Below are positions 1 through 64,000 of a stretch of 64,000 nucleotides of DNA, piece by piece. This DNA is from Sphingomonadales bacterium 32-65-25 (GTDB lineage: Bacteria; Pseudomonadota; Alphaproteobacteria; Sphingomonadales; Sphingomonadaceae), in NCBI GenBank assembly GCA_002280855.1, contig NCEU01000001.1, positions 248,001-312,000 of the forward strand, in the 5' to 3' direction. The notes under the pieces were generated by a model, which saw only the letters and a list, made by a program, of their open reading frames with translations, had not been told where the DNA came from and made no database searches. A program made the translations under genes and the position numbers. Position 1 is the stretch's first letter; the number at the start of each line of letters is the position of its first letter.

Positions 1-80
1 TTCAGCCTGCCGTTTTGCGTTTCGGGGGGTGGCAATCGCCCGCAGTGGCGCTGATGGACGCGGTAAGGCATTGACGCGCC

Positions 81-1448
81 ATGCTCCCCACCCGCCCGCG
101 CACTGTTCCTTCCTCCCGCCTGTCGCGTCTGGCGGGCTTTGGCCGGCTGGCCGGCGGCATCGCCGGCAATGTGCTGGGTGGCGGCGCGCGCGAGATGCTG
201 AAAGGTCAGCGGCCTGATCTGCCCAGCCTGCTGCTCAATCCCGCCAATGCGAAGCGCCTGGCCGACGAACTCGCGCGGCTGCGCGGCGCGGCGATGAAGC
301 TGGGGCAGCTGATTTCGATGGACGGCGGCGAGGTGCTGCCGCGCGAATTGTCCGACATTCTCGCCCGCCTGCGCTCCGAAGCCGATCCGATGCCGGAAAG
401 GCAGCTGGAACAGGTGCTGGTGGCAGGCTGGGGGCCGGACTGGCGGACGCAGTTCCAGCGGTTCGACATGGCGCCGATTGCGGCGGCCTCGATCGGCCAG
501 GTGCACCGCGCGGTGGCGCTGGATGGGCGCGATCTGGCGATCAAGGTGCAATATCCCGGCGTCGCGGCCAGCATTGATGCCGATGTCGACAATGTGGCGA
601 CGCTGGTGAAGCTTTCGGGCCTGCTGCCGGCGGGCTTTGCGGTGGAACCGCTGCTGGACGAAGCCAAGCGCCAGCTGCACGAAGAGGCAGACTACGCCCG
701 CGAAGGCGAGATGCTGGCCCGCTATGGCGCGCTTGCCGCCGATTGGCCGGAGGTGGTGGTGCCAAGCCTCGCCGCCGACCTGTCGCGCCCGACCATATTG
801 GCCATGAGCCACGTGAAGGGCGTCGCCATCGACAAGGCCGCGGCCCTGCCCCAGGCCGAACGCGACCGGCTGATGACGTTGATGCTGCGCATCCTGATGG
901 CCGAACTGTTCGACTGGCGGGTGATGCAGACCGATCCCAATTTCGCGAATTATCGCTATGATCTGAACTCGGGCAGGTTGGTGCTGCTGGATTTTGGCGC
1001 AGCGCGGGTGGTGCCGGATCATATCAGCGACGGGTATCGCGCTCTGCTGGCCTCCGGGCTGGCCGGCGATGATGCCGCGCTGCTCGACGCGATGGCGGGC
1101 ATCGGCATCCTGCCGCCCAATGCACCGGCGGCGATGAGCGACACCATCGTGGCCATGGCGCGTGACGGCTTTGCGCCGCTCAGGCTCGACGGCCCGTTCG
1201 ATTTCGGCGCCGGCGGCCTGGCCGGCAATCTGAAAGACCAGTCCCAAACGCTGATCGGCCAGCGCGAGCATTTCACTGCGCCACCGCCCGACATCCTGTT
1301 CATTCAGCGCAAGATCGCCGGCATGTATCTGCTCGCCGCCCGACTGAAGGCACGGGTGGATGTGGCTGCGCTGGTGCGGCCTTACACGGGCGGTGGCAGC
1401 ACGCAGGCATCGACCCAGCCACGCGCCACGAGGGCCGCCATGCGCTGA
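81..1448 (+). CDS. ABC1/UbiB-family atypical protein kinase (AarF/ADCK-like)
   Basis: A 455-residue protein of the UbiB/ADCK family, atypical kinases that in known members support ubiquinone or other isoprenoid-lipid metabolism. Visible family marks are the KxGQ motif (KLGQ, residues 73-76), the alanine-rich loop before SIGQVH (134-142), the nucleotide-binding lysine in AIKVQYPG (Lys155), the catalytic-loop DPNFAN (285-290) and LDFG (303-306). No C-terminal membrane helix pair is obvious, unlike E. coli UbiB, so a stand-alone ABC1 kinase is as likely as UbiB itself. The ATG at 81 gives a basic leader. The last 67 bp overlap the convergent YbaK-like gene, so the C-terminal tail of about 22 residues is shared DNA. 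The family is clear, the substrate is not. Confidence 0.88.
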   Translation: MLPTRPRTVPSSRLSRLAGFGRLAGGIAGNVLGGGAREMLKGQRPDLPSLLLNPANAKRLADELARLRGAAMKLGQLISMDGGEVLPRELSDILARLRSEADPMPERQLEQVLVAGWGPDWRTQFQRFDMAPIAAASIGQVHRAVALDGRDLAIKVQYPGVAASIDADVDNVATLVKLSGLLPAGFAVEPLLDEAKRQLHEEADYAREGEMLARYGALAADWPEVVVPSLAADLSRPTILAMSHVKGVAIDKAAALPQAERDRLMTLMLRILMAELFDWRVMQTDPNFANYRYDLNSGRLVLLDFGAARVVPDHISDGYRALLASGLAGDDAALLDAMAGIGILPPNAPAAMSDTIVAMARDGFAPLRLDGPFDFGAGGLAGNLKDQSQTLIGQREHFTAPPPDILFIQRKIAGMYLLAARLKARVDVAALVRPYTGGGSTQASTQPRATRAAMR

Positions 1449-1855
1449 GGCGCGATTTCCACGGAGGATTCCCGGCAGCCGGCCGCTGGAAACACCGTCG
1501 GGAAGCCTTGCAGGGACACATCGACCCACACCGGGACATCTGTCGCCAGGCCGAACGGGCAGACGCCGCCCACCGCATGGCCGGTCACCGCCAATGTTTC
1601 TTCCGCATCCAGCATGCGCGGTTTGCCGCCCAGCGAGTCTCGCGCCTTCTTGTTGTCCAGCCTGGCATCGCCGCGCGTGACCAGCAGCAGCACTTCGCCG
1701 TTCACCCGCATCGCCAGCGTTTTCGCGATGCGCCCCGGCTCGACGCCCAGTGCTGCGGCGGCTTCGGCCACGGTGGCGGTGGACGCACCCGGCACGATCA
1801 CCGGCACATCGGGAGCATGGGCAGCCAGCCAGCGCAGAACGTCATCATGAGCCAT
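1382..1855 (-). CDS. YbaK/EbsC-family aminoacyl-tRNA deacylase (prolyl-tRNA editing domain protein)
   Basis: A 157-residue single-domain protein of the YbaK/ProX family, which hydrolyses misacylated tRNAs such as Cys-tRNA(Pro) or Ala-tRNA(Pro) in trans. The conserved lysine lies in IAKTLAM (about residue 45), and the family signature GGVCPFGL sits at residues 96-103. The N-terminal ADVLRW-like helix followed by the TVAEAAAALGV segment is typical. I chose the internal ATG at 1855 because it starts the conserved domain; an upstream extension to 1891 would add 12 residues without homology. The gene is convergent with the ABC1 kinase gene and overlaps its 3' end. Its 5' side faces a 109 bp divergent region containing a small dyad. 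The tRNA substrate cannot be read from the sequence. Confidence 0.85.
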   Translation of the reverse strand: MAHDDVLRWLAAHAPDVPVIVPGASTATVAEAAAALGVEPGRIAKTLAMRVNGEVLLLVTRGDARLDNKKARDSLGGKPRMLDAEETLAVTGHAVGGVCPFGLATDVPVWVDVSLQGFPTVFPAAGCRESSVEIAPQRMAALVARGWVDACVLPPPV

Positions 1856-1893
1856 GACGCTGGAATTGCCCGCAATTGCCGCAACGCACAAGA

Positions 1894-1911
1894 GTATTGG
1901 TTTGACAATAC
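1894..1911. promoter_or_regulatory. Inverted repeat with a consensus -35 hexamer in a divergent promoter region
   Basis: GTATTG and CAATAC form perfect 6 bp arms around a 6 bp spacer. The dyad covers a consensus TTGACA (1902-1907) reading toward the gene at 1965. No good -10 follows at 17-18 bp, so the promoter reading is weak. It lies between the YbaK-like gene (minus) and the secreted-protein gene (plus), and could be a repressor site or chance. Confidence 0.3.
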
Positions 1912-1964
1912 ACTAGCGCTGCGGCAGCGATGGCGCATCATCATCCTGATCCAAGGGGAAGCTC

Positions 1965-2711
1965 ATGCGAATCGCATCCCGTGCGTTGGCCGCACTATTG
2001 CTGGCCGGCACTGCCTATCTGCCGGCCCAAGCCCAGCCCGCTGCCGAACCCACCGCCGCCGATCTGGTGGCGAAGAACCTCGCTGCCCGCGGTGGCAGCG
2101 CTGCCTTGGCCGCGCTGAAATCGGTGAGCCTGGACGGCAAGCTGGTGTTCCCCGGCGGTTTCGAGCTGACCTATAACGAAGTGCGCTCCGGCGGGGCCGT
2201 GCGGGTGGATGCCGCGCTGCAGGGGCTGGCGCTGGTGCAGGCCTATGATGGCAAGGGCGGCGGCTGGCGCATCAATCCGTTCGAAGGCCGCAAGGACGCC
2301 GAACCGATGAGCGACGATGAAGCCCGCAGCTTTGCCGATGCCGCGCCGATCGCCGGCGTGCTGCTTTCCGCCAGCAGCGACGGCAGCAGCATTTCCTATC
2401 TGGGCCGCGAGGATTTCGACGGCACCAATTGTTACAAGCTGAAGGTGGCGCAGAAGGATGGCGATGAATTCGTCTACCTGATCGATCCCGATTCCATGCT
2501 GGAAGTGAAGATCACCGAAACCCGCAAATTGCGCGGCGCCGTGCAGGTGAGCGAGAGCGAGCTGGGCGATTATGAAGCCGTGGGCGGCGTGATGTTCCCG
2601 ATGTCGATCGAGAGCGGGCCGCAGGGCTCCAGCCAGCGCCAGCGTGTCATCATCGCCAAGGCCAGCGCCAATCCGGACGCACCGGCCACCCTGTTCAGCC
2701 AGCCCAAGTGA
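1965..2711 (+). CDS. Secreted periplasmic protein, LolA-like/outer-membrane lipoprotein-sorting-type fold suspected
   Basis: A 248-residue protein with a clean signal peptide (basic start, hydrophobic stretch, cleavage after AQA near residue 23). The mature part opens with the pattern 'ADLVAKNLAARGGSAALAALKSV', a helix seen in proteins annotated as outer-membrane lipoprotein-sorting proteins, and continues as alternating beta strands. The start is ATG with AAGGGGAAG 5-10 bases upstream. The stop overlaps the start region of the next gene, so translation is probably coupled to the Asp-box protein and then to the TonB receptor. The LolA-like assignment rests on the N-terminal pattern and general strand rhythm only; the function is unknown, with a role in lipid or peptide handling at the envelope a guess from context. 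Confidence 0.7.
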   Translation: MRIASRALAALLLAGTAYLPAQAQPAAEPTAADLVAKNLAARGGSAALAALKSVSLDGKLVFPGGFELTYNEVRSGGAVRVDAALQGLALVQAYDGKGGGWRINPFEGRKDAEPMSDDEARSFADAAPIAGVLLSASSDGSSISYLGREDFDGTNCYKLKVAQKDGDEFVYLIDPDSMLEVKITETRKLRGAVQVSESELGDYEAVGGVMFPMSIESGPQGSSQRQRVIIAKASANPDAPATLFSQPK

Positions 2712-2722
2712 GCGAGGCCACC

Positions 2723-5700
2723 ATGATCCGCACTGCACTTCTGGCCGCCACGGCCCTCACCTTCGCCATGCCGGCCATTGCGGCCGACACCGCCGCCACC
2801 CCCGCCAGCGCCGGCATTTCCGGCCTGGGCATCCGCAACATCGGTTCAGCCGCCATGTCGGGCCGCATCGCGGCGCTGGCGGCGCGCGTGGAAGATGATG
2901 GCAAGGTCACCATCTTCGTGGGCGCTGCCTCGGGCGGCGTCTGGAAATCCGACGATGGCGGCACCAGCTTCACGCCGAAGTTTGACAAGCAGCCGGTGCA
3001 ATCGATCGGCGCCGTCGCGCTTGATCCCACCAACAAGCAGACCGTGTGGGTGGGCACCGGCGAAGCCTGGACGCGCAACAGCGTTTCGGTGGGCAACGGC
3101 ATCTACAAATCCACCGACGGCGGCGACAACTGGACGCTCATGGGCCTGCCCAACGTGGAGCGGATCACCAAGATCGTTGTGCACCCCACCAACGGCAACA
3201 TCGTCTATGCCTGTGCGCCCGGTGCGCTGTGGAGCGACAGCCCGGATCGCGGCCTGTACAAGACCAGCGACGGCGGCAAGACCTGGACGCAGATCCTGAA
3301 AGGCCCGAACCTGTCGACCGGTTGTTCGGGCATCAGCCTTGATCCGTCCAACCCGGATCGCCTGATTGCCGGCCTGTGGGATTTCCGACGCAAGGGCTGG
3401 ACGTTCCGTTCCGGCGGCGAAGGCCCGGATGCGCCCTCGGGCAGCGCCATGGCGATCAGCGAAGATGGCGGCAAGACGTGGAAGATGCTGGATGCCACCA
3501 CGTCCAAGGGCCTGCCCAAGGGCCCGTGGGGTCGCATCGAAGTGGTGCACGCCCCGTCGATGCCAAACCGCGTCTATGCCGTGATCGAACATGCGAAGAC
3601 CGCGCTTTACGTGTCGGAAGACGGCGGCAAGAGCTGGGAAGCGCGCGACAGCAGCCGCAACATGGTGTGGCGGCCCTTCTATTTCCAGAAACTGGTGGTA
3701 GATCCCACCAACGCCGATCGCGTGTTCAAGATGAACCTGCGGGTGATCGTGTCCGACAATGCCGGCAAGAGCTTCTCCGACACGGCCGGCGGCAGCCATG
3801 CCGATTGGCACGATGTGTGGGTGAACCCCAAGAACCCCAAGCATCTGATCGGCGCCGATGATGGCGGCATGTGGATCAGCTATGATGGCGGCAGCAAATG
3901 GTGGCATTCGCGCAACCTGCCGATCAGCCAATTTTACCACGTCGCCATCGACGACAAGGACCCGTATCAGGTCTATGGCGGCCTGCAGGACAACAGCAGC
4001 TGGGTGGGTGACAGCGAATATCCGGGCGGCATCACCAACCACCGCTGGGAAAATCTGTACGGCGGCGATGGGTTCTGGGTGCTGCCCGATCCGGCCAGCC
4101 CCGATCATGTCTATGCCGAATATCAGGGCGGTAACATCGCCTGGATCAACCGCAAGACGCTGGAGCAGAAGGCGATCCAGCCCAAGGCCGGCTACAAGGA
4201 AAAGCTGCGCTTCAACTGGAACACACCGATGGCGCTGAGCCCGCACGACAAGTCGGTGCTGTATCTGGGCAGCCAATATCTCCACCGCACGCGTGACCAT
4301 GGCAACACCTGGGAGCGCATCTCACCGGACTTGAGCACCAACAATCCGGCCAAGCAGCAGCAAGAGAAGTCCGGCGGCATCACGGTCGACAACTCGTCGG
4401 CGGAAATGCACACCACCATTTATTCGATCAGCGAAAGCCCCAAGGCCGCCGGTACCATCTGGGTTGGCACCGATGATGGCAATGTGCAGGTGACCACCAA
4501 TGGTGGCGGCGCCTGGACCAATGTCACCAAGGCGCTGAAACTGGGCGCGGACAATTGGGTGAGCTGGGTGGAAGCCAGCCAGCATGATGCCAATACCGCC
4601 TATGTGGCGGTGGACCGGCACGTGTTCGGCGACATGGCCCCGCACATCTTCGTTACCCGGGATGGCGGTAAGAGCTTTGCCCGCATCGCTGGCCCCACCA
4701 CGGCCGGAATCCGCGGCTATGCCCATGTCATCAAGGAAGACCGGGTTGACCGGAATATCCTGTATGCCGGCACCGAGTTCGGCATGTTCATCAGCCGCAA
4801 TGGCGGCGCGAACTGGGAGGAGTTCCGCCCCGGCAACTTCCCGGCGGTAGCCGTGCGCGACATCGCCCAATCGAAGAAGGGCGATGATCTGGTGCTGGCC
4901 ACGCACGGCCGTGGCATCTGGGTGATCGACGATGTCTCGCCGCTGCGTGAGCTAACGCCCACGGTGGTGGCCTCCAACGTCACGCTGGTGGCCTCGGCGC
5001 CGGTGGAACAGCGCATCCAGGGCAATGGTGGTTGGTCGGAAGGCGATGCCAATTTCGTGGGGGACAATCCCGCCGATGGCGCGGTGATCACCTATTACCA
5101 GAAGGCCCGCCACGTTATCGGCCGCATGAAGATGGAAATCATTGGCCCCGATGGCCAGTTGGTCGAGGAACTGCCCACATCCAAGCGCAAGGGCCTCAAC
5201 CGCGTGGTCTGGTCGATGCGCACCAAGCCGCCGTTGGTGCCACCGGCGGCCAGCCTTGCCGGCAACTCCGTTGTGGGCCAGCGCGTGCTGCCCGGCCAGT
5301 ACAAGGTGCGGCTGACCAAGGCCGGCGAGGTGACGGAAGTGCCGCTCACGCTTGCCATCGATCCACGTGCAAGCTTCACGGCCGACGACCGCAAGGCGCA
5401 ATATGCCAGCGCCGAGCGGGTGAAAGCATTGTTCCAGCGCATGACAGGCCTGACCTTTGGCCTGGTTGCGCTCGCCCGCGATGCCAACACCGCCGCCAAT
5501 GATGCCAAGGCGACTCCGGCAGCGAAGAAGGCCGCGCAGGAACTGGCGCTGAAGGCCGCTGACCTGCGCAAGCAGGTCGTCGCCACCACCGAAGGCGGTG
5601 CCATCACCGGTGAGGAGCGGCTGCGCGAGAACATGGACATGGCCTATGGCCAGATCATCAGCACCGAAGGCCGGCCGCCGGCCTATGCCGTGGCGCGGGT

Positions 5701-5941
5701 TGATGCGCTGGAGAAGGAACTGAAGGAAGTGGAAGACGCCTTTGCGGCCCTGAAGGCGACGAAGGCGGCGGCACTGAACAGCGAACTCACGCGGGCCGGC
5801 ATCACGCCGATCAGCCTGGCCGCTGTGCAGGTGGACATGGTGCCGACGGGCGGCCAGATGACCGCGCTGGGCCGCGGCCTGGTGGGCGCACGTTACTTCG
5901 GTGATTTCCGCAGCCTCGCCTTCCCGCGCAAGAAACGGTGA
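2723..5941 (+). CDS. Secreted Asp-box (BNR/sortilin-type) beta-propeller protein
   Basis: A 1072-residue exported protein with a signal peptide (MIRTALLAATALTFAMPAIAA). At least eight Asp-box repeats (S/T-x-D/N-x-G-x-x-W/F) are visible: SDDGGTSF, STDGGDNW, TSDGGKTW, SEDGGKTW, SEDGGKSW, SYDGGSKW, TRDGGKSF and SRNGGANW. These indicate two sialidase/VPS10-type propellers over roughly residues 30-750. The last 250 residues are helical and charged. Such proteins are often labelled 'glycosyl hydrolase', but no sialidase catalytic set is seen, and peptidase-associated or binding roles are equally possible. The ATG at 2723 was preferred to the overlapping GTG at 2708 because it starts the signal peptide and has GCGAGG upstream. 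The stop overlaps the next start (GTGA). Confidence 0.85.
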   Translation: MIRTALLAATALTFAMPAIAADTAATPASAGISGLGIRNIGSAAMSGRIAALAARVEDDGKVTIFVGAASGGVWKSDDGGTSFTPKFDKQPVQSIGAVALDPTNKQTVWVGTGEAWTRNSVSVGNGIYKSTDGGDNWTLMGLPNVERITKIVVHPTNGNIVYACAPGALWSDSPDRGLYKTSDGGKTWTQILKGPNLSTGCSGISLDPSNPDRLIAGLWDFRRKGWTFRSGGEGPDAPSGSAMAISEDGGKTWKMLDATTSKGLPKGPWGRIEVVHAPSMPNRVYAVIEHAKTALYVSEDGGKSWEARDSSRNMVWRPFYFQKLVVDPTNADRVFKMNLRVIVSDNAGKSFSDTAGGSHADWHDVWVNPKNPKHLIGADDGGMWISYDGGSKWWHSRNLPISQFYHVAIDDKDPYQVYGGLQDNSSWVGDSEYPGGITNHRWENLYGGDGFWVLPDPASPDHVYAEYQGGNIAWINRKTLEQKAIQPKAGYKEKLRFNWNTPMALSPHDKSVLYLGSQYLHRTRDHGNTWERISPDLSTNNPAKQQQEKSGGITVDNSSAEMHTTIYSISESPKAAGTIWVGTDDGNVQVTTNGGGAWTNVTKALKLGADNWVSWVEASQHDANTAYVAVDRHVFGDMAPHIFVTRDGGKSFARIAGPTTAGIRGYAHVIKEDRVDRNILYAGTEFGMFISRNGGANWEEFRPGNFPAVAVRDIAQSKKGDDLVLATHGRGIWVIDDVSPLRELTPTVVASNVTLVASAPVEQRIQGNGGWSEGDANFVGDNPADGAVITYYQKARHVIGRMKMEIIGPDGQLVEELPTSKRKGLNRVVWSMRTKPPLVPPAASLAGNSVVGQRVLPGQYKVRLTKAGEVTEVPLTLAIDPRASFTADDRKAQYASAERVKALFQRMTGLTFGLVALARDANTAANDAKATPAAKKAAQELALKAADLRKQVVATTEGGAITGEERLRENMDMAYGQIISTEGRPPAYAVARVDALEKELKEVEDAFAALKATKAAALNSELTRAGITPISLAAVQVDMVPTGGQMTALGRGLVGARYFGDFRSLAFPRKKR

Positions 5942-7869
5942 AGCCTGCCATTGCTGCGCTGCTGCTGGCGACACCGGCAGCAGCGCAGCCTTCTGATCCG
6001 CGCCTGCCCGAAGAAGCCCTGATTACCGTAACGGCACCGGCTGGGCCGGGGCGTGTGTTCACACCGGTTGTTGGCCTGTCGGGCGAAGCCTTGCTCGATC
6101 GGCAGCCGCGCAGCGTTGCCGACGCGCTGCGCGGCCTGCCCGGCGTTTCGGTGCGCACCAACTCGCGGGGCGAGACAGTGGCGCGGGTGCGCGGCAGCGA
6201 TGAACGGCAGACCTTGGTGTTTCTGGATGGTGCGCCGCTGGCGGTGCCGTGGGATGGCCGGGTTGATATCGGGCTGATCCCGGCCGGCCTGATAGGCGGG
6301 CTTTCCGTGCGCAAGGGTGCTGGCGCCATCGAATATGGCGCCAATGCCGTGGCTGGCGTGGTGGACCTGACCACGCGGCAGGCAGGCGGCGTCGCAGTGG
6401 CGCAGGCCGGGCCGTATGGCTTGAAAAATCTCTCGGCTGCCGGCGCGGTGCCGCTTGGTAGCCTGTCGCTCACACTGGCCGCCACCCACCAGGCGCAGGG
6501 CGCGCTGCCCGTGGCGCGCCTGAGCGCCCTGCCCTTCAACCAGCCCGCCAGCAACCGCCGGCTGAACAGCGATCTGGCTGCCACCAGCCTGTTTGCCGGA
6601 CTGGGCGGCACGGCCGGCGCGCTGGAATGGCGGGTGAGCGTGCTCAATATCGACGCCCGCCGCGGCATTGCACCGGAATCGGATCGCGATCCCGCCAGTG
6701 CCCGTTACTGGCGTTATCCGGAATGGAACCTCACCCAGGCGCAGGTTGCACTCGAACTCCCCATCGGTGCTGCCACAGCCCGCGCCGTTGGCTGGCGGCA
6801 ATGGTTCGGGCAGGAAATCGAGTCATATCGCGACGCCAGCTACGCCGCCCTGCGCGGCCGCGAGATCGACGAAGACAACACGGTGGGCGGCCGCTTCACG
6901 CTCAGCCACCCGTTTGGACCTGCCATGCTGCGCTGGAGCATGTCGGGCCAGATTAGCGATCACCTGCAGACCGATATCACCATCCCGCCAGGCACGGCGC
7001 CAGCACCCCTGCTCTATCGCCAGTCGCTGGCCTCGGGCGGGGTGGAGGCGGATGTGCCATTGGGTGCCGCCCGGCTGACGCTGGGGCTGGGACTCGACCG
7101 TTCGGCCAACCCGCGCACAGGCGACAAACCGGCGCAACCCGCCCGGCAGGCCGCCACCTTCTCGGCCGCGCTGGCGCTGAAACCGGCGGACGGTGTGTCG
7201 CTCACCGTATCGGGCGGCCGGCGCAACCGCTTTCCCAGCGCCCGCGAATTGTTCGGCGAAGCGCTGGGCCGCTTCCTGCCCAATCCGGCGCTGCTGCCTG
7301 AACAGGCCTGGCTGGCGGATGCCGAACTGGGCTGGCGCGCCGGCCGGTTCACGCTCACCCTCACCCCGTTTTGGCAACGCGTGGAGGGCAGCATCGGCCA
7401 GCGCATCGTGCGCATGAATGGGGTGAATCTGCGTCAGCGCTTCAACCAGGCGCCGGCCACCAGCATTGGTATTGATGCAGCGATGCAGGTGCCTCTGGCC
7501 GATGGCCTCACGCTGGAACTCACCGGTACCGCGCTTGATGCCAGCAGCGCCGGCCAGCCCCTGCTGCAACGCCCGGCGCAGGAAGCAATGCTGGCGCTGG
7601 ACTGGGCGCCGCGAGAGGCTTTCGATCTGCGCGCCGAACTGCGCCGCATCGGCCCGGCCCGCGATCTGGCCCCCGATGGCACGCTGGCCCGGCTGGCGCC
7701 CGCCACCGAAATCAACCTGCGCGCCCGTGTGCCGGTGCTGCGATTGGGCCAAGTGCCGGTCAGCGTCACCGCGGCCATCGACAACCTCACCAACGCGGTG
7801 ATCCTGCCGCAACTGGGCCTGCCGCAGCCGGGCCGCAGCATCCGGATCGGCCTCATCGTCGGGGGTTGA
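5938..7869 (+). CDS. TonB-dependent outer-membrane receptor
   Basis: A 643-residue receptor. A short signal peptide (MKPAIAALLLATPAAAQ) is followed by a plug domain (about 25-150) with the features SVADALRGLPGVSVR, GSDERQTLVFLDGAP and IEYGANAVAGVVDLTTR, then a C-terminal barrel. A GTG start overlaps the preceding stop in a GTGA arrangement, so it is translated together with the propeller protein. The substrate cannot be read: no cobalamin riboswitch or iron box precedes it. The last residues (RSIRIGLIVGG) do not end in the aromatic residue common in barrel proteins, which is mildly odd. Context suggests uptake of a product bound or released by the secreted neighbours. Confidence 0.88.
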   Translation: MKPAIAALLLATPAAAQPSDPRLPEEALITVTAPAGPGRVFTPVVGLSGEALLDRQPRSVADALRGLPGVSVRTNSRGETVARVRGSDERQTLVFLDGAPLAVPWDGRVDIGLIPAGLIGGLSVRKGAGAIEYGANAVAGVVDLTTRQAGGVAVAQAGPYGLKNLSAAGAVPLGSLSLTLAATHQAQGALPVARLSALPFNQPASNRRLNSDLAATSLFAGLGGTAGALEWRVSVLNIDARRGIAPESDRDPASARYWRYPEWNLTQAQVALELPIGAATARAVGWRQWFGQEIESYRDASYAALRGREIDEDNTVGGRFTLSHPFGPAMLRWSMSGQISDHLQTDITIPPGTAPAPLLYRQSLASGGVEADVPLGAARLTLGLGLDRSANPRTGDKPAQPARQAATFSAALALKPADGVSLTVSGGRRNRFPSARELFGEALGRFLPNPALLPEQAWLADAELGWRAGRFTLTLTPFWQRVEGSIGQRIVRMNGVNLRQRFNQAPATSIGIDAAMQVPLADGLTLELTGTALDASSAGQPLLQRPAQEAMLALDWAPREAFDLRAELRRIGPARDLAPDGTLARLAPATEINLRARVPVLRLGQVPVSVTAAIDNLTNAVILPQLGLPQPGRSIRIGLIVGG

Positions 7870-7903
7870 GGGCGCTGGCCCAAGTCGCTATAGCGCGAAT
7901 GTG

Positions 7904-7928
7904 AAGGCGGCTTGTTTTGGGCCGCCTT
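7904..7928 (+). terminator. Hairpin terminator after the TonB receptor gene
   Basis: AAGGCGGC (7904-7911) pairs perfectly with GCCGCCTT (7921-7928) around a 9-base loop, 35 bases after the stop codon. Only a short T-rich tail (TTTG) follows, so it is a moderate terminator call. It separates the envelope trio from argD. Confidence 0.55.
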
Positions 7929-7977
7929 TGTGCGTTGCCGGTTTCCGCATCCCGAGGCCGCCCGAGGACGACAGACG

Positions 7978-9165
7978 ATGACCATTACCCCGCTCATGCC
8001 CGTTTATGGCCGGTGCGAGGTTGCGCCGGTGCGAGGCGACGGTTGTTACCTGTATGACGCGGAAGGCCGCGAGTGGCTGGACATGGCCAGCGGCATCGCC
8101 GTCAACTGCCTGGGCCATGGCCACCCGCATCTGGTGCAGGCCATCCAGAAACAGGCCGCCACGCTGATGCACACGTCCAACCTCTACAAGGCGCCGGCGC
8201 AGGAGCATCTGGCCCAGCGCCTGGTGGAGCTGACCTTTGCTGATACGGTGTTCTTCACCAACAGCGGCGCCGAAGCGTTCGAATGCGCACTCAAAACCGC
8301 GCTGTCCTATCATTATGCTGCCGGCAATCCGCACAAGCACCGGGTGATCACCTTCTCCAACGCTTTTCATGGCCGCACCATGGCGGCGATTTCCGCCACC
8401 GATCAGGAAAAGCTGCGCAAGGGTTTCGAGCCGCTGCCGGACTGGTTCAAGGTGGTGCCGTTTGATGATCTCGCCGCAGCCGAAGCGGCCATCGACGACA
8501 GTGTTGGCGCCTTTATGGTGGAGCCGATCCAGGGCGAAGGCGGCATCCGCCCGGCGAGCATGGAGTTCCTGACGGGCCTGCGCGCCTTGGCCGACAAGCA
8601 TGGCCTGCTGCTGATTCTGGATGAAGTGCAGTGCGGCGTTGCCCGCACCGGCAAATTGTTCGCCCATGAGCTGTATGGCATCACGCCCGATATCATGGCG
8701 ATCGCCAAGGGCATTGGCGGCGGCTTTCCGGTCGGTGCCTGCCTCGCCACCGAAAAGGCCGCCGCCGGCATGGTGATCGGCACGCACGGCAGCACCTATG
8801 GCGGCAATCCGCTCGCCATGGCGGCCTGCGAAGCCGTGCTGGACATTGTTGCCGAGCCGGCCTTCCTGGCGCAGGTGACGGAAATGGGCGCGCGTCTCAC
8901 CCAGGCGCTCGAACAGCTGATCCCCAATCATGATGATCTGTTCGAAAGCGTGCGCGGCAAGGGCCTGATGCTGGGCCTGAAGCTGAAGAGCGACAGCCGC
9001 GCGTTCGTCAGCCACGCCCGCAGCCACGGCCTTTTGATGGTCGCCGCCGGGGACAATGTGGTGCGCCTGCTGCCGCCGCTCACCATCGAGGAAAAGCATA
9101 TCCGCGAATGCGTGGAGCGCCTGTCGGCCGCTGCGCGTTCCTATCAGCCGGCTGCCGCTGCCTGA
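7978..9165 (+). CDS. argD: Acetylornithine aminotransferase
   Basis: A 395-residue class-III PLP aminotransferase that converts N-acetylglutamate semialdehyde to N-acetylornithine in arginine synthesis. It may also serve as succinyldiaminopimelate aminotransferase in lysine synthesis, as known for some ArgD enzymes. The N-terminal motif LMPVYGR and the 'GREWLDMASGIAVNCLGHGHP' region are typical of ArgD. The PLP lysine is Lys244 in AIAKGIGGGF. The start is the ATG at 7978, which begins the conserved MTITPLMPVY; an in-frame upstream start at 7912 lies within the preceding terminator hairpin and is not credible. It is followed after 78 bp by argF, a common alphaproteobacterial pairing. Confidence 0.95.
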   Translation: MTITPLMPVYGRCEVAPVRGDGCYLYDAEGREWLDMASGIAVNCLGHGHPHLVQAIQKQAATLMHTSNLYKAPAQEHLAQRLVELTFADTVFFTNSGAEAFECALKTALSYHYAAGNPHKHRVITFSNAFHGRTMAAISATDQEKLRKGFEPLPDWFKVVPFDDLAAAEAAIDDSVGAFMVEPIQGEGGIRPASMEFLTGLRALADKHGLLLILDEVQCGVARTGKLFAHELYGITPDIMAIAKGIGGGFPVGACLATEKAAAGMVIGTHGSTYGGNPLAMAACEAVLDIVAEPAFLAQVTEMGARLTQALEQLIPNHDDLFESVRGKGLMLGLKLKSDSRAFVSHARSHGLLMVAAGDNVVRLLPPLTIEEKHIRECVERLSAAARSYQPAAAA

Positions 9166-9243
9166 CCCTTTGGCCGTGGGGCCTTGTGCCCCTGCTGTTG
9201 CAACACTCTTCCCCTTTGCCGGGGCGGGGAGGATATTTGAAAA

Positions 9244-10170
9244 ATGCCGCATTTTCTTGATCTCGCCACTGCAACCCCTGCCGGCCTGCGGGCCATCCTG
9301 GATGATGCCCATGCCCGCAAGGCCGCGCGCGCCGGCTGGCCCAAGGGCCAGGTGGATGCCGATGCGCCGCTGGCCGGCCATGTGCTGGGCATGATCTTCG
9401 AAAAGCCCAGCACCCGCACCCGCTTTTCCTTCGACATGGGTGCCCGCCAACTGGGCGCAACCACGATCGTGTCGAGCGCTGGCGAGATGCAGCTGGGCCG
9501 CGGCGAGACCGTTGCCGATACCGCCCGCGTGCTGAGCCGGATGGTCGATGCGCTGATGCTGCGCACCAACAACCATGAAAAGCTGGAGCAGCTTGCCGAA
9601 TACGCGACGATCCCGGTGATCAACGGCCTCACCGATCTGTCGCACCCCTGCCAGGTGTTGGCCGACATCATGACCTTTGAAGAGCGCGCTGGCCGCCCGG
9701 TGACAGGTTCAACGTGGGCCTATGTCGGCGATGGCAACAACATGACCAATTCCCTGATCGAAGCCAGCTCACTGCTGAATTTCGATCTGAAAGTGGGCGT
9801 GCCGCACGGCCTTGAACCAGATTCGGGCGTGATGGCCACCGCCTGCGCGCGCGGCGGCTGCATTGATCTGGTGCACAGTGCCGAAGCGGCGGTGGAAGAG
9901 GCCGATGTCGTCGTCACCGATACCTGGGTGTCGATGGGCCAGGCCGATACCAAGGAAAAAATGGCGGCGTGCAAGCCGTTCCAGGTGAACGATGCGCTGA
10001 TGGCCAAGGCAGCGCCGGGCGCCCTGTTCCTCCACTGCCTCCCGGCCCACCGCAACGACGAAGTGACCGACAGCGTGATGGACGGCCCGGCTTCGGCGGT
10101 GTGGGACGAGGCCGAAAACCGCCTGCACGTGCAAAAATCCATCCTGCTTTGGTGTTTGGGCAAATTGTGA
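9244..10170 (+). CDS. argF: Ornithine carbamoyltransferase
   Basis: A 308-residue anabolic ornithine transcarbamylase making citrulline from ornithine and carbamoyl phosphate. Carbamoyl-phosphate binding is shown by KPSTRTRFSF, the HPCQ motif by LSHPCQVLAD, and the ornithine/closing loop by HCLPAHR. The length is normal for the family. The ATG at 9244 is preceded by GGGGAGG. The stop TGA overlaps the ATG of hslO (TGATG), so a chaperone gene is translationally coupled to the arginine genes. No arginine-operator sequence was recognised upstream of argD. Confidence 0.96.
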   Translation: MPHFLDLATATPAGLRAILDDAHARKAARAGWPKGQVDADAPLAGHVLGMIFEKPSTRTRFSFDMGARQLGATTIVSSAGEMQLGRGETVADTARVLSRMVDALMLRTNNHEKLEQLAEYATIPVINGLTDLSHPCQVLADIMTFEERAGRPVTGSTWAYVGDGNNMTNSLIEASSLLNFDLKVGVPHGLEPDSGVMATACARGGCIDLVHSAEAAVEEADVVVTDTWVSMGQADTKEKMAACKPFQVNDALMAKAAPGALFLHCLPAHRNDEVTDSVMDGPASAVWDEAENRLHVQKSILLWCLGKL

Positions 10171-11060
10171 TGCTGGCTGAAGGACTAGCTCCCACTGCCG
10201 ATCGCACGCTCAGCTTCATGGTGCCGGCCCGCAACGCCCGCGGCATGGTGGTGCGGTTGGATGCGACGCTGAACGCCATATTGGCCGCGCACGCCTATCC
10301 CGAACCCCTGATCCGGCTGCTGGCCGAAGCGCTGACACTGACCGCACTGGTTGGAGCCACCATGCGGCAGGACGATGGCCAGGTGACGGTGCAGGCTTCG
10401 GCCAAGGGCGGCGTGGTCGATCTACTGGCCTGTGACTGGCGCGCCGGCGAGCTGCGTGGTTACATCAAGTATGACGACCAAATGCCTGTTTCAGAAGGGA
10501 TGTCGCTGCCCGAATTGTTCGGCAAAGGCTATTTGGCGATCACCATCGACCAGGTGAGTTCGGAAGAACGCTGGCAGGGTATCGTGCCGCTGGAAGGCCA
10601 CAGCCTGGCCGGCGCACTGGAAGGCTGGTTCACCCAATCCGAACAATTGCCCACGCTGATGCGCATTGGCGTGGCCGGCAGCGCGGCAACCGGCTGGCTG
10701 GCCGGCGGCCTGCTGATGCAGCACCTGGCCCGCGCCGAAATCGGCGGCGAGCGGCTGGATGCCGGCGAACAGCACCCGGATTGGGAACATGTCGCCGCGC
10801 TGGCCGCCACCACGTCGGCCGAGGAATTGACCGACGCCGAATTGTCTGCCGAGCAACTGCTGTGGCGGCTGTTCCACGAAGAGCAGGTGCGCGTGGTGCC
10901 CGGCCCCAAGCCGGTGAAGGGCTGCCGCTGTTCCGCCGCGCATATCAAGGATGTGCTGATGCGCTTCCCGGAAGCCGAACGCGCCAGCATGCGCGATGAA
11001 ACCGGCGCGATTTCCGTGGATTGTCAGTTCTGCAGCCGCGTATTCGGGATCTCCGCATGA
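10170..11060 (+). CDS. hslO: Redox-regulated molecular chaperone Hsp33
   Basis: A 296-residue cytosolic holdase that is switched on by oxidation of four zinc-binding cysteines. All four are present: Cys252 and Cys254 (CRC) and Cys285 and Cys288 (CQFC), near the C-terminus as in the family. The start is the ATG at 10170 overlapping the argF stop; a longer reading from 9969 would run inside argF and has no homology. The 3' end overlaps queC by the ATGA arrangement. The argF-hslO order is a familiar alphaproteobacterial neighbourhood. Confidence 0.95.
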
Positions 11061-11722
11061 ACAGGCTTGCGGTCGTGCTGCTGTCGGGTGGACTGGATTC
11101 CACCACGGTTGCCGCCATCGCCCGTGCGCAAGGCTGGCGCATCCTGGCACTGACCATCGATTACAACCAGCGCCACCGCATCGAGCTGGAGCATGCCGCG
11201 CGCGTGGCGGAAACCCTGGGCGCCGAACGCCACATCGTGCTGCCGCTTGATCTCACCGGCTTTGGCGGATCGGCGCTGACGGCGGATATCGATGTTCCTA
11301 AGGGCGGCGTCGAACCCGGCATTCCAGTCACCTATGTGCCGGCGCGCAACACCATCTTCCTGTCCGTCGCGCTGGGCTGGGCGGAAGCGGCTGGCGCGCG
11401 CGACCTGTTCATTGGGGTCAACGCATTGGATTTCAGTGGCTATCCCGATTGCCGCCCGGAATTCATCGCTGCCTTCGAAGCCATGGCCAACACCGCCACC
11501 AAGGCCGGGGTGGAGGGCGAAGGCTTCAAGGTCCACACCCCGCTGATGACGCTGGACAAGGCTGGCATCATCGCGGCGGCGCAAGCGGTGAACGCGCCGC
11601 TGCACCTAACCTGGTCTTGCTATGACCCGACGCCGGCCGGCACCCCGTGCGGCCTGTGCGATTCTTGCCGCCTGCGCGGCAAGGGTTTTGCCGAGGCGGG
11701 CATCGCCGATCCGGCGCTATGA
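11057..11722 (+). CDS. queC: 7-cyano-7-deazaguanine synthase (preQ0 synthase)
   Basis: A 221-residue ATP-dependent enzyme that converts 7-carboxy-7-deazaguanine and ammonia to preQ0 in queuosine synthesis. The N-type pyrophosphatase loop is [10 protein letters not shown] near the N-terminus. The C-terminal zinc site is visible in the CYDP...PCGLCDSC stretch (C-x8-CGxC-x2-C pattern). The ATG at 11057 overlaps the hslO stop (ATGA), and its own stop overlaps the queE start in the same way. It works directly on the product of QueE, encoded next. Confidence 0.96.
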
Positions 11723-12351
11723 GTTACGCGGTCAAGGAATTGTTCCTCACCCTGCAAGGTGAAGGCGCGCAGACCGGGCGGCGGGCGGTATTCCTGCGCT
11801 TTGCCGGCTGCAATCTGTGGACCGGGCGGGAGGCTGACCGCGCCAAGGCCATCTGCACCTTCTGCGATACGGATTTCGTTGGCACTGATGGGCCGGGCGG
11901 CGGCAAGTTTGCCGATGCAGAAGCGCTGGCCACTGCGGTCACTGCGTGCTGGGGCGAAACGGCCGAGCATCGCCTGGTTGTCTGCACCGGTGGCGAACCG
12001 CTGCTGCAACTCGATGCGACGCTGGTCGAGGCGCTGCACGCGCGCAGTTTCGAGATCGCCATCGAAACCAACGGCACGCAGGTGCCGCCCCCCGGCATCG
12101 ACTGGATCTGCGTTTCGCCCAAGGCCGATGCGCCGCTGGCGCTGACGACCGGGAACGAGCTCAAACTGGTCTATCCGCAGCCCAAGGCGATGCCGGAGCG
12201 TTTCGAGGCCCTCGATTTTCAGCATTTCTTCCTTCAGCCCATGGATGGGCCGAACCAGGCCGAGAATATCCAGGCTGCCATCGCTCACTGCCTCGCTCAC
12301 CCACGCTGGCGGCTGAGCCTGCAGACACACAAGCTGACGGGGATTCCCTGA
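11719..12351 (+). CDS. queE: 7-carboxy-7-deazaguanine synthase, CX14CX2C radical-SAM type
   Basis: A 210-residue radical-SAM enzyme that converts 6-carboxytetrahydropterin to 7-carboxy-7-deazaguanine. Instead of the canonical CX3CX2C cluster motif it has Cys31-X14-Cys46-X2-Cys49, a variant known from other QueE proteins such as that of Burkholderia multivorans. TGGEP and the conserved [13 protein letters not shown]-terminus support the call. The ATG at 11719 overlaps the queC stop (ATGA). The gene converges on the DUF885 gene with only 4 bases between stops. QueD, which would make its substrate, is not in the window. Confidence 0.95.
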
Positions 12352-12355
12352 GACC

Positions 12356-14077
12356 TCAGCGCGCCACCGTCACCTTGGCCTTCTCCCGCGCGATCCAATC
12401 CCGCATCTCTGCCTCCATCACCGGCAACGGCACCGATCCCAGGCCGAGCAGCGTGTCGTGGAAACGGCGCAGGTCAAAGCCAGCGCCCAGTGATGTTTCG
12501 GCTTCACTGCGCAGCTTGCGGATGCTCATCTCGCCCAGCTTGTAAGCCAGTGCCTGGCCGGGCCAGCTGATGTAGCGATCGACCTCGATCTCGATATCGT
12601 GGCGGGCCAGCGCCGTGTGCTCTTCCAGATAGGCAATCGCCTGATCACGGCTCCAGCCCATCAGGTGCAGGCCGGTATCGACCACGAGGCGGCTGGCGCG
12701 CCAGTTCTCGAAACTGGCGCGGCCGAACTCCTCATAGGGATTGCGATACATGCCAAGCTCGCGGCCGAGATACTCGGTGTAGAGCCCCCAGCCCTCGCCA
12801 TAGCCGGAGAAGTAGGTCTGGCGGCGGAAGGGCGGCGCGGCCGGTGCCTCCAGCGCCATGGCGCCCTGGTGGCTGTGGCCGGGCACGCATTCGTGCAGGG
12901 TAAGCGCGGTGAGCATGAACAGCGGCCGCGATTTCAGATCATAGGTGTTCATGTAACAGGCATCGAGCCCGCCGCGACCAGAGGTGTACGTGGGCGCAAT
13001 CGCATCCGCCACGGGCCGGAGCGTGAAGCGGTGGCGCGGCAGCGTGGTGAAAATGTCCTTCAGCTTCCCATCCATGCGCTTGATCACATAGGAGGAGAAG
13101 CCCAGCAGCTCATCCGGCGTGCGGGCATAGAATTGCGGATCGGTACGAAGGAAGACCAGGAAATCCTTGTATTCGCCTTTGAAACCAGACTGAACCATGG
13201 CGGCACGCAGATCGGCATCGATGCGCGCCACTTCCTTGAGGCCGATCTGGTGGATGGCATCCGGCGTCAGATCGGTGGTGGTGAACTCCTTCACCTGATC
13301 GCGATACCAGGCGACGCCATCGGGCAGATCGCGCGCGGCAGTGCTGGCGCGGGCGCCGGGCAGATATTCGGTGCGCAGGAAGGCCAGCATCCGCGTCTGT
13401 GCCGGATTGACGATGCTGTCGATCACCTCGCGGGCTTCGGCGCGCAGCTGGTCCTGCTCGAACGCCGGAATCGACGCCGGCATCAGCGCGAACGGCGCGT
13501 AGAACGGGCTATCCTTGCCTGGCTTGATCTGATTGGCCAGCGTCGCATCACGGCCCTTCATGGTGACAGCCGGCGGGGTAAAGCCCCGCTTCATGCCCGA
13601 GCGCATGTTAGCGGCATGTTCATCAAACCAGCGCGGAATGTCGCGCATCCGGCTGATATAATTGCGATACTCCTGCACCGAACGGAACGGCACCTGAGCC
13701 GGCAGATAGTTCCACACATTCACGTCGCTGTTGATCGGCATCTCATAGCTGCGCCACTTGATGCCCACCACTTCGGCCCGCAGCGATTCGGCCAGTACCG
13801 CCTTGTTCAAGCGCTCCGCAGGGGACAGTTCGACATCGGGAATGGCCGCGATTTGATCAAGCACGCCCTGCCATTGGCGCTGGCGTTCCGCCTGGCAGGC
13901 CGGAGTCACACAGGGCAGACGCGGGCCGGGCCTGGTATCCAGACCATCCTCCACCTGGCCGGTCTGCGCCAGGCGCCATTGCCATTCGGCAGTATAAACG
14001 GCCTTCAGCCGTTCATCCGCCGTCTGGGCCTGAGCAGCGCCTGCCAGAAGCAGTGCGGTGAAGATCGTGCGAATCAT
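12356..14077 (-). CDS. Exported DUF885-family metallohydrolase
   Basis: A 573-residue protein of the DUF885 family, related to metallopeptidases. A signal peptide (MIRTIFTALLLAGAAQAQ) points to the periplasm. The metal-binding signature is LHECVPGHSHQ, an HExxxGH-type motif, followed downstream by GYGEGWGLYTEYLGRELG, which carries candidate metal and substrate residues. The ATG at 14077 begins the signal peptide; the upstream in-frame ATG at 14110 would place extra residues before it and would extend the overlap with queF from its stop. Its neighbour upstream is queF, with 19 bases between the queF stop (14097) and this start. The substrate is unknown; a peptide is the common guess for this family. 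Confidence 0.85.
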   Translation of the reverse strand: MIRTIFTALLLAGAAQAQTADERLKAVYTAEWQWRLAQTGQVEDGLDTRPGPRLPCVTPACQAERQRQWQGVLDQIAAIPDVELSPAERLNKAVLAESLRAEVVGIKWRSYEMPINSDVNVWNYLPAQVPFRSVQEYRNYISRMRDIPRWFDEHAANMRSGMKRGFTPPAVTMKGRDATLANQIKPGKDSPFYAPFALMPASIPAFEQDQLRAEAREVIDSIVNPAQTRMLAFLRTEYLPGARASTAARDLPDGVAWYRDQVKEFTTTDLTPDAIHQIGLKEVARIDADLRAAMVQSGFKGEYKDFLVFLRTDPQFYARTPDELLGFSSYVIKRMDGKLKDIFTTLPRHRFTLRPVADAIAPTYTSGRGGLDACYMNTYDLKSRPLFMLTALTLHECVPGHSHQGAMALEAPAAPPFRRQTYFSGYGEGWGLYTEYLGRELGMYRNPYEEFGRASFENWRASRLVVDTGLHLMGWSRDQAIAYLEEHTALARHDIEIEVDRYISWPGQALAYKLGEMSIRKLRSEAETSLGAGFDLRRFHDTLLGLGSVPLPVMEAEMRDWIAREKAKVTVAR

Positions 14078-14096
14078 GTCTTTCCCCTCAGAAATT

Positions 14097-14546
14097 TCAG
14101 CCGCGGCCACGATAGGTGGGCACGCCCTGATCGGGCAGCCACAGGCCGTCCGGTACCGGGCCGGATTGCCAGAACACGTCGATCGGGATGCCGCCGCGCG
14201 GATACCAATAGCCTCCGATGCGCAGCCATTTCGGCTTCATCTCGGCCACAAGGCGCTGGCCAATGCCCACGGTGACATCCTCATGGAAGCCGGCGTGGTT
14301 GCGGAACGCGCCGAGGAAAAGCTTCAAGGCCTTTGATTCAACAATCGTTTCATGCGGAACATAGTCGATGACGATATGGGCAAAATCCGGCTGTCCGGTC
14401 ACCGGGCACAGCGAGGTGAATTCCGGGCAGGTAAAGCGCACCAGGAAAATCGCACCCGGCCGCGGGTTGGGCGGATAATCCAGCACCGCCGCCTCCGGAC
14501 TGGCCGGCAAGGCGCTGCTCTGGCCCAAATGCAACACGTCCACCAC
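14097..14546 (-). CDS. queF: NADPH-dependent 7-cyano-7-deazaguanine reductase
   Basis: A 149-residue unimodular QueF that reduces preQ0 to preQ1, the step after QueC. The active-site cysteine is in [12 protein letters not shown], and the family segment [15 protein letters not shown] is intact. The start is a GTG at 14546 with GGAGAG five bases upstream; GTG at 14543 is an alternative. It lies 1.75 kb from queC-queE on the opposite strand, so three consecutive steps (QueE, QueC, QueF) are clustered but in two transcription units. Upstream it diverges from sseA across a 121 bp region with a hairpin. Confidence 0.95.
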
Positions 14547-14591
14547 TTAATCTCTCCATGCTGTAACAAAGCGCGTATCATGGCCGACTAT

Positions 14592-14631
14592 GGGGGTGAC
14601 ATGCGCTGCCTGCGCAATTATGTCACGCCCC
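14592..14631 (+). promoter_or_regulatory. Structured leader hairpin upstream of sseA-metC
   Basis: A three-part stem: GGGG (14592-14595) with CCCC (14628-14631), TGACAT (14597-14602) with ATGTCA (14620-14625), and GCGC (14603-14606) with GCGC (14612-14615), closed by the loop TGCCT. A -10-like TATCAT lies at 14576-14581, so transcription could begin just before the hairpin. The CCCC could alternatively pair with the GGGG of the sseA ribosome binding site (about 14656-14661). It matches no riboswitch class I know. Confidence 0.4.
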
Positions 14632-14667
14632 ATAACGCCCAAGATTATGACGCGTGGGGAGTGCCGC

Positions 14668-15507
14668 ATGAACCTTCTGGTGTCCACTGACTGGCTTGCC
14701 GCAGAGATGGGCAAATCGGATCTGCGTATCATTGATGCCACGTTGTTCCTGCCCGCCCATGGCCGCAACGCCCGCGCCGAATTCGAAGCAGCCCATATCC
14801 CCGGCGCGGTGTTCTTCGACATCGAGGAAGTGTCGGACACCGCGAACCCCCTGCCCACCATGTTGCCGCCGGCGGAAAAATTCGCCTCGCGTTGTCAGGC
14901 GCTTGGGCTGGGCGATGGCAGCCGGATCGTGGTGTACGACAACAGCCCGCTGAAATCATCGGCACGGCTTTGGTGGATGCTGGGCCTGTTCGGCGCGCAT
15001 GAAGTGGCCATATTGGACGGCGGCTTTCCCAAGTGGCAGGCTGAAGGCCGCCCGGTGGAAAGCGGCAAGCCGATCGTGCGCCACCGCCATTTTACCGTGT
15101 GGGCCGACAAGGCTCTGGTGCGCGACATGGCCCAGATGACCGACAATCTGCGCAGCAAGGCCGAACAGGTGGTCGATGCGCGTGGTGCCGGCCGCTTTAC
15201 CGGGGCCGAACCGGATCCGCGCCCCGGCGTACGCCCCGGCCACATCCCGGGTTCGAAAAACATCCCCTACTCGGCGCTGTTCAACGAAGATGGCACCTTC
15301 AAGGCCCCGGCCGAAATCAAGGCGCTGTTTGATGCGGCCGAAATCGATCTGGGCAAGCCGCTGGTGGCCACCTGCGGTTCCGGCATCACCGCGCCGGTCG
15401 TGGCCTTTGGCGCGGCGTTGGTGGGCAAGCCCACTGTTGCCGTTTACGACGGCAGCTGGAGCGAGTGGGGCGCCAATCCGCACAACCCGGTGGTGACCGG
15501 GGCGTGA
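14668..15507 (+). CDS. sseA: 3-mercaptopyruvate/thiosulfate sulfurtransferase (SseA-type, two rhodanese domains)
   Basis: A 279-residue sulfurtransferase with an inactive N-terminal and an active C-terminal rhodanese domain. The active-site loop is CGSGIT with Cys236; the CG(S/T)G(I/V)T form indicates 3-mercaptopyruvate as donor, whereas classical thiosulfate rhodaneses have CRKG(V/I)T. The ATG at 14668 has GGGGAG seven bases upstream; the upstream ATG at 14590 lies within a leader hairpin and has no homology. Seven bases separate it from the cystathionine beta-lyase gene, so the two probably form a sulfur amino-acid operon. Confidence 0.92.
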   Translation: MNLLVSTDWLAAEMGKSDLRIIDATLFLPAHGRNARAEFEAAHIPGAVFFDIEEVSDTANPLPTMLPPAEKFASRCQALGLGDGSRIVVYDNSPLKSSARLWWMLGLFGAHEVAILDGGFPKWQAEGRPVESGKPIVRHRHFTVWADKALVRDMAQMTDNLRSKAEQVVDARGAGRFTGAEPDPRPGVRPGHIPGSKNIPYSALFNEDGTFKAPAEIKALFDAAEIDLGKPLVATCGSGITAPVVAFGAALVGKPTVAVYDGSWSEWGANPHNPVVTGA

Positions 15508-15514
15508 CAGCCCC

Positions 15515-16717
15515 ATGACTGCGAGGCGTCCGCCGCGGCCTGACCTTTCGGGACTTGGACTGGGGACTCGTCTCGCCCAGGCCGGCCGCGATCATGCCGT
15601 CGATATGGTCAACCCGCCGGTGGCGCGGGCATCCACCATCTTGTTCGAAAACCTCGCCGATCTGGATCGGGCGCTGAAAGACCCGGATGCCGGGCTCTAT
15701 TATGGCCGGCGTGGCACCCAGACCCATTGGGCGCTGGAAGACGCGCTGACCCAACTGGAGCCGGGCGCAGCAGGCACCAAGCTGTTCCCGTCGGGCGTGG
15801 CGGCCATCACCACCAGTCTGCTGAGCTGCCTGAAGGCCGGCGACGAGCTGCTGGTGACCGACAGCGCCTATGAGCCGAGCCGCAGCTTTGCCGATCATCT
15901 GCTGGGGCCGCTGGGCATCACCACCCGCTATTTTAATCCGCGCTGCGGCGGCGCCATTGCTGATGTGATTTCTGAACAGACCAAGGCCATCCTGCTGGAA
16001 TCGCCGGGTTCGCTGTCGTTCGAAATTCAGGATGTGCCGGCGATCACCGCGGTGGCGCGGGCGCGCGGCATCACCACGCTGATCGACAACACCTGGGCAA
16101 CCCCGCTGCGCCTGCAACCATTGGCACTGGGCGTGGACATCAGCATCCAGGCGCTCACCAAATATGTTGCCGGCCACAGCGACGCGATGATGGGCAGTGC
16201 CACCGCAACGCCGGCGCTGTGGCCCCGCCTGAAGGCGGCGGCGTACCGGCTCGGCCATTTCGTTTCGGCTGATGATAGCGCGCTGGTGCTGCGCGGCTTG
16301 CGCACGCTGGAATTGCGGCTGGATCGGCACGAGCAATCGGCCTTGAAGATCGCGCGTTGGCTGGAGGCGCACCCGGCTGTGGACCGCGTGTGGCATCCGG
16401 CCCTGCCCTCGCACCCTGATCACGCGCTGTTCTGTCGTGATTTCAGTGGCTCAACCGGATTGTTTGCCATGGTGCTGAAACAGGGCAGCCGGCCGGATAC
16501 CGCGGCGCTGATCGACGGCCTGCAGCATTTCGGCATCGGTTTTTCCTGGGGCGGCTATGAATCGCTGGTGCTGCCGGTCGAACTCGACCGCATCCGCACC
16601 GCCACGCAAACACCCCTGCCCGGCCCGATCGTGCGGCTTTCGATTGGGTTGGAAGATTCGGATGATCTGATCGCTGATCTCGATGCCGGATTGGCTCGCT
16701 ATCAGGCGCAGTTTTAG
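15515..16717 (+). CDS. metC: Cystathionine beta-lyase (PLP-dependent transsulfuration family)
   Basis: A 400-residue Cys/Met-metabolism PLP enzyme that cleaves cystathionine to homocysteine, pyruvate and ammonia. The PLP lysine is Lys216 in [11 protein letters not shown]. The phosphate-binding [14 protein letters not shown] and the aspartate in LIDNTWATP are also visible. GWGGYESL-type residues near the C-terminus ([12 protein letters not shown]) and the overall length match MetC rather than cystathionine gamma-synthase. Its UAG stop overlaps the UAA stop of the convergent prfB. Related family members with other substrates cannot be excluded, but MetC is the best fit. Confidence 0.9.
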
Positions 16718-17842
16718 TCCACATCCTCCACGTCGACCGCTTCGCCGGTCATCCGCTGTGACAGCGCCGCCGCCATGAACGGATCGACATCGCCATCCAG
16801 CACGTCGCTTGGGCTGGTGGAGGTGACGCCGGTGCGCAGGTCCTTCACCAGCTGATAGGGCTGCAGCACGTAGGAACGGATCTGGTGGCCCCAGCCGATA
16901 TCGGACTTGCCGGCTTCGGTCTTGGCGATTTCGGCCTCGCGGATGGCGAGTTCACGTTCATACAGCCGCGCCTTCAGCATCTTCATCGCGGTGGCGCGGT
17001 TCTTGTGCTGGCTGCGCTCGTTCTGGCAGGCGACGATCACACCGGTGGGAACGTGCGTGATGCGCACGGCGGAATCGGTGGTGTTGACGTGCTGGCCGCC
17101 AGCACCGGAGGCGCGGTAGGTATCGATCTTGAGATCGGATTCCTTGATGTCGATGTCGATCTCATCGTCCACCTGCGGATAGACCCACACGCTGGCAAAG
17201 CTGGTGTGCCGCCGGGCCGCGCTGTCGTATGGGCTGATGCGCACCAAGCGGTGGACGCCGCTTTCGGTCTTGGCCCAGCCATAGGCCTGAGCGCCCTTCA
17301 CCAGCAGGGTGGCGTTCTTGATGCCGGCGGTCTCGCCCGAGTTGAAGTCCATCAACTCAACCTTGTAGCCGTGCTTTTCCGCCCAGCGCTGATACATGCG
17401 CAACAGCATCGAGGCCCAATCCTGGCTTTCGGTGCCACCAGCGCCGCTGTTGATTTCGATATAGGTGTCGTTGTTGTCGGCTTCGCCCGACAGCAAGGCG
17501 GCCACCTTGTCGGTTTCCGCCTTGGCGGCCAGCGCTTGCAGGGCGGCAACGCCATCATCGGCCAGCGCTTCGTCACCTTCCATCTCGGCGAGTTCGATCA
17601 GCTCGCGCGTATCGGCGAGATCACGCTCAATGGTGCGGGTGGCGGTGATGGCTTCATCCAACCGACGGCGCTCGGTCATCAGGGCCTGCGCAGCCTTGGG
17701 ATTGTCCCACAGCTTCGGGTCTTCAACCCGCGCGTTCAGTTCATCGAGACGGCGAAGGGCGCGATCCCAGTCAAAGAGACCTCCTCAGCAGGTCCAGCGC
17801 CTGCTTGATCTGGAGGGTGGCATTTTCGGCTTCGGCTCTCAT
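16714..17842 (-). CDS. prfB: Peptide chain release factor 2, expressed by programmed +1 frameshift
   Basis: RF2 releases peptides at UGA and UAA. The gene is split by a conserved recoding site: a first frame from ATG 17842 encodes 23 codons ([19 protein letters not shown]...), ending at an in-frame TGA (17773-17771). The sequence around it, AGGAGG-TCT-CTT-TGA-C, has an internal ribosome-binding-like AGGAGG and a slippery CTT-TGA-C. Shifting by one base at T17773 joins it to the second frame (17772-16714), giving 375 residues, the normal length. The GGQ motif is at about residues 248-250. The stop-recognition tripeptide region reads SPY where E. coli has SPF, a change I recall from other alphaproteobacteria. 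The gene lies 67 bp downstream of the PBP1A gene. Confidence 0.95.
17769..17785 (-). promoter_or_regulatory. prfB programmed +1 frameshift site
   Basis: On the minus strand the bases read AGGAGGTCTCTTTGACT. The AGGAGG mimics a ribosome binding site just upstream of CUU, and UGA fills the A site. When RF2 is scarce the ribosome slips forward from CUU to UUU and reads GAC. The same layout in E. coli is AGGGGGTATCTTTGAC. This is autoregulation by RF2 level. Confidence 0.93.
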
Positions 17843-17909
17843 CACATGTTCCAGTGAAACAACGAAGCGGCGGGATAGAGGCACAGGCGCCGCCGCGCAA
17901 GATGGCGTG

Positions 17910-20306
17910 TCAGTAGATACCGCCTTCGGATTCCAGGAATTCGGCATCCGAACGGATCGGGCCTTGGGAACGGCGGTCGAACAGATCGGCGGCGCGGTTG
18001 ATGCGGCGCGGCTCACTGTCAGGCTTGAACGCCTCCCAGATCACCACCGGGCGGTATCCGGGATCGGGCCACACGCCAAACACGCGCTTGCCCGAACGCC
18101 GGTCGACGCGGACCATGCGCACCCCTGGCGGGATGGCGAACGGCAAGGTTGGCCAATCCTTCAGGGCCACCTGCCCCCATTGCCGCCAGATCGGCGCCGC
18201 CGTGGTGCCACCCTGGGCATAGCCACCCAAACTGCGCGGCTGGTCATAGCCCAGATAGAGGCCGGCCACGACATCCTGGGTGCCGCCGACGAACCACACA
18301 TCATTGGGGCCGTTGGTGGTGCCGGTCTTGCCCGCAAGCGGGCGATTGAGCGGCAGCAGCGCCGTGCCGGTGCCACGCTGGATCACGCCCTCCATCACGT
18401 GCAGGATCTGAAAAGCGGTGCGCGCATCCATCACCTGCTCGATGCGGCCCTGCGGGCGCGGCATCGGCCCGCCGTTCCAATCAGGCGCGTTGCAGCCGGG
18501 GCAGCCGCGATTGTCGCGCCGCCAGATGACCTTGCCGGTGCGATCCTGCACATAATCGATCAGACCGGGTTCCAGCTTGCGGCCCTGGTTGAAGATCTGG
18601 GCATAAGCATTGGTGAGCTTCATCACCGTGGTTTCACCCGCCCCCAGCGCGATCGACAGCACCGGCTGATACTCACCCACGCCCAGCGCCTTGGCCTGTG
18701 TCACGATGCGATCCATGCCGGTGGCATCGGCAATGCGCACCGTCATCAGGTTGCGCGACTGTTCGAGGCCCCAGCGCAGCGTCTGCGGGCCAGCGCTGCG
18801 CATATTGTTGAAGTTCCTGAAGCATTTCGTGCCCAGCAGTTTCGTCTGGAACACGCAGTAGGAACCATCGACCACGATGCTTGCAGGGGTGAAGCCATTG
18901 TCCATCGCGGTCGCATAAACGATCGGCTTGAAGGTCGATCCCGGCTGGCGATTGGCCTGGGTGGCGCGGTTGAAGGCCTGGGCGCGGGCATCGAAGCCGC
19001 CCACCATCGCCCGCACGCGGCCCGTCGCCACCTCTTCCGCCACGAAGCCGCCCGAAATCTCCGGCGGCTGCCGCAGCGCCCAACCGGCAGGCGTGCGGGC
19101 AACGGCAATCACATCACCGGGGCGCAACACCTGTGCGGCCGAACGGTTGGAGCCGCGATAGGGCCGCGCGGCGTTGCGGCCCGGCAGCGTGCCACTGCTG
19201 CCATCAGTGAACCCGATGCTGCTGTCGTTGCCCTGCTTGGCCAACACCACCGCCTTGGCCCATTGGCGATAGCCCAGCGCCACCGGTGTGCCGGAAAGGC
19301 GCCCGGGCCAGCCATCACCCATTTCGATGCGCGCCACTGGCCCACGCCACGGGCGGCCGGCTTCATAACGGGTCATGCCATCGCGCATCGCCTGTTCGGC
19401 AGCAGCCTGCATCAGCGGATCGAGCGAGGTGCGAATCCAGAGCCCGCCGCCATAGACACTGTTGGGGCCGTTTTCCTGCGCTTCACCGAATTGCGCGATC
19501 AGGGTGCGGCGCACATCCTCGATGAAATAATCGTCGCGCGGGCGCGGCAGGGCGCGATTGGGAATGGCGTCCAGCGGGCTGGCGGTGGCGGCGGCGCGTT
19601 CAGCTTCGGTGATGAATTCATTGGCCGCCATCTGGCGCAGCACATAATCACGCCGGCCCAGCGCGCGGTCACGGCGGCGGATGGGATCATAAGTGGAAGG
19701 CGCCTTGGGCAATATGGCCATGAACGCCATCTGCGCCAGATCGAGCCCGTCGACCGATTTGCCGAAATAGGCCTGGGCAGCGGCTTCCACGCCATAAGCG
19801 TTGCGGCCCAGGAATATCTGGTTGAGGTAGATTTCCAGGATCTGCTGCTTTGACAGTGCCGCTTCCAATCGGCGGGCGAGGATCGCTTCCCTGATCTTGC
19901 GCCACAAGCTGACTTCGTTGCCAACCAGGCTCTTGGCCACCTGCTGGGTGATGGTGGAGGCGCCGACCGGACGTGCATCGGAAAACAGCGATTCGATGTT
20001 GGTGAACACCGCCGAAACGATGCCCAGCCAATCGATGCCGCCATGTTCGAAGAAGGTCTTGTCTTCAGCGGCGATATAGGCCTGCACCAGGCGCGGCGGC
20101 AGTTCGGCATAGGGCACGAAGATGCGGCGTTCGCGGGTGTAACTGGTGACGATCGCACCATTCACGTCGCGCACGGTCGACGGCAGCGCCGGGGTGAAGC
20201 TGGCCAGTTCGGCCTCGCTCGGCAGGCCCTTGGTCGCTTGCCAATAGAAGGCACCGGCCAGCAGCAGCGGCAAGCCAATCAGCAACAGGAGGCGATTGCG
20301 GGTCAC
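17910..20306 (-). CDS. mrcA: Penicillin-binding protein 1A, bifunctional transglycosylase/transpeptidase
   Basis: A 798-residue class-A PBP that polymerises and cross-links peptidoglycan in the periplasm, anchored by one N-terminal helix (residues 5-22). The GT51 catalytic glutamate is Glu81 in EDKTFFEHGG, followed by ASTITQQVAKSL and the KIREAILARRLE segment. The transpeptidase has SxxK in PGSTFKP (around residue 455), SRN, and KTGTTN near residue 660. An OB-like insert between the two domains (about 320-420) is typical of PBP1A. It lies between the amidase gene (37 bp upstream) and prfB, an arrangement widespread in alphaproteobacteria. Confidence 0.94.
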   Translation of the reverse strand: MTRNRLLLLIGLPLLLAGAFYWQATKGLPSEAELASFTPALPSTVRDVNGAIVTSYTRERRIFVPYAELPPRLVQAYIAAEDKTFFEHGGIDWLGIVSAVFTNIESLFSDARPVGASTITQQVAKSLVGNEVSLWRKIREAILARRLEAALSKQQILEIYLNQIFLGRNAYGVEAAAQAYFGKSVDGLDLAQMAFMAILPKAPSTYDPIRRRDRALGRRDYVLRQMAANEFITEAERAAATASPLDAIPNRALPRPRDDYFIEDVRRTLIAQFGEAQENGPNSVYGGGLWIRTSLDPLMQAAAEQAMRDGMTRYEAGRPWRGPVARIEMGDGWPGRLSGTPVALGYRQWAKAVVLAKQGNDSSIGFTDGSSGTLPGRNAARPYRGSNRSAAQVLRPGDVIAVARTPAGWALRQPPEISGGFVAEEVATGRVRAMVGGFDARAQAFNRATQANRQPGSTFKPIVYATAMDNGFTPASIVVDGSYCVFQTKLLGTKCFRNFNNMRSAGPQTLRWGLEQSRNLMTVRIADATGMDRIVTQAKALGVGEYQPVLSIALGAGETTVMKLTNAYAQIFNQGRKLEPGLIDYVQDRTGKVIWRRDNRGCPGCNAPDWNGGPMPRPQGRIEQVMDARTAFQILHVMEGVIQRGTGTALLPLNRPLAGKTGTTNGPNDVWFVGGTQDVVAGLYLGYDQPRSLGGYAQGGTTAAPIWRQWGQVALKDWPTLPFAIPPGVRMVRVDRRSGKRVFGVWPDPGYRPVVIWEAFKPDSEPRRINRAADLFDRRSQGPIRSDAEFLESEGGIY

Positions 20307-20343
20307 GGTTGGAGGGATAGCGGCGGCAGGCGGTGCTGGGAAG

Positions 20344-21657
20344 TCACTTGCCGGTCAGATGGCGTTCGATGGCGCGGGCGATGCCGCGGGCCATGCGGCG
20401 ACGGCCATCACCGGAAAAAAGCCGATCGGCATCATCCTTGTTGGTGACATAGCCGGTTTCGAGCAGCACGGAGGGCACATCCGGGGCCTTCAGCACGACA
20501 AAGGCTGCGAAATGGTGGAACTGGCCGCGAAAGCCCACCTCCTGCTCCTCCAACCCGTTCTGCAGAGTTTCAGCAAACAGCACCGAGACATTGTTGGTGG
20601 CGCGCCGGGCGAGATCGACCATGATCTCCCCCACTTCCGGCGCTTCGACGCCCAGATTGACGCCGCCGATGATGTCCGCCTTGTTTTCGCGGGCGGCCAG
20701 CCGCTCGGCAATGGCGTCACTGGCCACGGCAGACAGGGTATAAACCGAAGCGCCGCGGGCCTTTTCGTTGGCGGCGGCGTCGGCATGGATGGAGATGAAC
20801 AGATCGGCTCGGGCATCACGCGCGATGCGGACTCGGCCACCCAGCGGGATGAAGCGGTCCTCATCGCGGGTCAACTTCACCCGCACCCGGCCACGTTCCC
20901 GCAGGATCCGGGCCGCCTCGCGGGCAATGGCCAGCGTGATATCTTTCTCATAACCGCCCGTCACCGCAATGGCGCCGACATCCTTGCCGCCATGGCCGGC
21001 ATCGATGACCACCAGCGGCTTGCCGCCGGATCGGGACTTGACGCCGCTGCGGGTGGCCGACGGTTCGGCGGCTGGACTGGGTGCAGAAGGAGGTGGTTCG
21101 GCCGGCGCTGACGGTTTCTCTGCCGGCTTTGCAGCATCGGGGAGCGGTCGGCCAAAATCGGTCGGCAGGCTGAAGCTGCCCGTCGCTGGGGTGGGCGGTG
21201 GCGGCGGGCCGTCACTGCGCAGCAACGGCAAGGGCCGACGGCCACGCGCCACGGTGGCAGCAAACACATCAGGAGGGGCGCGTTCGAGCACCAACGTGAC
21301 CTGGTTGCCCTGTGCCCGCGCCTCCCGAATGATCACCGGCGCTTTCAGATCGATCACAAGTCGCGCCGTACCGGGCGCAAACATGGCGGCGCGCAGATTG
21401 GAAACGCTGTTGGTGCCGCTCGCCGAAAGCCCCGGTTCCACCACGCCAACAAAATCCACCACCAGCCGGAACGGATCGCTCAACGCAAAGGATTGCGCCG
21501 CCGGCAACGGCCCATCGGCGGTGACGATGACGCGGCCCGGCTGGCTTTCCAGCGCGATGATACGCGCCGCCCACAGCGGAGCAGCCCACAACAGGCACAG
21601 GATCAACAAGAGGCGACGCACGAGGTCTTGGATACGGCGACCCCGACGGCGGAGCAA
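20344..21657 (-). CDS. amiC: N-acetylmuramoyl-L-alanine amidase with AMIN domain (AmiC-type)
   Basis: A 437-residue periplasmic zinc amidase that cuts the bond between MurNAc and L-Ala, used in daughter-cell separation. A basic start and hydrophobic segment (residues 14-30) form the export signal. An AMIN septum-targeting domain spans about 30-135, a Pro/Ala/Ser-rich linker about 165-210, and Amidase_3 about 215-432. Zinc-ligand motifs are VIDAGHGGKD, the Glu in the following helix (AIAREAARIL) and SIHADAAAN; the catalytic glutamate is in LLETGYVTNKDD. Only two bases separate its start from the eno stop, so it is probably co-transcribed with eno. Confidence 0.92.
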   Translation of the reverse strand: MLRRRGRRIQDLVRRLLLILCLLWAAPLWAARIIALESQPGRVIVTADGPLPAAQSFALSDPFRLVVDFVGVVEPGLSASGTNSVSNLRAAMFAPGTARLVIDLKAPVIIREARAQGNQVTLVLERAPPDVFAATVARGRRPLPLLRSDGPPPPPTPATGSFSLPTDFGRPLPDAAKPAEKPSAPAEPPPSAPSPAAEPSATRSGVKSRSGGKPLVVIDAGHGGKDVGAIAVTGGYEKDITLAIAREAARILRERGRVRVKLTRDEDRFIPLGGRVRIARDARADLFISIHADAAANEKARGASVYTLSAVASDAIAERLAARENKADIIGGVNLGVEAPEVGEIMVDLARRATNNVSVLFAETLQNGLEEQEVGFRGQFHHFAAFVVLKAPDVPSVLLETGYVTNKDDADRLFSGDGRRRMARGIARAIERHLTGK

Positions 21658-21659
21658 CC

Positions 21660-23874
<2,215 letters not shown>

Positions 23875-23878
<4 letters not shown>

Positions 23879-24372
23879 CCGAGACCGCCACCATCGAGGA
23901 CCTGGCCCGCGCAGCCGATGATGCCGGCGCATCGCTGGTTGATGAGGTCAATAACCTGGCCGACCGTCTCACCCCGCGCCGGATGGTGGATGAGGCGTTG
24001 ACCGTGGTGAAAGCGCGCGGCTCTGATCTGGCCCGAGATGCCAGCAATGTGGTGAAGGCGCACCCGGTGGCCACCGGTGCGGCCGTCGCCGCCATCGGCC
24101 TGGCGCTCTATGCCGGCAACCGCATTTCCAAGGCCGAGATCGATCTGGGCCATGATCTGGACGATTACAGCGATTATGAAGACAGCGCGCTGACGGCCGC
24201 CGCCACGGACGGCGACGTGGGCGACGACGCCCGTGCGCTGGTGCAGGACAATCCGGTGATCGCGATTCTCGCCGGCATTGCCGCGGGCGCGGCGCTGGCG
24301 CTGCTGTTCCCGACCAGCACGGCCGAAAAGCGCAGCCTGGGTGCATTGGCCCGGCGGCTGACGAGCCGTTGA
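23875..24372 (+). CDS. Second DUF883-like membrane protein with two tail-like segments
   Basis: A 165-residue acidic protein coupled by ATGA overlap to the YqjE-like gene. It carries two glycine/alanine-rich membrane segments, each introduced by a short polar-proline motif: 'VVKAHPVATGAAVAAIGLAL' (about 60-80) and 'VQDNPVIAILAGIAAGAALA' (about 122-142). These resemble the C-terminal anchor of the YqjD-like gene two positions upstream, as if the anchor were doubled. The stretch between is strongly acidic (DLGHDLDDYSDYEDS). The family is uncertain; association with DUF883 rests on these motifs and the operon. Confidence 0.6.
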
Positions 24373-24409
24373 TGCTGGGTTCAGGCGACTCCGGCCACAG
24401 CTTCCAACC

Positions 24410-25045
24410 ATGAAACATCTGATCCTGATCACGGCCGCGCTCAGCGCTGCTTTGCCCGCCCTTCCTGCCGCCGCCCAGGTCGGCACGGCCACCGCTGCTA
24501 ACCCCGGCGATCCGGCCGCCCGCCCATTCATCGAGGGCATGATCGGCGAAGGCTTTGGCGTGCTGCGCGACAAATCACTGAGCAAGGCCGCCGCACGGGC
24601 GAAATTCCGTGCCATCCTGACGAAGAATGTCGCGCTGGATGATATCGGCATGCGCCTGATCCGCCGCCAGAAGGCGACGCTTTCGCCGGCCCAGCTGGAC
24701 GCCTATCGCGCCGCCTTTCCGGAATTCGTGCTGAATGCCTATGCGGATCGGCTTTATGATTATGCCGATGCAAAGGTTCAGGTGCAGCGCACGCTGGGCC
24801 GCGGGCCGTTCACGGAGGTTTATACCCGCGTCACCCGCCCCGGCGCCCAGCCGATTGATACAATCTGGCAGGTGAAATCGGGCGGCAGCAGGCTCATGGT
24901 CAACAATCTGGTGGTGGCCGGTGTGAACCTGTCGCTCACCCAGGAAGCGGACTTTGCCAGTTACATCAGCAAGAACGGTTTTGATGCACTGGTCACATTC
25001 ATGAAGAGTGCCAACGCCAAGAGCTTGGCGGTGAACGCGAAATAG
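24410..25045 (+). CDS. MlaC/Ttg2D-family phospholipid-binding periplasmic protein
   Basis: A 211-residue exported protein (signal peptide to about residue 22, cleavage after AAA) of the MlaC family, whose members shuttle phospholipids between the outer membrane and the MlaFEDB complex. Family traits are the helical N-terminal half (GFGVLRDKSLSKAAARAKFRAIL), the segment LIRRQKATLSPAQLDAYRAAFPEFVLNAYADRL, and the C-terminal strands (IDTIWQVKSGGSRLMVNNLVVAGVNL) ending in the typical SYISKNGFDALV. No mla permease genes are adjacent. Some members act in hopanoid traffic (HpnM-like), which cannot be excluded. Confidence 0.85.
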   Translation: MKHLILITAALSAALPALPAAAQVGTATAANPGDPAARPFIEGMIGEGFGVLRDKSLSKAAARAKFRAILTKNVALDDIGMRLIRRQKATLSPAQLDAYRAAFPEFVLNAYADRLYDYADAKVQVQRTLGRGPFTEVYTRVTRPGAQPIDTIWQVKSGGSRLMVNNLVVAGVNLSLTQEADFASYISKNGFDALVTFMKSANAKSLAVNAK

Positions 25046-25058
25046 CAAGCGGGGTGAC

Positions 25059-25640
25059 ATGACCAGCCGGATCGACATTCATCCCACCGCCTTCGTGCAC
25101 CCGTCGGCCCAGATCTATGGCCATGTCTCCATCGGACCGCACGCCAGCATCTGGTGCAACGCTGTGATCCGCGCCGAAACCGCCCATGTCGAAATCCACG
25201 AAGGCGCCAATATCCAGGATTTCGTCATGATCCACACCGATCCGGGCAAGCCGGTGGTGGTGGGTGCCTACACCAGCGTGACCCACCATGTGACGCTGCA
25301 CGGTTGCCAGGTTGGCGATCACTGCCTGATCGGCATCAACGCCACGGTCTATAACGGCGCACAGGTGGGCAGTGGCTCCATCGTGGGCCAGCATGCCTAT
25401 TTGAAGGATCGGTTTGAGGCGCCGGAGAACAGCATCATTGTCGGCAGCCCAGCCAAGGTGATCGCCACCCGCAACAACCGCCTGCCCAACCGCATCAACG
25501 CCGAATTCTACATGCGCAATGCCGAATGCTACCGCGTCGGCAATCACCGTGCCTGGGCCGGGCCGGATTTCGAGGCCTGGTTTGCCGCCACCATGCAGCG
25601 CTTGCAGGGCGAGTATGCACAAGCCACCACTGGCGCGTAG
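25059..25640 (+). CDS. Gamma-carbonic-anhydrase-like hexapeptide-repeat protein
   Basis: A 193-residue left-handed beta-helix protein (LbetaH) of the gamma-carbonic-anhydrase/YrdA-PaaY group. Hexapeptide repeats run from about residue 8 to 140 (for example IYGHVSIGPHASIWCNAVIR, VGAYTSVTHHVTLHGCQVGD, QVGSGSIVGQHAYLKD). Candidate metal histidines are His63 region (MIHTD) and those in THHVTLH. The carbonic-anhydrase activity of this branch is often weak or untested, so it is annotated by family only. It begins 13 bases after the MlaC-like gene and may be co-transcribed with it. Confidence 0.85.
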   Translation: MTSRIDIHPTAFVHPSAQIYGHVSIGPHASIWCNAVIRAETAHVEIHEGANIQDFVMIHTDPGKPVVVGAYTSVTHHVTLHGCQVGDHCLIGINATVYNGAQVGSGSIVGQHAYLKDRFEAPENSIIVGSPAKVIATRNNRLPNRINAEFYMRNAECYRVGNHRAWAGPDFEAWFAATMQRLQGEYAQATTGA

Positions 25641-25665
25641 CTGAGTCTGCGGTTAGACGCCGCGC

Positions 25666-25878
25666 ATGAGCAAATTGCATCTGGTTTTTGGTGGCCGCGT
25701 GGCCGATCCGCAGGGCGTCGATTTCATCGATCCGGCCAATCTCGACGTTGTCGGCGTCTTTCCCGATTTCAAGAGCGCGGAGACCGCCTGGCGCTCTGCC
25801 GCCCAACGCACGGTGGACGATGCGACGATGAAATATGTCGTCGTCCACCTGCACAGGTTGCTGCAGCCCGGCAGCTGA
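25666..25878 (+). CDS. DUF4170-family small protein
   Basis: A 70-residue protein matching the pattern I know of DUF4170 proteins of alphaproteobacteria: LHLVFGGRV at the start, 'DVVGVFPDFKSAETAWRSAAQRTVDDA' in the middle and 'MKYVVVHLHRLL' at the end. There is no signal peptide or membrane helix, so it is probably cytosolic. No biochemical role is known to me. It lies 25 bases after the hexapeptide-repeat gene in the same direction. Confidence 0.82.
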   Translation: MSKLHLVFGGRVADPQGVDFIDPANLDVVGVFPDFKSAETAWRSAAQRTVDDATMKYVVVHLHRLLQPGS

Positions 25879-25957
25879 GCCCGTTCACTCCCCTTCCATA
25901 AGGGAGGCTGTCGCATGTCCCCTGCTGCCCTAAACTGGGCAGTGGGGAGAATAAGAC

Positions 25958-27523
25958 ATGCCGCAAGAGCTGAGCTTTGGTGCCATTCTCGAAACCGTGG
26001 TGGCCACGCTTGAACCGGCGCAGCCGGCGCTGGTGCATGGCGACACACGGCGCAGTTGGGGCGAAGTCGCCCAGCGCAGCGCCAGCTTGGCCGCCGCAAT
26101 GCTGGCAGGTGGTGCCGTGGCCGGGGATCGCTGTGCACTCCTCATGCGCAACAGCGCCGAATATGCCGAAGCCATGATCGCCTGCCTGCGGGCGCGGCTG
26201 GTGCATGTGAACGTCAACTACCGCTATACGGGCGAGGAGCTGTGGTACATCCTCGACAACAGCGATGCCGCCGTCTGCGTCTATGACGCCGAGTTCGCGC
26301 CGCTGGTGGATTCGATCCGCAGCCGGTTGCCCACCAAGGTGTGGATCCAACTGAGCGGCGACACGCCGGCCTTTGCGCAGGATTTCGAAGCCACAGCGAG
26401 CGCCGGCCACAGCCTGCCGCCGCAGGAACATCAACCCACCGACATGCTGTTCATCTACACCGGCGGCACCACGGGCCTGCCAAAGGGCGTGATGTGGGAT
26501 CAGGCAGCGCTGTGGGGCCTGATGAACCCCGGCGTGGAGCCGGCGCAGATCCATGATGTGGCGGCGCTCACGGCCGATCTGAAGGCCGGGGTGGGCCGCC
26601 GGAAGGCGCTGATCCTGCCGCCACTGATGCACGGCACCGGGCTGATCGTCGCGCTGGGCACATTGTGCCGGGGCGGCACGCTGGTCACCCTGCCCGGCGC
26701 CAACTTCGATCCAGGCGATGCCACCACCACCTGCGCACGCGAGGGCTGCGATTATGTGGTGATCGTCGGCGATGCCTTTGCCCGCCCGATCCTGAAAGCG
26801 CTGGACGCCGGCATTGGCAGCATTGGCACGGTAGAGATCATGATCTCGTCCGGCACCATGTGGTCGCCGGAGGTCAAGGCCGGGCTGCTGAACCATGCGC
26901 CGAACCTGATGATCGTGGATTCCCTCGGCTCTTCCGAAGGCCTCGGCCTCGGCGCCGCCGCCCAGACCAAGGACAATGCCGGCGCACCGACCAAGTTCAT
27001 GGCCGATGGCAACACGCTGATCATCGGTGATGACATGAAGCCGGTGCCGACCGGCACCATGGGCCGCATCGCGCGCGGGGGCCTGATTCCGCGCGGCTAC
27101 TGGAAAGATCCGGTGAAGAGCGCCGCGACCTTCCCGGAAATCGATGGCAAGCGCTATTCCATCCCTGGCGATTTCGCCATTATCGAGGAAGACGGCAGCT
27201 TCACCCTCTTGGGTCGCGGCAGTCAGTGCATCAACACCGGTGGCGAGAAGGTCTTCCCCGAAGAGGTGGAAGAAACACTGAAAACCCACGCCGCCATCGA
27301 TGATGCGCTGGTGTTCGGCCTGCCCGATGAAAAATGGGGCCAGTGCGTGACCGCCGTGGTGGAAGCCCATGCCCCGGTGGACGTGGAAGAACTGCGCGCC
27401 CACGTGCGCCAGCATCTGGCCGGCTACAAGACGCCCAAGACGGTGCACATTGTCAAAAAGGTGCCCCGCGCGCCCAACGGCAAGGCGGATTATGCCGCCG
27501 CCAAGGCGATGGTAGCAGGCTGA
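25958..27523 (+). CDS. AMP-dependent acyl-CoA synthetase (FadD3/long-chain-type)
   Basis: A 521-residue adenylate-forming ligase that activates a carboxylic acid to its CoA thioester. The ATP/AMP motif is FIYTGGTTGLPKGVMWD (about residues 163-180); further motifs are SLGSSEG, YSIPGDFAIIEEDGSFTLLGR and CINTGGEKVFPEEVEE. The catalytic lysine is in the C-terminal PNGKADY. Sequence style resembles ligases acting on long-chain or steroid side-chain acids, but the substrate cannot be set from the sequence. It stands alone, convergent with rpmE, with a shared terminator after it. Confidence 0.88.
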   Translation: MPQELSFGAILETVVATLEPAQPALVHGDTRRSWGEVAQRSASLAAAMLAGGAVAGDRCALLMRNSAEYAEAMIACLRARLVHVNVNYRYTGEELWYILDNSDAAVCVYDAEFAPLVDSIRSRLPTKVWIQLSGDTPAFAQDFEATASAGHSLPPQEHQPTDMLFIYTGGTTGLPKGVMWDQAALWGLMNPGVEPAQIHDVAALTADLKAGVGRRKALILPPLMHGTGLIVALGTLCRGGTLVTLPGANFDPGDATTTCAREGCDYVVIVGDAFARPILKALDAGIGSIGTVEIMISSGTMWSPEVKAGLLNHAPNLMIVDSLGSSEGLGLGAAAQTKDNAGAPTKFMADGNTLIIGDDMKPVPTGTMGRIARGGLIPRGYWKDPVKSAATFPEIDGKRYSIPGDFAIIEEDGSFTLLGRGSQCINTGGEKVFPEEVEETLKTHAAIDDALVFGLPDEKWGQCVTAVVEAHAPVDVEELRAHVRQHLAGYKTPKTVHIVKKVPRAPNGKADYAAAKAMVAG

Positions 27524-27528
27524 AACGA

Positions 27529-27558
27529 AAAAGGGCGGCCCCTGCGGACCGCCCTTTT
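27529..27558. terminator. Bidirectional terminator between the acyl-CoA ligase gene and rpmE
   Basis: AAAAGGGCGG (27529-27538) pairs perfectly with CCGCCCTTTT (27549-27558) around a 10-base loop. The A tract on one side and T tract on the other make it work on both strands, fitting two convergent genes whose stops lie 57 bp apart. Confidence 0.9.
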
Positions 27559-27580
27559 CACATCAGCTTGAACGGCTGAC

Positions 27581-27811
27581 TTATTTCTTGCCCAGACCAA
27601 AGCTGGCGAAACGCTTGTTGAAGCGTGCCACCTGGCCGCCGGCATCGAGCATGCGGCCGCTGCCACCGGTCCACGCCGGATGGCTGGTCGGATCGATTTC
27701 CAGGTTCATCGTGTCCCCTTCCTTCCCCCAGGTCGTGCGGGTCTGGTAGGTGGTGCCATCGGTCATCTTGACCGTGATGCTGTGGTAGGCGGGATGGATG
27801 CCGGACTTCAT
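27581..27811 (-). CDS. rpmE: Ribosomal protein bL31, cysteine-free form
   Basis: A 76-residue large-subunit protein beginning [19 protein letters not shown] and carrying the typical [13 protein letters not shown] segment. It lacks the four zinc-binding cysteines of the C+ L31 form; in bacteria with two paralogues the C- form replaces the zinc form under zinc starvation, whereas many alphaproteobacteria have only this type. The ATG at 27811 is the conserved start. Upstream, a divergent promoter region is shared with the cobalamin-riboswitch transcript. Confidence 0.95.
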
Positions 27812-27866
27812 GATGGTTTCCTTCGGTGCGGACCGGTTCCGACCGGCCCTGGAAAATTGAACGCGC

Positions 27867-27895
27867 GGCATAGCGGCTTGACCGCCCGATTGCAA
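27867..27895 (-). promoter_or_regulatory. rpmE: Candidate rpmE promoter
   Basis: On the minus strand TTGCAA (27895-27890) and TATGCC (27872-27867) are separated by 17 bp, about 55 bp upstream of the rpmE start. It overlaps the oppositely directed btuB-leader promoter. Confidence 0.45.
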
Positions 27896-27906
27896 CAGGC
27901 GTAACC
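27878..27906 (+). promoter_or_regulatory. Candidate promoter of the cobalamin riboswitch-btu operon
   Basis: TTGACC (27878-27883) and GTAACC (27901-27906) are 17 bp apart, and the riboswitch begins about 10 bases further on. The -35 is good and the -10 weak. Confidence 0.45.
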
Positions 27907-27916
27907 CTGCTCCCGA

Positions 27917-28090
27917 ACGGTGCCCGCCTTCGCCGGCGGGAGAATAGGGAAGCCGGTGTGAATCCGGCGCTGTGCCCGCAACTGTAAGCGGCCAGCTGAT
28001 GCTTCACATGCCACTGGGCAACCGGGCCACCGGTTTTCTGGGAAGGCGAAGCACCAGCGCCATGAGCCGCAAGCCAGGAGACCTGCCGTT
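27917..28090 (+). ncRNA. Cobalamin (B12) riboswitch aptamer
   Basis: The order of conserved blocks matches the cobalamin riboswitch: GGTGCCC, then AGAATAGGGAA, then the GGTG-x-A-A-TCC core (GCCGGTGTGAATCCGGCGC), then TGCCCGCAACTGTAAGCGG, and the B12 box GCCAGGAGACCTGCC at 28073-28087. It lies in the 439 bp between rpmE and btuB and reads into btuB. In the known class adenosyl- or other cobalamins bind and reduce expression of uptake genes. It explains most of this gene-free stretch. Confidence 0.95.
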
Positions 28091-28177
28091 CCGTCCGTGG
28101 CCACCTGTGGCCGCTGGCGGTCGCCCCACGCCTGCCGGGACCAGCGGTGCGTGAGATGACAGAGCAGCGCGCCTGCC

Positions 28178-28241
28178 CTTTCGTTCGAGGTGACTTCATG
28201 TCGCTCACCTGTGCCCGGCGTCTGTCCGGGCCGAACGAAAG
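28178..28241 (+). promoter_or_regulatory. Probable expression-platform stem of the B12 riboswitch
   Basis: CTTTCGTTCG (28178-28187) pairs perfectly with CGAACGAAAG (28232-28241), ending nine bases before the btuB ATG at 28251. Inside lies a second stem (GCCCGG with CCGGGC, about 28213-28231). The stem would cover the only purine run (GAAAG) near the start. A strong GAGGTGA followed by ATG at 28198, in another frame, also lies inside. This looks like translational control, but is inferred. Confidence 0.5.
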
Positions 28242-28250
28242 TCCGTGTCC

Positions 28251-30158
28251 ATGCTTGCGCTCATCGTGCTGGCCAGCCAGGCCGCCATCACCGCCACGCC
28301 GGCCCCACCCAACAACCAGCCCATCGTCATTCGTGAAACAGCCGCGCCCTTCACTGTTACCGCCAGCCGCAGCACCATCCGCCTCGCTGAAACTGGCATC
28401 AGCATCAGCCAGATTGAACTGCCGCAGATCGAGGCACTCAGCCTGCCGCTGGTGAAGGATTATCTTACGCTCATCCCCGGTGTGGCCGTCGCCCAGACCG
28501 GGCCGCTGGGTGCACAAACCCAGATCCGCATCCGCGGTGCCGAAGCCAATCACAGCATCAGCTTCATCGATGGCATCGAGATGAACGATCCCGCCTCATC
28601 AGGCGAGTTCCGCATCGACACGCTGTTGAGCCACGGCGTCGAGCGCATCGAAGTGCTGCGCGGGCCGCAATCGGCGCTGTGGGGCAGCCAGGCCATCGGC
28701 GGTGTGATCAGCATCACCACCCGTGCGCCAGTACGCGGCACCGAAGTTTATGGCGAACTGCAGGGCGGCAGCCTGGGCACAGTGCGCGGCGGCATCGGCG
28801 GCGGCTGGGCCGGCGAAAAGCTGACAGTGAGCGGGCAACTCTCCGGCCTGTCCACCGATGGTTACGATATCGCCCGCAGCGGCGGCGACAAGGATGGTTA
28901 TGAGAATGTCACCGCCCATGGCCGCATGGAATGGCGAGCGACTCCGCAACTGACGCTGCTGCTGGTCGGCCGGCATCAGGATTCGACGTCGCGTTTCGAT
29001 GGTTTCGATTATGGTGCCGGGGGGCCGCTGGACGAACCATTGGCCACGCAGAGCCGCCAGAGTGCCGTGCGTGCCGAAGCGGCGCTGGCGCTGCTGAATG
29101 GCGACTGGACTACGCGGTCCAGTTTCATGGCAGTGCGCGCCGACAACATCAACCGCCGCGCCGGCGCCTTCGAAAACCGCAGCGATGGCGAGCGTGACCT
29201 GTTCCGGCTGCAATCGACCGGGCGCATCCAATCGGCAGGCGTGACCCACAGTTTGACCGCTGCGCTGGACGTGGAGACGGAGCGCTTCGTCAGCAGCGAT
29301 GCAAACGCCCAGGCGGCCTCCAACCAGCGCCAGCGCCGGCGCCAGACCAGCCTGGTGGGCGAATATCGGTTGAGCACCAGCAATGGCTTTTCCGCTGGCG
29401 CCGCCGTGCGCCACGACATGAACGACCGTTTTGCCGATGCCACCACGGTGCGTTTCGATGCGGTGGCGGCGATCGGAGCCGTTCGCCTGCACGCCGCTTT
29501 CGGCACCGGCATCGCCGATCCCACCTTCTTCGATCAGTTCGGCTTCTTCCCAGGCTCCTTCCAGGGCAACCCCAATCTGGTGCCGGAACGCAGCCGCAGC
29601 GTCGAGGCCGGTATCGGTTGGGCCGCGGGCGGCCACAGTTTCGATGTCACCCTGTTCGATGCCAATCTCACCAACGAAATCATCGGCACCTTCAACAGCA
29701 CCACCTTCATCGCCGGCGTTGCCAATGCCAGCGGCCGCAGCAGCCGCCGGGGGGTGGAAGTTGCCGGGCGGGCCGAACTGGCCAGGGGGCTCACGTTCAA
29801 CGCCAGCTACACTTATCTTGATGCCAACCAGCAGCAGGTGGCCGGCAATGCCGTGGTCCGTGAAGTGCGCCGCCCCCGCCACAGCGGCAGCGTCGCGCTC
29901 AATTACAGCAGCCGGCAATTCGATCTTTCTGCTGCGGCCGCCATCACCGGCACGCGCGGCGACACGGATTTCGCCCGCTTCGTGCCCGTTACACTGCCAG
30001 CTTACACGCTGCTCACGCTGGCGGGGGCCTGGCATATCACGCCGCGCATCGATTTGACGGCGCGGATCGAAAATGCGCTGGATGTGAGCCAAGTGGACGT
30101 GTTCGCCTATCGCGGGCCGGGCCTCACCGCGCATGGCGGGATCAGGTTCCGGCTGTGA
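28251..30158 (+). CDS. btuB: TonB-dependent cobalamin receptor
   Basis: A 635-residue outer-membrane receptor for vitamin B12. The short export signal MLALIVLASQAAITA has no positive charge. The Ton box region is followed by the plug (about 25-150) with PLVKDYLTLIPGVAV, TQIRIRGAEANHSISFIDG, VERIEVLRGPQSALWGSQAIGGVISITT, then a 22-strand-type barrel ending in a C-terminal phenylalanine-containing RFRL. Assignment to B12 rests on the riboswitch and on the downstream BtuF, BtuC and BtuD genes. ATG 28251 was preferred to GTG 28245; no strong ribosome binding site precedes either. Its stop overlaps the btuF start (TGATG). Confidence 0.92.
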   Translation: MLALIVLASQAAITATPAPPNNQPIVIRETAAPFTVTASRSTIRLAETGISISQIELPQIEALSLPLVKDYLTLIPGVAVAQTGPLGAQTQIRIRGAEANHSISFIDGIEMNDPASSGEFRIDTLLSHGVERIEVLRGPQSALWGSQAIGGVISITTRAPVRGTEVYGELQGGSLGTVRGGIGGGWAGEKLTVSGQLSGLSTDGYDIARSGGDKDGYENVTAHGRMEWRATPQLTLLLVGRHQDSTSRFDGFDYGAGGPLDEPLATQSRQSAVRAEAALALLNGDWTTRSSFMAVRADNINRRAGAFENRSDGERDLFRLQSTGRIQSAGVTHSLTAALDVETERFVSSDANAQAASNQRQRRRQTSLVGEYRLSTSNGFSAGAAVRHDMNDRFADATTVRFDAVAAIGAVRLHAAFGTGIADPTFFDQFGFFPGSFQGNPNLVPERSRSVEAGIGWAAGGHSFDVTLFDANLTNEIIGTFNSTTFIAGVANASGRSSRRGVEVAGRAELARGLTFNASYTYLDANQQQVAGNAVVREVRRPRHSGSVALNYSSRQFDLSAAAAITGTRGDTDFARFVPVTLPAYTLLTLAGAWHITPRIDLTARIENALDVSQVDVFAYRGPGLTAHGGIRFRL

Positions 30159-31021
30159 TGCAGGCGGCTGCCTCCCTTTCCCCGTCATGCTGGCGGAGGC
30201 CAGCATCCAGCGTGGCGCGGGGTGTGCCTTTGGCCACGGCTTGGGCGCTTGTGGCGCGATGGATGCTGGCCTGCGCCAGTATGACGGCTGGGGTGGTAAG
30301 TGCTGCCAGCCCTTCGCGCATTGTCAGCCTCAACTTGTGCACCGATGAATATCTGCTGCTTACCGCGCAGAAGCACCAGATCGCCAGCATCAGCCGGCTG
30401 GGGGCGGATGCACAGGAAAGCCCACTGGCGGGACAGGCCCGCGGTCTGGTCACGAATAGCGGACGGCTGAGCGAGGTCATCGAACAGCGGCCTGATCTGG
30501 TGCTGACCATGGGCCATGATCCGCAAGGCGTCGCACTGGCGGCACGGCTGCGGATCAGGCTGATCGCCCTGCCCTACCCCACCAGCCCGGCGGCGGTGGT
30601 GGCACAGGTGCAGCAGGTCGCTGCCTTGGTGGGCAATACGCCTGCGGGTACCGCATTTGCTGCCCGTGTTGCCGCGCTCACGGCCTCTGCACCAAAGGCG
30701 CAACCCGGCCTGATGATTGGCGGCAGCGGACTGGCCCCTGCAATGGACGGGCTGGCCGCCGGCTGGCTGCGGCTGGCCGGCGTGGCGCAGCAACAGGGCG
30801 GGCAGATCAGTCTGGAACGCCTGATTGCCCAGCCGCCGCCGATCCTGATCCGCAATGTCTATCGGCGCAGCCAATTGTCAGGCCCGCAGGCGTGGAGCCA
30901 ACACCCGGCGCTGCGCCAGCTGCGCGTCACCCAAGTGGAGGCCGATGGCCGCGCCTTCCTGTGTGGCGGCGCCGCGATGCCGGCAGAAATTGCCCGGCTG
31001 CGAAAGGCGCTGGCCGCATGA
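30158..31021 (+). CDS. btuF: Cobalamin ABC transporter substrate-binding protein, with repeat-derived N-terminus
   Basis: A 287-residue BtuF/FecB-type periplasmic binding protein. The mature domain begins at about residue 50 with RIVSLNLCTDEYLLLTA and contains the typical RLGADAQESPL, LSEVIEQRPDLVLT and long linker helix. ATG 30158 overlaps the btuB stop. Residues about 8-44 are encoded by a pair of inverted palindromic repeats (30182-30287), which leave the frame open and supply an RR pair and a hydrophobic stretch ending in VVSA-A, apparently the export signal. An internal ATG at 30263 would give a short signal peptide instead. It delivers B12 to the BtuC/BtuD transporter encoded next. Confidence 0.88.
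   Translation: MQAAASLSPSCWRRPASSVARGVPLATAWALVARWMLACASMTAGVVSAASPSRIVSLNLCTDEYLLLTAQKHQIASISRLGADAQESPLAGQARGLVTNSGRLSEVIEQRPDLVLTMGHDPQGVALAARLRIRLIALPYPTSPAAVVAQVQQVAALVGNTPAGTAFAARVAALTASAPKAQPGLMIGGSGLAPAMDGLAAGWLRLAGVAQQQGGQISLERLIAQPPPILIRNVYRRSQLSGPQAWSQHPALRQLRVTQVEADGRAFLCGGAAMPAEIARLRKALAA
30182..30287. repeat. Inverted pair of REP-like palindromic repeats inside btuF
   Basis: The left arm (30182-30210) and the reverse complement of the right arm (30259-30287) match at 26 of 29 positions. Each arm starts CCGTCAT and contains its own small palindrome (TGCTGGC...GCCAGCA in the left arm). The layout, two head-to-head repeats 48 bp apart, is that of REP doublets or small MITEs usually found between genes. 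Here it is in frame within btuF. No second copy was found in the window. Confidence 0.82.
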
Positions 31022-31956
31022 GGACAGGCCTCGCCCTGCTCTGTGCCGTGCTGGCACTGGCCTCGCTGGCGATGGGGCCGGTCGATCTTGCGGCGCTGTG
31101 GGCGCGCGATCCGGAACTGGCGCGCAGCCTGTTCATCGAACTGCGGCTGCCGCGCACGGGCCTGGCACTGCTGATCGGGGCCGGGCTGGGTGCATCGGGA
31201 GCGGCGGCACAGGCGCTGTTCCGCAATCCGCTGGCGTCGCCCGATGTCCTGGGGCCATCAAGCGGCGCGGCGTTGGGGGCGGTGCTGGCCGGCTATTTCC
31301 TTGGTGCCGGGGTGATCGGCATGGCCATTGGTGGCTTGGCCGGGGCCGGGTTGTCGCTGCTGCTGTTGCTGGCGCTGGCCGGGCGCGGCGCCGGTGCAAC
31401 GCGGCTGGTGCTGGCCGGCGTCGCCGTTTCCATGCTGCTTGGCGTCGCCATCAACCTGGCGCTCAGCCTCGCGCCGTCGCCCTTCGCGCTGTATGATCTG
31501 ATGTTCTGGCTGATGGGCAGCCTGAATGATCGCAGCCTGCCGCAACTGGCGCTGGCAGCACCCCTCATCCTGATCGGCATCGTCCTGTTGCTGCGCGCGG
31601 CCCCGGCGCTGGACACGCTGGCGCTGGGGGAAGAGGTGGCGCAATCACTGGGCGTTGGCCTCTCCGCCATGCAGGCCCGCGTCGTGCTGGCCATCGCGCT
31701 CGCCACTGGTGCCGGCGTGGCGGTGGCCGGCAGCATCGGCTTCATCGGGCTGATCGTGCCGCATCTGGTGCGACCCTTTGCGGGCCACCGACCCGGCGCG
31801 GCAATCGCGCCTTCTGCGCTGGCCGGTGCGGCCCTCCTGAGCGCTGCGGACATCGCGGTGCGGTTGCTGCCGGCCGGGCTTGATCTGCGGCTGGGCGTGC
31901 TCACCGCCTTGATCGGCGCCCCCTTCTTCCTGTGCCTGATCATGGGGCGACGCTGA
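31018..31956 (+). CDS. btuC: Cobalamin ABC transporter permease
   Basis: A 312-residue FecCD-family inner-membrane permease. Eight or more hydrophobic segments are visible, with the family motifs RLPRTGLALLIGAGLGASGAAAQALFRNPLASPD near the N-terminus, ALGEEVAQSLGV (the cytoplasmic coupling segment, about residue 200) and GSIGFIGLIVPHLVR. ATG 31018 overlaps the btuF stop (ATGA), and its stop overlaps the btuD start (TGATG). It forms the membrane channel with BtuD as ATPase. It is slightly shorter than E. coli BtuC (326 residues), lacking part of the N-terminal extension. Confidence 0.93.
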   Translation: MRTGLALLCAVLALASLAMGPVDLAALWARDPELARSLFIELRLPRTGLALLIGAGLGASGAAAQALFRNPLASPDVLGPSSGAALGAVLAGYFLGAGVIGMAIGGLAGAGLSLLLLLALAGRGAGATRLVLAGVAVSMLLGVAINLALSLAPSPFALYDLMFWLMGSLNDRSLPQLALAAPLILIGIVLLLRAAPALDTLALGEEVAQSLGVGLSAMQARVVLAIALATGAGVAVAGSIGFIGLIVPHLVRPFAGHRPGAAIAPSALAGAALLSAADIAVRLLPAGLDLRLGVLTALIGAPFFLCLIMGRR

Positions 31957-32657
31957 TGCTGGAAGCCATTGATCTCGCCCGCCCGCCGATGCTGGCGCCG
32001 ACCAGCCTGACGCTGCACCCCGGCCAGCTAACAGGCGTGATCGGCCCAAATGGCGCCGGCAAGACAACGCTGCTCAAGGCACTGGCTGGGCTTTCGCGCG
32101 GGCCTGGAACGGTGCGGCTGGACGGACAACCCTTCCGGCCACACCCGCAGCGGCTGGCCTGGCTGCCAGCAAGCCGCGATGCCGTTTGGCCGATCCCGGC
32201 GGCCGCGTTGGTGCAGCTTGGCATGGGCCCGGCAGCAGCGCCCGATGCGGCCGCGGTCGCCGCCGCGCTCAGCGCCTGTGACGCCACGGCGCTGGCGCAT
32301 CGCCCGGTGGCCCAGCTATCCACCGGCGAACGCGCCCGGGTCTTGCTGGCACGCGCCATTGTGGCGCGGCCGGCGTGGCTCTTCCTCGATGAACCGATCG
32401 CCAATCTCGATCCTGGACACCGGCTGGACGTGATGGCGTTGCTGGCGTCCGAAGCCGCGCGCGGCGCTGGCGTGGTGCTGGCGCTGCACGATCTTGATCT
32501 GGCTCGGCGCTGTGACCGGCTGCTGTTGATTGCCAACGGCGCGGTGATCGCCGATGGCCCGCCGCATATGGTGTTGAACACAGACCAGCTTGGCCGTGTC
32601 TTTGGGGTTCAGCATGGTCCTGACGGTTGGGTTCGCTGCAGTCGCTTTGACCATTGA
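31956..32657 (+). CDS. btuD: Cobalamin ABC transporter ATP-binding protein
   Basis: A 233-residue ABC ATPase. Walker A is GPNGAGKTT (residues 30-38), the signature is [14 protein letters not shown] (about 126-139) with T in place of the usual G after S, and Walker B is WLFLDEP (about 145-151), followed by the H-loop in [10 protein letters not shown]. It ends the btuBFCD transcript; every junction overlaps. No B12 synthesis genes are nearby, consistent with uptake as the purpose of the operon. Confidence 0.92.
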
Positions 32658-32689
32658 GCGCATGGCCAACATCGGCCATACCCGCCAAC

Positions 32690-34273
32690 ATGCCCCGCAT
32701 TGGTCAACCCCTTCCCCCGTCAGCCCGCACCACGGCTGCTGCCATGGCCGAATTGGTCACTGAACTCCGCGAAAAGGCCGCGCGCATTGCCCTTGGTGGG
32801 CCGGCGGCGGCGCGCGAAAAACACGTGGCGCGCGGCAAACTGCTGCCACGCCAGCGCGTTGAAGCGCTGCTCGATCCGCACAGCGCTTTCCTCGAAATCG
32901 GCCAGTTCGCTGCTCACGAGGTTTATGGTGAAGATGTTCCCGCCGCCGGCCTGATCGCAGGCGTGGGCCAGGTGGAAGGCCGGCTGTGCGTGATCGTGGC
33001 AAACGACGCCACCGTGAAGGGCGGCAGTTACTATCCGATCACCGTGAAGAAGCATCTGCGCGCCCAGGAAATCGCCGCGCAGAACGGTCTGCCCTGCCTT
33101 TACCTCGTTGATAGCGGCGGCGCCAACCTGCCCCGGCAGGATGAAGTCTTCCCCGATCGCGATCACTTCGGCCGCATCTTCTTCAATCAGGCCAACATGA
33201 GCGCCAATGGCATCCCGCAGATCGCCGCCGTGCTGGGCAGTTGCACCGCGGGCGGCGCCTATGTGCCGGCGATGGCGGATGAATCGATCATCGTGAAAAA
33301 CCAGGGCACGATCTTCCTCGGCGGGCCGCCACTGGTGAAGGCCGCCACCGGCGAGGAAGTGACGGCCGAGGACCTGGGCGGCGGCGACGTGCACACGCGC
33401 ATTTCGGGCGTGGCCGATCACCTCGCCGAGAATGACGAGGATGCGCTCGCCATTGCGCGGCGCATCGTGGCCACCCTGCCCGCCGCACCCGCCGCACCCG
33501 CCGTGGCGCGCGGCCCGACGCGGCCACCGCTGTTTGATGCGAGCGAACTGAACGCGCTCGCCCCCATCGATACCCGCGTGCCGGTGGACGTGCGCGAGAT
33601 CATTGCCCGGCTGGTGGATGGTTCGGAGCTGCAGGAATTCAAGCCGCGCTATGGCGAAACGCTGGTCACCGGCTTTGCCCATATCGAAGGCTATCCAGTA
33701 GGCATCATCGCCAACAACGGCATATTGTTTTCGGAGAGCGCCCAGAAAGGCGCGCATTTCATCGAACTGGCCTGCCAGCGCCGTATTCCGCTGTTGTTCC
33801 TGCAGAATATCAGCGGCTTCATGGTCGGCCGCCGCTTCGAGAATGAAGGCATCGCCAAGCATGGCGCCAAGCTGGTGACGGCCGTGGCCTGCGCCGCCGT
33901 GCCGAAAATCACCGTGGTGACCGGCGGCAGTTTCGGCGCCGGCAATTATGGCATGTGCGGCCGGGCTTACTCCCCGCGCTTCCTGTGGATGTGGCCGAAC
34001 GCCCGCATCAGCGTGATGGGCGGCGAACAGGCGGCGAGCGTGCTGGCGGCGGTGAAGGGCGGCGGCTTTAAGAATGCCGCCGATGAAGAGGCGTTCAAGG
34101 CGCCAATCCGCGCGCAATATGAAGCGCAGGGCAACCCCTATTACGCCAGCGCCCGCCTGTGGGACGATGGCATCATCGCGCCGGAAGACACCCGCGCCGT
34201 GGTGGCGTTGAGCCTGGCGGCATCATTGCAGCAGCCGGTGCCGGAAACTCGGTTCGGCACGTTCCGGATGTGA
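32690..34273 (+). CDS. mccB: Methylcrotonyl-CoA carboxylase, carboxyltransferase (beta) subunit
   Basis: A 527-residue carboxyltransferase that moves CO2 from biotin to 3-methylcrotonyl-CoA in leucine breakdown. The match to MCC rather than propionyl- or geranyl-CoA carboxylases is in the long segment containing [38 protein letters not shown] and [23 protein letters not shown]. The start is uncertain: ATG 32690 is listed, TTG at 32654 overlapping the btuD stop would give 539 residues, and ATG 32744 would give a protein lacking the N-terminal helix. No clear ribosome binding site helps. It partners with the biotin subunit encoded at 35528. Confidence 0.92.
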
Positions 34274-34279
34274 TGCAAG

Positions 34280-35059
34280 ATGCTGGATGAAACCCTCGAC
34301 GACTGGGGCACAGCCCGCCTGACGTTGAACCGGCCAGAGCGGCACAATGCCTTCAACGCAGAGCTGATTGCGGCACTCGAGGAAGCCTTCACCCGGTTGG
34401 GCCAGGTTGACGAGGTGCGCGCCATCGTGCTGGCAGGCAACGGCAAGAGCTTCTCGGCCGGCGCCGATCTCGATTGGATGCGCGCAGCCGCCGGCTGGAG
34501 CGAGGCGGAGAACCAGGCCGACGCCATGGGCCTGTCCAACATGCTCGCTGCCATCAACGATTGCCCGAAACCGGTGATCGTGGTGGCGCATGGCCATGTG
34601 ACGGGCGGCGGTGTCGGGTTGGTCGCCTGTGCCGATATGGCCGTGGCGATCGAAGGCGCGCAGTTCCGGCTTTCCGAAGTGCGGCTGGGCCTGACACCCG
34701 CCACCATTTCGCCGTTCGTGCTGGCAAAGATCGGTGCGGCGGCGCGGCGCTGGTTCCTTACTGCGGAGGCGTTCACTGCTGACGAAGCACTGGGCATGGG
34801 GTTGGTGAACGAAACTGCCCTTGATGAAGATGCGGCCGAAGCCGTGGTGGCACACTGGCTGGCCCACATTGGCCAGGCCGCGCCCGGTGCAGTCGCCGAT
34901 GCCAAGCGTCTGGCGCTGGATTTCGCCGGTGCCGAAATCAGTGAAGAGCTGCGCGAGGAAAGCGCCCGCCGCATCGCCGCGCGACGGGTGAGTGACGAAG
35001 GCCGCGAAGGCATATCTGCCTTCCTGAGCAAGGGGAAACCATCATGGGTAATCGAATAA
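34280..35059 (+). CDS. liuC: Enoyl-CoA hydratase family, probably methylglutaconyl-CoA hydratase
   Basis: A 259-residue crotonase-fold enzyme. The oxyanion-hole segments are FSAGADLDWM and HGHVTGGGVGLVACADM. The region QFRLSEVRLGLTPATISPFV, with the glutamate in SEVRLGL, is characteristic of methylglutaconyl-CoA hydratases (LiuC/AUH). Position between the two methylcrotonyl-CoA carboxylase subunit genes supports the third step after IVD and MCC, forming HMG-CoA. It starts seven bases after mccB, and its last 16 bases overlap the next gene. HMG-CoA lyase, the final step, is not in the window. Confidence 0.88.
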   Translation: MLDETLDDWGTARLTLNRPERHNAFNAELIAALEEAFTRLGQVDEVRAIVLAGNGKSFSAGADLDWMRAAAGWSEAENQADAMGLSNMLAAINDCPKPVIVVAHGHVTGGGVGLVACADMAVAIEGAQFRLSEVRLGLTPATISPFVLAKIGAAARRWFLTAEAFTADEALGMGLVNETALDEDAAEAVVAHWLAHIGQAAPGAVADAKRLALDFAGAEISEELREESARRIAARRVSDEGREGISAFLSKGKPSWVIE

Positions 35060-35508
35060 AGCCGCTATTCGCCGCCGCGATGTTGCTGGCTGCACCTGCT
35101 GCCGCTGCGCCCAAGGACGAAGTGCTCGCTGCCACCAATGCCTTCATGGATGCGCTCAACAAGGGCGATGCCAATGGTGCCGAAGCGATGACGCATCCCA
35201 CGCTGACCATCCAGGTGCTGCGCTTCCCGCCCGAGGGCGGCAGCAAGTTCGGCGTGATGACCCGCCAGCAATTGTTCGACAATTTCCGTGCAGCGCCGCC
35301 GCAGCGCAAGTTCGACGAACGCATCGTGCGCTCGAAAATCCTCGTTACCCGCGATTATGCCCATGTCTGGGCGCCTTACACGCTCGATATCGACGGCAAG
35401 CGCATCCATTGCGGCGTGGACAGTTTCGGCTGGAGCAAGATCGACGGCAAATGGCTGCTGACGACGTTCGGCTGGACGGCCGACCCGAAGGGCTGCCCGC
35501 CCCGATGA
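35044..35508 (+). CDS. Exported SnoaL/NTF2-like (DUF4440-type) protein
   Basis: A 154-residue protein with a signal peptide (IKPLFAAAMLLAAPAAAAP, cleavage near residue 23) and an NTF2-like alpha+beta fold pattern: an initial helix VLAATNAFMDALNKGDANGAEAMTHPT, then strands such as HVWAPYTLDIDGKRIHCGVDSFGWSKIDGKWLLTTFGW. This is the pattern of DUF4440/SnoaL-type proteins. Exported members are of unknown role. It is odd in the middle of a cytosolic leucine-degradation operon, between liuC and mccA, overlapping the former by 16 bases. Function not assigned. Confidence 0.72.
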   Translation: MGNRIKPLFAAAMLLAAPAAAAPKDEVLAATNAFMDALNKGDANGAEAMTHPTLTIQVLRFPPEGGSKFGVMTRQQLFDNFRAAPPQRKFDERIVRSKILVTRDYAHVWAPYTLDIDGKRIHCGVDSFGWSKIDGKWLLTTFGWTADPKGCPPR

Positions 35509-35527
35509 GCCCGACATTGTGAGAGAC

Positions 35528-37486
35528 ATGCAGAAAATCCTGATCGCCAATCGCGGGGAAATCGCCCGCCGCATTATCCGCACTGCGCACCGGATGGGCA
35601 TTGCCACGGTTGCCGTCCATTCGGCTGCCGACGCACATGCGCCGTTCGTGCGCGAAGCCGGCCAGGCCGTGCCGTTGGCCGGGGACCGCGCCTATCTCGA
35701 CATGGATGCCATCATCGCAGCGGCCAAACGCACCGGGGCGGATGCCATTCACCCCGGCTATGGCTTTCTTTCCGAGAATGCCGACTTCGCCAAGGCGCTG
35801 AAAAAGGCCGGGATCATCTTCATCGGCCCGCCCGAAAGCGCCATGCGCGTGATGGCGCTGAAGGACACCGCCAAGGCCGCGATGAAGAAAGCCGGCGTGC
35901 CGATCACGCCTGGCTATCAGGGCACGGACCAGAGCCTGGTGCGGCTGCAGAAGACCGCCGAAGGTGTCGGTTTCCCGCTGCTGATCAAGGCGGTGGCCGG
36001 CGGTGGCGGCAAGGGTATGCGCGCCGTGCATTCGGCAGACGTATTCCAGGAAGCCCTGATGGCCGCCCAGCGCGAAGGCGAGACCGCCTTCGGCAACGCC
36101 GGCGTGATGCTGGAAAAACTGATCCAGCGCCCGCGCCACGTTGAAGTGCAATTGTTCGCCGACAGCCATGGCAATGCCGTCCACCTGTTCGAGCGCGATT
36201 GTTCCCTGCAGCGCCGCCACCAGAAGGTGATCGAGGAAGCCCCCGCCCCCGGCCTGTCCGACCAGTTGCGCCACACACTGGGCGTGGCCGCCGTCACCGC
36301 CGCCCATGCCATCGGCTATCAGGGCGCCGGCACGGTGGAGTTCATTCTCGATCTCGACACCGTTGATCTGTCCGGTGACCCGGCCTTCTACTTCATGGAA
36401 ATGAACACTCGCCTGCAGGTGGAGCACCCGGTGACCGAGTGCATCACCGGCGAGGACCTGGTGGAATGGCAGATCCGCGTTGCACGCGGTGAGCCGCTGC
36501 CGAAAAAACAGGACGAGCTCAGCGTCAACGGTTGGGCGATGGAAGCCCGGCTCTATGCCGAAGATCCGGACAGCGGCTTCCTGCCCGCGACCGGCACCAT
36601 TTCCACCCTCGAATTCGGTGCCGGCCCCGGTATGCGGATCGATACCGGCGTCGAAACCGGCAGCCGCATCGGGCTGGATTATGATCCGATGATCGCCAAG
36701 GTGATCGCCCACGGCGCAACGCGGGCGCAGGCCATTGATCGGCTGGTCGGCGCGCTCGATGCCACCATCGTCACCGGGCTGAAGTGCAATCGCGCCTTCC
36801 TCGCCCGCCTGGCTGACACCAAGGCGTTCCGTGCCGGCGAGGTCGATACCGGTTTCATCGCCCGCCACGCCGCCGAGCTGGCCGCGCCCGGCCTGTGCCC
36901 GGCGCCGGTGCTGCTCGCTGCCGCGCTGGGGCTGGGTCTGCCGCAGGACGAGCCCCGCGACACGCTGTTCGGCCAGCTCAATTTCCGCATGAACATCGCG
37001 CCCGAAACCCATGTCCGCCTGTGGTGGGGAGAGGAACGCCATGCGCTGACTCTGCGCGCCGCCGGTGGGCCGCGCTGGCGCATTGGCGGGCTGGTCGGCG
37101 TGGGCGAAGTTGCAGCCACCCGCACCAGCACGCACGGCCTGTCGATCGATCTTGGCGGGCAATTGATGCCGGCCACGGTGGTGGCAGGCAATGGCGTGGT
37201 GGAAGTCCGCATGGCCGGTCAGAGCTGGACGCTCGGCACGCGCCCGCCGCGCACCAAGGATATCGGCGGCGGCCATGCCCACATGATCGCCCCGATGCCC
37301 GGCCGCGTGCTGGCGGTGGACGTGACGCCCGGTCAGGCCGTGGCTGAAGGCGATCGCCTGCTGGTGCTGGAAGCCATGAAGATGGAACATCGCCTGACCG
37401 CGCGCGTCGCCGGCACCGTGCAGACCGTGCATGTCGCGGTGGGTGATCAGGTTGCCGATGGCATGATGCTGGTGGAAATCGCCTGA
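35528..37486 (+). CDS. mccA: Methylcrotonyl-CoA carboxylase, biotin-containing (alpha) subunit
   Basis: A 652-residue protein with a biotin carboxylase domain (residues 1-450; ANRGEIARRIIRTA, ATP-grasp GGGGKGMR, catalytic EMNTRLQVEHPVTE) and a C-terminal biotinyl domain with EAMKMEH and biotin lysine Lys618, 34 residues from the end. The region between (about 450-570) is typical of MCC alpha. ATG 35528 has GAGAG just upstream; an in-frame GTG at 35519 is less likely. It forms the carboxylase with MccB, encoded 1.2 kb upstream. A perfect hairpin follows the stop. Confidence 0.94.
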   Translation: MQKILIANRGEIARRIIRTAHRMGIATVAVHSAADAHAPFVREAGQAVPLAGDRAYLDMDAIIAAAKRTGADAIHPGYGFLSENADFAKALKKAGIIFIGPPESAMRVMALKDTAKAAMKKAGVPITPGYQGTDQSLVRLQKTAEGVGFPLLIKAVAGGGGKGMRAVHSADVFQEALMAAQREGETAFGNAGVMLEKLIQRPRHVEVQLFADSHGNAVHLFERDCSLQRRHQKVIEEAPAPGLSDQLRHTLGVAAVTAAHAIGYQGAGTVEFILDLDTVDLSGDPAFYFMEMNTRLQVEHPVTECITGEDLVEWQIRVARGEPLPKKQDELSVNGWAMEARLYAEDPDSGFLPATGTISTLEFGAGPGMRIDTGVETGSRIGLDYDPMIAKVIAHGATRAQAIDRLVGALDATIVTGLKCNRAFLARLADTKAFRAGEVDTGFIARHAAELAAPGLCPAPVLLAAALGLGLPQDEPRDTLFGQLNFRMNIAPETHVRLWWGEERHALTLRAAGGPRWRIGGLVGVGEVAATRTSTHGLSIDLGGQLMPATVVAGNGVVEVRMAGQSWTLGTRPPRTKDIGGGHAHMIAPMPGRVLAVDVTPGQAVAEGDRLLVLEAMKMEHRLTARVAGTVQTVHVAVGDQVADGMMLVEIA

Positions 37487-37492
37487 CATTTT

Positions 37493-37527
37493 GGGCCGGA
37501 CCGGCGGGGCTCTTGCCGGTCCGGCCC
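37493..37527. terminator. Perfect 13 bp hairpin between convergent genes
   Basis: GGGCCGGACCGGC (37493-37505) pairs perfectly with GCCGGTCCGGCCC (37515-37527) around nine bases, six bases after the mccA stop. Neither side has a T tract of the classic kind (CATTTT lies before it on the plus strand), so termination may rely on the stem alone or the hairpin may protect the transcript end. Confidence 0.5.
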
Positions 37528-37546
37528 CTCCCGGCCGGGAAAGCTG

Positions 37547-38011
37547 TTACTCGGCGTCGTCTTGCGGCTGTTCGCGCCAGGCCAGAATGATGCCCGGCAG
37601 CGCCATCGAAGTGATGGCAAAGCCCGAGAGCAGATCGAGCGCCTGCTCCTCGCCCGGCATCCAGCCATTGATGAATTTCGCGATGATCGACCAGAGGAAG
37701 AAGCCGAACAGCGCCAGCACCATGATCTGGTGGGTGGCGACATAGGATTTGTCCCGCAGCGCCCGTTCGCGCTCATCGAGCATGGCATCGCTGGATTGCG
37801 TGAGCTGCCCGCGGCCTTCGATGAACAGTGCCACCGCGCTGAACAGGCCGATCAGGCGCAGGCCAACGAAACCGATCGGCGTGTCGCCATCAGGCGCAGC
37901 AAAGATCGCGCCGCCCAGATAGCCGATGCCGATACCGCCCAACACCAGCAGCGACAGCAAACGGGCAGCACGCAGGCTCAGCTTCAATGGCGCATTCAGG
38001 CTTGCGGCCAT
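37547..38011 (-). CDS. Small four-helix membrane protein, paralogue of the upstream gene
   Basis: A 154-residue protein with four hydrophobic segments (about 18-36, 45-63, 93-111, 124-143) and a conserved cytoplasmic loop LDERERALRDKSYVATH between the second and third. The gene upstream (38015-38467) has the same layout with the loop LDERERAERARALVISH, and both end in a P-x-x-I-x-AWR(D/E) motif (LPGIILAWREQ here), so they are a tandem duplication. The DERER loop recalls DUF2178-type proteins, which often sit beside small XRE regulators, as here. Function unknown. It is the last gene of the module. Confidence 0.7.
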   Translation of the reverse strand: MAASLNAPLKLSLRAARLLSLLVLGGIGIGYLGGAIFAAPDGDTPIGFVGLRLIGLFSAVALFIEGRGQLTQSSDAMLDERERALRDKSYVATHQIMVLALFGFFLWSIIAKFINGWMPGEEQALDLLSGFAITSMALPGIILAWREQPQDDAE

Positions 38012-38014
38012 GGT

Positions 38015-38467
38015 TCACATCTCCTCTTCGCGATCGCGCCAGGCCATGATGGTGGCCGGCAACGCACAATGCAGCCAATAGACCAGGCCCATCAGCCAGC
38101 TGGCCTGCTCCGCACTGGGCAGCCAGAGCCGCCCGGTGCCGCCTGCCAGCAGCCAGATGAACGCCAGACCGATCAGGATTCCCGACACGCGGTGGCTGAT
38201 GACCAACGCCCGGGCCCGTTCGGCGCGTTCGCGTTCATCAAGCTCGCCGGGCTTCACATAACGCCACCCGGGACTGCCCACGGTCACTGCCAACGCAAGC
38301 GCCCATCCGATCAGGCGCAGCACCGTCATCTGCGCACCGGATCCGTCAATCGGCAGCAACAGCGGCGCAACTGAGCCAACCAGGGTTGCTGCCAATGCCA
38401 GAGTGGACAGCAGGCGCACGCGCCGGGTGGAGAAGCGCGGCGGAGTGAAGGGCACGGCTTGGCCCAT
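38015..38467 (-). CDS. Small four-helix membrane protein, first paralogue of the pair
   Basis: A 150-residue integral membrane protein similar in plan to its downstream neighbour, with a Pro- and Arg-containing N-terminus, four hydrophobic segments, a GELDERERAERARAL loop and the ending LPATIMAWRDREEEM. Its ATG overlaps the stop of the XRE regulator (TAATG), so the two are translationally coupled. Three bases separate it from the next paralogue. The charged DERER loop may be the functional part. DUF2178-like by pattern only. Confidence 0.7.
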   Translation of the reverse strand: MGQAVPFTPPRFSTRRVRLLSTLALAATLVGSVAPLLLPIDGSGAQMTVLRLIGWALALAVTVGSPGWRYVKPGELDERERAERARALVISHRVSGILIGLAFIWLLAGGTGRLWLPSAEQASWLMGLVYWLHCALPATIMAWRDREEEM

Positions 38468-38736
38468 TAGCGGCCTCCTTCTGCGAAACGTGGCGCCGCC
38501 AGCGTTGTGGCCAGCGGGGCAAAGGGTTCCAGACTGAACAACGTCTCCACCGGCACACCGAACACCCGAGCCAGTTTCAAGCCCAGTTCCAGGCTGGGGC
38601 CGTACTGGCCGCGCTCCAGAAAGCCGATGGTCTGCGGGTTGACGCCAACCTGCTCGGCCAGATCCTTGCGCGACAGGCCGGCTTCAGCGCGGAACAGCGC
38701 GAGGCGGTTGTGTAGCGTTGAGGTTTCGTTGTTCAT
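38467..38736 (-). CDS. Small XRE-family transcriptional regulator
   Basis: An 89-residue protein. The Cro/CI-type HTH spans about residues 8-62: [40 protein letters not shown] and [15 protein letters not shown]. This compact form (short HTH plus tail) is common beside small membrane proteins of the DERER type. Start ATG 38736 was chosen; ATG 38739 is directly adjacent. No ribosome binding site is visible, and the predicted promoter lies so close that the mRNA may be nearly leaderless. A perfect dyad overlaps that promoter, so autoregulation is likely. It probably controls its two downstream membrane-protein genes. Confidence 0.85.
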
Positions 38737-38746
38737 CATCGCGAAT

Positions 38747-38764
38747 CGTTGTTTATACACAACG
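38747..38764. promoter_or_regulatory. Dyad operator over the XRE-gene promoter
   Basis: CGTTGTTTATACACAACG has perfect 6 bp arms and a 6 bp spacer. On the minus strand it covers TATAAA (38757-38752), with a consensus TTGACA at 38778-38773 (15 bp spacing, short; shifting the -10 gives 17). A repressor bound here would block the promoter. It starts 11 bases upstream of the regulator start codon and also lies between this gene and divergent ivd. Confidence 0.6.
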
Positions 38765-38866
38765 CTTCGATGTGTCAACGCGCATCGAGGCAAAGTTGGA
38801 CAACCCCCTTCCCGCTCCCGCCGCCAAAGCCTAGAACGGCTCAAAATCTGCAAAGGAATCCTCGGG

Positions 38867-40030
38867 ATGCTGAGCCAGCTGAATTTCGCCCACGGTGAGA
38901 CCATCGACATGCTGCGCGACACGGTGCGCGCCTTCGCGGCTGCCGAAATCGCGCCGCGCGCCGCCGAGATCGACGCCACCAACACATTCCCGCGCGATCT
39001 GTGGCCCAAGATGGGCGAGCTTGGCCTGCACGGCATCACCGTGCCGGAAGCCGATGGCGGCATTGGCCTCGGCTATCTGGCGCACGTTGTGGTGGTGGAG
39101 GAAATCTCCCGCGCCTCGGCCAGTGTTGGCCTGTCTTATGGTGCCCACACCAATTTGTGCATCAACCAGATCGCCCGCTGGGGCAGTGCTGAGCAGAAGG
39201 CGCGCTATCTGCCAGGGCTGATTTCCGGCGAGCATGTCGGCAGCCTTGCCATGTCCGAACCTGGCGCCGGCAGCGACGTGATCGGCATGAAGCTGCGTGC
39301 CGATATCCAGGGCAACGGCGATTATGTGCTGAATGGCAACAAGATGTGGATCACCAATGGTCCCCATGCCGAGACATTGGTTGTCTATGCCAAGACCGAT
39401 CCCGCCGCCGGCCCGCGCGGGGTGACAGCGTTCCTGATCGAAAAGGGCATGAAGGGCTTCTCCACCGCCCAGAAGCTCGACAAGCTGGGCATGCGCGGGT
39501 CTGACACCTGCGAACTGGTGTTCGAGGATTGCAGTGTGCCGGCCGAAAATGTGCTGGGCGGCGTCGGCAATGGCGCCCGCGTGCTGATGAGCGGGCTGGA
39601 TTATGAGCGCGTGGTGCTTTCGGGCGGACCGCTCGGCATCATGCAGGCCTGCATGGACGTCGTGGTGCCGTACGTTCATGATCGCCAGCAGTTCGGCCAG
39701 CCCATTGGCCAGTTCCAGTTGATGCAGGGCAAGCTGGCCGACATGTATGTCGCGCTGTCCACCGCCCAGGCCTATACCTATGCCGTCGCGCAAGCCTGTG
39801 ACCGCGGTGAGACCACCCGCAAGGACAGTGCCGGCTGCATCCTCTACAGCGCTGAAAAGGCAACCTGGATGGCGCTGGAGGCGATCCAGTGCCTGGGCGG
39901 CAACGGTTATATCAACGAATATCCCACCGGGCGCCTGCTGCGCGATGCCAAGCTCTATGAAATCGGCGCCGGCACCTCCGAAATCCGCCGTTACCTGATT
40001 GGCCGGGAATTGTTCGAAGAGACCAAGTGA
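38867..40030 (+). CDS. ivd: Isovaleryl-CoA dehydrogenase
   Basis: A 387-residue flavoenzyme oxidising isovaleryl-CoA to 3-methylcrotonyl-CoA. The acyl-CoA dehydrogenase type is set by the catalytic base: in isovaleryl-CoA dehydrogenases it lies in helix G, and here Glu247 sits in [15 protein letters not shown], while the usual C-terminal position is glycine ([12 protein letters not shown]). The FAD segments [11 protein letters not shown] and WITNG are intact. The ATG at 38867 has AAAGGA upstream. It feeds MccAB; the XRE/membrane module lies between ivd and mccA. The stop overlaps the mobA start (GTGA). Confidence 0.94.
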
Positions 40031-40542
40031 GGCTGCTGGGCGTCGTCCTCGCCGGCGGCCAGTCGCGCCGCTTCGGCAGTGACAAGGCCCTGGCATTGCT
40101 CGATGGCCGGCCGCTGATCGATCATGCGCTGGCCGCGCTTTCCGGATGCGATGCGGTTGTGGTGGCCGGGCGGGAATGGCCCGGCGTGCACGCTCTGCCC
40201 GATCGGCCTGGCCCTGATCTGGGGCCATTGGGCGGCCTGAACGCGGCGCTGCATCACGCGACTGATCAGGGCTTCACGCATGTCGCCAGCGTACCGGTCG
40301 ATTGTCCCGGCCTGCCCGGCAACTGGCTGGCGCACCTGGGTGACGGCCCGGCGCATGCAATGGGGCAACCACTGATCGGGATGTGGCCGGTGGCGCTGGC
40401 GGCCGGGCTGGCGGCGTTTCTGGGCAGCGGCCAGCGCCGGGTGCAGCACTGGGTAGCCGGCACAGGGGCGCGCGCCATCGATCTCGGGCCGCTGGCCAAT
40501 CTCAATCACCTTGGCGATCTGGACGCGGCAAATCGGCGGTGA
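40027..40542 (+). CDS. mobA: Molybdenum cofactor guanylyltransferase
   Basis: A 171-residue MobA that links GMP to molybdopterin, making the guanine dinucleotide form of the cofactor. The nucleotidyltransferase signature [15 protein letters not shown] occupies residues 8-22, and [13 protein letters not shown] with [10 protein letters not shown] gives the metal and substrate residues. It starts at a GTG overlapping the ivd stop. It is somewhat shorter than E. coli MobA (194 residues), mostly at the C-terminus. Coupling to a leucine-degradation gene seems accidental; no molybdoenzyme gene is nearby. Confidence 0.88.
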
Positions 40543-40591
40543 CGGCGCGGCCGTATCGGGGTAGCGTCGCGGCGCATATGGGGAGAAGATC

Positions 40592-41851
40592 ATGAAAACA
40601 CTGCTTGCCGCCGTACTGTTCGCCACTGCTGCACCGCTGGCCGCGCAGATGCCGGCCTTGCCGAAACAGTCGCCCGTTAAGGTTGCCAAGCCCGATGCCG
40701 CGCTGCTGAAGGCTGCTACCGCCGAAGCACCCGCCACGCTCGCCACGCTTGAGCGGATCGTGAAGATCGAGAGCGGCAGTTATGATACCGAGGGGCTGAT
40801 GGCGCTCGGCAATCTGCTGGCCGATGAGCTCAAGGCGCGCGGTGCCAGTGTCGAGCGCATGAAGGGCAAGCCCGGCACGCGCGGTGACATCATCGTTGGC
40901 CGCTTCACCGGCACCGGCAAGGGCAAGCTGCTGCTGTTGTCCCACATGGACACGGTCTATACCCGTGGCCAGCTCGCCGAAACGCCATGGCGCGTGGAAA
41001 ACGGCAAGGCCTATGGCCCGGGCATCGCTGACGACAAGGGCGGCACCGCCGTCATTCTTTCGGCGCTCAAGTTGCTGAAGCCGGCTGACTATGGGCAGAT
41101 CACCGTCGCCTTCAACACGGATGAGGAAATCGGCTCGCTGGGATCGGGTGATCTCATCACCGAACTGGCGCGCGGGCAGACCGCTGTACTCAGCTTCGAG
41201 CCGACCAGTGCCGTGCCGATGGAAGGGCTGATCGCCGGCACATCAGGCACCAACACGGTGACGGCGCGCATCACTGGCCGCGCCGCCCATGCCGGCAATG
41301 CACCCGAACAGGGCATCAACGCCCTTGTGGAAGCGGCGCATGTGATCGCCGTCACCAGGGATCTCGATCAGGGCCAGGGCAAGCGCCGGTTCAACTGGAC
41401 GCAAGTGGAACAGGAGGGCGATGCCCGCAACATGATCCCCGATGATGTGACGCTGATCGGCGATCTGCGCGAAATCAGTGACGAGCGCGTGCGGGCCTTC
41501 GAGGCCGAGCTGAAGCAGCGGGTGGCCACGCCTTCCCTGCCTGGCGCCAAGGTGGAGGTGACAGTGCGGATCAACCGGCCGGCCTTCACAGCGGGCCCCG
41601 ACAGCCTGAAGCTGATCGAACGGGCGCGCGCCATCTACCAGGAAGCCGGCGGGCCCGATCTGTTCGTGTTGCCACGCTCGGGCGGTGGCACGGATGCCGC
41701 CTTTGCCGGCCGCGCCGGCGTGCCGGTGCTGGAAGCGCTGGGCCTGCCAGGCTATGGCTATCACAGCAGTGCGGATGAATATGTGCTGATCGATGCCATT
41801 CCGCGCCGGCTCTATCTTGCTGCCCGGCTGATCCGCGAACTGGGTCGGTAG
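40592..41851 (+). CDS. Exported M20-family metallopeptidase (glutamate carboxypeptidase-like)
   Basis: A 419-residue zinc carboxypeptidase with a signal peptide (MKTLLAAVLFATAAPLAAQ). M20 marks are SHMDTVYTRG (first metal His and Asp), the bridging Asp in GPGIADDKGG, and DEEIGSLGS with the catalytic glutamate pair; the last His is in the GYGYHSSADEY region. A lid/dimerisation domain spans about residues 215-335 with RAAHAGNAPEQG. The order is that of CPG2-type glutamate carboxypeptidases. Substrate unknown. GGGGAGA precedes the ATG. Confidence 0.9.
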   Translation: MKTLLAAVLFATAAPLAAQMPALPKQSPVKVAKPDAALLKAATAEAPATLATLERIVKIESGSYDTEGLMALGNLLADELKARGASVERMKGKPGTRGDIIVGRFTGTGKGKLLLLSHMDTVYTRGQLAETPWRVENGKAYGPGIADDKGGTAVILSALKLLKPADYGQITVAFNTDEEIGSLGSGDLITELARGQTAVLSFEPTSAVPMEGLIAGTSGTNTVTARITGRAAHAGNAPEQGINALVEAAHVIAVTRDLDQGQGKRRFNWTQVEQEGDARNMIPDDVTLIGDLREISDERVRAFEAELKQRVATPSLPGAKVEVTVRINRPAFTAGPDSLKLIERARAIYQEAGGPDLFVLPRSGGGTDAAFAGRAGVPVLEALGLPGYGYHSSADEYVLIDAIPRRLYLAARLIRELGR

Positions 41852-41883
41852 ACGCCGCGCACAGCGGCGGCTAAGGCCGGCGC

Positions 41884-42795
41884 ATGTCGGCCAGCCACCC
41901 TTCCCGCCTGTCGGCGATCCTGCTGGTGCTGGCCGGCATCGGCGCGATGTGCGTGCTCGATGTGTTCGCCAAATATCTGGCGCTGCGCCATGGCGCGCCG
42001 CTGACCACCTTTTCACGCTATGCCAGTGGCACCATTTTTGCGCTGATCGTGTGGCAGTGGCAGGGCCGCCCCTGGGTGGCACCGGGCGGTCTGCAGGCCA
42101 ATCTGGTACGCGGAACGCTGATTGCGGCGATGGCGCTGGCCTTCTTCTGGTCGATCACGCGGCTGCCGCTCGCCCTTGTGCTCACGCTCACCTTCGTCGG
42201 TCCATTGGCGGTGCCGTTCATGGCGGCGCTTTATCTGAAGGAACCGGTGCAGCCACGCTATATCGCGGCCGGGGTGTTGGGTTTCATCGGCGTGCTGTTG
42301 ACCGTGGGCGGCATGCCCAGCCTGTCGAGCGGGGAATTGCTGGCAGCGGCAGCGGCGGTGCTCGCCGCATTCCTCTATGCCGGGACGGCGGTGATCCTGC
42401 GCTCGCGGGCGGCCGCCGATGGCGCCACGGTCATCACGCTGATCGCCGCGGTGGTGCCGATGCTGTGGCTGTCACCGGCGCTGATCAGCCTGCCTGCCAT
42501 GCCGTCAACAATCGATCTGGGGCTGATGGCGGCCATGGGCCTTATCGGCAATATCGCCGTGCAGCTGATGGCGCGCGGCTATGTTCACCTGCAGGCGCAG
42601 GTTTCAGCGGTGCTGGAATATAGCGCCCTGCCCTGGGCCGCGCTGATGGGTTGGCTGGCGTTTGACGAGGTGGTGGCACCCAGCACGGTACTGGGTGCGG
42701 CGATCATCGCCGGGGCCTGCCTGTGGGCAGCGCGCGCGCCAAGGGCAGACGTGGCAGCGCCAGTCAGCGGTCTGCCGCCAGCGCCAGTTCCTTGA
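41884..42795 (+). CDS. EamA/DMT-superfamily membrane transporter
   Basis: A 303-residue inner-membrane protein with ten predicted helices in two EamA repeats, the second beginning near residue 155. Typical markers are the FAKYLALRHGAPLTTFSRYASG N-terminal part, FFWSITRLPLALVLTLTFVGPL at the end of the first repeat, and YVHLQAQVSAVLEYSALPWAALMGWLAFDE near the end. Members export amino acids, nucleobases or related compounds; the substrate cannot be told. The last 32 bp overlap the convergent secreted-protein gene. Confidence 0.87.
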   Translation: MSASHPSRLSAILLVLAGIGAMCVLDVFAKYLALRHGAPLTTFSRYASGTIFALIVWQWQGRPWVAPGGLQANLVRGTLIAAMALAFFWSITRLPLALVLTLTFVGPLAVPFMAALYLKEPVQPRYIAAGVLGFIGVLLTVGGMPSLSSGELLAAAAAVLAAFLYAGTAVILRSRAAADGATVITLIAAVVPMLWLSPALISLPAMPSTIDLGLMAAMGLIGNIAVQLMARGYVHLQAQVSAVLEYSALPWAALMGWLAFDEVVAPSTVLGAAIIAGACLWAARAPRADVAAPVSGLPPAPVP

Positions 42796-43234
42796 GGCAC
42801 ACCGCCTTGGCACGGCCAATGGCGGCAACATCCGGCAGCAGTTCAACCGCCTCACGCGCATCCGCCAGATAGGCCGCGCGGGCCTCTGGCGCATGGCTGC
42901 CGGCCGGCGCACCACAAATGGCCTGCACACCCAGCACGGGTGACCGCCTGAGATCGGTAACCGCCAGCACTTCTGATGGCGCCCGTGGCAACGCGGCCGC
43001 CAACGCCGCGGACAGCTGACCGGCCTGTGCCTCTTCGGCACCACGGGCCAGTTCCGGCGCCATTGCGATCCAATCGGCGGCACCGTTGCGGATTGCCCCC
43101 ATCACGCGGCCCCAGTCACCGCCAGCCACCAGATGGGCGACCGCCGGCTTGGGGCCATTGCGATCAACATCGGCCGCGAACTGGCTGGCCGAAAGGATGC
43201 CGACAAGCAGCAGCAGGGGGGAAAATACAGTCAT
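42764..43234 (-). CDS. Uncharacterised secreted protein
   Basis: A 156-residue protein with a signal peptide (MTVFSPLLLLVGILSASQFA) and a mostly helical, alanine-rich mature part with two cysteines (Cys106 and Cys147 region, in IC and VCLKEL) that could pair in the periplasm. I do not recognise the family. The start is ATG 43234; an upstream in-frame start at 43324 would run toward fabZ without a signal peptide. It lies 47 bp downstream of fabZ on the same strand, at the place where lpxA stands in most proteobacteria, and converges on the DMT transporter gene with a 32 bp overlap. Confidence 0.6.
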   Translation of the reverse strand: MTVFSPLLLLVGILSASQFAADVDRNGPKPAVAHLVAGGDWGRVMGAIRNGAADWIAMAPELARGAEEAQAGQLSAALAAALPRAPSEVLAVTDLRRSPVLGVQAICGAPAGSHAPEARAAYLADAREAVELLPDVAAIGRAKAVCLKELALAADR

Positions 43235-43281
43235 GCGATGAATATGGGCGTGATGCCAGCCAGGTGCAATGGCGTCAGGCG

Positions 43282-43764
43282 TCAGGCAGCGGGCGGATCG
43301 GCGATCATCGCGGTGAAGCTGCATTCGGCCACCAGCTTGCCGTCCACTTCGGCGCGGCCAGTGAACTTGGCCACCCGGCCGCGATCCTGCACCATCTGCA
43401 CCTTCAAGTGCAGCAGGCAGCCCGGTTCCACCGGGGTGCGGAACTTGGCGTTCTCGATCGCCATGAAGAAGACGAGCTTGTCGCCGCCAGCCGGATCCTT
43501 GGCGCGCGCGCCGTGGATGGCGAGCACACCGGCGGTTTGCGCCAGCGCCTCGACGATCAGCACGCCAGGCATGATCGGCTTGGCCGGGAAATGCCCGGCA
43601 AAGAACGGCTCGTTGATGGTCACGGCCTTGATGCCGGTCGCGGATTGACCGGGGATCATGTCGATCACCCGGTCAACCAGCAGCATCGGAAACCGATGCG
43701 GCAGCAGCGCCATCACTGCCAGCACGTCAGCCGTGCTGGCAGTCTGATGAACGGTGTCGTTCAT
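43282..43764 (-). CDS. fabZ: 3-hydroxyacyl-[ACP] dehydratase
   Basis: A 160-residue hotdog-fold enzyme of fatty-acid elongation that dehydrates 3-hydroxyacyl-ACP. The [14 protein letters not shown] opening is standard. The catalytic histidine is His58 in AGHFP and the catalytic glutamate is Glu72 in [13 protein letters not shown] 43764 overlaps the skp stop (ATGA). In most Gram-negatives lpxD precedes and lpxA/lpxB follow fabZ; none is here, which fits a sphingolipid-bearing envelope without lipid A. Confidence 0.95.
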
Positions 43765-44381
43765 CAACGGCGCGGCGGGGCCGCCGGCGCCGGGGCCGGA
43801 GCCGGAGCGGCAGGCGCAGTGCCAGCCGGAGCGGCGGGCGGCGTGATCGACACCTTCGGCAGCGCCTTGTCGAGACGGGCAACCACATCGGCGGTGATAT
43901 CGATGGCAGCGGCGTGCTGGATGGTCACCTGCTCGTCAACAGCGATGTTGGCACCGCGTTCACGCATGATCAGGCTGATGATCGGCTGGGCGCCATCATT
44001 GATCTGCTTGACCACCCATTGTTCGGACGCCTGGATTTCCTGCTGGCGGCGCTGCAGTTCCTGATCGGCCTGGCCGCGACGGGTATCGAAATCCCGCACC
44101 TTGGCCTGCCAGGCCTGGATGGCGGCCGGGGCGGCGGCCTGAGCCGGCTGGGTGTCACGCAGCGTCTTTTCTTCGGCAGCCAGGCTGGTGCGCAGCTGGC
44201 TCAGACGGGCGTTGAGCGCATCGGCCTTCGGCTTCAGTTCGGTCTGCGCGGCCTTGGCAGCGGCAGAGGTGGCGATCATTTCCTGGCGGTCAACCGTGAC
44301 GATCACGGCGGCCGGCAGCTGCTGCGCCAGAACCGGGGTGGAAACACTGGCCAGCGCCAGTGCGATCAGAATCTTCTTCAT
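43764..44381 (-). CDS. skp: Skp/OmpH-family periplasmic outer-membrane-protein chaperone
   Basis: A 205-residue periplasmic protein: signal peptide [20 protein letters not shown], a short beta-strand start ([16 protein letters not shown]), then long charged helices of the tentacle type (about 45-140), a return strand segment, and a Pro/Ala-rich tail (last 30 residues: [14 protein letters not shown]). The tail is absent from E. coli Skp (161 residues). It sits between bamA (one-base overlap) and fabZ (ATGA), the usual place, and should escort outer-membrane proteins to BamA. Confidence 0.88.
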
Positions 44382-46999
44382 CAGAATGCAGTCCCTACGT
44401 TGAATTGGAAAAGTTGCGGATCATCGCCCGGCTGTTTCACCAAGGCCTTGGCAAGGTCGAACCGGAACGGGCCGAACGGCGAGTTCCAGTTGACCCCGAT
44501 ACCCACCGAAACGCGCGGCTTCGGTGTATTCCCGAGGAATTCTTCGACAAAGCCCGCCGAGAAGCCATCGTTGGGCAAACAGGGTGCCGTCTGGCCGGGC
44601 ACGCGCGGCGCGGCGGCACTCGGACCATCCTGACAGGTCAGCGTGGGCGATTTCAGGCTCCACAGCGCGCCGACATCGGCAAAGATCGACGGGCGGATGC
44701 CCAGTTCGTTGCCGGCCGAACCCAGCGGAATGCGGATTTCGGCTCGGGCCAGATAATAAGCCCGGCCGCCCAGCGAATCGTCCAGCGCCTGGCGGCGATC
44801 CTGCACCACGGTACCATCCAGACCGAGCGGACGGCGCAGCACGCGCGGACCGATGCCGCGGATGTTGAAGCCGCGGAACTGCGGCTGGCCCAGGAAGAAG
44901 CGGTTGGTCAGGATCACGTCCTGTCCGCCATAACCGAAGGCATAGCCGCCTTCCGCACCCAGGTTCAGCACGAATCCGGTGCCGAACAGCGGGGTGAAAT
45001 AATCATAATTGGCACGGGTGGTGACGAACTTGATGCCGATGGGAATGCCGGCGACATCCTGGCTGAAAGTGAAACGCTGGCCGGCCGATGGCAGGCGCAC
45101 GTTGTTCAGGCTGTTGTAGATGATCGAATAGCCCAGCGTGGACACCGTGCGGTTGCCCAACTGTTCGCACAGGAAACGACCGGCACGCAACGGATCGCAG
45201 ACGCCGTTGGAGAAGAAGATGGCTTGATCCAGCCCAATTTCTTCACGGGAAAGGCCATAGCGCAGCGACGCCGCCCAGAATTCGGTGATCGAAAAGCCGG
45301 TGCGGACCTGGAAGCCGGTCGAAACCTGCGTGTAGGTGGTGTCGCGCGTGTTGTTGCCGGTGAAGCGGAACGAACGGAAATCGCGCCGGAACACGTCCAA
45401 GCCCAGGGCCAGGTTGCGGCCACCCAAATAAGGTTCGGTAAAGCCGGCCTCCACCGAGCGGGCGAAGCTGGAAATATTGCCCGACAGGCGCAGTTCCTGG
45501 CCACGGCCGCGGAAGTTGCGCTGGCGCACGCTGGCCGAGAAGATGAAGCGTTCGATCGACGAGAAGCCGGCCGACAATTGCAGTTCGCCGGTGGGCCGTT
45601 CCTGGATATTGGCTTCCAGCACGATGCGATCCGGCGTGGTGCCGGGCTTCTGCTCGATGTCCAGCTTGTCCTGGAAGAAGCCAAGCCCGAGCAGGCGATC
45701 CTTGGAGCGCTTCACCTTGATCGAGTTGAAGGCATCCCCTTCGGCCAGGCGGAATTCGCGGCGGATCACATTGTCGTGCGTGATGGTGTTGCCGTTGATC
45801 GACACACGTTCGACATAGACGCGCGGCACCTCCCCGATCTGGAAGGTGACGTTCATCGTCAGGTCTTCCTTGTTGCGCTCGAACTGCGGGCGCACATCGG
45901 CAAAGGCATAGCCCAGAAGACCGGCGGTTTCCGACAGGCTTTCAACAGTGTTTTCAATGGCCTGCGCGTTGTACCAATCACCTTCCTTCATGCGGATGAT
46001 CGGGCGGAATTCCTTGGGCTTGATGTCGCGCAGCTGGCTTTCCAGCTCGATCTTGCCGAACTTGTAGCGCTCACCCTCTTCCACGACATAGGTGACGATG
46101 AAGTCCTTCTTGTCGGGCGTAAGTTCGGCCACCACCGAGGCAACCCGGAAATCGGCATAGCCTTCAGTCAGGTAGAATTGCCGCAGCTTCTGCTGGTCGT
46201 AGGCCAGACGATCGGGATCATAGGTGTCGTTGGAGGTGAAGAAGCGCCAGGTGCGGGACTGCTTGGACGCCATCTGCTTCCGGATCGCGCCTTCCTTGAA
46301 CTTGGAATTGCCCAGGATGTTGATCTGACGGATCTTGGATTTCGGGCCTTCGCTGATCTCGAAGATCACATCGACGCGGTTCTGTTCGAGCTGAACGATC
46401 TTGGGTTCGACACTGGCCGCGAACCGCCCGCCGCGACGATAGAGCTCAAGAATGCGGCCGAGATCGGCGCGGGTTTTCGAACGGGTAAAGATCTGGCGCG
46501 GCGCGAGGCGGATTTCCTCGCGAATCTTCTCTTCCTTCACCCGCTTGGCGCCTTCGATGATGATCCGGTTGATCACCGGATTTTCCTTCACCTCGACGAT
46601 GAGCGCGCCATTGTCGTCGCGGATGGTGGCATCGGAAAACAGTTCGGAAGCATAGAGCGCCTTGAGCGCCGTATCGAGCGCATCACGATCATAACGATCG
46701 CCAATGGCGAGGTTGAGGTAGGAGCGGACCGTTTCCGGTTCCAGACGCTCGGTGCCGCGCACGACAACGCTGCGCACGATGCCGGCATTGGCGGCAGTGG
46801 CCGGCAGTGCGGACTGGTTGCGGGATTCCGAAGCGCGCGCTTCGGCTTCAGCCGATGGGCGCGCCGGTTCGGCCGCCGGCGGGCGCGGGCGCTGCTGAGC
46901 AACTGCCGGAGCCGCCAGCGCCGTCGAGACCAGGAGCGCCGTCAGCGGGCGCCGCCACCCTGCAGCACCACCAGCGTCGCGAACAAAATTGGCTTCCAT
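44381..46999 (-). CDS. bamA: Outer-membrane protein assembly factor BamA
   Basis: An 872-residue Omp85 protein. The signal region ends at LLVSTALAAPAVAQ, a Pro/Ala-rich linker follows, then five POTRA domains (about 70-415; for instance GIVRSVVVRGTERLEPETVRSYL and VYVERVSINGNTITHDNVIRREF), then a 16-strand barrel with the Omp85 lid motif VRQRNFRGRG and ending in F (VGTAF). Two starts are possible: ATG 46999, which gives a 35-residue signal peptide and is listed, and ATG 47095, which overlaps the rseP stop in the ATGA fashion of all neighbouring junctions but would put some 50 residues before the hydrophobic core. Confidence 0.94.
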   Translation of the reverse strand: MEANFVRDAGGAAGWRRPLTALLVSTALAAPAVAQQRPRPPAAEPARPSAEAEARASESRNQSALPATAANAGIVRSVVVRGTERLEPETVRSYLNLAIGDRYDRDALDTALKALYASELFSDATIRDDNGALIVEVKENPVINRIIIEGAKRVKEEKIREEIRLAPRQIFTRSKTRADLGRILELYRRGGRFAASVEPKIVQLEQNRVDVIFEISEGPKSKIRQINILGNSKFKEGAIRKQMASKQSRTWRFFTSNDTYDPDRLAYDQQKLRQFYLTEGYADFRVASVVAELTPDKKDFIVTYVVEEGERYKFGKIELESQLRDIKPKEFRPIIRMKEGDWYNAQAIENTVESLSETAGLLGYAFADVRPQFERNKEDLTMNVTFQIGEVPRVYVERVSINGNTITHDNVIRREFRLAEGDAFNSIKVKRSKDRLLGLGFFQDKLDIEQKPGTTPDRIVLEANIQERPTGELQLSAGFSSIERFIFSASVRQRNFRGRGQELRLSGNISSFARSVEAGFTEPYLGGRNLALGLDVFRRDFRSFRFTGNNTRDTTYTQVSTGFQVRTGFSITEFWAASLRYGLSREEIGLDQAIFFSNGVCDPLRAGRFLCEQLGNRTVSTLGYSIIYNSLNNVRLPSAGQRFTFSQDVAGIPIGIKFVTTRANYDYFTPLFGTGFVLNLGAEGGYAFGYGGQDVILTNRFFLGQPQFRGFNIRGIGPRVLRRPLGLDGTVVQDRRQALDDSLGGRAYYLARAEIRIPLGSAGNELGIRPSIFADVGALWSLKSPTLTCQDGPSAAAPRVPGQTAPCLPNDGFSAGFVEEFLGNTPKPRVSVGIGVNWNSPFGPFRFDLAKALVKQPGDDPQLFQFNVGTAF

Positions 47000-47091
47000 C
47001 AACCCCACCAACCTACCACCATTCAGCCCTGCGGCTCGCCGGTTGATCCCGCGATGCCAGAAACTACTCACAGCCAGACGAGCGGACCCTG

Positions 47092-48240
47092 TCATCCCAA
47101 CAAGTTCGCCAGACGGTTCAACAGGCCGACACTAATCATGTCGTGCCAGGTCAGCACCGCCATCAGCGACATCAGCGCGGCAAAGCCCGACATGAAGGCC
47201 CATTGCTGCACCTTTTCCGCCATCGGCTGCCGCCGCACCGCCTCGATGCCGTAGAGCAGAAGATGGCCGCCGTCCAGCATCGGGATGGGCAACAGATTGA
47301 TGAAACCAAGGTTGATCGAGAAGAAGGCCATGAACGCCACCGCCGAAAGCAGACCCAAGCTGGCCTGCTGGCCGGCGATTTGCGCAGTCTTCACCGGACC
47401 GCCCATTTCGGTGATGGCGCGCTCACCCACAACAACCTGGCGCAGGGTGCGCCCGATCGTCTGGGTGATGCTCCAGGTGTCGATCACCGCCAGGCGCAGC
47501 GCATCGGGCACGCCAACCTGCTGCACCACTTCCGCCGGCCGCAAGATGCCCAAGCGAGGATGGCGCGAAACATTGCCGAAACGATCCTTGGTTTCGACCA
47601 TCATCGGCGTCACCACGATGCGGCGCTGCGCCGTGCCGCGCTGCACCAGCAATTCCACCCGGTTGCCGGTACCAGTGACGATCTCGGCCGTGATATCCTC
47701 GAACCGCTCGACGGCCTTGCCGTCAACGGAAAGAATTCGATCCCCAACCGCCACGCCGGCGCGTTCGGCGGCACTGCCCGGCATCACGCGCTCCACCACC
47801 GGCGGCGAGGCCTGATGGCCCAGCGCCAGATTGAAGCCGGCCAGAATCAGGATCGCAAACAGGAAATTGATCGCCGGCCCGGCCGCCACGATTATGGCGC
47901 GCTGCCACAGCGGCAGGAAGGCAAACAGCCCACGGCGCTCCTTTTCCGGCAGCGACAGGATGGCTGGATCAATCTGGCTGGCTTCGTTCATGTCGCCGAC
48001 GAACTTCACGTAGCCGCCCAGCGGGATGGCATTGATCTTCCAGCGCACACCGCGCCTGTCGGTCCAGCCCAGCAATTCGCGGCCAAAACCAACGCCGAAC
48101 GCCTCAATCTTGGCACCAAACAGCCGACCGGCGAGATAATGGCCACCTTCATGCACCACCACCAGCACGGCGATCATGGCGATGAAGCTGGCCAGCGTGA
48201 AGATCAGGCCGGGCTGCGGCAGGAAAGCGAGTTCGCTCAT
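47092..48240 (-). CDS. rseP: RseP-type site-2 membrane zinc protease
   Basis: A 382-residue intramembrane protease of the S2P family, which in known systems cleaves anti-sigma factors and remnant signal peptides. The zinc motif HEGGH is at residues 30-34. One PDZ domain is evident (about 125-200; VMPGSAAERAGVAVGDRILSVDG), and the second zinc-ligand segment is NLLPIPMLDGGHLL near residue 320. E. coli RseP has two PDZ domains and 450 residues, so this is the shorter form. It overlaps dxr (upstream) by ATGA and precedes bamA, the standard order. Confidence 0.94.
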   Translation of the reverse strand: MSELAFLPQPGLIFTLASFIAMIAVLVVVHEGGHYLAGRLFGAKIEAFGVGFGRELLGWTDRRGVRWKINAIPLGGYVKFVGDMNEASQIDPAILSLPEKERRGLFAFLPLWQRAIIVAAGPAINFLFAILILAGFNLALGHQASPPVVERVMPGSAAERAGVAVGDRILSVDGKAVERFEDITAEIVTGTGNRVELLVQRGTAQRRIVVTPMMVETKDRFGNVSRHPRLGILRPAEVVQQVGVPDALRLAVIDTWSITQTIGRTLRQVVVGERAITEMGGPVKTAQIAGQQASLGLLSAVAFMAFFSINLGFINLLPIPMLDGGHLLLYGIEAVRRQPMAEKVQQWAFMSGFAALMSLMAVLTWHDMISVGLLNRLANLLG

Positions 48241-49397
48241 GCTGCGCGCTTCGCCACCAGGGCACGGGCGGTCCGGCGGGCGGCAGCGTCAATCGCCATC
48301 ACCTCTTCCAACGTCGCCACCGGGCCCGAAGCCACCATGTTCAATGTTTCTGCCACGATGGCATCGATATCAAGGAACCCGGCTTGCCCGGCGATGAACG
48401 CCGCGACGGCAATTTCATTGGCCGCGTTCAGGATGCACGGCGCACTGCCACCGGCACGCATCGCCGCCCATGCCAGCGCCAGGCAGGGAAAACGTTCCAG
48501 ATCAGGCTTTTCGAACGAAAGGTTCGCAATCGCAGCGAGGTCGAGCCGCGCGGCCGGGGTGGCGATGCGTTCCGGCCAGCCCATCGCATAGGCAATCGGA
48601 ATCCGCATGTCCGGGCTGCCCAGCTGCGCCAGCACGCTGCCATCCACATATTCGACCATCGAATGGATGACCGATTGCGGATGCACGATCACATCCAACC
48701 GCTCCACATCAACCGGGAACAGTTGCGCGGCCTCGATCAGTTCCAGGCCCTTGTTCATCAGGGTCGCCGAATCGATGCTGATCTTGGCACCCATGCTCCA
48801 CGTCGGATGCTTGCAGGCGTCGGCGACCGACACGCCGCGCATCTCGTCGCGGCTTCTGGTGCGGAACGGCCCCCCGCTGGCGGTGAGAATGACACGTTCC
48901 ACCTGCGCCGGATCGTCGTGCGGGAACACCTGAAAAATGGCATTGTGCTCGCTGTCCACCGGCAGCAGCGTGGCACCGTGCGCGGCGGCAGCGGCGGTAA
49001 CGACCGGGCCGGCACAAACCAGCGTTTCCTTGTTGGCGATACCAATCTGCGCCCCGCGCTTCACCGCGGCCATCGTTGGCGGCAGGCCGGCGGCGCCGAC
49101 AATGGCGGTGATCACGATCTCAGCATCGCGGGCGGCGGCATCCACCAATGCGCTTTCCCCGGCGCCGCTTTCGATGCCGGTGCCCGCCAACGCCGCTTTC
49201 AGCGCCGCGCCCTTCGCGCTGTCTGCAATCGCCACAAAGCGCGCGCTACAGGCTTTTGCCGCACTCACCAACCCGGCCACATCGCTGCCGGCGGTCAGCG
49301 CCTCGACCTGCCAGCGGCCGGGGTTGCGCGCCACCAGATCAAGCGTCTGGCTGCCCACCGAACCAGTCGCGCCCAAGATGGTCAAACTGCGCGTCAT
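48237..49397 (-). CDS. dxr: 1-deoxy-D-xylulose 5-phosphate reductoisomerase
   Basis: A 386-residue enzyme making 2-C-methylerythritol 4-phosphate, the first committed step of the non-mevalonate isoprenoid route. The NADPH loop is GATGSVGSQTLDLV at the N-terminus, substrate/metal residues lie in VDSEHNAIFQ, and TASGGPFRT and KISIDSATLMNKGLELIEA are intact. ATG 49397 overlaps the cdsA stop (ATGA) and was chosen over an upstream in-frame start at 49406. It is next to uppS, which uses isoprenoid products. Confidence 0.96.
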   Translation of the reverse strand: MTRSLTILGATGSVGSQTLDLVARNPGRWQVEALTAGSDVAGLVSAAKACSARFVAIADSAKGAALKAALAGTGIESGAGESALVDAAARDAEIVITAIVGAAGLPPTMAAVKRGAQIGIANKETLVCAGPVVTAAAAAHGATLLPVDSEHNAIFQVFPHDDPAQVERVILTASGGPFRTRSRDEMRGVSVADACKHPTWSMGAKISIDSATLMNKGLELIEAAQLFPVDVERLDVIVHPQSVIHSMVEYVDGSVLAQLGSPDMRIPIAYAMGWPERIATPAARLDLAAIANLSFEKPDLERFPCLALAWAAMRAGGSAPCILNAANEIAVAAFIAGQAGFLDIDAIVAETLNMVASGPVATLEEVMAIDAAARRTARALVAKRAA

Positions 49398-50209
49398 CCC
49401 GCCCACCCGGTCATGGCAAAGGCCCCGGCACCGGCAACGGCGGCCGGCACCAGGCCATCGAGGCGATCCATCACGCCGCCGTGTCCGGGCAGCAGCGTGC
49501 CGCTGTCCTTCACGCCGGCCTGGCGCTTCAGCCCACTTTCATACAGATCCCCCAGGATCGACAGCACCGCCAGCGGCAACGCCAGCACGGCGAGCCGGCC
49601 AATCCCCGCCAGATTGGCATGGCCCGGCCACAGCATCGCCAGCGCAGCGGCGACCAGCAGGGAACCCGCCAAGCCGCCCGCTGCGCCACTCCACGTCTTG
49701 TTTGGGCTGATCGCCGGCGCCAGTTTTGGGCCACCCATCGCGCGGCCGGTGAAATAGGCGGCGATATCGGCGCCCCACACCACCGCCATCACGAACAGAG
49801 TCGCGAAAAATCCCCACGGCGTGCCGCGCAGCCAGATCAACGCCACCGCCGGCAGCCCGCAATAGAGCAGCCCCAGCATCATCGGCCGGCCCAGCCCTTT
49901 CTGCATCCGCGCCGCAAACAGGCCGAGCAGTCCGGCGCCGCCGCCCAGCAGCATCAGCGCTTCATTCGGATTGCCCATAACGGCCACAATCCACACCACC
50001 AAGCCCAGCACTGCCAGCCCCAGGCGGCGCAGCAGCAGCGGCAGCCGGTGCATCGCCGTCCATTCGGTAAACATCACCAGAACAGCAGCGGCGGCCAGAA
50101 CTGCAAAGGCCGGCCCGCCAAGCCACAGCGCGGCAATCGCCACGGCCACCAGCACGACACCGGTCACCACGCGCTGGCCGAGCTGGCTGCCGCCCCCCTG
50201 CACAACCAT
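49394..50209 (-). CDS. cdsA: Phosphatidate cytidylyltransferase (CDP-diglyceride synthase)
   Basis: A 271-residue inner-membrane enzyme making CDP-diacylglycerol for phospholipid synthesis. Seven or eight hydrophobic segments precede the C-terminal signature, seen here as ISPNKTWSGAAGGL and, further on, LSILGDLYESGLKRQAGVKD with SGTLLPGHGGVMDRLDGL. The ATG at 50209 is listed; a TTG at 50215 overlapping the uppS stop is the alternative. It is followed by dxr. Confidence 0.93.
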   Translation of the reverse strand: MVVQGGGSQLGQRVVTGVVLVAVAIAALWLGGPAFAVLAAAAVLVMFTEWTAMHRLPLLLRRLGLAVLGLVVWIVAVMGNPNEALMLLGGGAGLLGLFAARMQKGLGRPMMLGLLYCGLPAVALIWLRGTPWGFFATLFVMAVVWGADIAAYFTGRAMGGPKLAPAISPNKTWSGAAGGLAGSLLVAAALAMLWPGHANLAGIGRLAVLALPLAVLSILGDLYESGLKRQAGVKDSGTLLPGHGGVMDRLDGLVPAAVAGAGAFAMTGWAG

Positions 50210-50211
50210 GC

Positions 50212-50946
50212 TCAACGCCCCCCGAAACGGCGTTCGCGGCGGGAAAATTCGTCCAGCGCCGTTGCCAACGCCGGGCCATCGAAATCAGGCCACAGCGTTT
50301 CGGTCACCAGAAATTCGGCATAGGCCGTTTGCCAGAGCAGAAAATTCGAAAGGCGCAGTTCGCCCGACGTGCGCAGCACGGCATCGGGCGGCGGCAAGCC
50401 AGCCGTGTCGAGCCGGGCTTCCAGCATCTCGGCGGTGATGTCGTCCGACGCAATCAGGCCGGCTGCTGCATCGGTAGCCAGCGCGCGGGCCGCCCGCACG
50501 ATCTCCCCCTGCCCGCCATAATTCAGCGCCATGATCAGCCGCAGCCCGGTGTTCGCGCTGGTCCTGTCGCGTGCGGCGGCGAGCAGGCGCACCAGATCGG
50601 GCTTCAGCGCCTGCCAGTCCCCGATGAAATCGAGGCGGACACCGTTCTTGTGAAGCGTGTCGATCTCGTTCTTCACATAATGGTGCAGCAGACCCATCAG
50701 GTCGCTCACCTCATCAGCCGGACGCTTCCAGTTCTCGCTGGAAAAGGCGTAAAGTGTCAGCATTTCCAGCCCAAGGCCGGGTGCGGCTTCGACCACGCGG
50801 CGCACCGCTTCCACCCCTTCCCGGTGACCGGCAATGCGCGGCAGCCGCTTGGCCTTTGCCCAACGGCCATTGCCATCCATGATGATGGCAAGATGCCGGC
50901 AGCCGCCGGCCCCGCCATCCCCCACCGAGGCGGCAACTGCGGTCAC
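50212..50946 (-). CDS. uppS: Undecaprenyl (di-trans,poly-cis) diphosphate synthase
   Basis: A 244-residue cis-prenyltransferase that makes the C55 carrier lipid for peptidoglycan. The catalytic aspartate is in [10 protein letters not shown], followed by [23 protein letters not shown] and [15 protein letters not shown], with the late WPDF. It starts at a GTG overlapping the frr stop (GTGA). The first 16 residues (glycine/alanine-rich) precede the conserved domain. Confidence 0.95.
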
Positions 50947-51512
50947 TTGCCGAGGATTTCCTTTTCCTTGGCAGCCACGGTCGTATCGATGTCGGCCATC
51001 GCCTTGTCGGTGATCTTCTGCACATCGGCCTCAAGGCGCTTCTGTTCGTCCTGGCTGATCTTGCCCTTCTTTTCGGCGGCCTTCAGCGCTTCCATGCCGT
51101 CCCGGCGCACGTTGCGGGCGGCAATCTTGGCCTTTTCGGCATAGGTGCCGGCCAGCTTCACCATTTCCTTGCGGCGCTCCTCGGTCATGTCCGGGATCGG
51201 CAGGCGCAGGGTCTGGCCATCTGTGATGGGATTGAGGCCCAGGCCGGCAGAGCGGATGGCCTTTTCCACCGGGGTCACGTTGGATTTGTCCCACACCTGC
51301 ACGCTCAGCATGCGCGGTTCCGGCACCGTCACGGTGGCGAGCTGGCTCAGCGGCATCGCGGAGCCATAGACTTCCACATGCACGGTATCGAGCAGGCTGG
51401 TGTTCGCCCGGCCGGTGCGCAAGCTGCCCAGATCATGCTTCAGCGCCTCCACGGCGCCGGCGGTGCGGCGTTCCAGATCGGCCTTGAACGGGCCGGCTTC
51501 GAATTCAGCCAT
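50943..51512 (-). CDS. frr: Ribosome recycling factor
   Basis: A 189-residue protein that splits post-termination ribosomes with EF-G. The three-helix-bundle pattern is evident, with [61 protein letters not shown] and the KKGKISQDE hinge near residue 145. The length is normal (185 in E. coli). The ATG at 51512 overlaps the end of pyrH by eight bases, so the two are tightly coupled. Confidence 0.96.
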
Positions 51513-52227
51513 TGGCGTCTCCTGTCACTGTCGTCGAAATGCCCTCACCGTTCAGCACGGCGAGCAGAGCGCCGGGTTCACGGATATTGAACACGATGAT
51601 GGGAATATCATTGTCGCGGCACATGGAGACCGCGCTGGCATCCATCACCTTCAGATTGTCGGCCAATACCTTGGAATAGCTGACCGTGTCATAGCGGCGC
51701 GCGCCCGGCACCTGCTTGGGATCGGCATCATAAACGCCATCAACGCTGGTGCCCTTGAACAGCGCATCGCAGTTCATTTCGGCGGCACGCAAGGCGGCGC
51801 CGGTATCGGTGGTGAAGAACGGGTTGCCGGTGCCGGCGGCGAAGATCACCACACGGCCCTTTTCCAGATGGCGCTCGGCGCGGCGGCGGATGTAGGGCTC
51901 GCACACGCTCGGCATCGGGATGGCCGACTGCACGCGGGTGACGACGCCGATATTTTCCAGCGCATTCTGCATGGCCAGCGCGTTCATCACCGTCGCCAGC
52001 ATGCCCATGTAATCGGCGCTGCCGCGATCAAATCCCTTTGCGGCTGCGGCCAGCCCGCGGAAGATATTGCCGCCGCCCACCACCAGGCACGTTTCAATGC
52101 CGGTATCATGCACCGTTTTCACTTCGCCGGCGATGCGGGCGGCCTGTTCGGGATCGATGCCATAGGCGCCCTGCCCCATCAGCACTTCGCCGGACAGTTT
52201 CAGGAGAATGCGCTTGAAGGCGGGCAT
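51505..52227 (-). CDS. pyrH: UMP kinase
   Basis: A 240-residue hexameric UMP kinase of the amino-acid-kinase fold. [14 protein letters not shown] at the N-terminus binds [14 protein letters not shown] and the region [18 protein letters not shown] with '[13 protein letters not shown]' are standard. ATG 52227 is the family start. It opens the long overlapped string to fabZ. A promoter candidate lies 34-62 bases upstream, and the tsf terminator lies beyond that, so this string is probably initiated separately from rpsB-tsf. Confidence 0.96.
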
Positions 52228-52260
52228 GGGGCGGCGATCACTCTGTGTCAGGACGATAGG

Positions 52261-52289
52261 TCACTAGCGGTGCTTGACCGCGCTGCCAA
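52261..52289 (-). promoter_or_regulatory. Candidate promoter for the pyrH-fabZ string
   Basis: On the minus strand TTGGCA (52289-52284) and TAGTGA (52266-52261) are 17 bp apart, between the tsf terminator and pyrH. The -10 is poor. Confidence 0.35.
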
Positions 52290-52347
52290 GCGGCGCGCAC
52301 GGAAAAAGCGTGGACAAGCCAAGTTGGGCGCTGCCGAAACGGGCAGC

Positions 52348-52380
52348 AAAAAGGGCAGGCCGAGAGTATCCGGCCTGCCC
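52348..52380 (-). terminator. Rho-independent terminator of rpsB-tsf
   Basis: On the minus strand GGGCAGGCCG pairs perfectly with CGGCCTGCCC around eight bases and is followed by TTTTT. It begins 20 bases after the tsf stop. Confidence 0.9.
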
Positions 52381-52399
52381 TTCCTGTTTTCGACCGGGT

Positions 52400-53326
52400 T
52401 TACAGGCCGGCGGCGGCAGCGACATCAGCGGCGAAATCGCTCTGCTGCTTCTCAATGCCTTCACCCAGATGCATGCGGACAAAGCCCTTCAGCGTGATGG
52501 CGGTGCCGGCGGCCTTGGCAGCGGCGGCGACCACATCGGAAACCTTGGACTTGCCGTCGATCACGAAGATCTGGTTCACCAACGTGGCTTCCTGCGCAAA
52601 CTTGCGCACGCCGCCTTCGATCATCTTTTCGATGATTTCCGCCGGCTTGCCGCTGGTGGCGGCCTTTTCGCGGGCGATGGCGCGCTCACGCTCCACCAGC
52701 GCCGGATCAAGGCCAGCTTCGTCCAGCGCCAGCGGGCTGGCAGCAGCCACGTGCATGGCAATCTGCTTGGCCAGCGGCTCCAGCACATCGGCGGGGGCCG
52801 CCGATTCCAGGCCCACCAGCACGCCGATACGGCCGATGCCCGGCGCAATCGCGTTGTGCACATAGGCCGCAACGACACCCTGGCTCACTTCCAGCATGGC
52901 CGTGCGGCGAAGCGACTGGTTTTCACCAATGGTGGCGATGTTGGCGGTCAGCTTGTCGGCCACGCTGCCATCGCCGCCCGGGAACGGCATCGCGCCCAGC
53001 GCGTCGGCATCGGCACCGCTGGACAGCGCCAGGCCGGTCACGGTGGTCACAAACGCCTGGAAGATTTCGTTCTTGGCAACGAAGTCGGTTTCGCTGTTCA
53101 CTTCGACAGCGGCGCCCTTGGTGCCCGAAACGGCAACACCAACCAGGCCTTCAGCGGCGGTGCGGCCGGCCTTCTTGGCGGCAGCAGCCAGACCCTTGGC
53201 ACGCAGCCAATCGACGGCGGCTTCCATGTCGCCAGCGGTTTCACCAAGCGCCTTCTTGCAGTCCATCATGCCTGCGCCGGTCTTTTCGCGCAGGTCCTTC
53301 ACCATCGCGGCGGTGATATCAGCCAT
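52400..53326 (-). CDS. tsf: Translation elongation factor Ts
   Basis: A 308-residue guanine-nucleotide exchange factor for EF-Tu. The N-terminal domain [20 protein letters not shown] with [21 protein letters not shown], the [11 protein letters not shown] exchange motif and the two core repeats are intact. ATG 53326 has GAGGAG about ten bases upstream. It lies 117 bp downstream of rpsB, with a strong hairpin in the gap, as in many bacteria. Confidence 0.97.
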
Positions 53327-53347
53327 GTCGAGGCTCCTCTTTTTAGT

Positions 53348-53372
53348 GTTGGCAGGGCCATGCCCGGCCAAC
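53348..53372 (-). other. Hairpin in the rpsB-tsf intergenic region
   Basis: GTTGGC and GCCAAC form an outer stem and GGGC and GCCC an inner stem around a CAT loop, with one A-G mismatch between them. On the minus strand it is followed by A-rich sequence and then the tsf ribosome binding site, not by a T tract, so it is more likely an attenuation, processing or stability element than a full terminator. Confidence 0.5.
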
Positions 53373-53443
53373 ATGAAATATGTGTGACAAGAGGCCGGAC
53401 GCGGTTCGCGCCCAGCCTCCCGTTGGTTCGAAAACGGGAAGCC

Positions 53444-54292
53444 TCAGGCTTCCGGCTGTGCTTCGGCTTCGGCTTCGACAGCGGCCTCGACCGGGGCGTC
53501 CATCACCGCTTCCGGAGCGATGTCGGCAACCACTTCAGCTTCCGGGGCGATATATTCGACCGGAGCTTCGACCATCGCGCCCAGATCCACGCCCATATCG
53601 GCAGCGCGGCCCTGCTTGGCGTCGATCACGGCGTCGGCAATGGCATTCACATACAGCTGGATGGCGCGGCTGGCGTCATCATTGCCCGGAACCGGGAAGG
53701 CGATACCGCTCGGATCGGTGTTGGAATCGAGGATGGCCACGACCGGGATACCCAGCACATTGGCTTCCTTGACCGCCAGTTCTTCCTTGTTGACGTCGAT
53801 GATGAAGATCACTTCCGGCAGGCCGCCCATGTCGCGGATGCCGCCCAGCGAGGCCTGGAACTTGTCACGCTCACGGGTGAGCTTGAGCACTTCCTTCTTG
53901 GTCAGGCCGGTGGTGTCGCCCGACAGGGTTTCTTCCAGCTGCTTGAACTTGCGGATCGAGCCCGAGATGGTCTTCCAGTTGGTGAGCATGCCGCCCAGCC
54001 AGCGATGGTTGACATAATGCTGGCCGCAACGACGCGCGGCATCGGCGATCGGGTCCTGCGCCTGGCGCTTGGTGCCAACGAACAGCACCTTGCCACCGTG
54101 CTGCACGGTGGCGCGGGTGAAATCGAGCGCGCGCGCGAACAGCGGCACGGTCTGCGACAGATCGATGATGTGGACGCCGTTGCGCTCACCAAAGATGTAG
54201 GGCTTCATCTTCGGGTTCCAGCGATGCGTCTGGTGGCCGAAATGGGCGCCTGCTTCGAGCAGATTCGCCATGGAAACGACGGGAGCCGCCAT
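53444..54292 (-). CDS. rpsB: Ribosomal protein uS2 with acidic C-terminal tail
   Basis: A 282-residue small-subunit protein. [32 protein letters not shown] marks the N-terminal region (here cited as several adjacent motifs), with the [19 protein letters not shown] and [16 protein letters not shown] regions following. Residues about 240-282 form an Ala/Glu/Val-rich tail (for example [19 protein letters not shown]) not found in E. coli S2 (241 residues); extensions of this sort occur in alphaproteobacteria. The ATG at 54292 has GGAGG nine bases upstream. Confidence 0.96.
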
Positions 54293-54304
54293 AGTATTTT
54301 TCCT

Positions 54305-54351
54305 CCGGTTGGTCCGCTGCAGGGGGAGCGTGGCAAATGCCTGCGCACCGG
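54305..54351 (-). promoter_or_regulatory. Structured 5' leader of rpsB
   Basis: On the minus strand CCGGT (54351-54347) can pair with ACCGG (54309-54305), whose last bases belong to the ribosome binding site ACCGGAGG, and GCAGG (54344-54340) can pair with CCTGC (54323-54319) inside. Such a fold could support S2 autoregulation as known for E. coli rpsB, but the E. coli motif itself was not recognised. Confidence 0.35.
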
Positions 54352-54383
54352 ATATGTTCCCTGCATGGGGTTTGGAAGTGGCG

Positions 54384-54412
54384 CGATTAGCGAAGCGCGC
54401 CCTCCCGGTCAA
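54384..54412 (-). promoter_or_regulatory. Candidate rpsB-tsf promoter
   Basis: On the minus strand TTGACC (54412-54407) and TAATCG (54389-54384) are 17 bp apart, giving a leader of about 85 bases before the rpsB start. Confidence 0.5.
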
Positions 54413-54422
54413 GCATCAAGGC

Positions 54423-55589
54423 TCACTTTGCCGGCGTGACCTTCAGCAACTTGCCATCCACCGCGTCGGTGAGCAGATACATCTCGCCGACCGGCCCTTC
54501 GATCACGTCGCGGATGCGCTCCTTGCGGTCGGTCAACAGGCGCTGCTCGCCCACCACCTTGTCACCATCCATCACCAGCCGCACCAGCGATTGCACGCGC
54601 AGGCCGCCCACGAAGATATTGCCCTTGAATTCCGCCGCGCCCTTGCCCGAATGGAAGATCATGCCCGACGGGCCGATCACCGGGTCCCAGTAATATTGCG
54701 GCTGCTCCATTTCGGGGGCCTGGCTGGCATTGTCGTTGATCGGCTTGCCCGAATATTCCTCGCCATAGCTGATGGTGGGCCAGCCATAATCGCGGCCCAT
54801 CTGAATCTGGTTCAGCTCGTCCCCACCCTGCGGGCCGTGCTCCACTTCCCACAGCCGGCCCTTGGCATCCAGCGCCGCGCTCTGCACGTTGCGGTTGCCA
54901 TAGCTCCAGATTTCCGGCCGGACGCCGGGGGCGTTCACGAACGGGTTGTTCTTGGGGATCGAACCGTCGCGGTTCACCCGCACGATCTTGCCCAACAGAC
55001 TGTCCAGCTTCTGCGCTTGCATTCGGCCGGGCAGGATGGAGCGATCGCCGAGTGTGATGATCAGCGTGCCATCCTTGGGGAACACTAGGCGGCCGCCATA
55101 ATGTTGGGCTGAATCCAGCGTCGGCATCTGGCGGAAGATTACCTGCACATCGCGCACTTCGCTGCCGACCAGATGACCGCGCGCCACCGCCGTGCCATTC
55201 CCGCCTTCGCGCGGCTCGGCATAGCTCCAGTAGATCCAGCCATCGCCCGGATTGGCAACGCCCAGCATGCCGCCCTGGTTTCTTGTATCGGTGGCAGGCG
55301 TACCGGTGATGGGCGTCTTGCTGCCATCGGCGGCCACGATCGTCAGCCGGCCTGCAGCCTTCTCGCTGACCAGGAACCTGCCCTTGCCAAGCAGCGCCAC
55401 GCCCCACGGCTTGTTGAGGCCGGTGGCGATTTCGGTCACGGCCAGCGTCGTTTTTGCGGTCACGGCCTCGGCGCGAGTCTGGCCGGCAAAGGCCGGGCGC
55501 TTTTCCGGTACGTTGGGCGGGGCCTGCGTTACAGGCGCGGCCATTGCAGGCGCAACGATGAGGGCGGCAAGGATCAGCGGACGGATCAT
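54423..55589 (-). CDS. Exported PQQ-dependent sugar dehydrogenase family protein (GDH-B/Yli-type propeller)
   Basis: A 388-residue secreted six-bladed beta-propeller of the glucose/sorbosone dehydrogenase family. A signal peptide (MIRPLILAALIVAPAMA) is followed by IATGLNKPWGVALLGKGRFLV, HYGGRLVFPKDGTLIITLGDR (His candidate of the active site), GNRNVQSAALDAKGRLWEVEHGPQGGDELN and WDPVIGPSGMIFHSG, all landmarks of this family. It needs external PQQ if catalytic, and no PQQ genes are present. ATG 55589 starts the signal peptide; a further 27 residues upstream have no support. Confidence 0.88.
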   Translation of the reverse strand: MIRPLILAALIVAPAMAAPVTQAPPNVPEKRPAFAGQTRAEAVTAKTTLAVTEIATGLNKPWGVALLGKGRFLVSEKAAGRLTIVAADGSKTPITGTPATDTRNQGGMLGVANPGDGWIYWSYAEPREGGNGTAVARGHLVGSEVRDVQVIFRQMPTLDSAQHYGGRLVFPKDGTLIITLGDRSILPGRMQAQKLDSLLGKIVRVNRDGSIPKNNPFVNAPGVRPEIWSYGNRNVQSAALDAKGRLWEVEHGPQGGDELNQIQMGRDYGWPTISYGEEYSGKPINDNASQAPEMEQPQYYWDPVIGPSGMIFHSGKGAAEFKGNIFVGGLRVQSLVRLVMDGDKVVGEQRLLTDRKERIRDVIEGPVGEMYLLTDAVDGKLLKVTPAK

Positions 55590-55666
55590 GAAAAATCTCC
55601 TTCGCGGCGGCTTATGCAGCCACGCAGCAAGGCAAGCAATGCGGCACGAACAGCGCGAGCCGTGTC

Positions 55667-56176
55667 TCACATGGCCATTCTGGGCCGACCGAGGAAGTCC
55701 TTCTTGCCAAGCGGCAGCCCCTTGTTGCGGAAAATCCCGTACACCATCGAGGCATGGAAGTAGAAATTGGGCTGGCTGAAGCTGAGCAGGAAATCCTCGC
55801 TCTTGAACGGCATCCTGCGTTCGCCGAACACGAAGGCGGTGTCGCCACCGATGAAGCCCTCCATCTCGGCCTCGGTCACCGTTGCCAGCGCGGCATCTGC
55901 ATCCTTCAGCATGGCGGTGAAGCTGGCATAATCCGCATCAGGCATGGCAAAGCCGCCGCCGGGGCTGAACTGGCCCGTACGCACCGCCGCAATCGCCCCG
56001 GCACTGTGCGCCGCAACGCTCTGCACCTGGAAGGCCAGCGGGAACATATCGGGTGCCAGCGTGGCTGTGGCCAGATCGCCAATGCCGGCGGCTTCGGCCT
56101 TGGCAAGCACGTTCAGGCAGCCGCCGATGATCTGGCGGCACGACGGCACGAACGCGGCGTGGAGTGAAAGCGGCAT
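55667..56176 (-). CDS. DUF1993-family protein
   Basis: A 169-residue cytosolic helical protein matching the DUF1993 pattern: PLSLHAAFVPSCRQIIGGCLNVLAKAEA at the start, APDMFPLAFQVQSVAAHS in the middle, and LLSFSQPNFYFHASMVYGIFRNKGLPLGKKDFLG at the end. The fold is expected to be a DinB-like four-helix bundle. No function is known to me. ATG 56176 was chosen as the conserved start; 56233 adds 19 non-conserved residues. It lies 77 bp upstream of the sugar dehydrogenase gene. Confidence 0.85.
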   Translation of the reverse strand: MPLSLHAAFVPSCRQIIGGCLNVLAKAEAAGIGDLATATLAPDMFPLAFQVQSVAAHSAGAIAAVRTGQFSPGGGFAMPDADYASFTAMLKDADAALATVTEAEMEGFIGGDTAFVFGERRMPFKSEDFLLSFSQPNFYFHASMVYGIFRNKGLPLGKKDFLGRPRMAM

Positions 56177-56251
56177 GTGTGAGTCCCCCTGATAATGCAG
56201 GGTGACTGTGGGGCGCTTTGCCGGCGGGGGCAAGGCGCCGGCCCGGCTACC

Positions 56252-56283
56252 AAAAAGAAGGGCGGCCCGACGAGCCGCCCTTC
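56252..56283 (-). terminator. Rho-independent terminator of the CYP153-ferredoxin genes
   Basis: On the minus strand GAAGGGCGGC pairs perfectly with GCCGCCCTTC around seven bases and is followed by TTTTT. It begins 22 bases after the ferredoxin stop. Confidence 0.92.
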
Positions 56284-56304
56284 CCGTTCAGTATGTTTGC
56301 GCGA

Positions 56305-56625
56305 TCAGTGCTGCGTGGCGGGCATGTGAACCTCAAGCCCGTCCAGCGCCGCCGAAGCCTTGATCTGGCACGCCAGCCGGCTGTTCGGCTGGGCGGTATC
56401 CGCCAGCTCGATCATCGAATCTTCCAGCTCGCTGCGTTCGCCGGTGAGCGCCTGCCATTCCGATGGAATATAGCAATGGCAAGTGGCGCAGGCGGCGTTG
56501 CCACCGCAATCGCCATCGATGCCCGGCACATTGTTCTGCACCGCGCCTTCCATCAGGTTTTCACCCTCAGGCACGTTGACTTCGTGGCGAGCACCAGTGT
56601 GCTCGACGTAAATGATCTTGACCAT
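56305..56625 (-). CDS. [2Fe-2S] ferredoxin (adrenodoxin/putidaredoxin type)
   Basis: A 106-residue electron carrier. Cluster ligands are in DCGGNAACATCH (C-x5-C-x2-C) and in LACQ, the adrenodoxin pattern. It is encoded 12 bases downstream of a CYP153-type P450 and is almost certainly its electron donor. Known CYP153 systems also need a ferredoxin reductase, which is usually nearby; none is in the window. A terminator follows it directly, so the pair is the whole 3' part of the transcript. Confidence 0.94.
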   Translation of the reverse strand: MVKIIYVEHTGARHEVNVPEGENLMEGAVQNNVPGIDGDCGGNAACATCHCYIPSEWQALTGERSELEDSMIELADTAQPNSRLACQIKASAALDGLEVHMPATQH

Positions 56626-56637
56626 GAAACCCTCTGC

Positions 56638-57981
56638 TTAAGCCGGAATACGGACCATCATCGATTTGTAACCGCGCACGAAGGCACTTGGCACCCGCTC
56701 CGGCTCCTCCAGCACTTCAATGGTGTCGAAGCGCTTCAGGATTTCTTCCCACAGGATCTTCAGCTGCAGTTCGGCCAGGCGGTTGCCCACGCAGCGGTGG
56801 ATGCCGAAACCAAAGCTCATGTGCTGACGGGCGCGGGCGCGATCGATGATGAACTCATCCGGCCGGTCGAGAACCGTGTCATCACGATTGGCCGACGAAT
56901 ACCACATCACCACCTTGTCACCCTTGTGGATCAGTTGGCCGCCCAGCACCGTATCCTGCAGGGCGGTGCGGCGCATGTGGGCCAGCGGCGTCTGGTAACG
57001 GATGATTTCCGAAACCATGTTCTCCACCAGGTCATGATTGGCCTTGAGCTTGGCATATTCGCCCGGATTCTTGTTCAGGAAATACAGCCCGCCGGTAATC
57101 GAATTGCGGGTCGTATCGTTGCCGCCCACAATCAGCAGCACCAGATTGCCCATGAATTCCATCGGCGGCATGTTGCGGGTGGCGGGGTTATGCGCCAGCA
57201 TCGACACCAGATCGCCGGTCGGCTCGGCATTCACCCGCTCGTTCCAGAGCATGGTGAATTCCTGCAGCATGCCGAGCAGAATGCCCTGACGCTCTTCCTT
57301 GCCCGGGCTGCCCGGCAGTTCCGGATCAGAAGTGGACACATCCGACCAGTAGGTCAGCATGCGGCGGCGTTCCTGCGGCCAACCGAACAGGGTGGCCAGC
57401 ATGCGGCTGGTCAGTTCGATGGAAACCTTGTCCACCCAGTCAAACGCCTCGCCGCGCGGCAGGCTATCGAGGACTTCGCAGGTGCGGCTGCGGATCAGTT
57501 CTTCGTAACCGGCAAGATTCTGCCCCGAAACGATCGGGTTCACCGCCTTGCGCTGCACATCATGCTTGGGCTGATCCATGGCGATGAACATCGGCATGAT
57601 GAAATCCGAATCCATGTCGAATAGGGTGATCCCGCCCAGCATGGCTTCGGAACTGAACACCTGATGGTTGGTATCCACGGCCATCACATCGTTCCAGCGC
57701 GTCACGTTCCAGAAACCGCGGTGACGGTTGCTGTTGACATGCGTGAAGAAAATCGGGGCTTCCTCGCGCAGGCGACGGAAATAGACATGGTTTGTGTCCG
57801 TTTCCCACCACAGCGGATCGGCGATATCCACTTCTTCGAGCGGCGCAGAGGCCAGATAGGATTCCAGCGTCGCCTTGTCGTGGTTGGCAAATTCCGGCCG
57901 CACGCGCGGCGGCAGCGGCCAGCTCACACTGCCCTGCGGCAGCGATTGGGTGATCCGCGTGTCTTTCAGTTGCGTCGCCAT
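56638..57981 (-). CDS. Cytochrome P450 of the CYP153 type (alkane/fatty-acid terminal hydroxylase)
   Basis: A 447-residue soluble bacterial P450. The heme cysteine is in FGFGIHRCVGNRLAE (around residue 396), the I-helix oxygen motif is GGNDTTRNS (around 289), and the ExxR is in EIIRYQ. The stretches SEIIRYQTPLAHMRRTA, DKVVMWYSSANRDD, LPMFIAMDQPKHDVQRKAV-like and LWEEILKRFDTIEVL match what I know of CYP153 enzymes, which hydroxylate the terminal carbon of medium-chain alkanes and acids. The ATG has GGGGAGGACC upstream. Transcribed with the ferredoxin gene. Substrate not proven. Confidence 0.9.
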   Translation of the reverse strand: MATQLKDTRITQSLPQGSVSWPLPPRVRPEFANHDKATLESYLASAPLEEVDIADPLWWETDTNHVYFRRLREEAPIFFTHVNSNRHRGFWNVTRWNDVMAVDTNHQVFSSEAMLGGITLFDMDSDFIMPMFIAMDQPKHDVQRKAVNPIVSGQNLAGYEELIRSRTCEVLDSLPRGEAFDWVDKVSIELTSRMLATLFGWPQERRRMLTYWSDVSTSDPELPGSPGKEERQGILLGMLQEFTMLWNERVNAEPTGDLVSMLAHNPATRNMPPMEFMGNLVLLIVGGNDTTRNSITGGLYFLNKNPGEYAKLKANHDLVENMVSEIIRYQTPLAHMRRTALQDTVLGGQLIHKGDKVVMWYSSANRDDTVLDRPDEFIIDRARARQHMSFGFGIHRCVGNRLAELQLKILWEEILKRFDTIEVLEEPERVPSAFVRGYKSMMVRIPA

Positions 57982-58052
57982 TTGGTCCTCCCCATGGGCA
58001 TTTACCCGCTCTCATTTACGGAGATACACTACGCAAAGCCAGGTTTCCAGCC

Positions 58053-58079
58053 AAAAATGCGGATTTGACCTCCGCATTT
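58053..58079 (-). terminator. Rho-independent terminator of dnaE
   Basis: On the minus strand AAATGCGGA pairs perfectly with TCCGCATTT around seven bases, and TTTTT ends the stem. It lies about 115 bases after the dnaE stop and some 75 bases upstream of the P450 start. A dyad operator for the P450 gene is the alternative reading. The remaining 114 bases to dnaE contain only a weak 7 bp hairpin (58136-58159). Confidence 0.7.
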
Positions 58080-58193
58080 GCACGGATCGCCGGGTCATGA
58101 TCAAGGTGACGGCGCGCTGCGCACAAGTCTGGCTGCTGCGGGTCAGGCAACGCCCGCAGCCTGCAACAGTCTCGCTGTTGCGACGCTGTTGGT

Positions 58194-61100
58194 TCAGCCC
58201 ACCAGGGCCAGTTGTGGCGGATCCAGCACTTCCTGCACCACCCGTTCCAGACCCAGTGCGCGCGCCACGGCGGCTTCCAGATCGGCGTCGATCAGATAAT
58301 GGCGGCCCAGTACCAACCGGGCCGGGCCGGCTTCGGTGGCGACTTCGGCCACCAGTTCGCCGCGGCCCTTGGCCGGCGCGGGCCCAAGCGCCGCCAGCAG
58401 CACGTCCACTTCGGCCGGATGGGCAATCTGCACCACCAGCCTGCCCCGCGTGCGACGGGCCAGATCAGCGAGCGGCTGGGCGGAGCGCAAGGTAAGACGC
58501 GGAACGTCCTCGCCCTCCTTCCACTGCAGTTCCATGCCGATCAGCAGCGTCGGGGCATCGCTCACGATCGCCTCAAGCTTTTCCTGCAGTTCTTCATCGA
58601 AACAGCTGGTGACAAACTGGCCCGACCGATCGGATAGGCTGAGAAACTGATAGCGCCGGCCGGTCTGGGTGGTGCGCCAGCGCCGTTCTTCCAGCCGCCC
58701 GGCCATCATCACGATCTTCTTGCCGCCACCCAGCGGCGGCGCCATGCCCTGCACATCGGCAAAGCTGATCACAGCGTTTGCGGTCAGCACGTTGGCATAG
58801 GCATCAACGGGGTGGCCGCTGAAGAAGAAGCCGAACGCCTCCTGCTCGTGCGCCATGCGCTGCGCCAGCGTCCATTCGATATTGGGCACCATCAGCGCCA
58901 GGCTGGCATGATCGGCAACGCCGGTCGCATCGCCGAACAGCGCCACCTGGGCGGACTCGCGCTCCACGGTGGCAGCCTGGGCGCTGGCCATGATGGCTTC
59001 GGCCAGCGCGTGCACGCCGGCGCGGTTGGGGTGGAGCGCATCAAAGCCGCCCGACGCAATCAGGCTTTCCAGCTGGCGCTTGTTGAGGCCCCGCGGATCG
59101 ACGCGGCGGGCGAAATCGGCGAGATCCTTGAAAGGCCCCTTCCCGTCCCGCTCGGCCGCCAGCGCCTCCATCGCCTTCAGGCCAACGCCCTTCAGCCCGG
59201 CCAGGGCATAGCGCACGTCCAGCGTGTTTTCCGGGCCATCCACCACGGTGAAATCGGCGGCGGACCGGTTGATGCATGGCGGCAGGATGGTGATGCCGGC
59301 GCGGCGGGCATCATCCACGAACACCGCCAGCCGATCGGTGTTGTCGATATCATAGGCCATGGACGCGGCGTAGAATTCGGCGCGGTGGTGCGTCTTGAGC
59401 CATGCCGTCTGGTAACTCACCACCGCATAGGCGGCGGCGTGGCTCTTGTTGAAGCCATAGTTGGCGAATTTCAGAATCAATTCGAAAATGGCGTCGGCGG
59501 TGGCTTCCTCGATGCCGTTGGCAGCGGCGCCGGCGCAGAAATCGGCCTTCTGCGCCACCATTTCGGCGTGGATCTTCTTGCCCATGGCGCGGCGCAGCAA
59601 ATCGGCCTGGCCCAGACTGTAGCCGGCCAGTTCCCGCGCCAGGCTCATCACCTGTTCCTGATAGACGATGATGCCATAGGTTTCGCGCAGGATCGGCTCC
59701 ATCGCCGGGTGCAGCAATTCCACCTTCTCGCGACCCGCCTTGCGCAGGGCAAAGCTGGGGATGTTGTCCATCGGGCCCGGGCGATAGAGGGCGCCCAGCG
59801 CGACGATATCGGCGAAGCAATCGGGGCGAACCTGCGAGAGCGCGCGGCGCATGCCTTCCGATTCAAACTGGAACACGCCCACCGTGTCGCCTTCGGCGAT
59901 CAGCTTGTACACGGCAGGATCGTCCATGGGCAGCGTGGCCCATTCCACCTCAACGCCGCGGGCGCGCAGCATGGTGGCAGCACGGTCGAGCACAGAAAGT
60001 GTTTTCAGGCCGAGGAAGTCGAACTTCACCAGACCGGCCTTTTCCGCGGCCTTCATCTCGAACTGTGTCACCGGCATGTCTGACCGCGGATCGCGATAAA
60101 GCGGCACCAATTGCGCCAACGGCCGATCCCCGATCACCACACCGGCGGCGTGTGTGGAGCTGTGGCGCGGCAGGCCTTCCAGCTGCAGCGCGATATCGAC
60201 CAGCCGCTTCACCTTGGCGTCGCGCTCGACCTCCACCATGAACGGCATCTCGCCCAGATAGGCTTTGCCGTCCTTGTCCTTGCCCCGCCCCAGTGTGCGC
60301 GCCAGCGTCCACGGATCGGTGGGATGGCTGGGCACCAGCTTGGCCAGCCGGTCGATCTGGCCATAGGGCATCTGCAGCACGCGGCCGACATCCTTCAGCA
60401 CAGCGCGGGCCTTCATCTTGCCGAAGGTGATGATCTGCGCGACCTGTTCACGGCCATAGCGGGCCTGCACATAATCGATCACCTCGCCGCGCCGGGTTTC
60501 GCAGAAATCGATATCGAAGTCGGGCATCGACACGCGGTCGGGGTTGAGGAAGCGTTCGAACAGCAGGCCGTGTTCCAGCGGATCAAGATCGGTGATGGTC
60601 AGCGACCAGGCCACCACCGAGCCGGCACCCGAACCGCGCCCAGGCCCGACCGGAATCCCCTGCAATTTGGCCCACACGATGAAATCGGCCACGATCAGGA
60701 AATAGCCGGCAAAACCCATGCCGTTGATGACATTGATTTCGAACGCCAGCCGCTCGCGATACGGTTGGCGCACGGCTTCATCGAGGCCCAGCACATCAAG
60801 CCGCTTTTCCAGTCCCGCCGCCGCCTGGGCCAGCAGCGCCTCATCCTCGCCGCCGGCCGACAGCCGCGGCAGGATGGGCTTGCGGCTGGGCGCCATCATG
60901 GCGCAGCGCTGGGCAACCACCATGGTGTTGGCGATGGCTTCGGGCAGATCGGCGAACAGCTGGTGCCAGTCCTCCGCCGATTTCAGCCAGTGTTGCGGGT
61001 TGGAACGACGGCGATCCTCGGCCTCCACATAGCTTGAATCGGCAATGCACAGCAGCACGTCGTGGGCTTCGTGCATGCCGGGCGTGAGATATTTCACCGG

Positions 61101-61736
61101 CGCCGTGCCCACGATCGGCAGGCCGCGCGCTTCGGCGAGGCGCAGCAGGCCGGCCTCGCTCTTCTGTTCGATGAGCTCACCGCTGCGTGAAATTTCGATG
61201 TAGAGCCGGCCGGGGAACAGGCCTTCCAGCCGGTCGGCCATCGCATCGATGCTCTGGCCCTCGGCCAGCAACCGCGCCAGCGCCCCATCAGCGCCACCGG
61301 TAAGGCAGATCAGGCCACCGGTGCGGCCATCAAGCTGCTCCAGCCGCAGCACCGGATCGCCGGCCACCTCGGACGCCAGGTGCGCGTCAGACGCCAGCCC
61401 GATCAGGTTGGTGTAGCCCACGTCATCCTGGGCATAGAGCACCAGCCAATCGATCAGCGCCCTGCCCTGCAGCGTGGCAGAACCCGGGCGCTCCACCGGC
61501 AACAGCGCGCCGGTCACCGGCTGGATGCCATTGTCCTTGGCGGCGGCGGCGAAATCCATCGCGGCAAACATGTTGGCGCGGTCGGCCAGACCAATCGCTG
61601 GAAAGCGCATCTGGCGCGCCACCTTGGCCAGCTGCTCAGGCTGAATGGCGCCTTCCAGCATCGAATAGGCGCTGTGGCAGCGAAGAGGGACGAATCCGGC
61701 GTGAGACACAGCCTGACTATGCGCGCGCTGCGCCAT
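58194..61736 (-). CDS. dnaE: DNA polymerase III, alpha (catalytic) subunit
   Basis: An 1180-residue replicative polymerase. The PHP domain occupies about residues 14-220 (VPLRCHSAYSMLEGAIQPEQ at its start). The catalytic aspartates lie in PDFDIDFCE (around residue 406), followed by ITFGKMKARAVLKDVGRVL, FDFLGLKTLSVLDRA, RPGPMDNIPSF and IVYQEQVMSLAR. The finger, HhH and OB-fold (VMMAGRLEERRWRTTQTGRRYQ) domains follow. Length and completeness fit the replicative DnaE1 rather than the DnaE2/ImuC mutasome form. ATG 61736 starts the protein just before the PHP domain; TTG 61769 is an unlikely alternative. Confidence 0.96.
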   Translation of the reverse strand: MAQRAHSQAVSHAGFVPLRCHSAYSMLEGAIQPEQLAKVARQMRFPAIGLADRANMFAAMDFAAAAKDNGIQPVTGALLPVERPGSATLQGRALIDWLVLYAQDDVGYTNLIGLASDAHLASEVAGDPVLRLEQLDGRTGGLICLTGGADGALARLLAEGQSIDAMADRLEGLFPGRLYIEISRSGELIEQKSEAGLLRLAEARGLPIVGTAPVKYLTPGMHEAHDVLLCIADSSYVEAEDRRRSNPQHWLKSAEDWHQLFADLPEAIANTMVVAQRCAMMAPSRKPILPRLSAGGEDEALLAQAAAGLEKRLDVLGLDEAVRQPYRERLAFEINVINGMGFAGYFLIVADFIVWAKLQGIPVGPGRGSGAGSVVAWSLTITDLDPLEHGLLFERFLNPDRVSMPDFDIDFCETRRGEVIDYVQARYGREQVAQIITFGKMKARAVLKDVGRVLQMPYGQIDRLAKLVPSHPTDPWTLARTLGRGKDKDGKAYLGEMPFMVEVERDAKVKRLVDIALQLEGLPRHSSTHAAGVVIGDRPLAQLVPLYRDPRSDMPVTQFEMKAAEKAGLVKFDFLGLKTLSVLDRAATMLRARGVEVEWATLPMDDPAVYKLIAEGDTVGVFQFESEGMRRALSQVRPDCFADIVALGALYRPGPMDNIPSFALRKAGREKVELLHPAMEPILRETYGIIVYQEQVMSLARELAGYSLGQADLLRRAMGKKIHAEMVAQKADFCAGAAANGIEEATADAIFELILKFANYGFNKSHAAAYAVVSYQTAWLKTHHRAEFYAASMAYDIDNTDRLAVFVDDARRAGITILPPCINRSAADFTVVDGPENTLDVRYALAGLKGVGLKAMEALAAERDGKGPFKDLADFARRVDPRGLNKRQLESLIASGGFDALHPNRAGVHALAEAIMASAQAATVERESAQVALFGDATGVADHASLALMVPNIEWTLAQRMAHEQEAFGFFFSGHPVDAYANVLTANAVISFADVQGMAPPLGGGKKIVMMAGRLEERRWRTTQTGRRYQFLSLSDRSGQFVTSCFDEELQEKLEAIVSDAPTLLIGMELQWKEGEDVPRLTLRSAQPLADLARRTRGRLVVQIAHPAEVDVLLAALGPAPAKGRGELVAEVATEAGPARLVLGRHYLIDADLEAAVARALGLERVVQEVLDPPQLALVG

Positions 61737-61767
61737 GGCTGCCAACCGATACGGCGATTTTGTCCCC

Positions 61768-61807
61768 AACTAAAAGCGAAAGGCGGGCGAGGTTGCCCCC
61801 GCCCGCC
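61768..61807 (-). terminator. Terminator of the acetoacetate-decarboxylase-family genes
   Basis: On the minus strand GGCGGGCG pairs perfectly with CGCCCGCC around ten bases and is followed by TTTCGCTTTTAG. It lies 27 bases after the stop of the second gene and just upstream of dnaE, so dnaE needs its own promoter. Confidence 0.8.
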
Positions 61808-61833
61808 CCATCAGCCTTTCACTCCGTCCGGCG

Positions 61834-62571
61834 TCAGGCCAGATAATCGTGCAGCACCTTGCCATAGGGCAGCGTCATGTCGGTGACGATGTGCAGTCCG
61901 CCCAGCTGCTCATGCACCGGCAGATCGGCCATCGGGCAGTTGACGGCCGGCACCATTTCCAGCCGAGCGCGCCCGGTCCAGGCACCCTTGACGACAATCT
62001 TGTCAAAGTTGATGCCAACCAGCTGGGCAATCGCCGGCGTGCCGTCGATGTCGGGGATCAGCTTCAGCGTCACCTGGGTGCGCTTGAGCATCGCCTCGAT
62101 CTCGCTGAGGTCGTTCGGGCTGCTGTGCTTGTAGACCATGGTGCCACTGGCCACTTTCTGGCCGGCATAGACCAGTTCGCCGGTGAGCGTGTCGCTCTCC
62201 GTGACCAGTTTGGGCTGGCCGAACTTCATCGGATAGCCCCAGATCTCGCGACCACCAGCCAGTGGCGGGCAGTTGTCGACATACATCTGGACGAGGAAGT
62301 TGCACTTCTCGCCATTCAGCGTGCAGGGAATGGTCTGCACGGCCGCCGAATAGGCGCCAAAGCCTTCGCCGTCGGGCAGATCAAGCCACTGCACCGACAC
62401 GATGTCGCCATCGGGCTGCAGCGGTTCAGGCAGCAGCTTGCGGATCATCGCCGGATCGCTGCGATACTGGATGATCATGTACTGGCGGTTGAAGAATTTA
62501 TACGGGCCCGTCGGATAGGTCGGGCTCTGCAGCGGCATCGAGCTGAGTTTAAGCACATCCTGCTTGTTCAT
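61834..62571 (-). CDS. Acetoacetate decarboxylase-family protein lacking the catalytic lysine
   Basis: A 245-residue member of the acetoacetate decarboxylase fold whose numbering fits the Clostridium acetobutylicum enzyme without gaps to the active site. The family Arg29 is kept (FNRQY), but the Schiff-base lysine Lys115 is Met115 (GYPMKFG), and Glu76 is Ala76 (GAYSAAVQ); the neighbouring Lys116 is kept. Decarboxylation by the known mechanism therefore looks impossible. All the rest of the fold (GREIWGYP, WTGRARLEM, the C-terminal YGKVLHDYL) is well conserved, so it is not a decaying gene. Thirteen bases separate it from an intact paralogue upstream. Confidence 0.9.
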   Translation of the reverse strand: MNKQDVLKLSSMPLQSPTYPTGPYKFFNRQYMIIQYRSDPAMIRKLLPEPLQPDGDIVSVQWLDLPDGEGFGAYSAAVQTIPCTLNGEKCNFLVQMYVDNCPPLAGGREIWGYPMKFGQPKLVTESDTLTGELVYAGQKVASGTMVYKHSSPNDLSEIEAMLKRTQVTLKLIPDIDGTPAIAQLVGINFDKIVVKGAWTGRARLEMVPAVNCPMADLPVHEQLGGLHIVTDMTLPYGKVLHDYLA

Positions 62572-62584
62572 GTCCTGTACCCCC

Positions 62585-63340
62585 TCAGCCCGCAGCGTCT
62601 TTGATGTAATCGAACAGCACGCGGCCGTGCGGCAGCGTCAGATCGGAAACGAAATGCTTGCCGCCAACGATGCGCAGGATCGGCAGATCGGCCACCGGCG
62701 CATTCACATGCGGGATCAGCTGCAGCCGGGCCGGGCTGACCCAGACACCCTTCACCGTGATGTTTTCAAGATTATAGGCAACGAGTTGGCAGATCTTCGG
62801 GCTGCCATCGACATCGGGGATGATCTTCAGGTTGCACGATGTCTTGGTCATGCCCTTGGCCTGGGCTTCGCAGCCGCCGGGCGCTTCCTGCCACTTGTAG
62901 GCCATGGTGCCCATCGCCACCGACTGACCGGCGTACGACAGAGTGCCAGTCAGCGTGTCGGAGGCAACCTCCAGCTTGGGCAGCGCATATTTCTTGGGGA
63001 AGCCCCAGATTTCGCGGCCACCATCGATGGGCGGCTGATCATCCAGATACATCTGGGCGGTATAGTTGATCGGTTCACCATTGAAGGTGCACGGGATCAC
63101 GATACCGCTTTCGGTGTAATCGCCAAAACCCGAGCTGTCGGGCATGCGGATCCATTCGTACAATACATGGTTTTCCGCATTCGGCACCAACGGTTCCGGA
63201 ACCGCGGCGCGCAGCAGCACCGGATCGGTTTCGTAGGTGATGATCATGAATTCGCGGTTGATGAAGCGATAGGGCCCCAGCGGATAGCTGGGTGCAACTG
63301 CCGGCATCGACGGCAGCTTCAAGATTTCTTCAGGTGTCAT
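62585..63340 (-). CDS. Acetoacetate decarboxylase family protein with intact active site
   Basis: A 251-residue acetoacetate-decarboxylase-fold protein. Its residues for catalysis are all present: Arg29 (INREF), Glu77 (YTESG), and the lysine pair Lys116-Lys117 (GFPKKYA) corresponding to Lys115-Lys116 of the clostridial enzyme. It could convert acetoacetate to acetone and CO2 or act on another beta-keto acid; some family members from sphingomonads do aldol chemistry instead. It lies between a diverged paralogue (downstream) and a patatin-like gene (upstream, 23 bases away), a setting often associated with ketone-body or polyhydroxybutyrate turnover. Confidence 0.88.
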   Translation of the reverse strand: MTPEEILKLPSMPAVAPSYPLGPYRFINREFMIITYETDPVLLRAAVPEPLVPNAENHVLYEWIRMPDSSGFGDYTESGIVIPCTFNGEPINYTAQMYLDDQPPIDGGREIWGFPKKYALPKLEVASDTLTGTLSYAGQSVAMGTMAYKWQEAPGGCEAQAKGMTKTSCNLKIIPDVDGSPKICQLVAYNLENITVKGVWVSPARLQLIPHVNAPVADLPILRIVGGKHFVSDLTLPHGRVLFDYIKDAAG

Positions 63341-63363
63341 GGTTCCCCCGTTGTCACTTTAAA

Positions 63364-64000
63364 TCAGAGAAAGGCGGATTTGACGTCGGTCGACGAGCGC
63401 ACGCCGACATCATCGAAATGTTCGTCCAGCCACTTGCTGGCGCTGGCGCGGCCCACGTCGCGCAGCGTCTTCATGAAACCCCAATCCGGGTTCAGCTTGC
63501 TGGTGACGCCCAGGCTGGTCATGTACTCTTCGTTCATGATCGAATGGATCAGCATACGGCGATGCTTTTCATCGTTCAGCTGGCCATCGTCGATCAGGTG
63601 GCTGACGAAGGCGATCGCCCGCATTTCACGCATCAGGCTCGAGTTGAAGCTGATTTCGTTGATGCGGTTCATGATGTCCTTGGCGGACTTGGGAATCTCG
63701 TTGCGATTGAGCGGGTTGATGTGAACGATCACCACATCGTTGGTCTCGCTGCCATAGATCAACGGGAAGATCGCCGGGTTGCCCATGTAGCCGCCGTCCC
63801 AATAAGCCTCACCTTCGATTTCGACGGTGTGGAACATGAAGGGCAGACAGCCCGAGGCCAGCACCTGATCGGGGCCAATCTCGTGGTTTTCGAACATGCG
63901 CACCTTGCCGGTGCGCACATTGGTGGCCGACAGGAACAGTTTGACCGGGCAGCCTTCGCGCAGCACGTTGAAATCAATCGAGCTTTCCAGCACCTTGCGG
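63364..64000 (-). CDS. Patatin-like phospholipase, C-terminal part (runs off the window)
   Basis: The last 211 codons of a patatin-like hydrolase whose start lies beyond base 64000; the frame is open to the window edge. The patatin aspartate of the Ser-Asp dyad is visible in YWDGGYMGNPA, and the strand before it reads LASGCLPFMFHTVEIEG. The C-terminal half, with IDDGQLNDEKHRRMLIHSI and LNPDWGFMKTLRDVGRASASKWLDEHFDDVG, is that of patatins carrying a DUF3734 domain. The nucleophile motif GxSxG is outside the window. It is 23 bases upstream of the decarboxylase pair and probably in the same transcript. Confidence 0.9.
   Translation of the reverse strand, partial: RKVLESSIDFNVLREGCPVKLFLSATNVRTGKVRMFENHEIGPDQVLASGCLPFMFHTVEIEGEAYWDGGYMGNPAIFPLIYGSETNDVVIVHINPLNRNEIPKSAKDIMNRINEISFNSSLMREMRAIAFVSHLIDDGQLNDEKHRRMLIHSIMNEEYMTSLGVTSKLNPDWGFMKTLRDVGRASASKWLDEHFDDVGVRSSTDVKSAFL

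Follow-up and report, generated by a model that had tools for sequence, protein, structure and literature searches.

Acetoacetate decarboxylase (ADC) is the standard example of a Schiff-base enzyme whose lysine is perturbed, and the locus described here raises the question of what a second, adjoining copy can be for when that lysine is missing from it. The two genes lie near one end of the window, the 64,000-nucleotide stretch of DNA that was analyzed, at the coordinates given by an earlier sequence-only reading, and are referred to as ADC1 and ADC2.

62585..63340, minus strand: ADC1, canonical acetoacetate decarboxylase, 251 aa; the upstream gene, transcribed first
62993..62995, minus strand: codon AAG of the ADC1 Schiff-base lysine (Lys116 by its own numbering)
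62572..62584, minus strand: 13-nt gap between the ADC1 stop and the ADC2 start, with a ribosome-binding-like GGGGG run
61834..62571, minus strand: ADC2, acetoacetate-decarboxylase paralogue with E61Q, E76A, and K115M, 245 aa; second in transcription
62389..62391, minus strand: ADC2 codon CAG, Gln61 at the site of Glu61
62344..62346, minus strand: ADC2 codon GCG, Ala76 at the site of Glu76
62227..62229, minus strand: ADC2 codon ATG, Met115 at the site of the Schiff-base Lys115
63364..64000, minus strand: 3' part of a patatin-like phospholipase gene (352 aa), which runs beyond the window edge (locus L055)

The patatin gene thus lies upstream of ADC1 and is followed, beyond the window, by a divergent gene for a short-chain dehydrogenase (SDR) resembling 3-hydroxybutyrate dehydrogenase. 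ADC1 and ADC2 are 50% identical and are the sole PF06314 genes of the 3.04-Mb genome. Both are full-length members of that family and score above the cut-offs of PF06314 and of NF002614, the NCBIfam model "acetoacetate decarboxylase" (246.3 and 346.2 bits for ADC1; 223.3 and 293.9 bits for ADC2). In the profile search PF06314 was the sole family matched at E ≤ 0.001, with no match to PF09844 (DUF2071). Elsewhere in the window (56305-57981, minus strand) a cytochrome P450 gene is followed by one for a 2Fe-2S ferredoxin, together an ordinary class I pair.

The catalytic segments of ADC1 (GREIWGFPKKYALPKL) and ADC2 (GREIWGYPMKFGQPKL) align without gaps to those of the solved decarboxylases 3bh2, 3bgt, and 3c8w. 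In clostridial numbering ADC1 has Arg29, Glu61, Glu76, Lys115, and Lys116 and keeps every catalytic residue tested (REEKK), with Arg29, Glu77, Lys116, and Lys117 of its own sequence corresponding to clostridial Arg29, Glu76, Lys115, and Lys116; ADC2 has Arg29, Gln61, Ala76, Met115, and Lys116. This alignment bears out the earlier assignment of Arg29, Glu77, and a Lys116-Lys117 pair to the upstream copy and of Met115 and Ala76 to the downstream one. The E61Q replacement had been overlooked, and it matters because with it the polar groups at positions 61, 76, and 115 are all gone, leaving Arg29 and Lys116. ADC1 should be a working decarboxylase, producing acetone and CO2 from acetoacetate.

A shifted alignment or a relocated lysine in ADC2 was considered and rejected: the alignment is ungapped, and among 44 distinct ADC2 sequences there is no new invariant lysine that could substitute for Lys115, the invariant lysines (Lys116, Lys148, and Lys170) being the same ones present in ADC1. 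It is very improbable that ADC2 is still a decarboxylase in which Lys116 or another lysine forms the imine. Lys116 is invariant in ADC2, as this would require, but three single-copy relatives have Arg in its place, and substitutions of Lys115 abolish the activity of the clostridial enzyme (PMC4520260). Because of that precedent, the lack of a new invariant lysine, and the loss of both glutamates, ADC2 should not decarboxylate acetoacetate, and the automatic NF002614 annotation that calls it a decarboxylase very probably misnames it.

ADC2 is not a local oddity of one genus, a possibility ruled out by its presence across Alpha- and Betaproteobacteria. When one genome per species was scanned with one peptide pattern that includes the M115 segment and five others, 43 loci encoding ADC2 at 57-100% identity were found; since one pattern spans that segment, the scan favors copies bearing M115. 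The carriers include Sandarakinorhabdus (apparently the genus of the window itself, as two loci, L013 and L042, are near-identical to that of the window), Blastomonas, Sphingomonas, other Alphaproteobacteria, and many Betaproteobacteria, although some species names of metagenome-assembled genomes (MAGs), for example "Bordetella parapertussis", are clearly nominal. No ADC2 was found in the plasmid collection, where the best match was below 60% identity. The scan loci and whole-genome searches together gave the 44 distinct ADC2 sequences, and all 44 carry R29-Q61-A76-M115-K116, which is more than chance would allow; the question whether Met115 and Ala76 are conserved in Sphingomonadales, posed by the sequence-only reading, is thus answered far beyond that order. 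In pattern-free protein searches covering 199 genomes of the family, 385 of the class, and 398 of the phylum, none of the loci read held an ADC2-like protein without R-Q-A-M-K, or an ADC2 in a genome without ADC1. Within this clade, ADCs that occur as a single copy retain Glu61, Glu76, and Lys115 without exception.

The loss of every catalytic group, together with an evolutionary rate somewhat higher than that of ADC1 in most comparisons, is what might be expected of a decaying duplicate with no selected function. This explanation is scarcely credible, and a pseudogene is contradicted outright: dN/dS lies between 0.01 and 0.19 wherever dS was usable (in most cases a little above the ADC1 values), which indicates purifying selection, the reading frames are intact at all loci, 80 of 244 columns are invariant, and the pocket substitutions are fixed. 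All three catalytic positions fall among the 14 columns at which ADC1 and ADC2 have each settled, completely or almost so, on a different residue (chance ∼1.5e-4), and at 15 columns ADC2 is fixed for a residue that is rare among single-copy ADCs.

The remainder of the pocket is retained. Positions 107-116 are invariant in ADC2, as are Phe26, Tyr74, Met96, and Tyr113, so that the hydrophobic lining is kept. With the pocket defined as ten positions (26, 74, 96, 98, and 113, from PMC4520260, and 29, 61, 76, 115, and 116), nine are invariant as compared with 80 of the 244 columns overall (P = 2e-4; P = 0.005 against columns conserved in ADC1). The predicted model of ADC2 has the ADC fold (Z = 23.5 to 3bgt at 40% identity), with a pLDDT of 80 and low values in the catalytic loop; the structural results rest on monomer models, and that of ADC1 was poor (pLDDT 63) and was left out. 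By these patterns of conservation, the ADC2 cavity is under constraint although the chemistry is gone.

Such constraint is what would be expected if ADC2 were a separate enzyme, the ADC cone having been reused for a reaction of the ADC1 pathway that needs no Schiff base, for example a hydration or dehydration, an isomerization, or some other conversion of a compound related to acetoacetate or hydroxybutyrate. Each catalytic position has been fixed to one new residue (Gln61, Ala76, Met115) rather than degenerating, the invariant loop 107-116, hydrophobic lining, and 15 ADC2-fixed columns fit a working site, and other chemistry is performed on this fold by the 4zbt aldolase-dehydratase, MppR, and Swit_4259. 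To our knowledge, however, the characterized ADC-fold relatives all retain the lysine. A family of the ADC clan without Lys115 does exist in DUF2071 (PMC4520260), but ADC2 has gained no new conserved charged catalytic residue, its replacements Gln, Ala, and Met being neutral, and a free-standing enzyme need not adjoin ADC1 in every genome. A lysine-independent enzyme of this kind is the main rival to a role for ADC2 as a partner of ADC1, a serious candidate that we nevertheless hold to be unlikely.

The adjacency is in fact without exception, every ADC2 locus having an adjoining ADC1. ADC1 lies immediately upstream of ADC2 on the same strand in 42 loci, with a median gap of 18 nt, and three loci have overlapping or abutting reading frames; at L051, which seems to be the same contig as G344/L149, the two genes are on opposite strands and are still neighbors. 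At one locus from a Burkholderiales MAG (L034:5258-6004) ADC1 itself carries Asn (AAT) in place of Lys115 and Val in place of Phe113, next to a normal ADC2, which is either a pair without the lysine at either site or an error of the MAG. The pair usually sits within a 3-hydroxybutyrate dehydrogenase/patatin operon: among the loci clustered, a patatin-like phospholipase was found in 39 and the SDR in 38, and both are present at nearly all pair loci with enough flank. A phasin-like gene is found near the pair in six betaproteobacterial loci (the SDR and phasin-like names were assigned by eye from sequence), and at L025, L028, and L035 the pair is flanked or followed by two patatin genes. The window genome also encodes PhaC and a two-gene CoA-transferase, so that acetoacetate, besides being consumed by ADC1, can probably be returned to acetoacetyl-CoA. 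The locus most likely serves hydroxybutyrate turnover.

In this setting ADC2 might instead be a stand-alone binding or sensing protein (a ligand sponge, a sensor, or a granule-associated protein) whose pocket would serve solely for binding a metabolite and that makes no contact with ADC1. An invariant Arg29 and hydrophobic lining from which the reactive groups have gone would suit such a protein, as would a hydroxybutyrate-turnover operon with an occasional phasin-like neighbor. It is an improbable explanation all the same, as no regulator or output domain is linked to ADC2 and the adjacency to ADC1, rather than to patatin or the dehydrogenase, would be left unexplained.

Photosynthetic reaction-centre genes (PF00124) were recorded in 24 of 43 genomes with ADC2 (L012-L054) versus 5 of 48 with an ADC and no ADC2 (Fisher 4e-6, with kinship ignored), and in 5 of the 28 further genomes from the family to which the window belongs. 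All nine sphingomonad carriers of ADC2 are phototrophs by this measure, as are several betaproteobacterial lineages, and others are not.

The history of the two genes also ties them to each other. ADC2 forms one clade (support 100/100) nested among alphaproteobacterial single-copy ADCs, the ADC1 partners form another (99/94 in one tree, 93/93 in a second), and the early branching of the two is similar; a tree with ADC1 and ADC2 as sisters is neither shown nor rejected (p-AU 0.44). Their distances correlate at 0.84, with a partial correlation of 0.70 after removal of the patatin and dehydrogenase distances that falls to 0.44 without the sphingomonads; none of 2000 permutations was as high. The patatin and dehydrogenase of the window are ∼50-60% identical to their betaproteobacterial counterparts as compared with 76-87% for ADC1, and the mean distances between sphingomonads and Betaproteobacteria are 0.75 for patatin, 0.62 for the dehydrogenase, 0.22 for ADC1, and 0.38 for ADC2. 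As the ADC genes are close across groups whose patatin and dehydrogenase are far apart, the pair has spread as one unit that joined or kept different neighbors; this is co-inheritance and no proof of contact.

A second pair, unrelated on the tree (97/93), was found in genome G492, where one copy has E76G and K115Q with Glu61 kept, has Ser77 and Gly78 replaced by Ala as in most ADC2 sequences, and adjoins a normal copy and a patatin gene. Although it is a single genome, it suggests that a pair of one active and one inactive ADC has evolved more than once. The tandem pair of G244, tried as a further lysine-less case, was rejected because the lysine is kept in both copies; these distant ADC-like genes (L147:6368-7959) lie in an acyl-CoA-dehydrogenase/ABC-transporter-like neighborhood.

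Collectively, the retention of both genes side by side in bacteria of distant groups suggests that the "dead" copy has its own job, probably that of a partner. Obligate adjacency points to a role with ADC1, and the pocket constraint indicates a use for the cavity. Both would be accounted for if ADC2 sat in a mixed oligomer and bound a metabolite there without turnover. ADCs, such as the clostridial enzyme, are homo-oligomers. The proposal, to which we assign a probability of about one-half, is that ADC2, as a paralogue that does not decarboxylate, assembles together with ADC1 and serves there as a prozyme-like or regulatory subunit, its pocket neutralized yet preserved. The neighboring dehydrogenase would make acetoacetate from 3-hydroxybutyrate, and ADC1, as an ordinary Schiff-base enzyme, would convert it to acetone and CO2. 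ADC2, a duplicate that would have lost the decarboxylase chemistry and kept the fold and the remainder of the pocket, would join ADC1 in a mixed oligomer, stabilizing or tuning it, and may bind a keto- or hydroxy-acid through Arg29 without turnover. The fixed R-Q-A-M-K set, the constant adjacency, the residual distance correlation, the paired clades with the sister tree unrejected, the second pair in G492, and the low dN/dS values all count in its favor. Against it, the invariant loop and the invariant Phe26, Tyr74, Met96, and Tyr113 exceed the needs of a purely structural partner, single-copy relatives of ADC1 evidently work alone, and ADC1 of the paired clade differs from single-copy ADCs by only three fixed residues (positions 54, 225, and 235), little sign of adaptation to a partner. 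The sequence-only reading had offered a partner or another activity for the lysine-less copy, and that core survived every test run; between the two, linkage favors the partner, and pocket conservation indicates a site that still does something.

In the open-access literature, to which the search was confined with subscription papers outside its scope, no description was found of an ADC paralogue or pseudoenzyme of the ADC2 kind. The closest relatives are the acetoacetate decarboxylases themselves (PF06314; 3bh2, 3bgt, and 3c8w, the last from Legionella), which share with ADC1 and ADC2 the fold, the GRE-W-YP-K segment, Arg29, and Lys116; Lys115, Glu76, and Glu61 are present in all single-copy relatives of the ADC2 clade, whereas ADC2 lacks all three. 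The aldolase-dehydratase of Streptomyces bingchenggensis (4zbo/4zbt/6eej), MppR (4jmc), and Swit_4259 (5upb) have the fold of ADC2 and are not acetoacetate decarboxylases, proof that the ADC scaffold takes on other chemistry. They are only 18-26% identical to ADC2, however, and 4zbt and 6eej were deposited as Schiff-base/covalent complexes, a chemistry not available to ADC2 at position 115. DUF2071 (PF09844, ADC clan) resembles ADC2 in having an ADC-like fold without Lys115 (PMC4520260), but it is a distant family that keeps Glu76, whereas ADC2 has lost Glu76 and is closely paralogous to true ADCs. ADC2, widespread, strictly conserved, devoid of the lysine and both glutamates, and in no case found apart from an adjoining canonical gene, is a natural experiment on the pocket without the chemistry.

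PatD of Legionella is patatin-like, and we know of no ADC2-like gene at the bdhA-patD locus there. That locus, which pairs PatD with a 3-hydroxybutyrate dehydrogenase and is needed for PHB breakdown according to a passage of PMC4549902 citing Aurass et al. 2009, has its dehydrogenase in common with the neighborhood of the window locus, which adds the ADC pair.

The trypanosomatid prozymes of AdoMetDC and deoxyhypusine synthase are, like ADC2, duplicates without key catalytic residues that are kept with an active copy (PMC3663545). ADC2 corresponds to them in being a selected duplicate lacking its catalytic residues and in its obligate co-occurrence with ADC1 (Asn115-bearing at L034). They differ in being eukaryotic, of unrelated fold, and not gene neighbors, and their activation was measured whereas the partner role of ADC2 is deduced. 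More tentative is the idea of a bacterial prozyme system, arisen at least twice, in which ADC2 within a mixed oligomer would sense a ketone-body metabolite and set the activity of ADC1; if true, it would let the cell decide whether its hydroxybutyrate store is burned or vented as acetone. The precedent for a partner mechanism is deoxyhypusine synthase, which is, as ADC, a catalytic-lysine enzyme; in trypanosomatids it is activated 3000-fold by its catalytically dead paralogue (PMC3663545).
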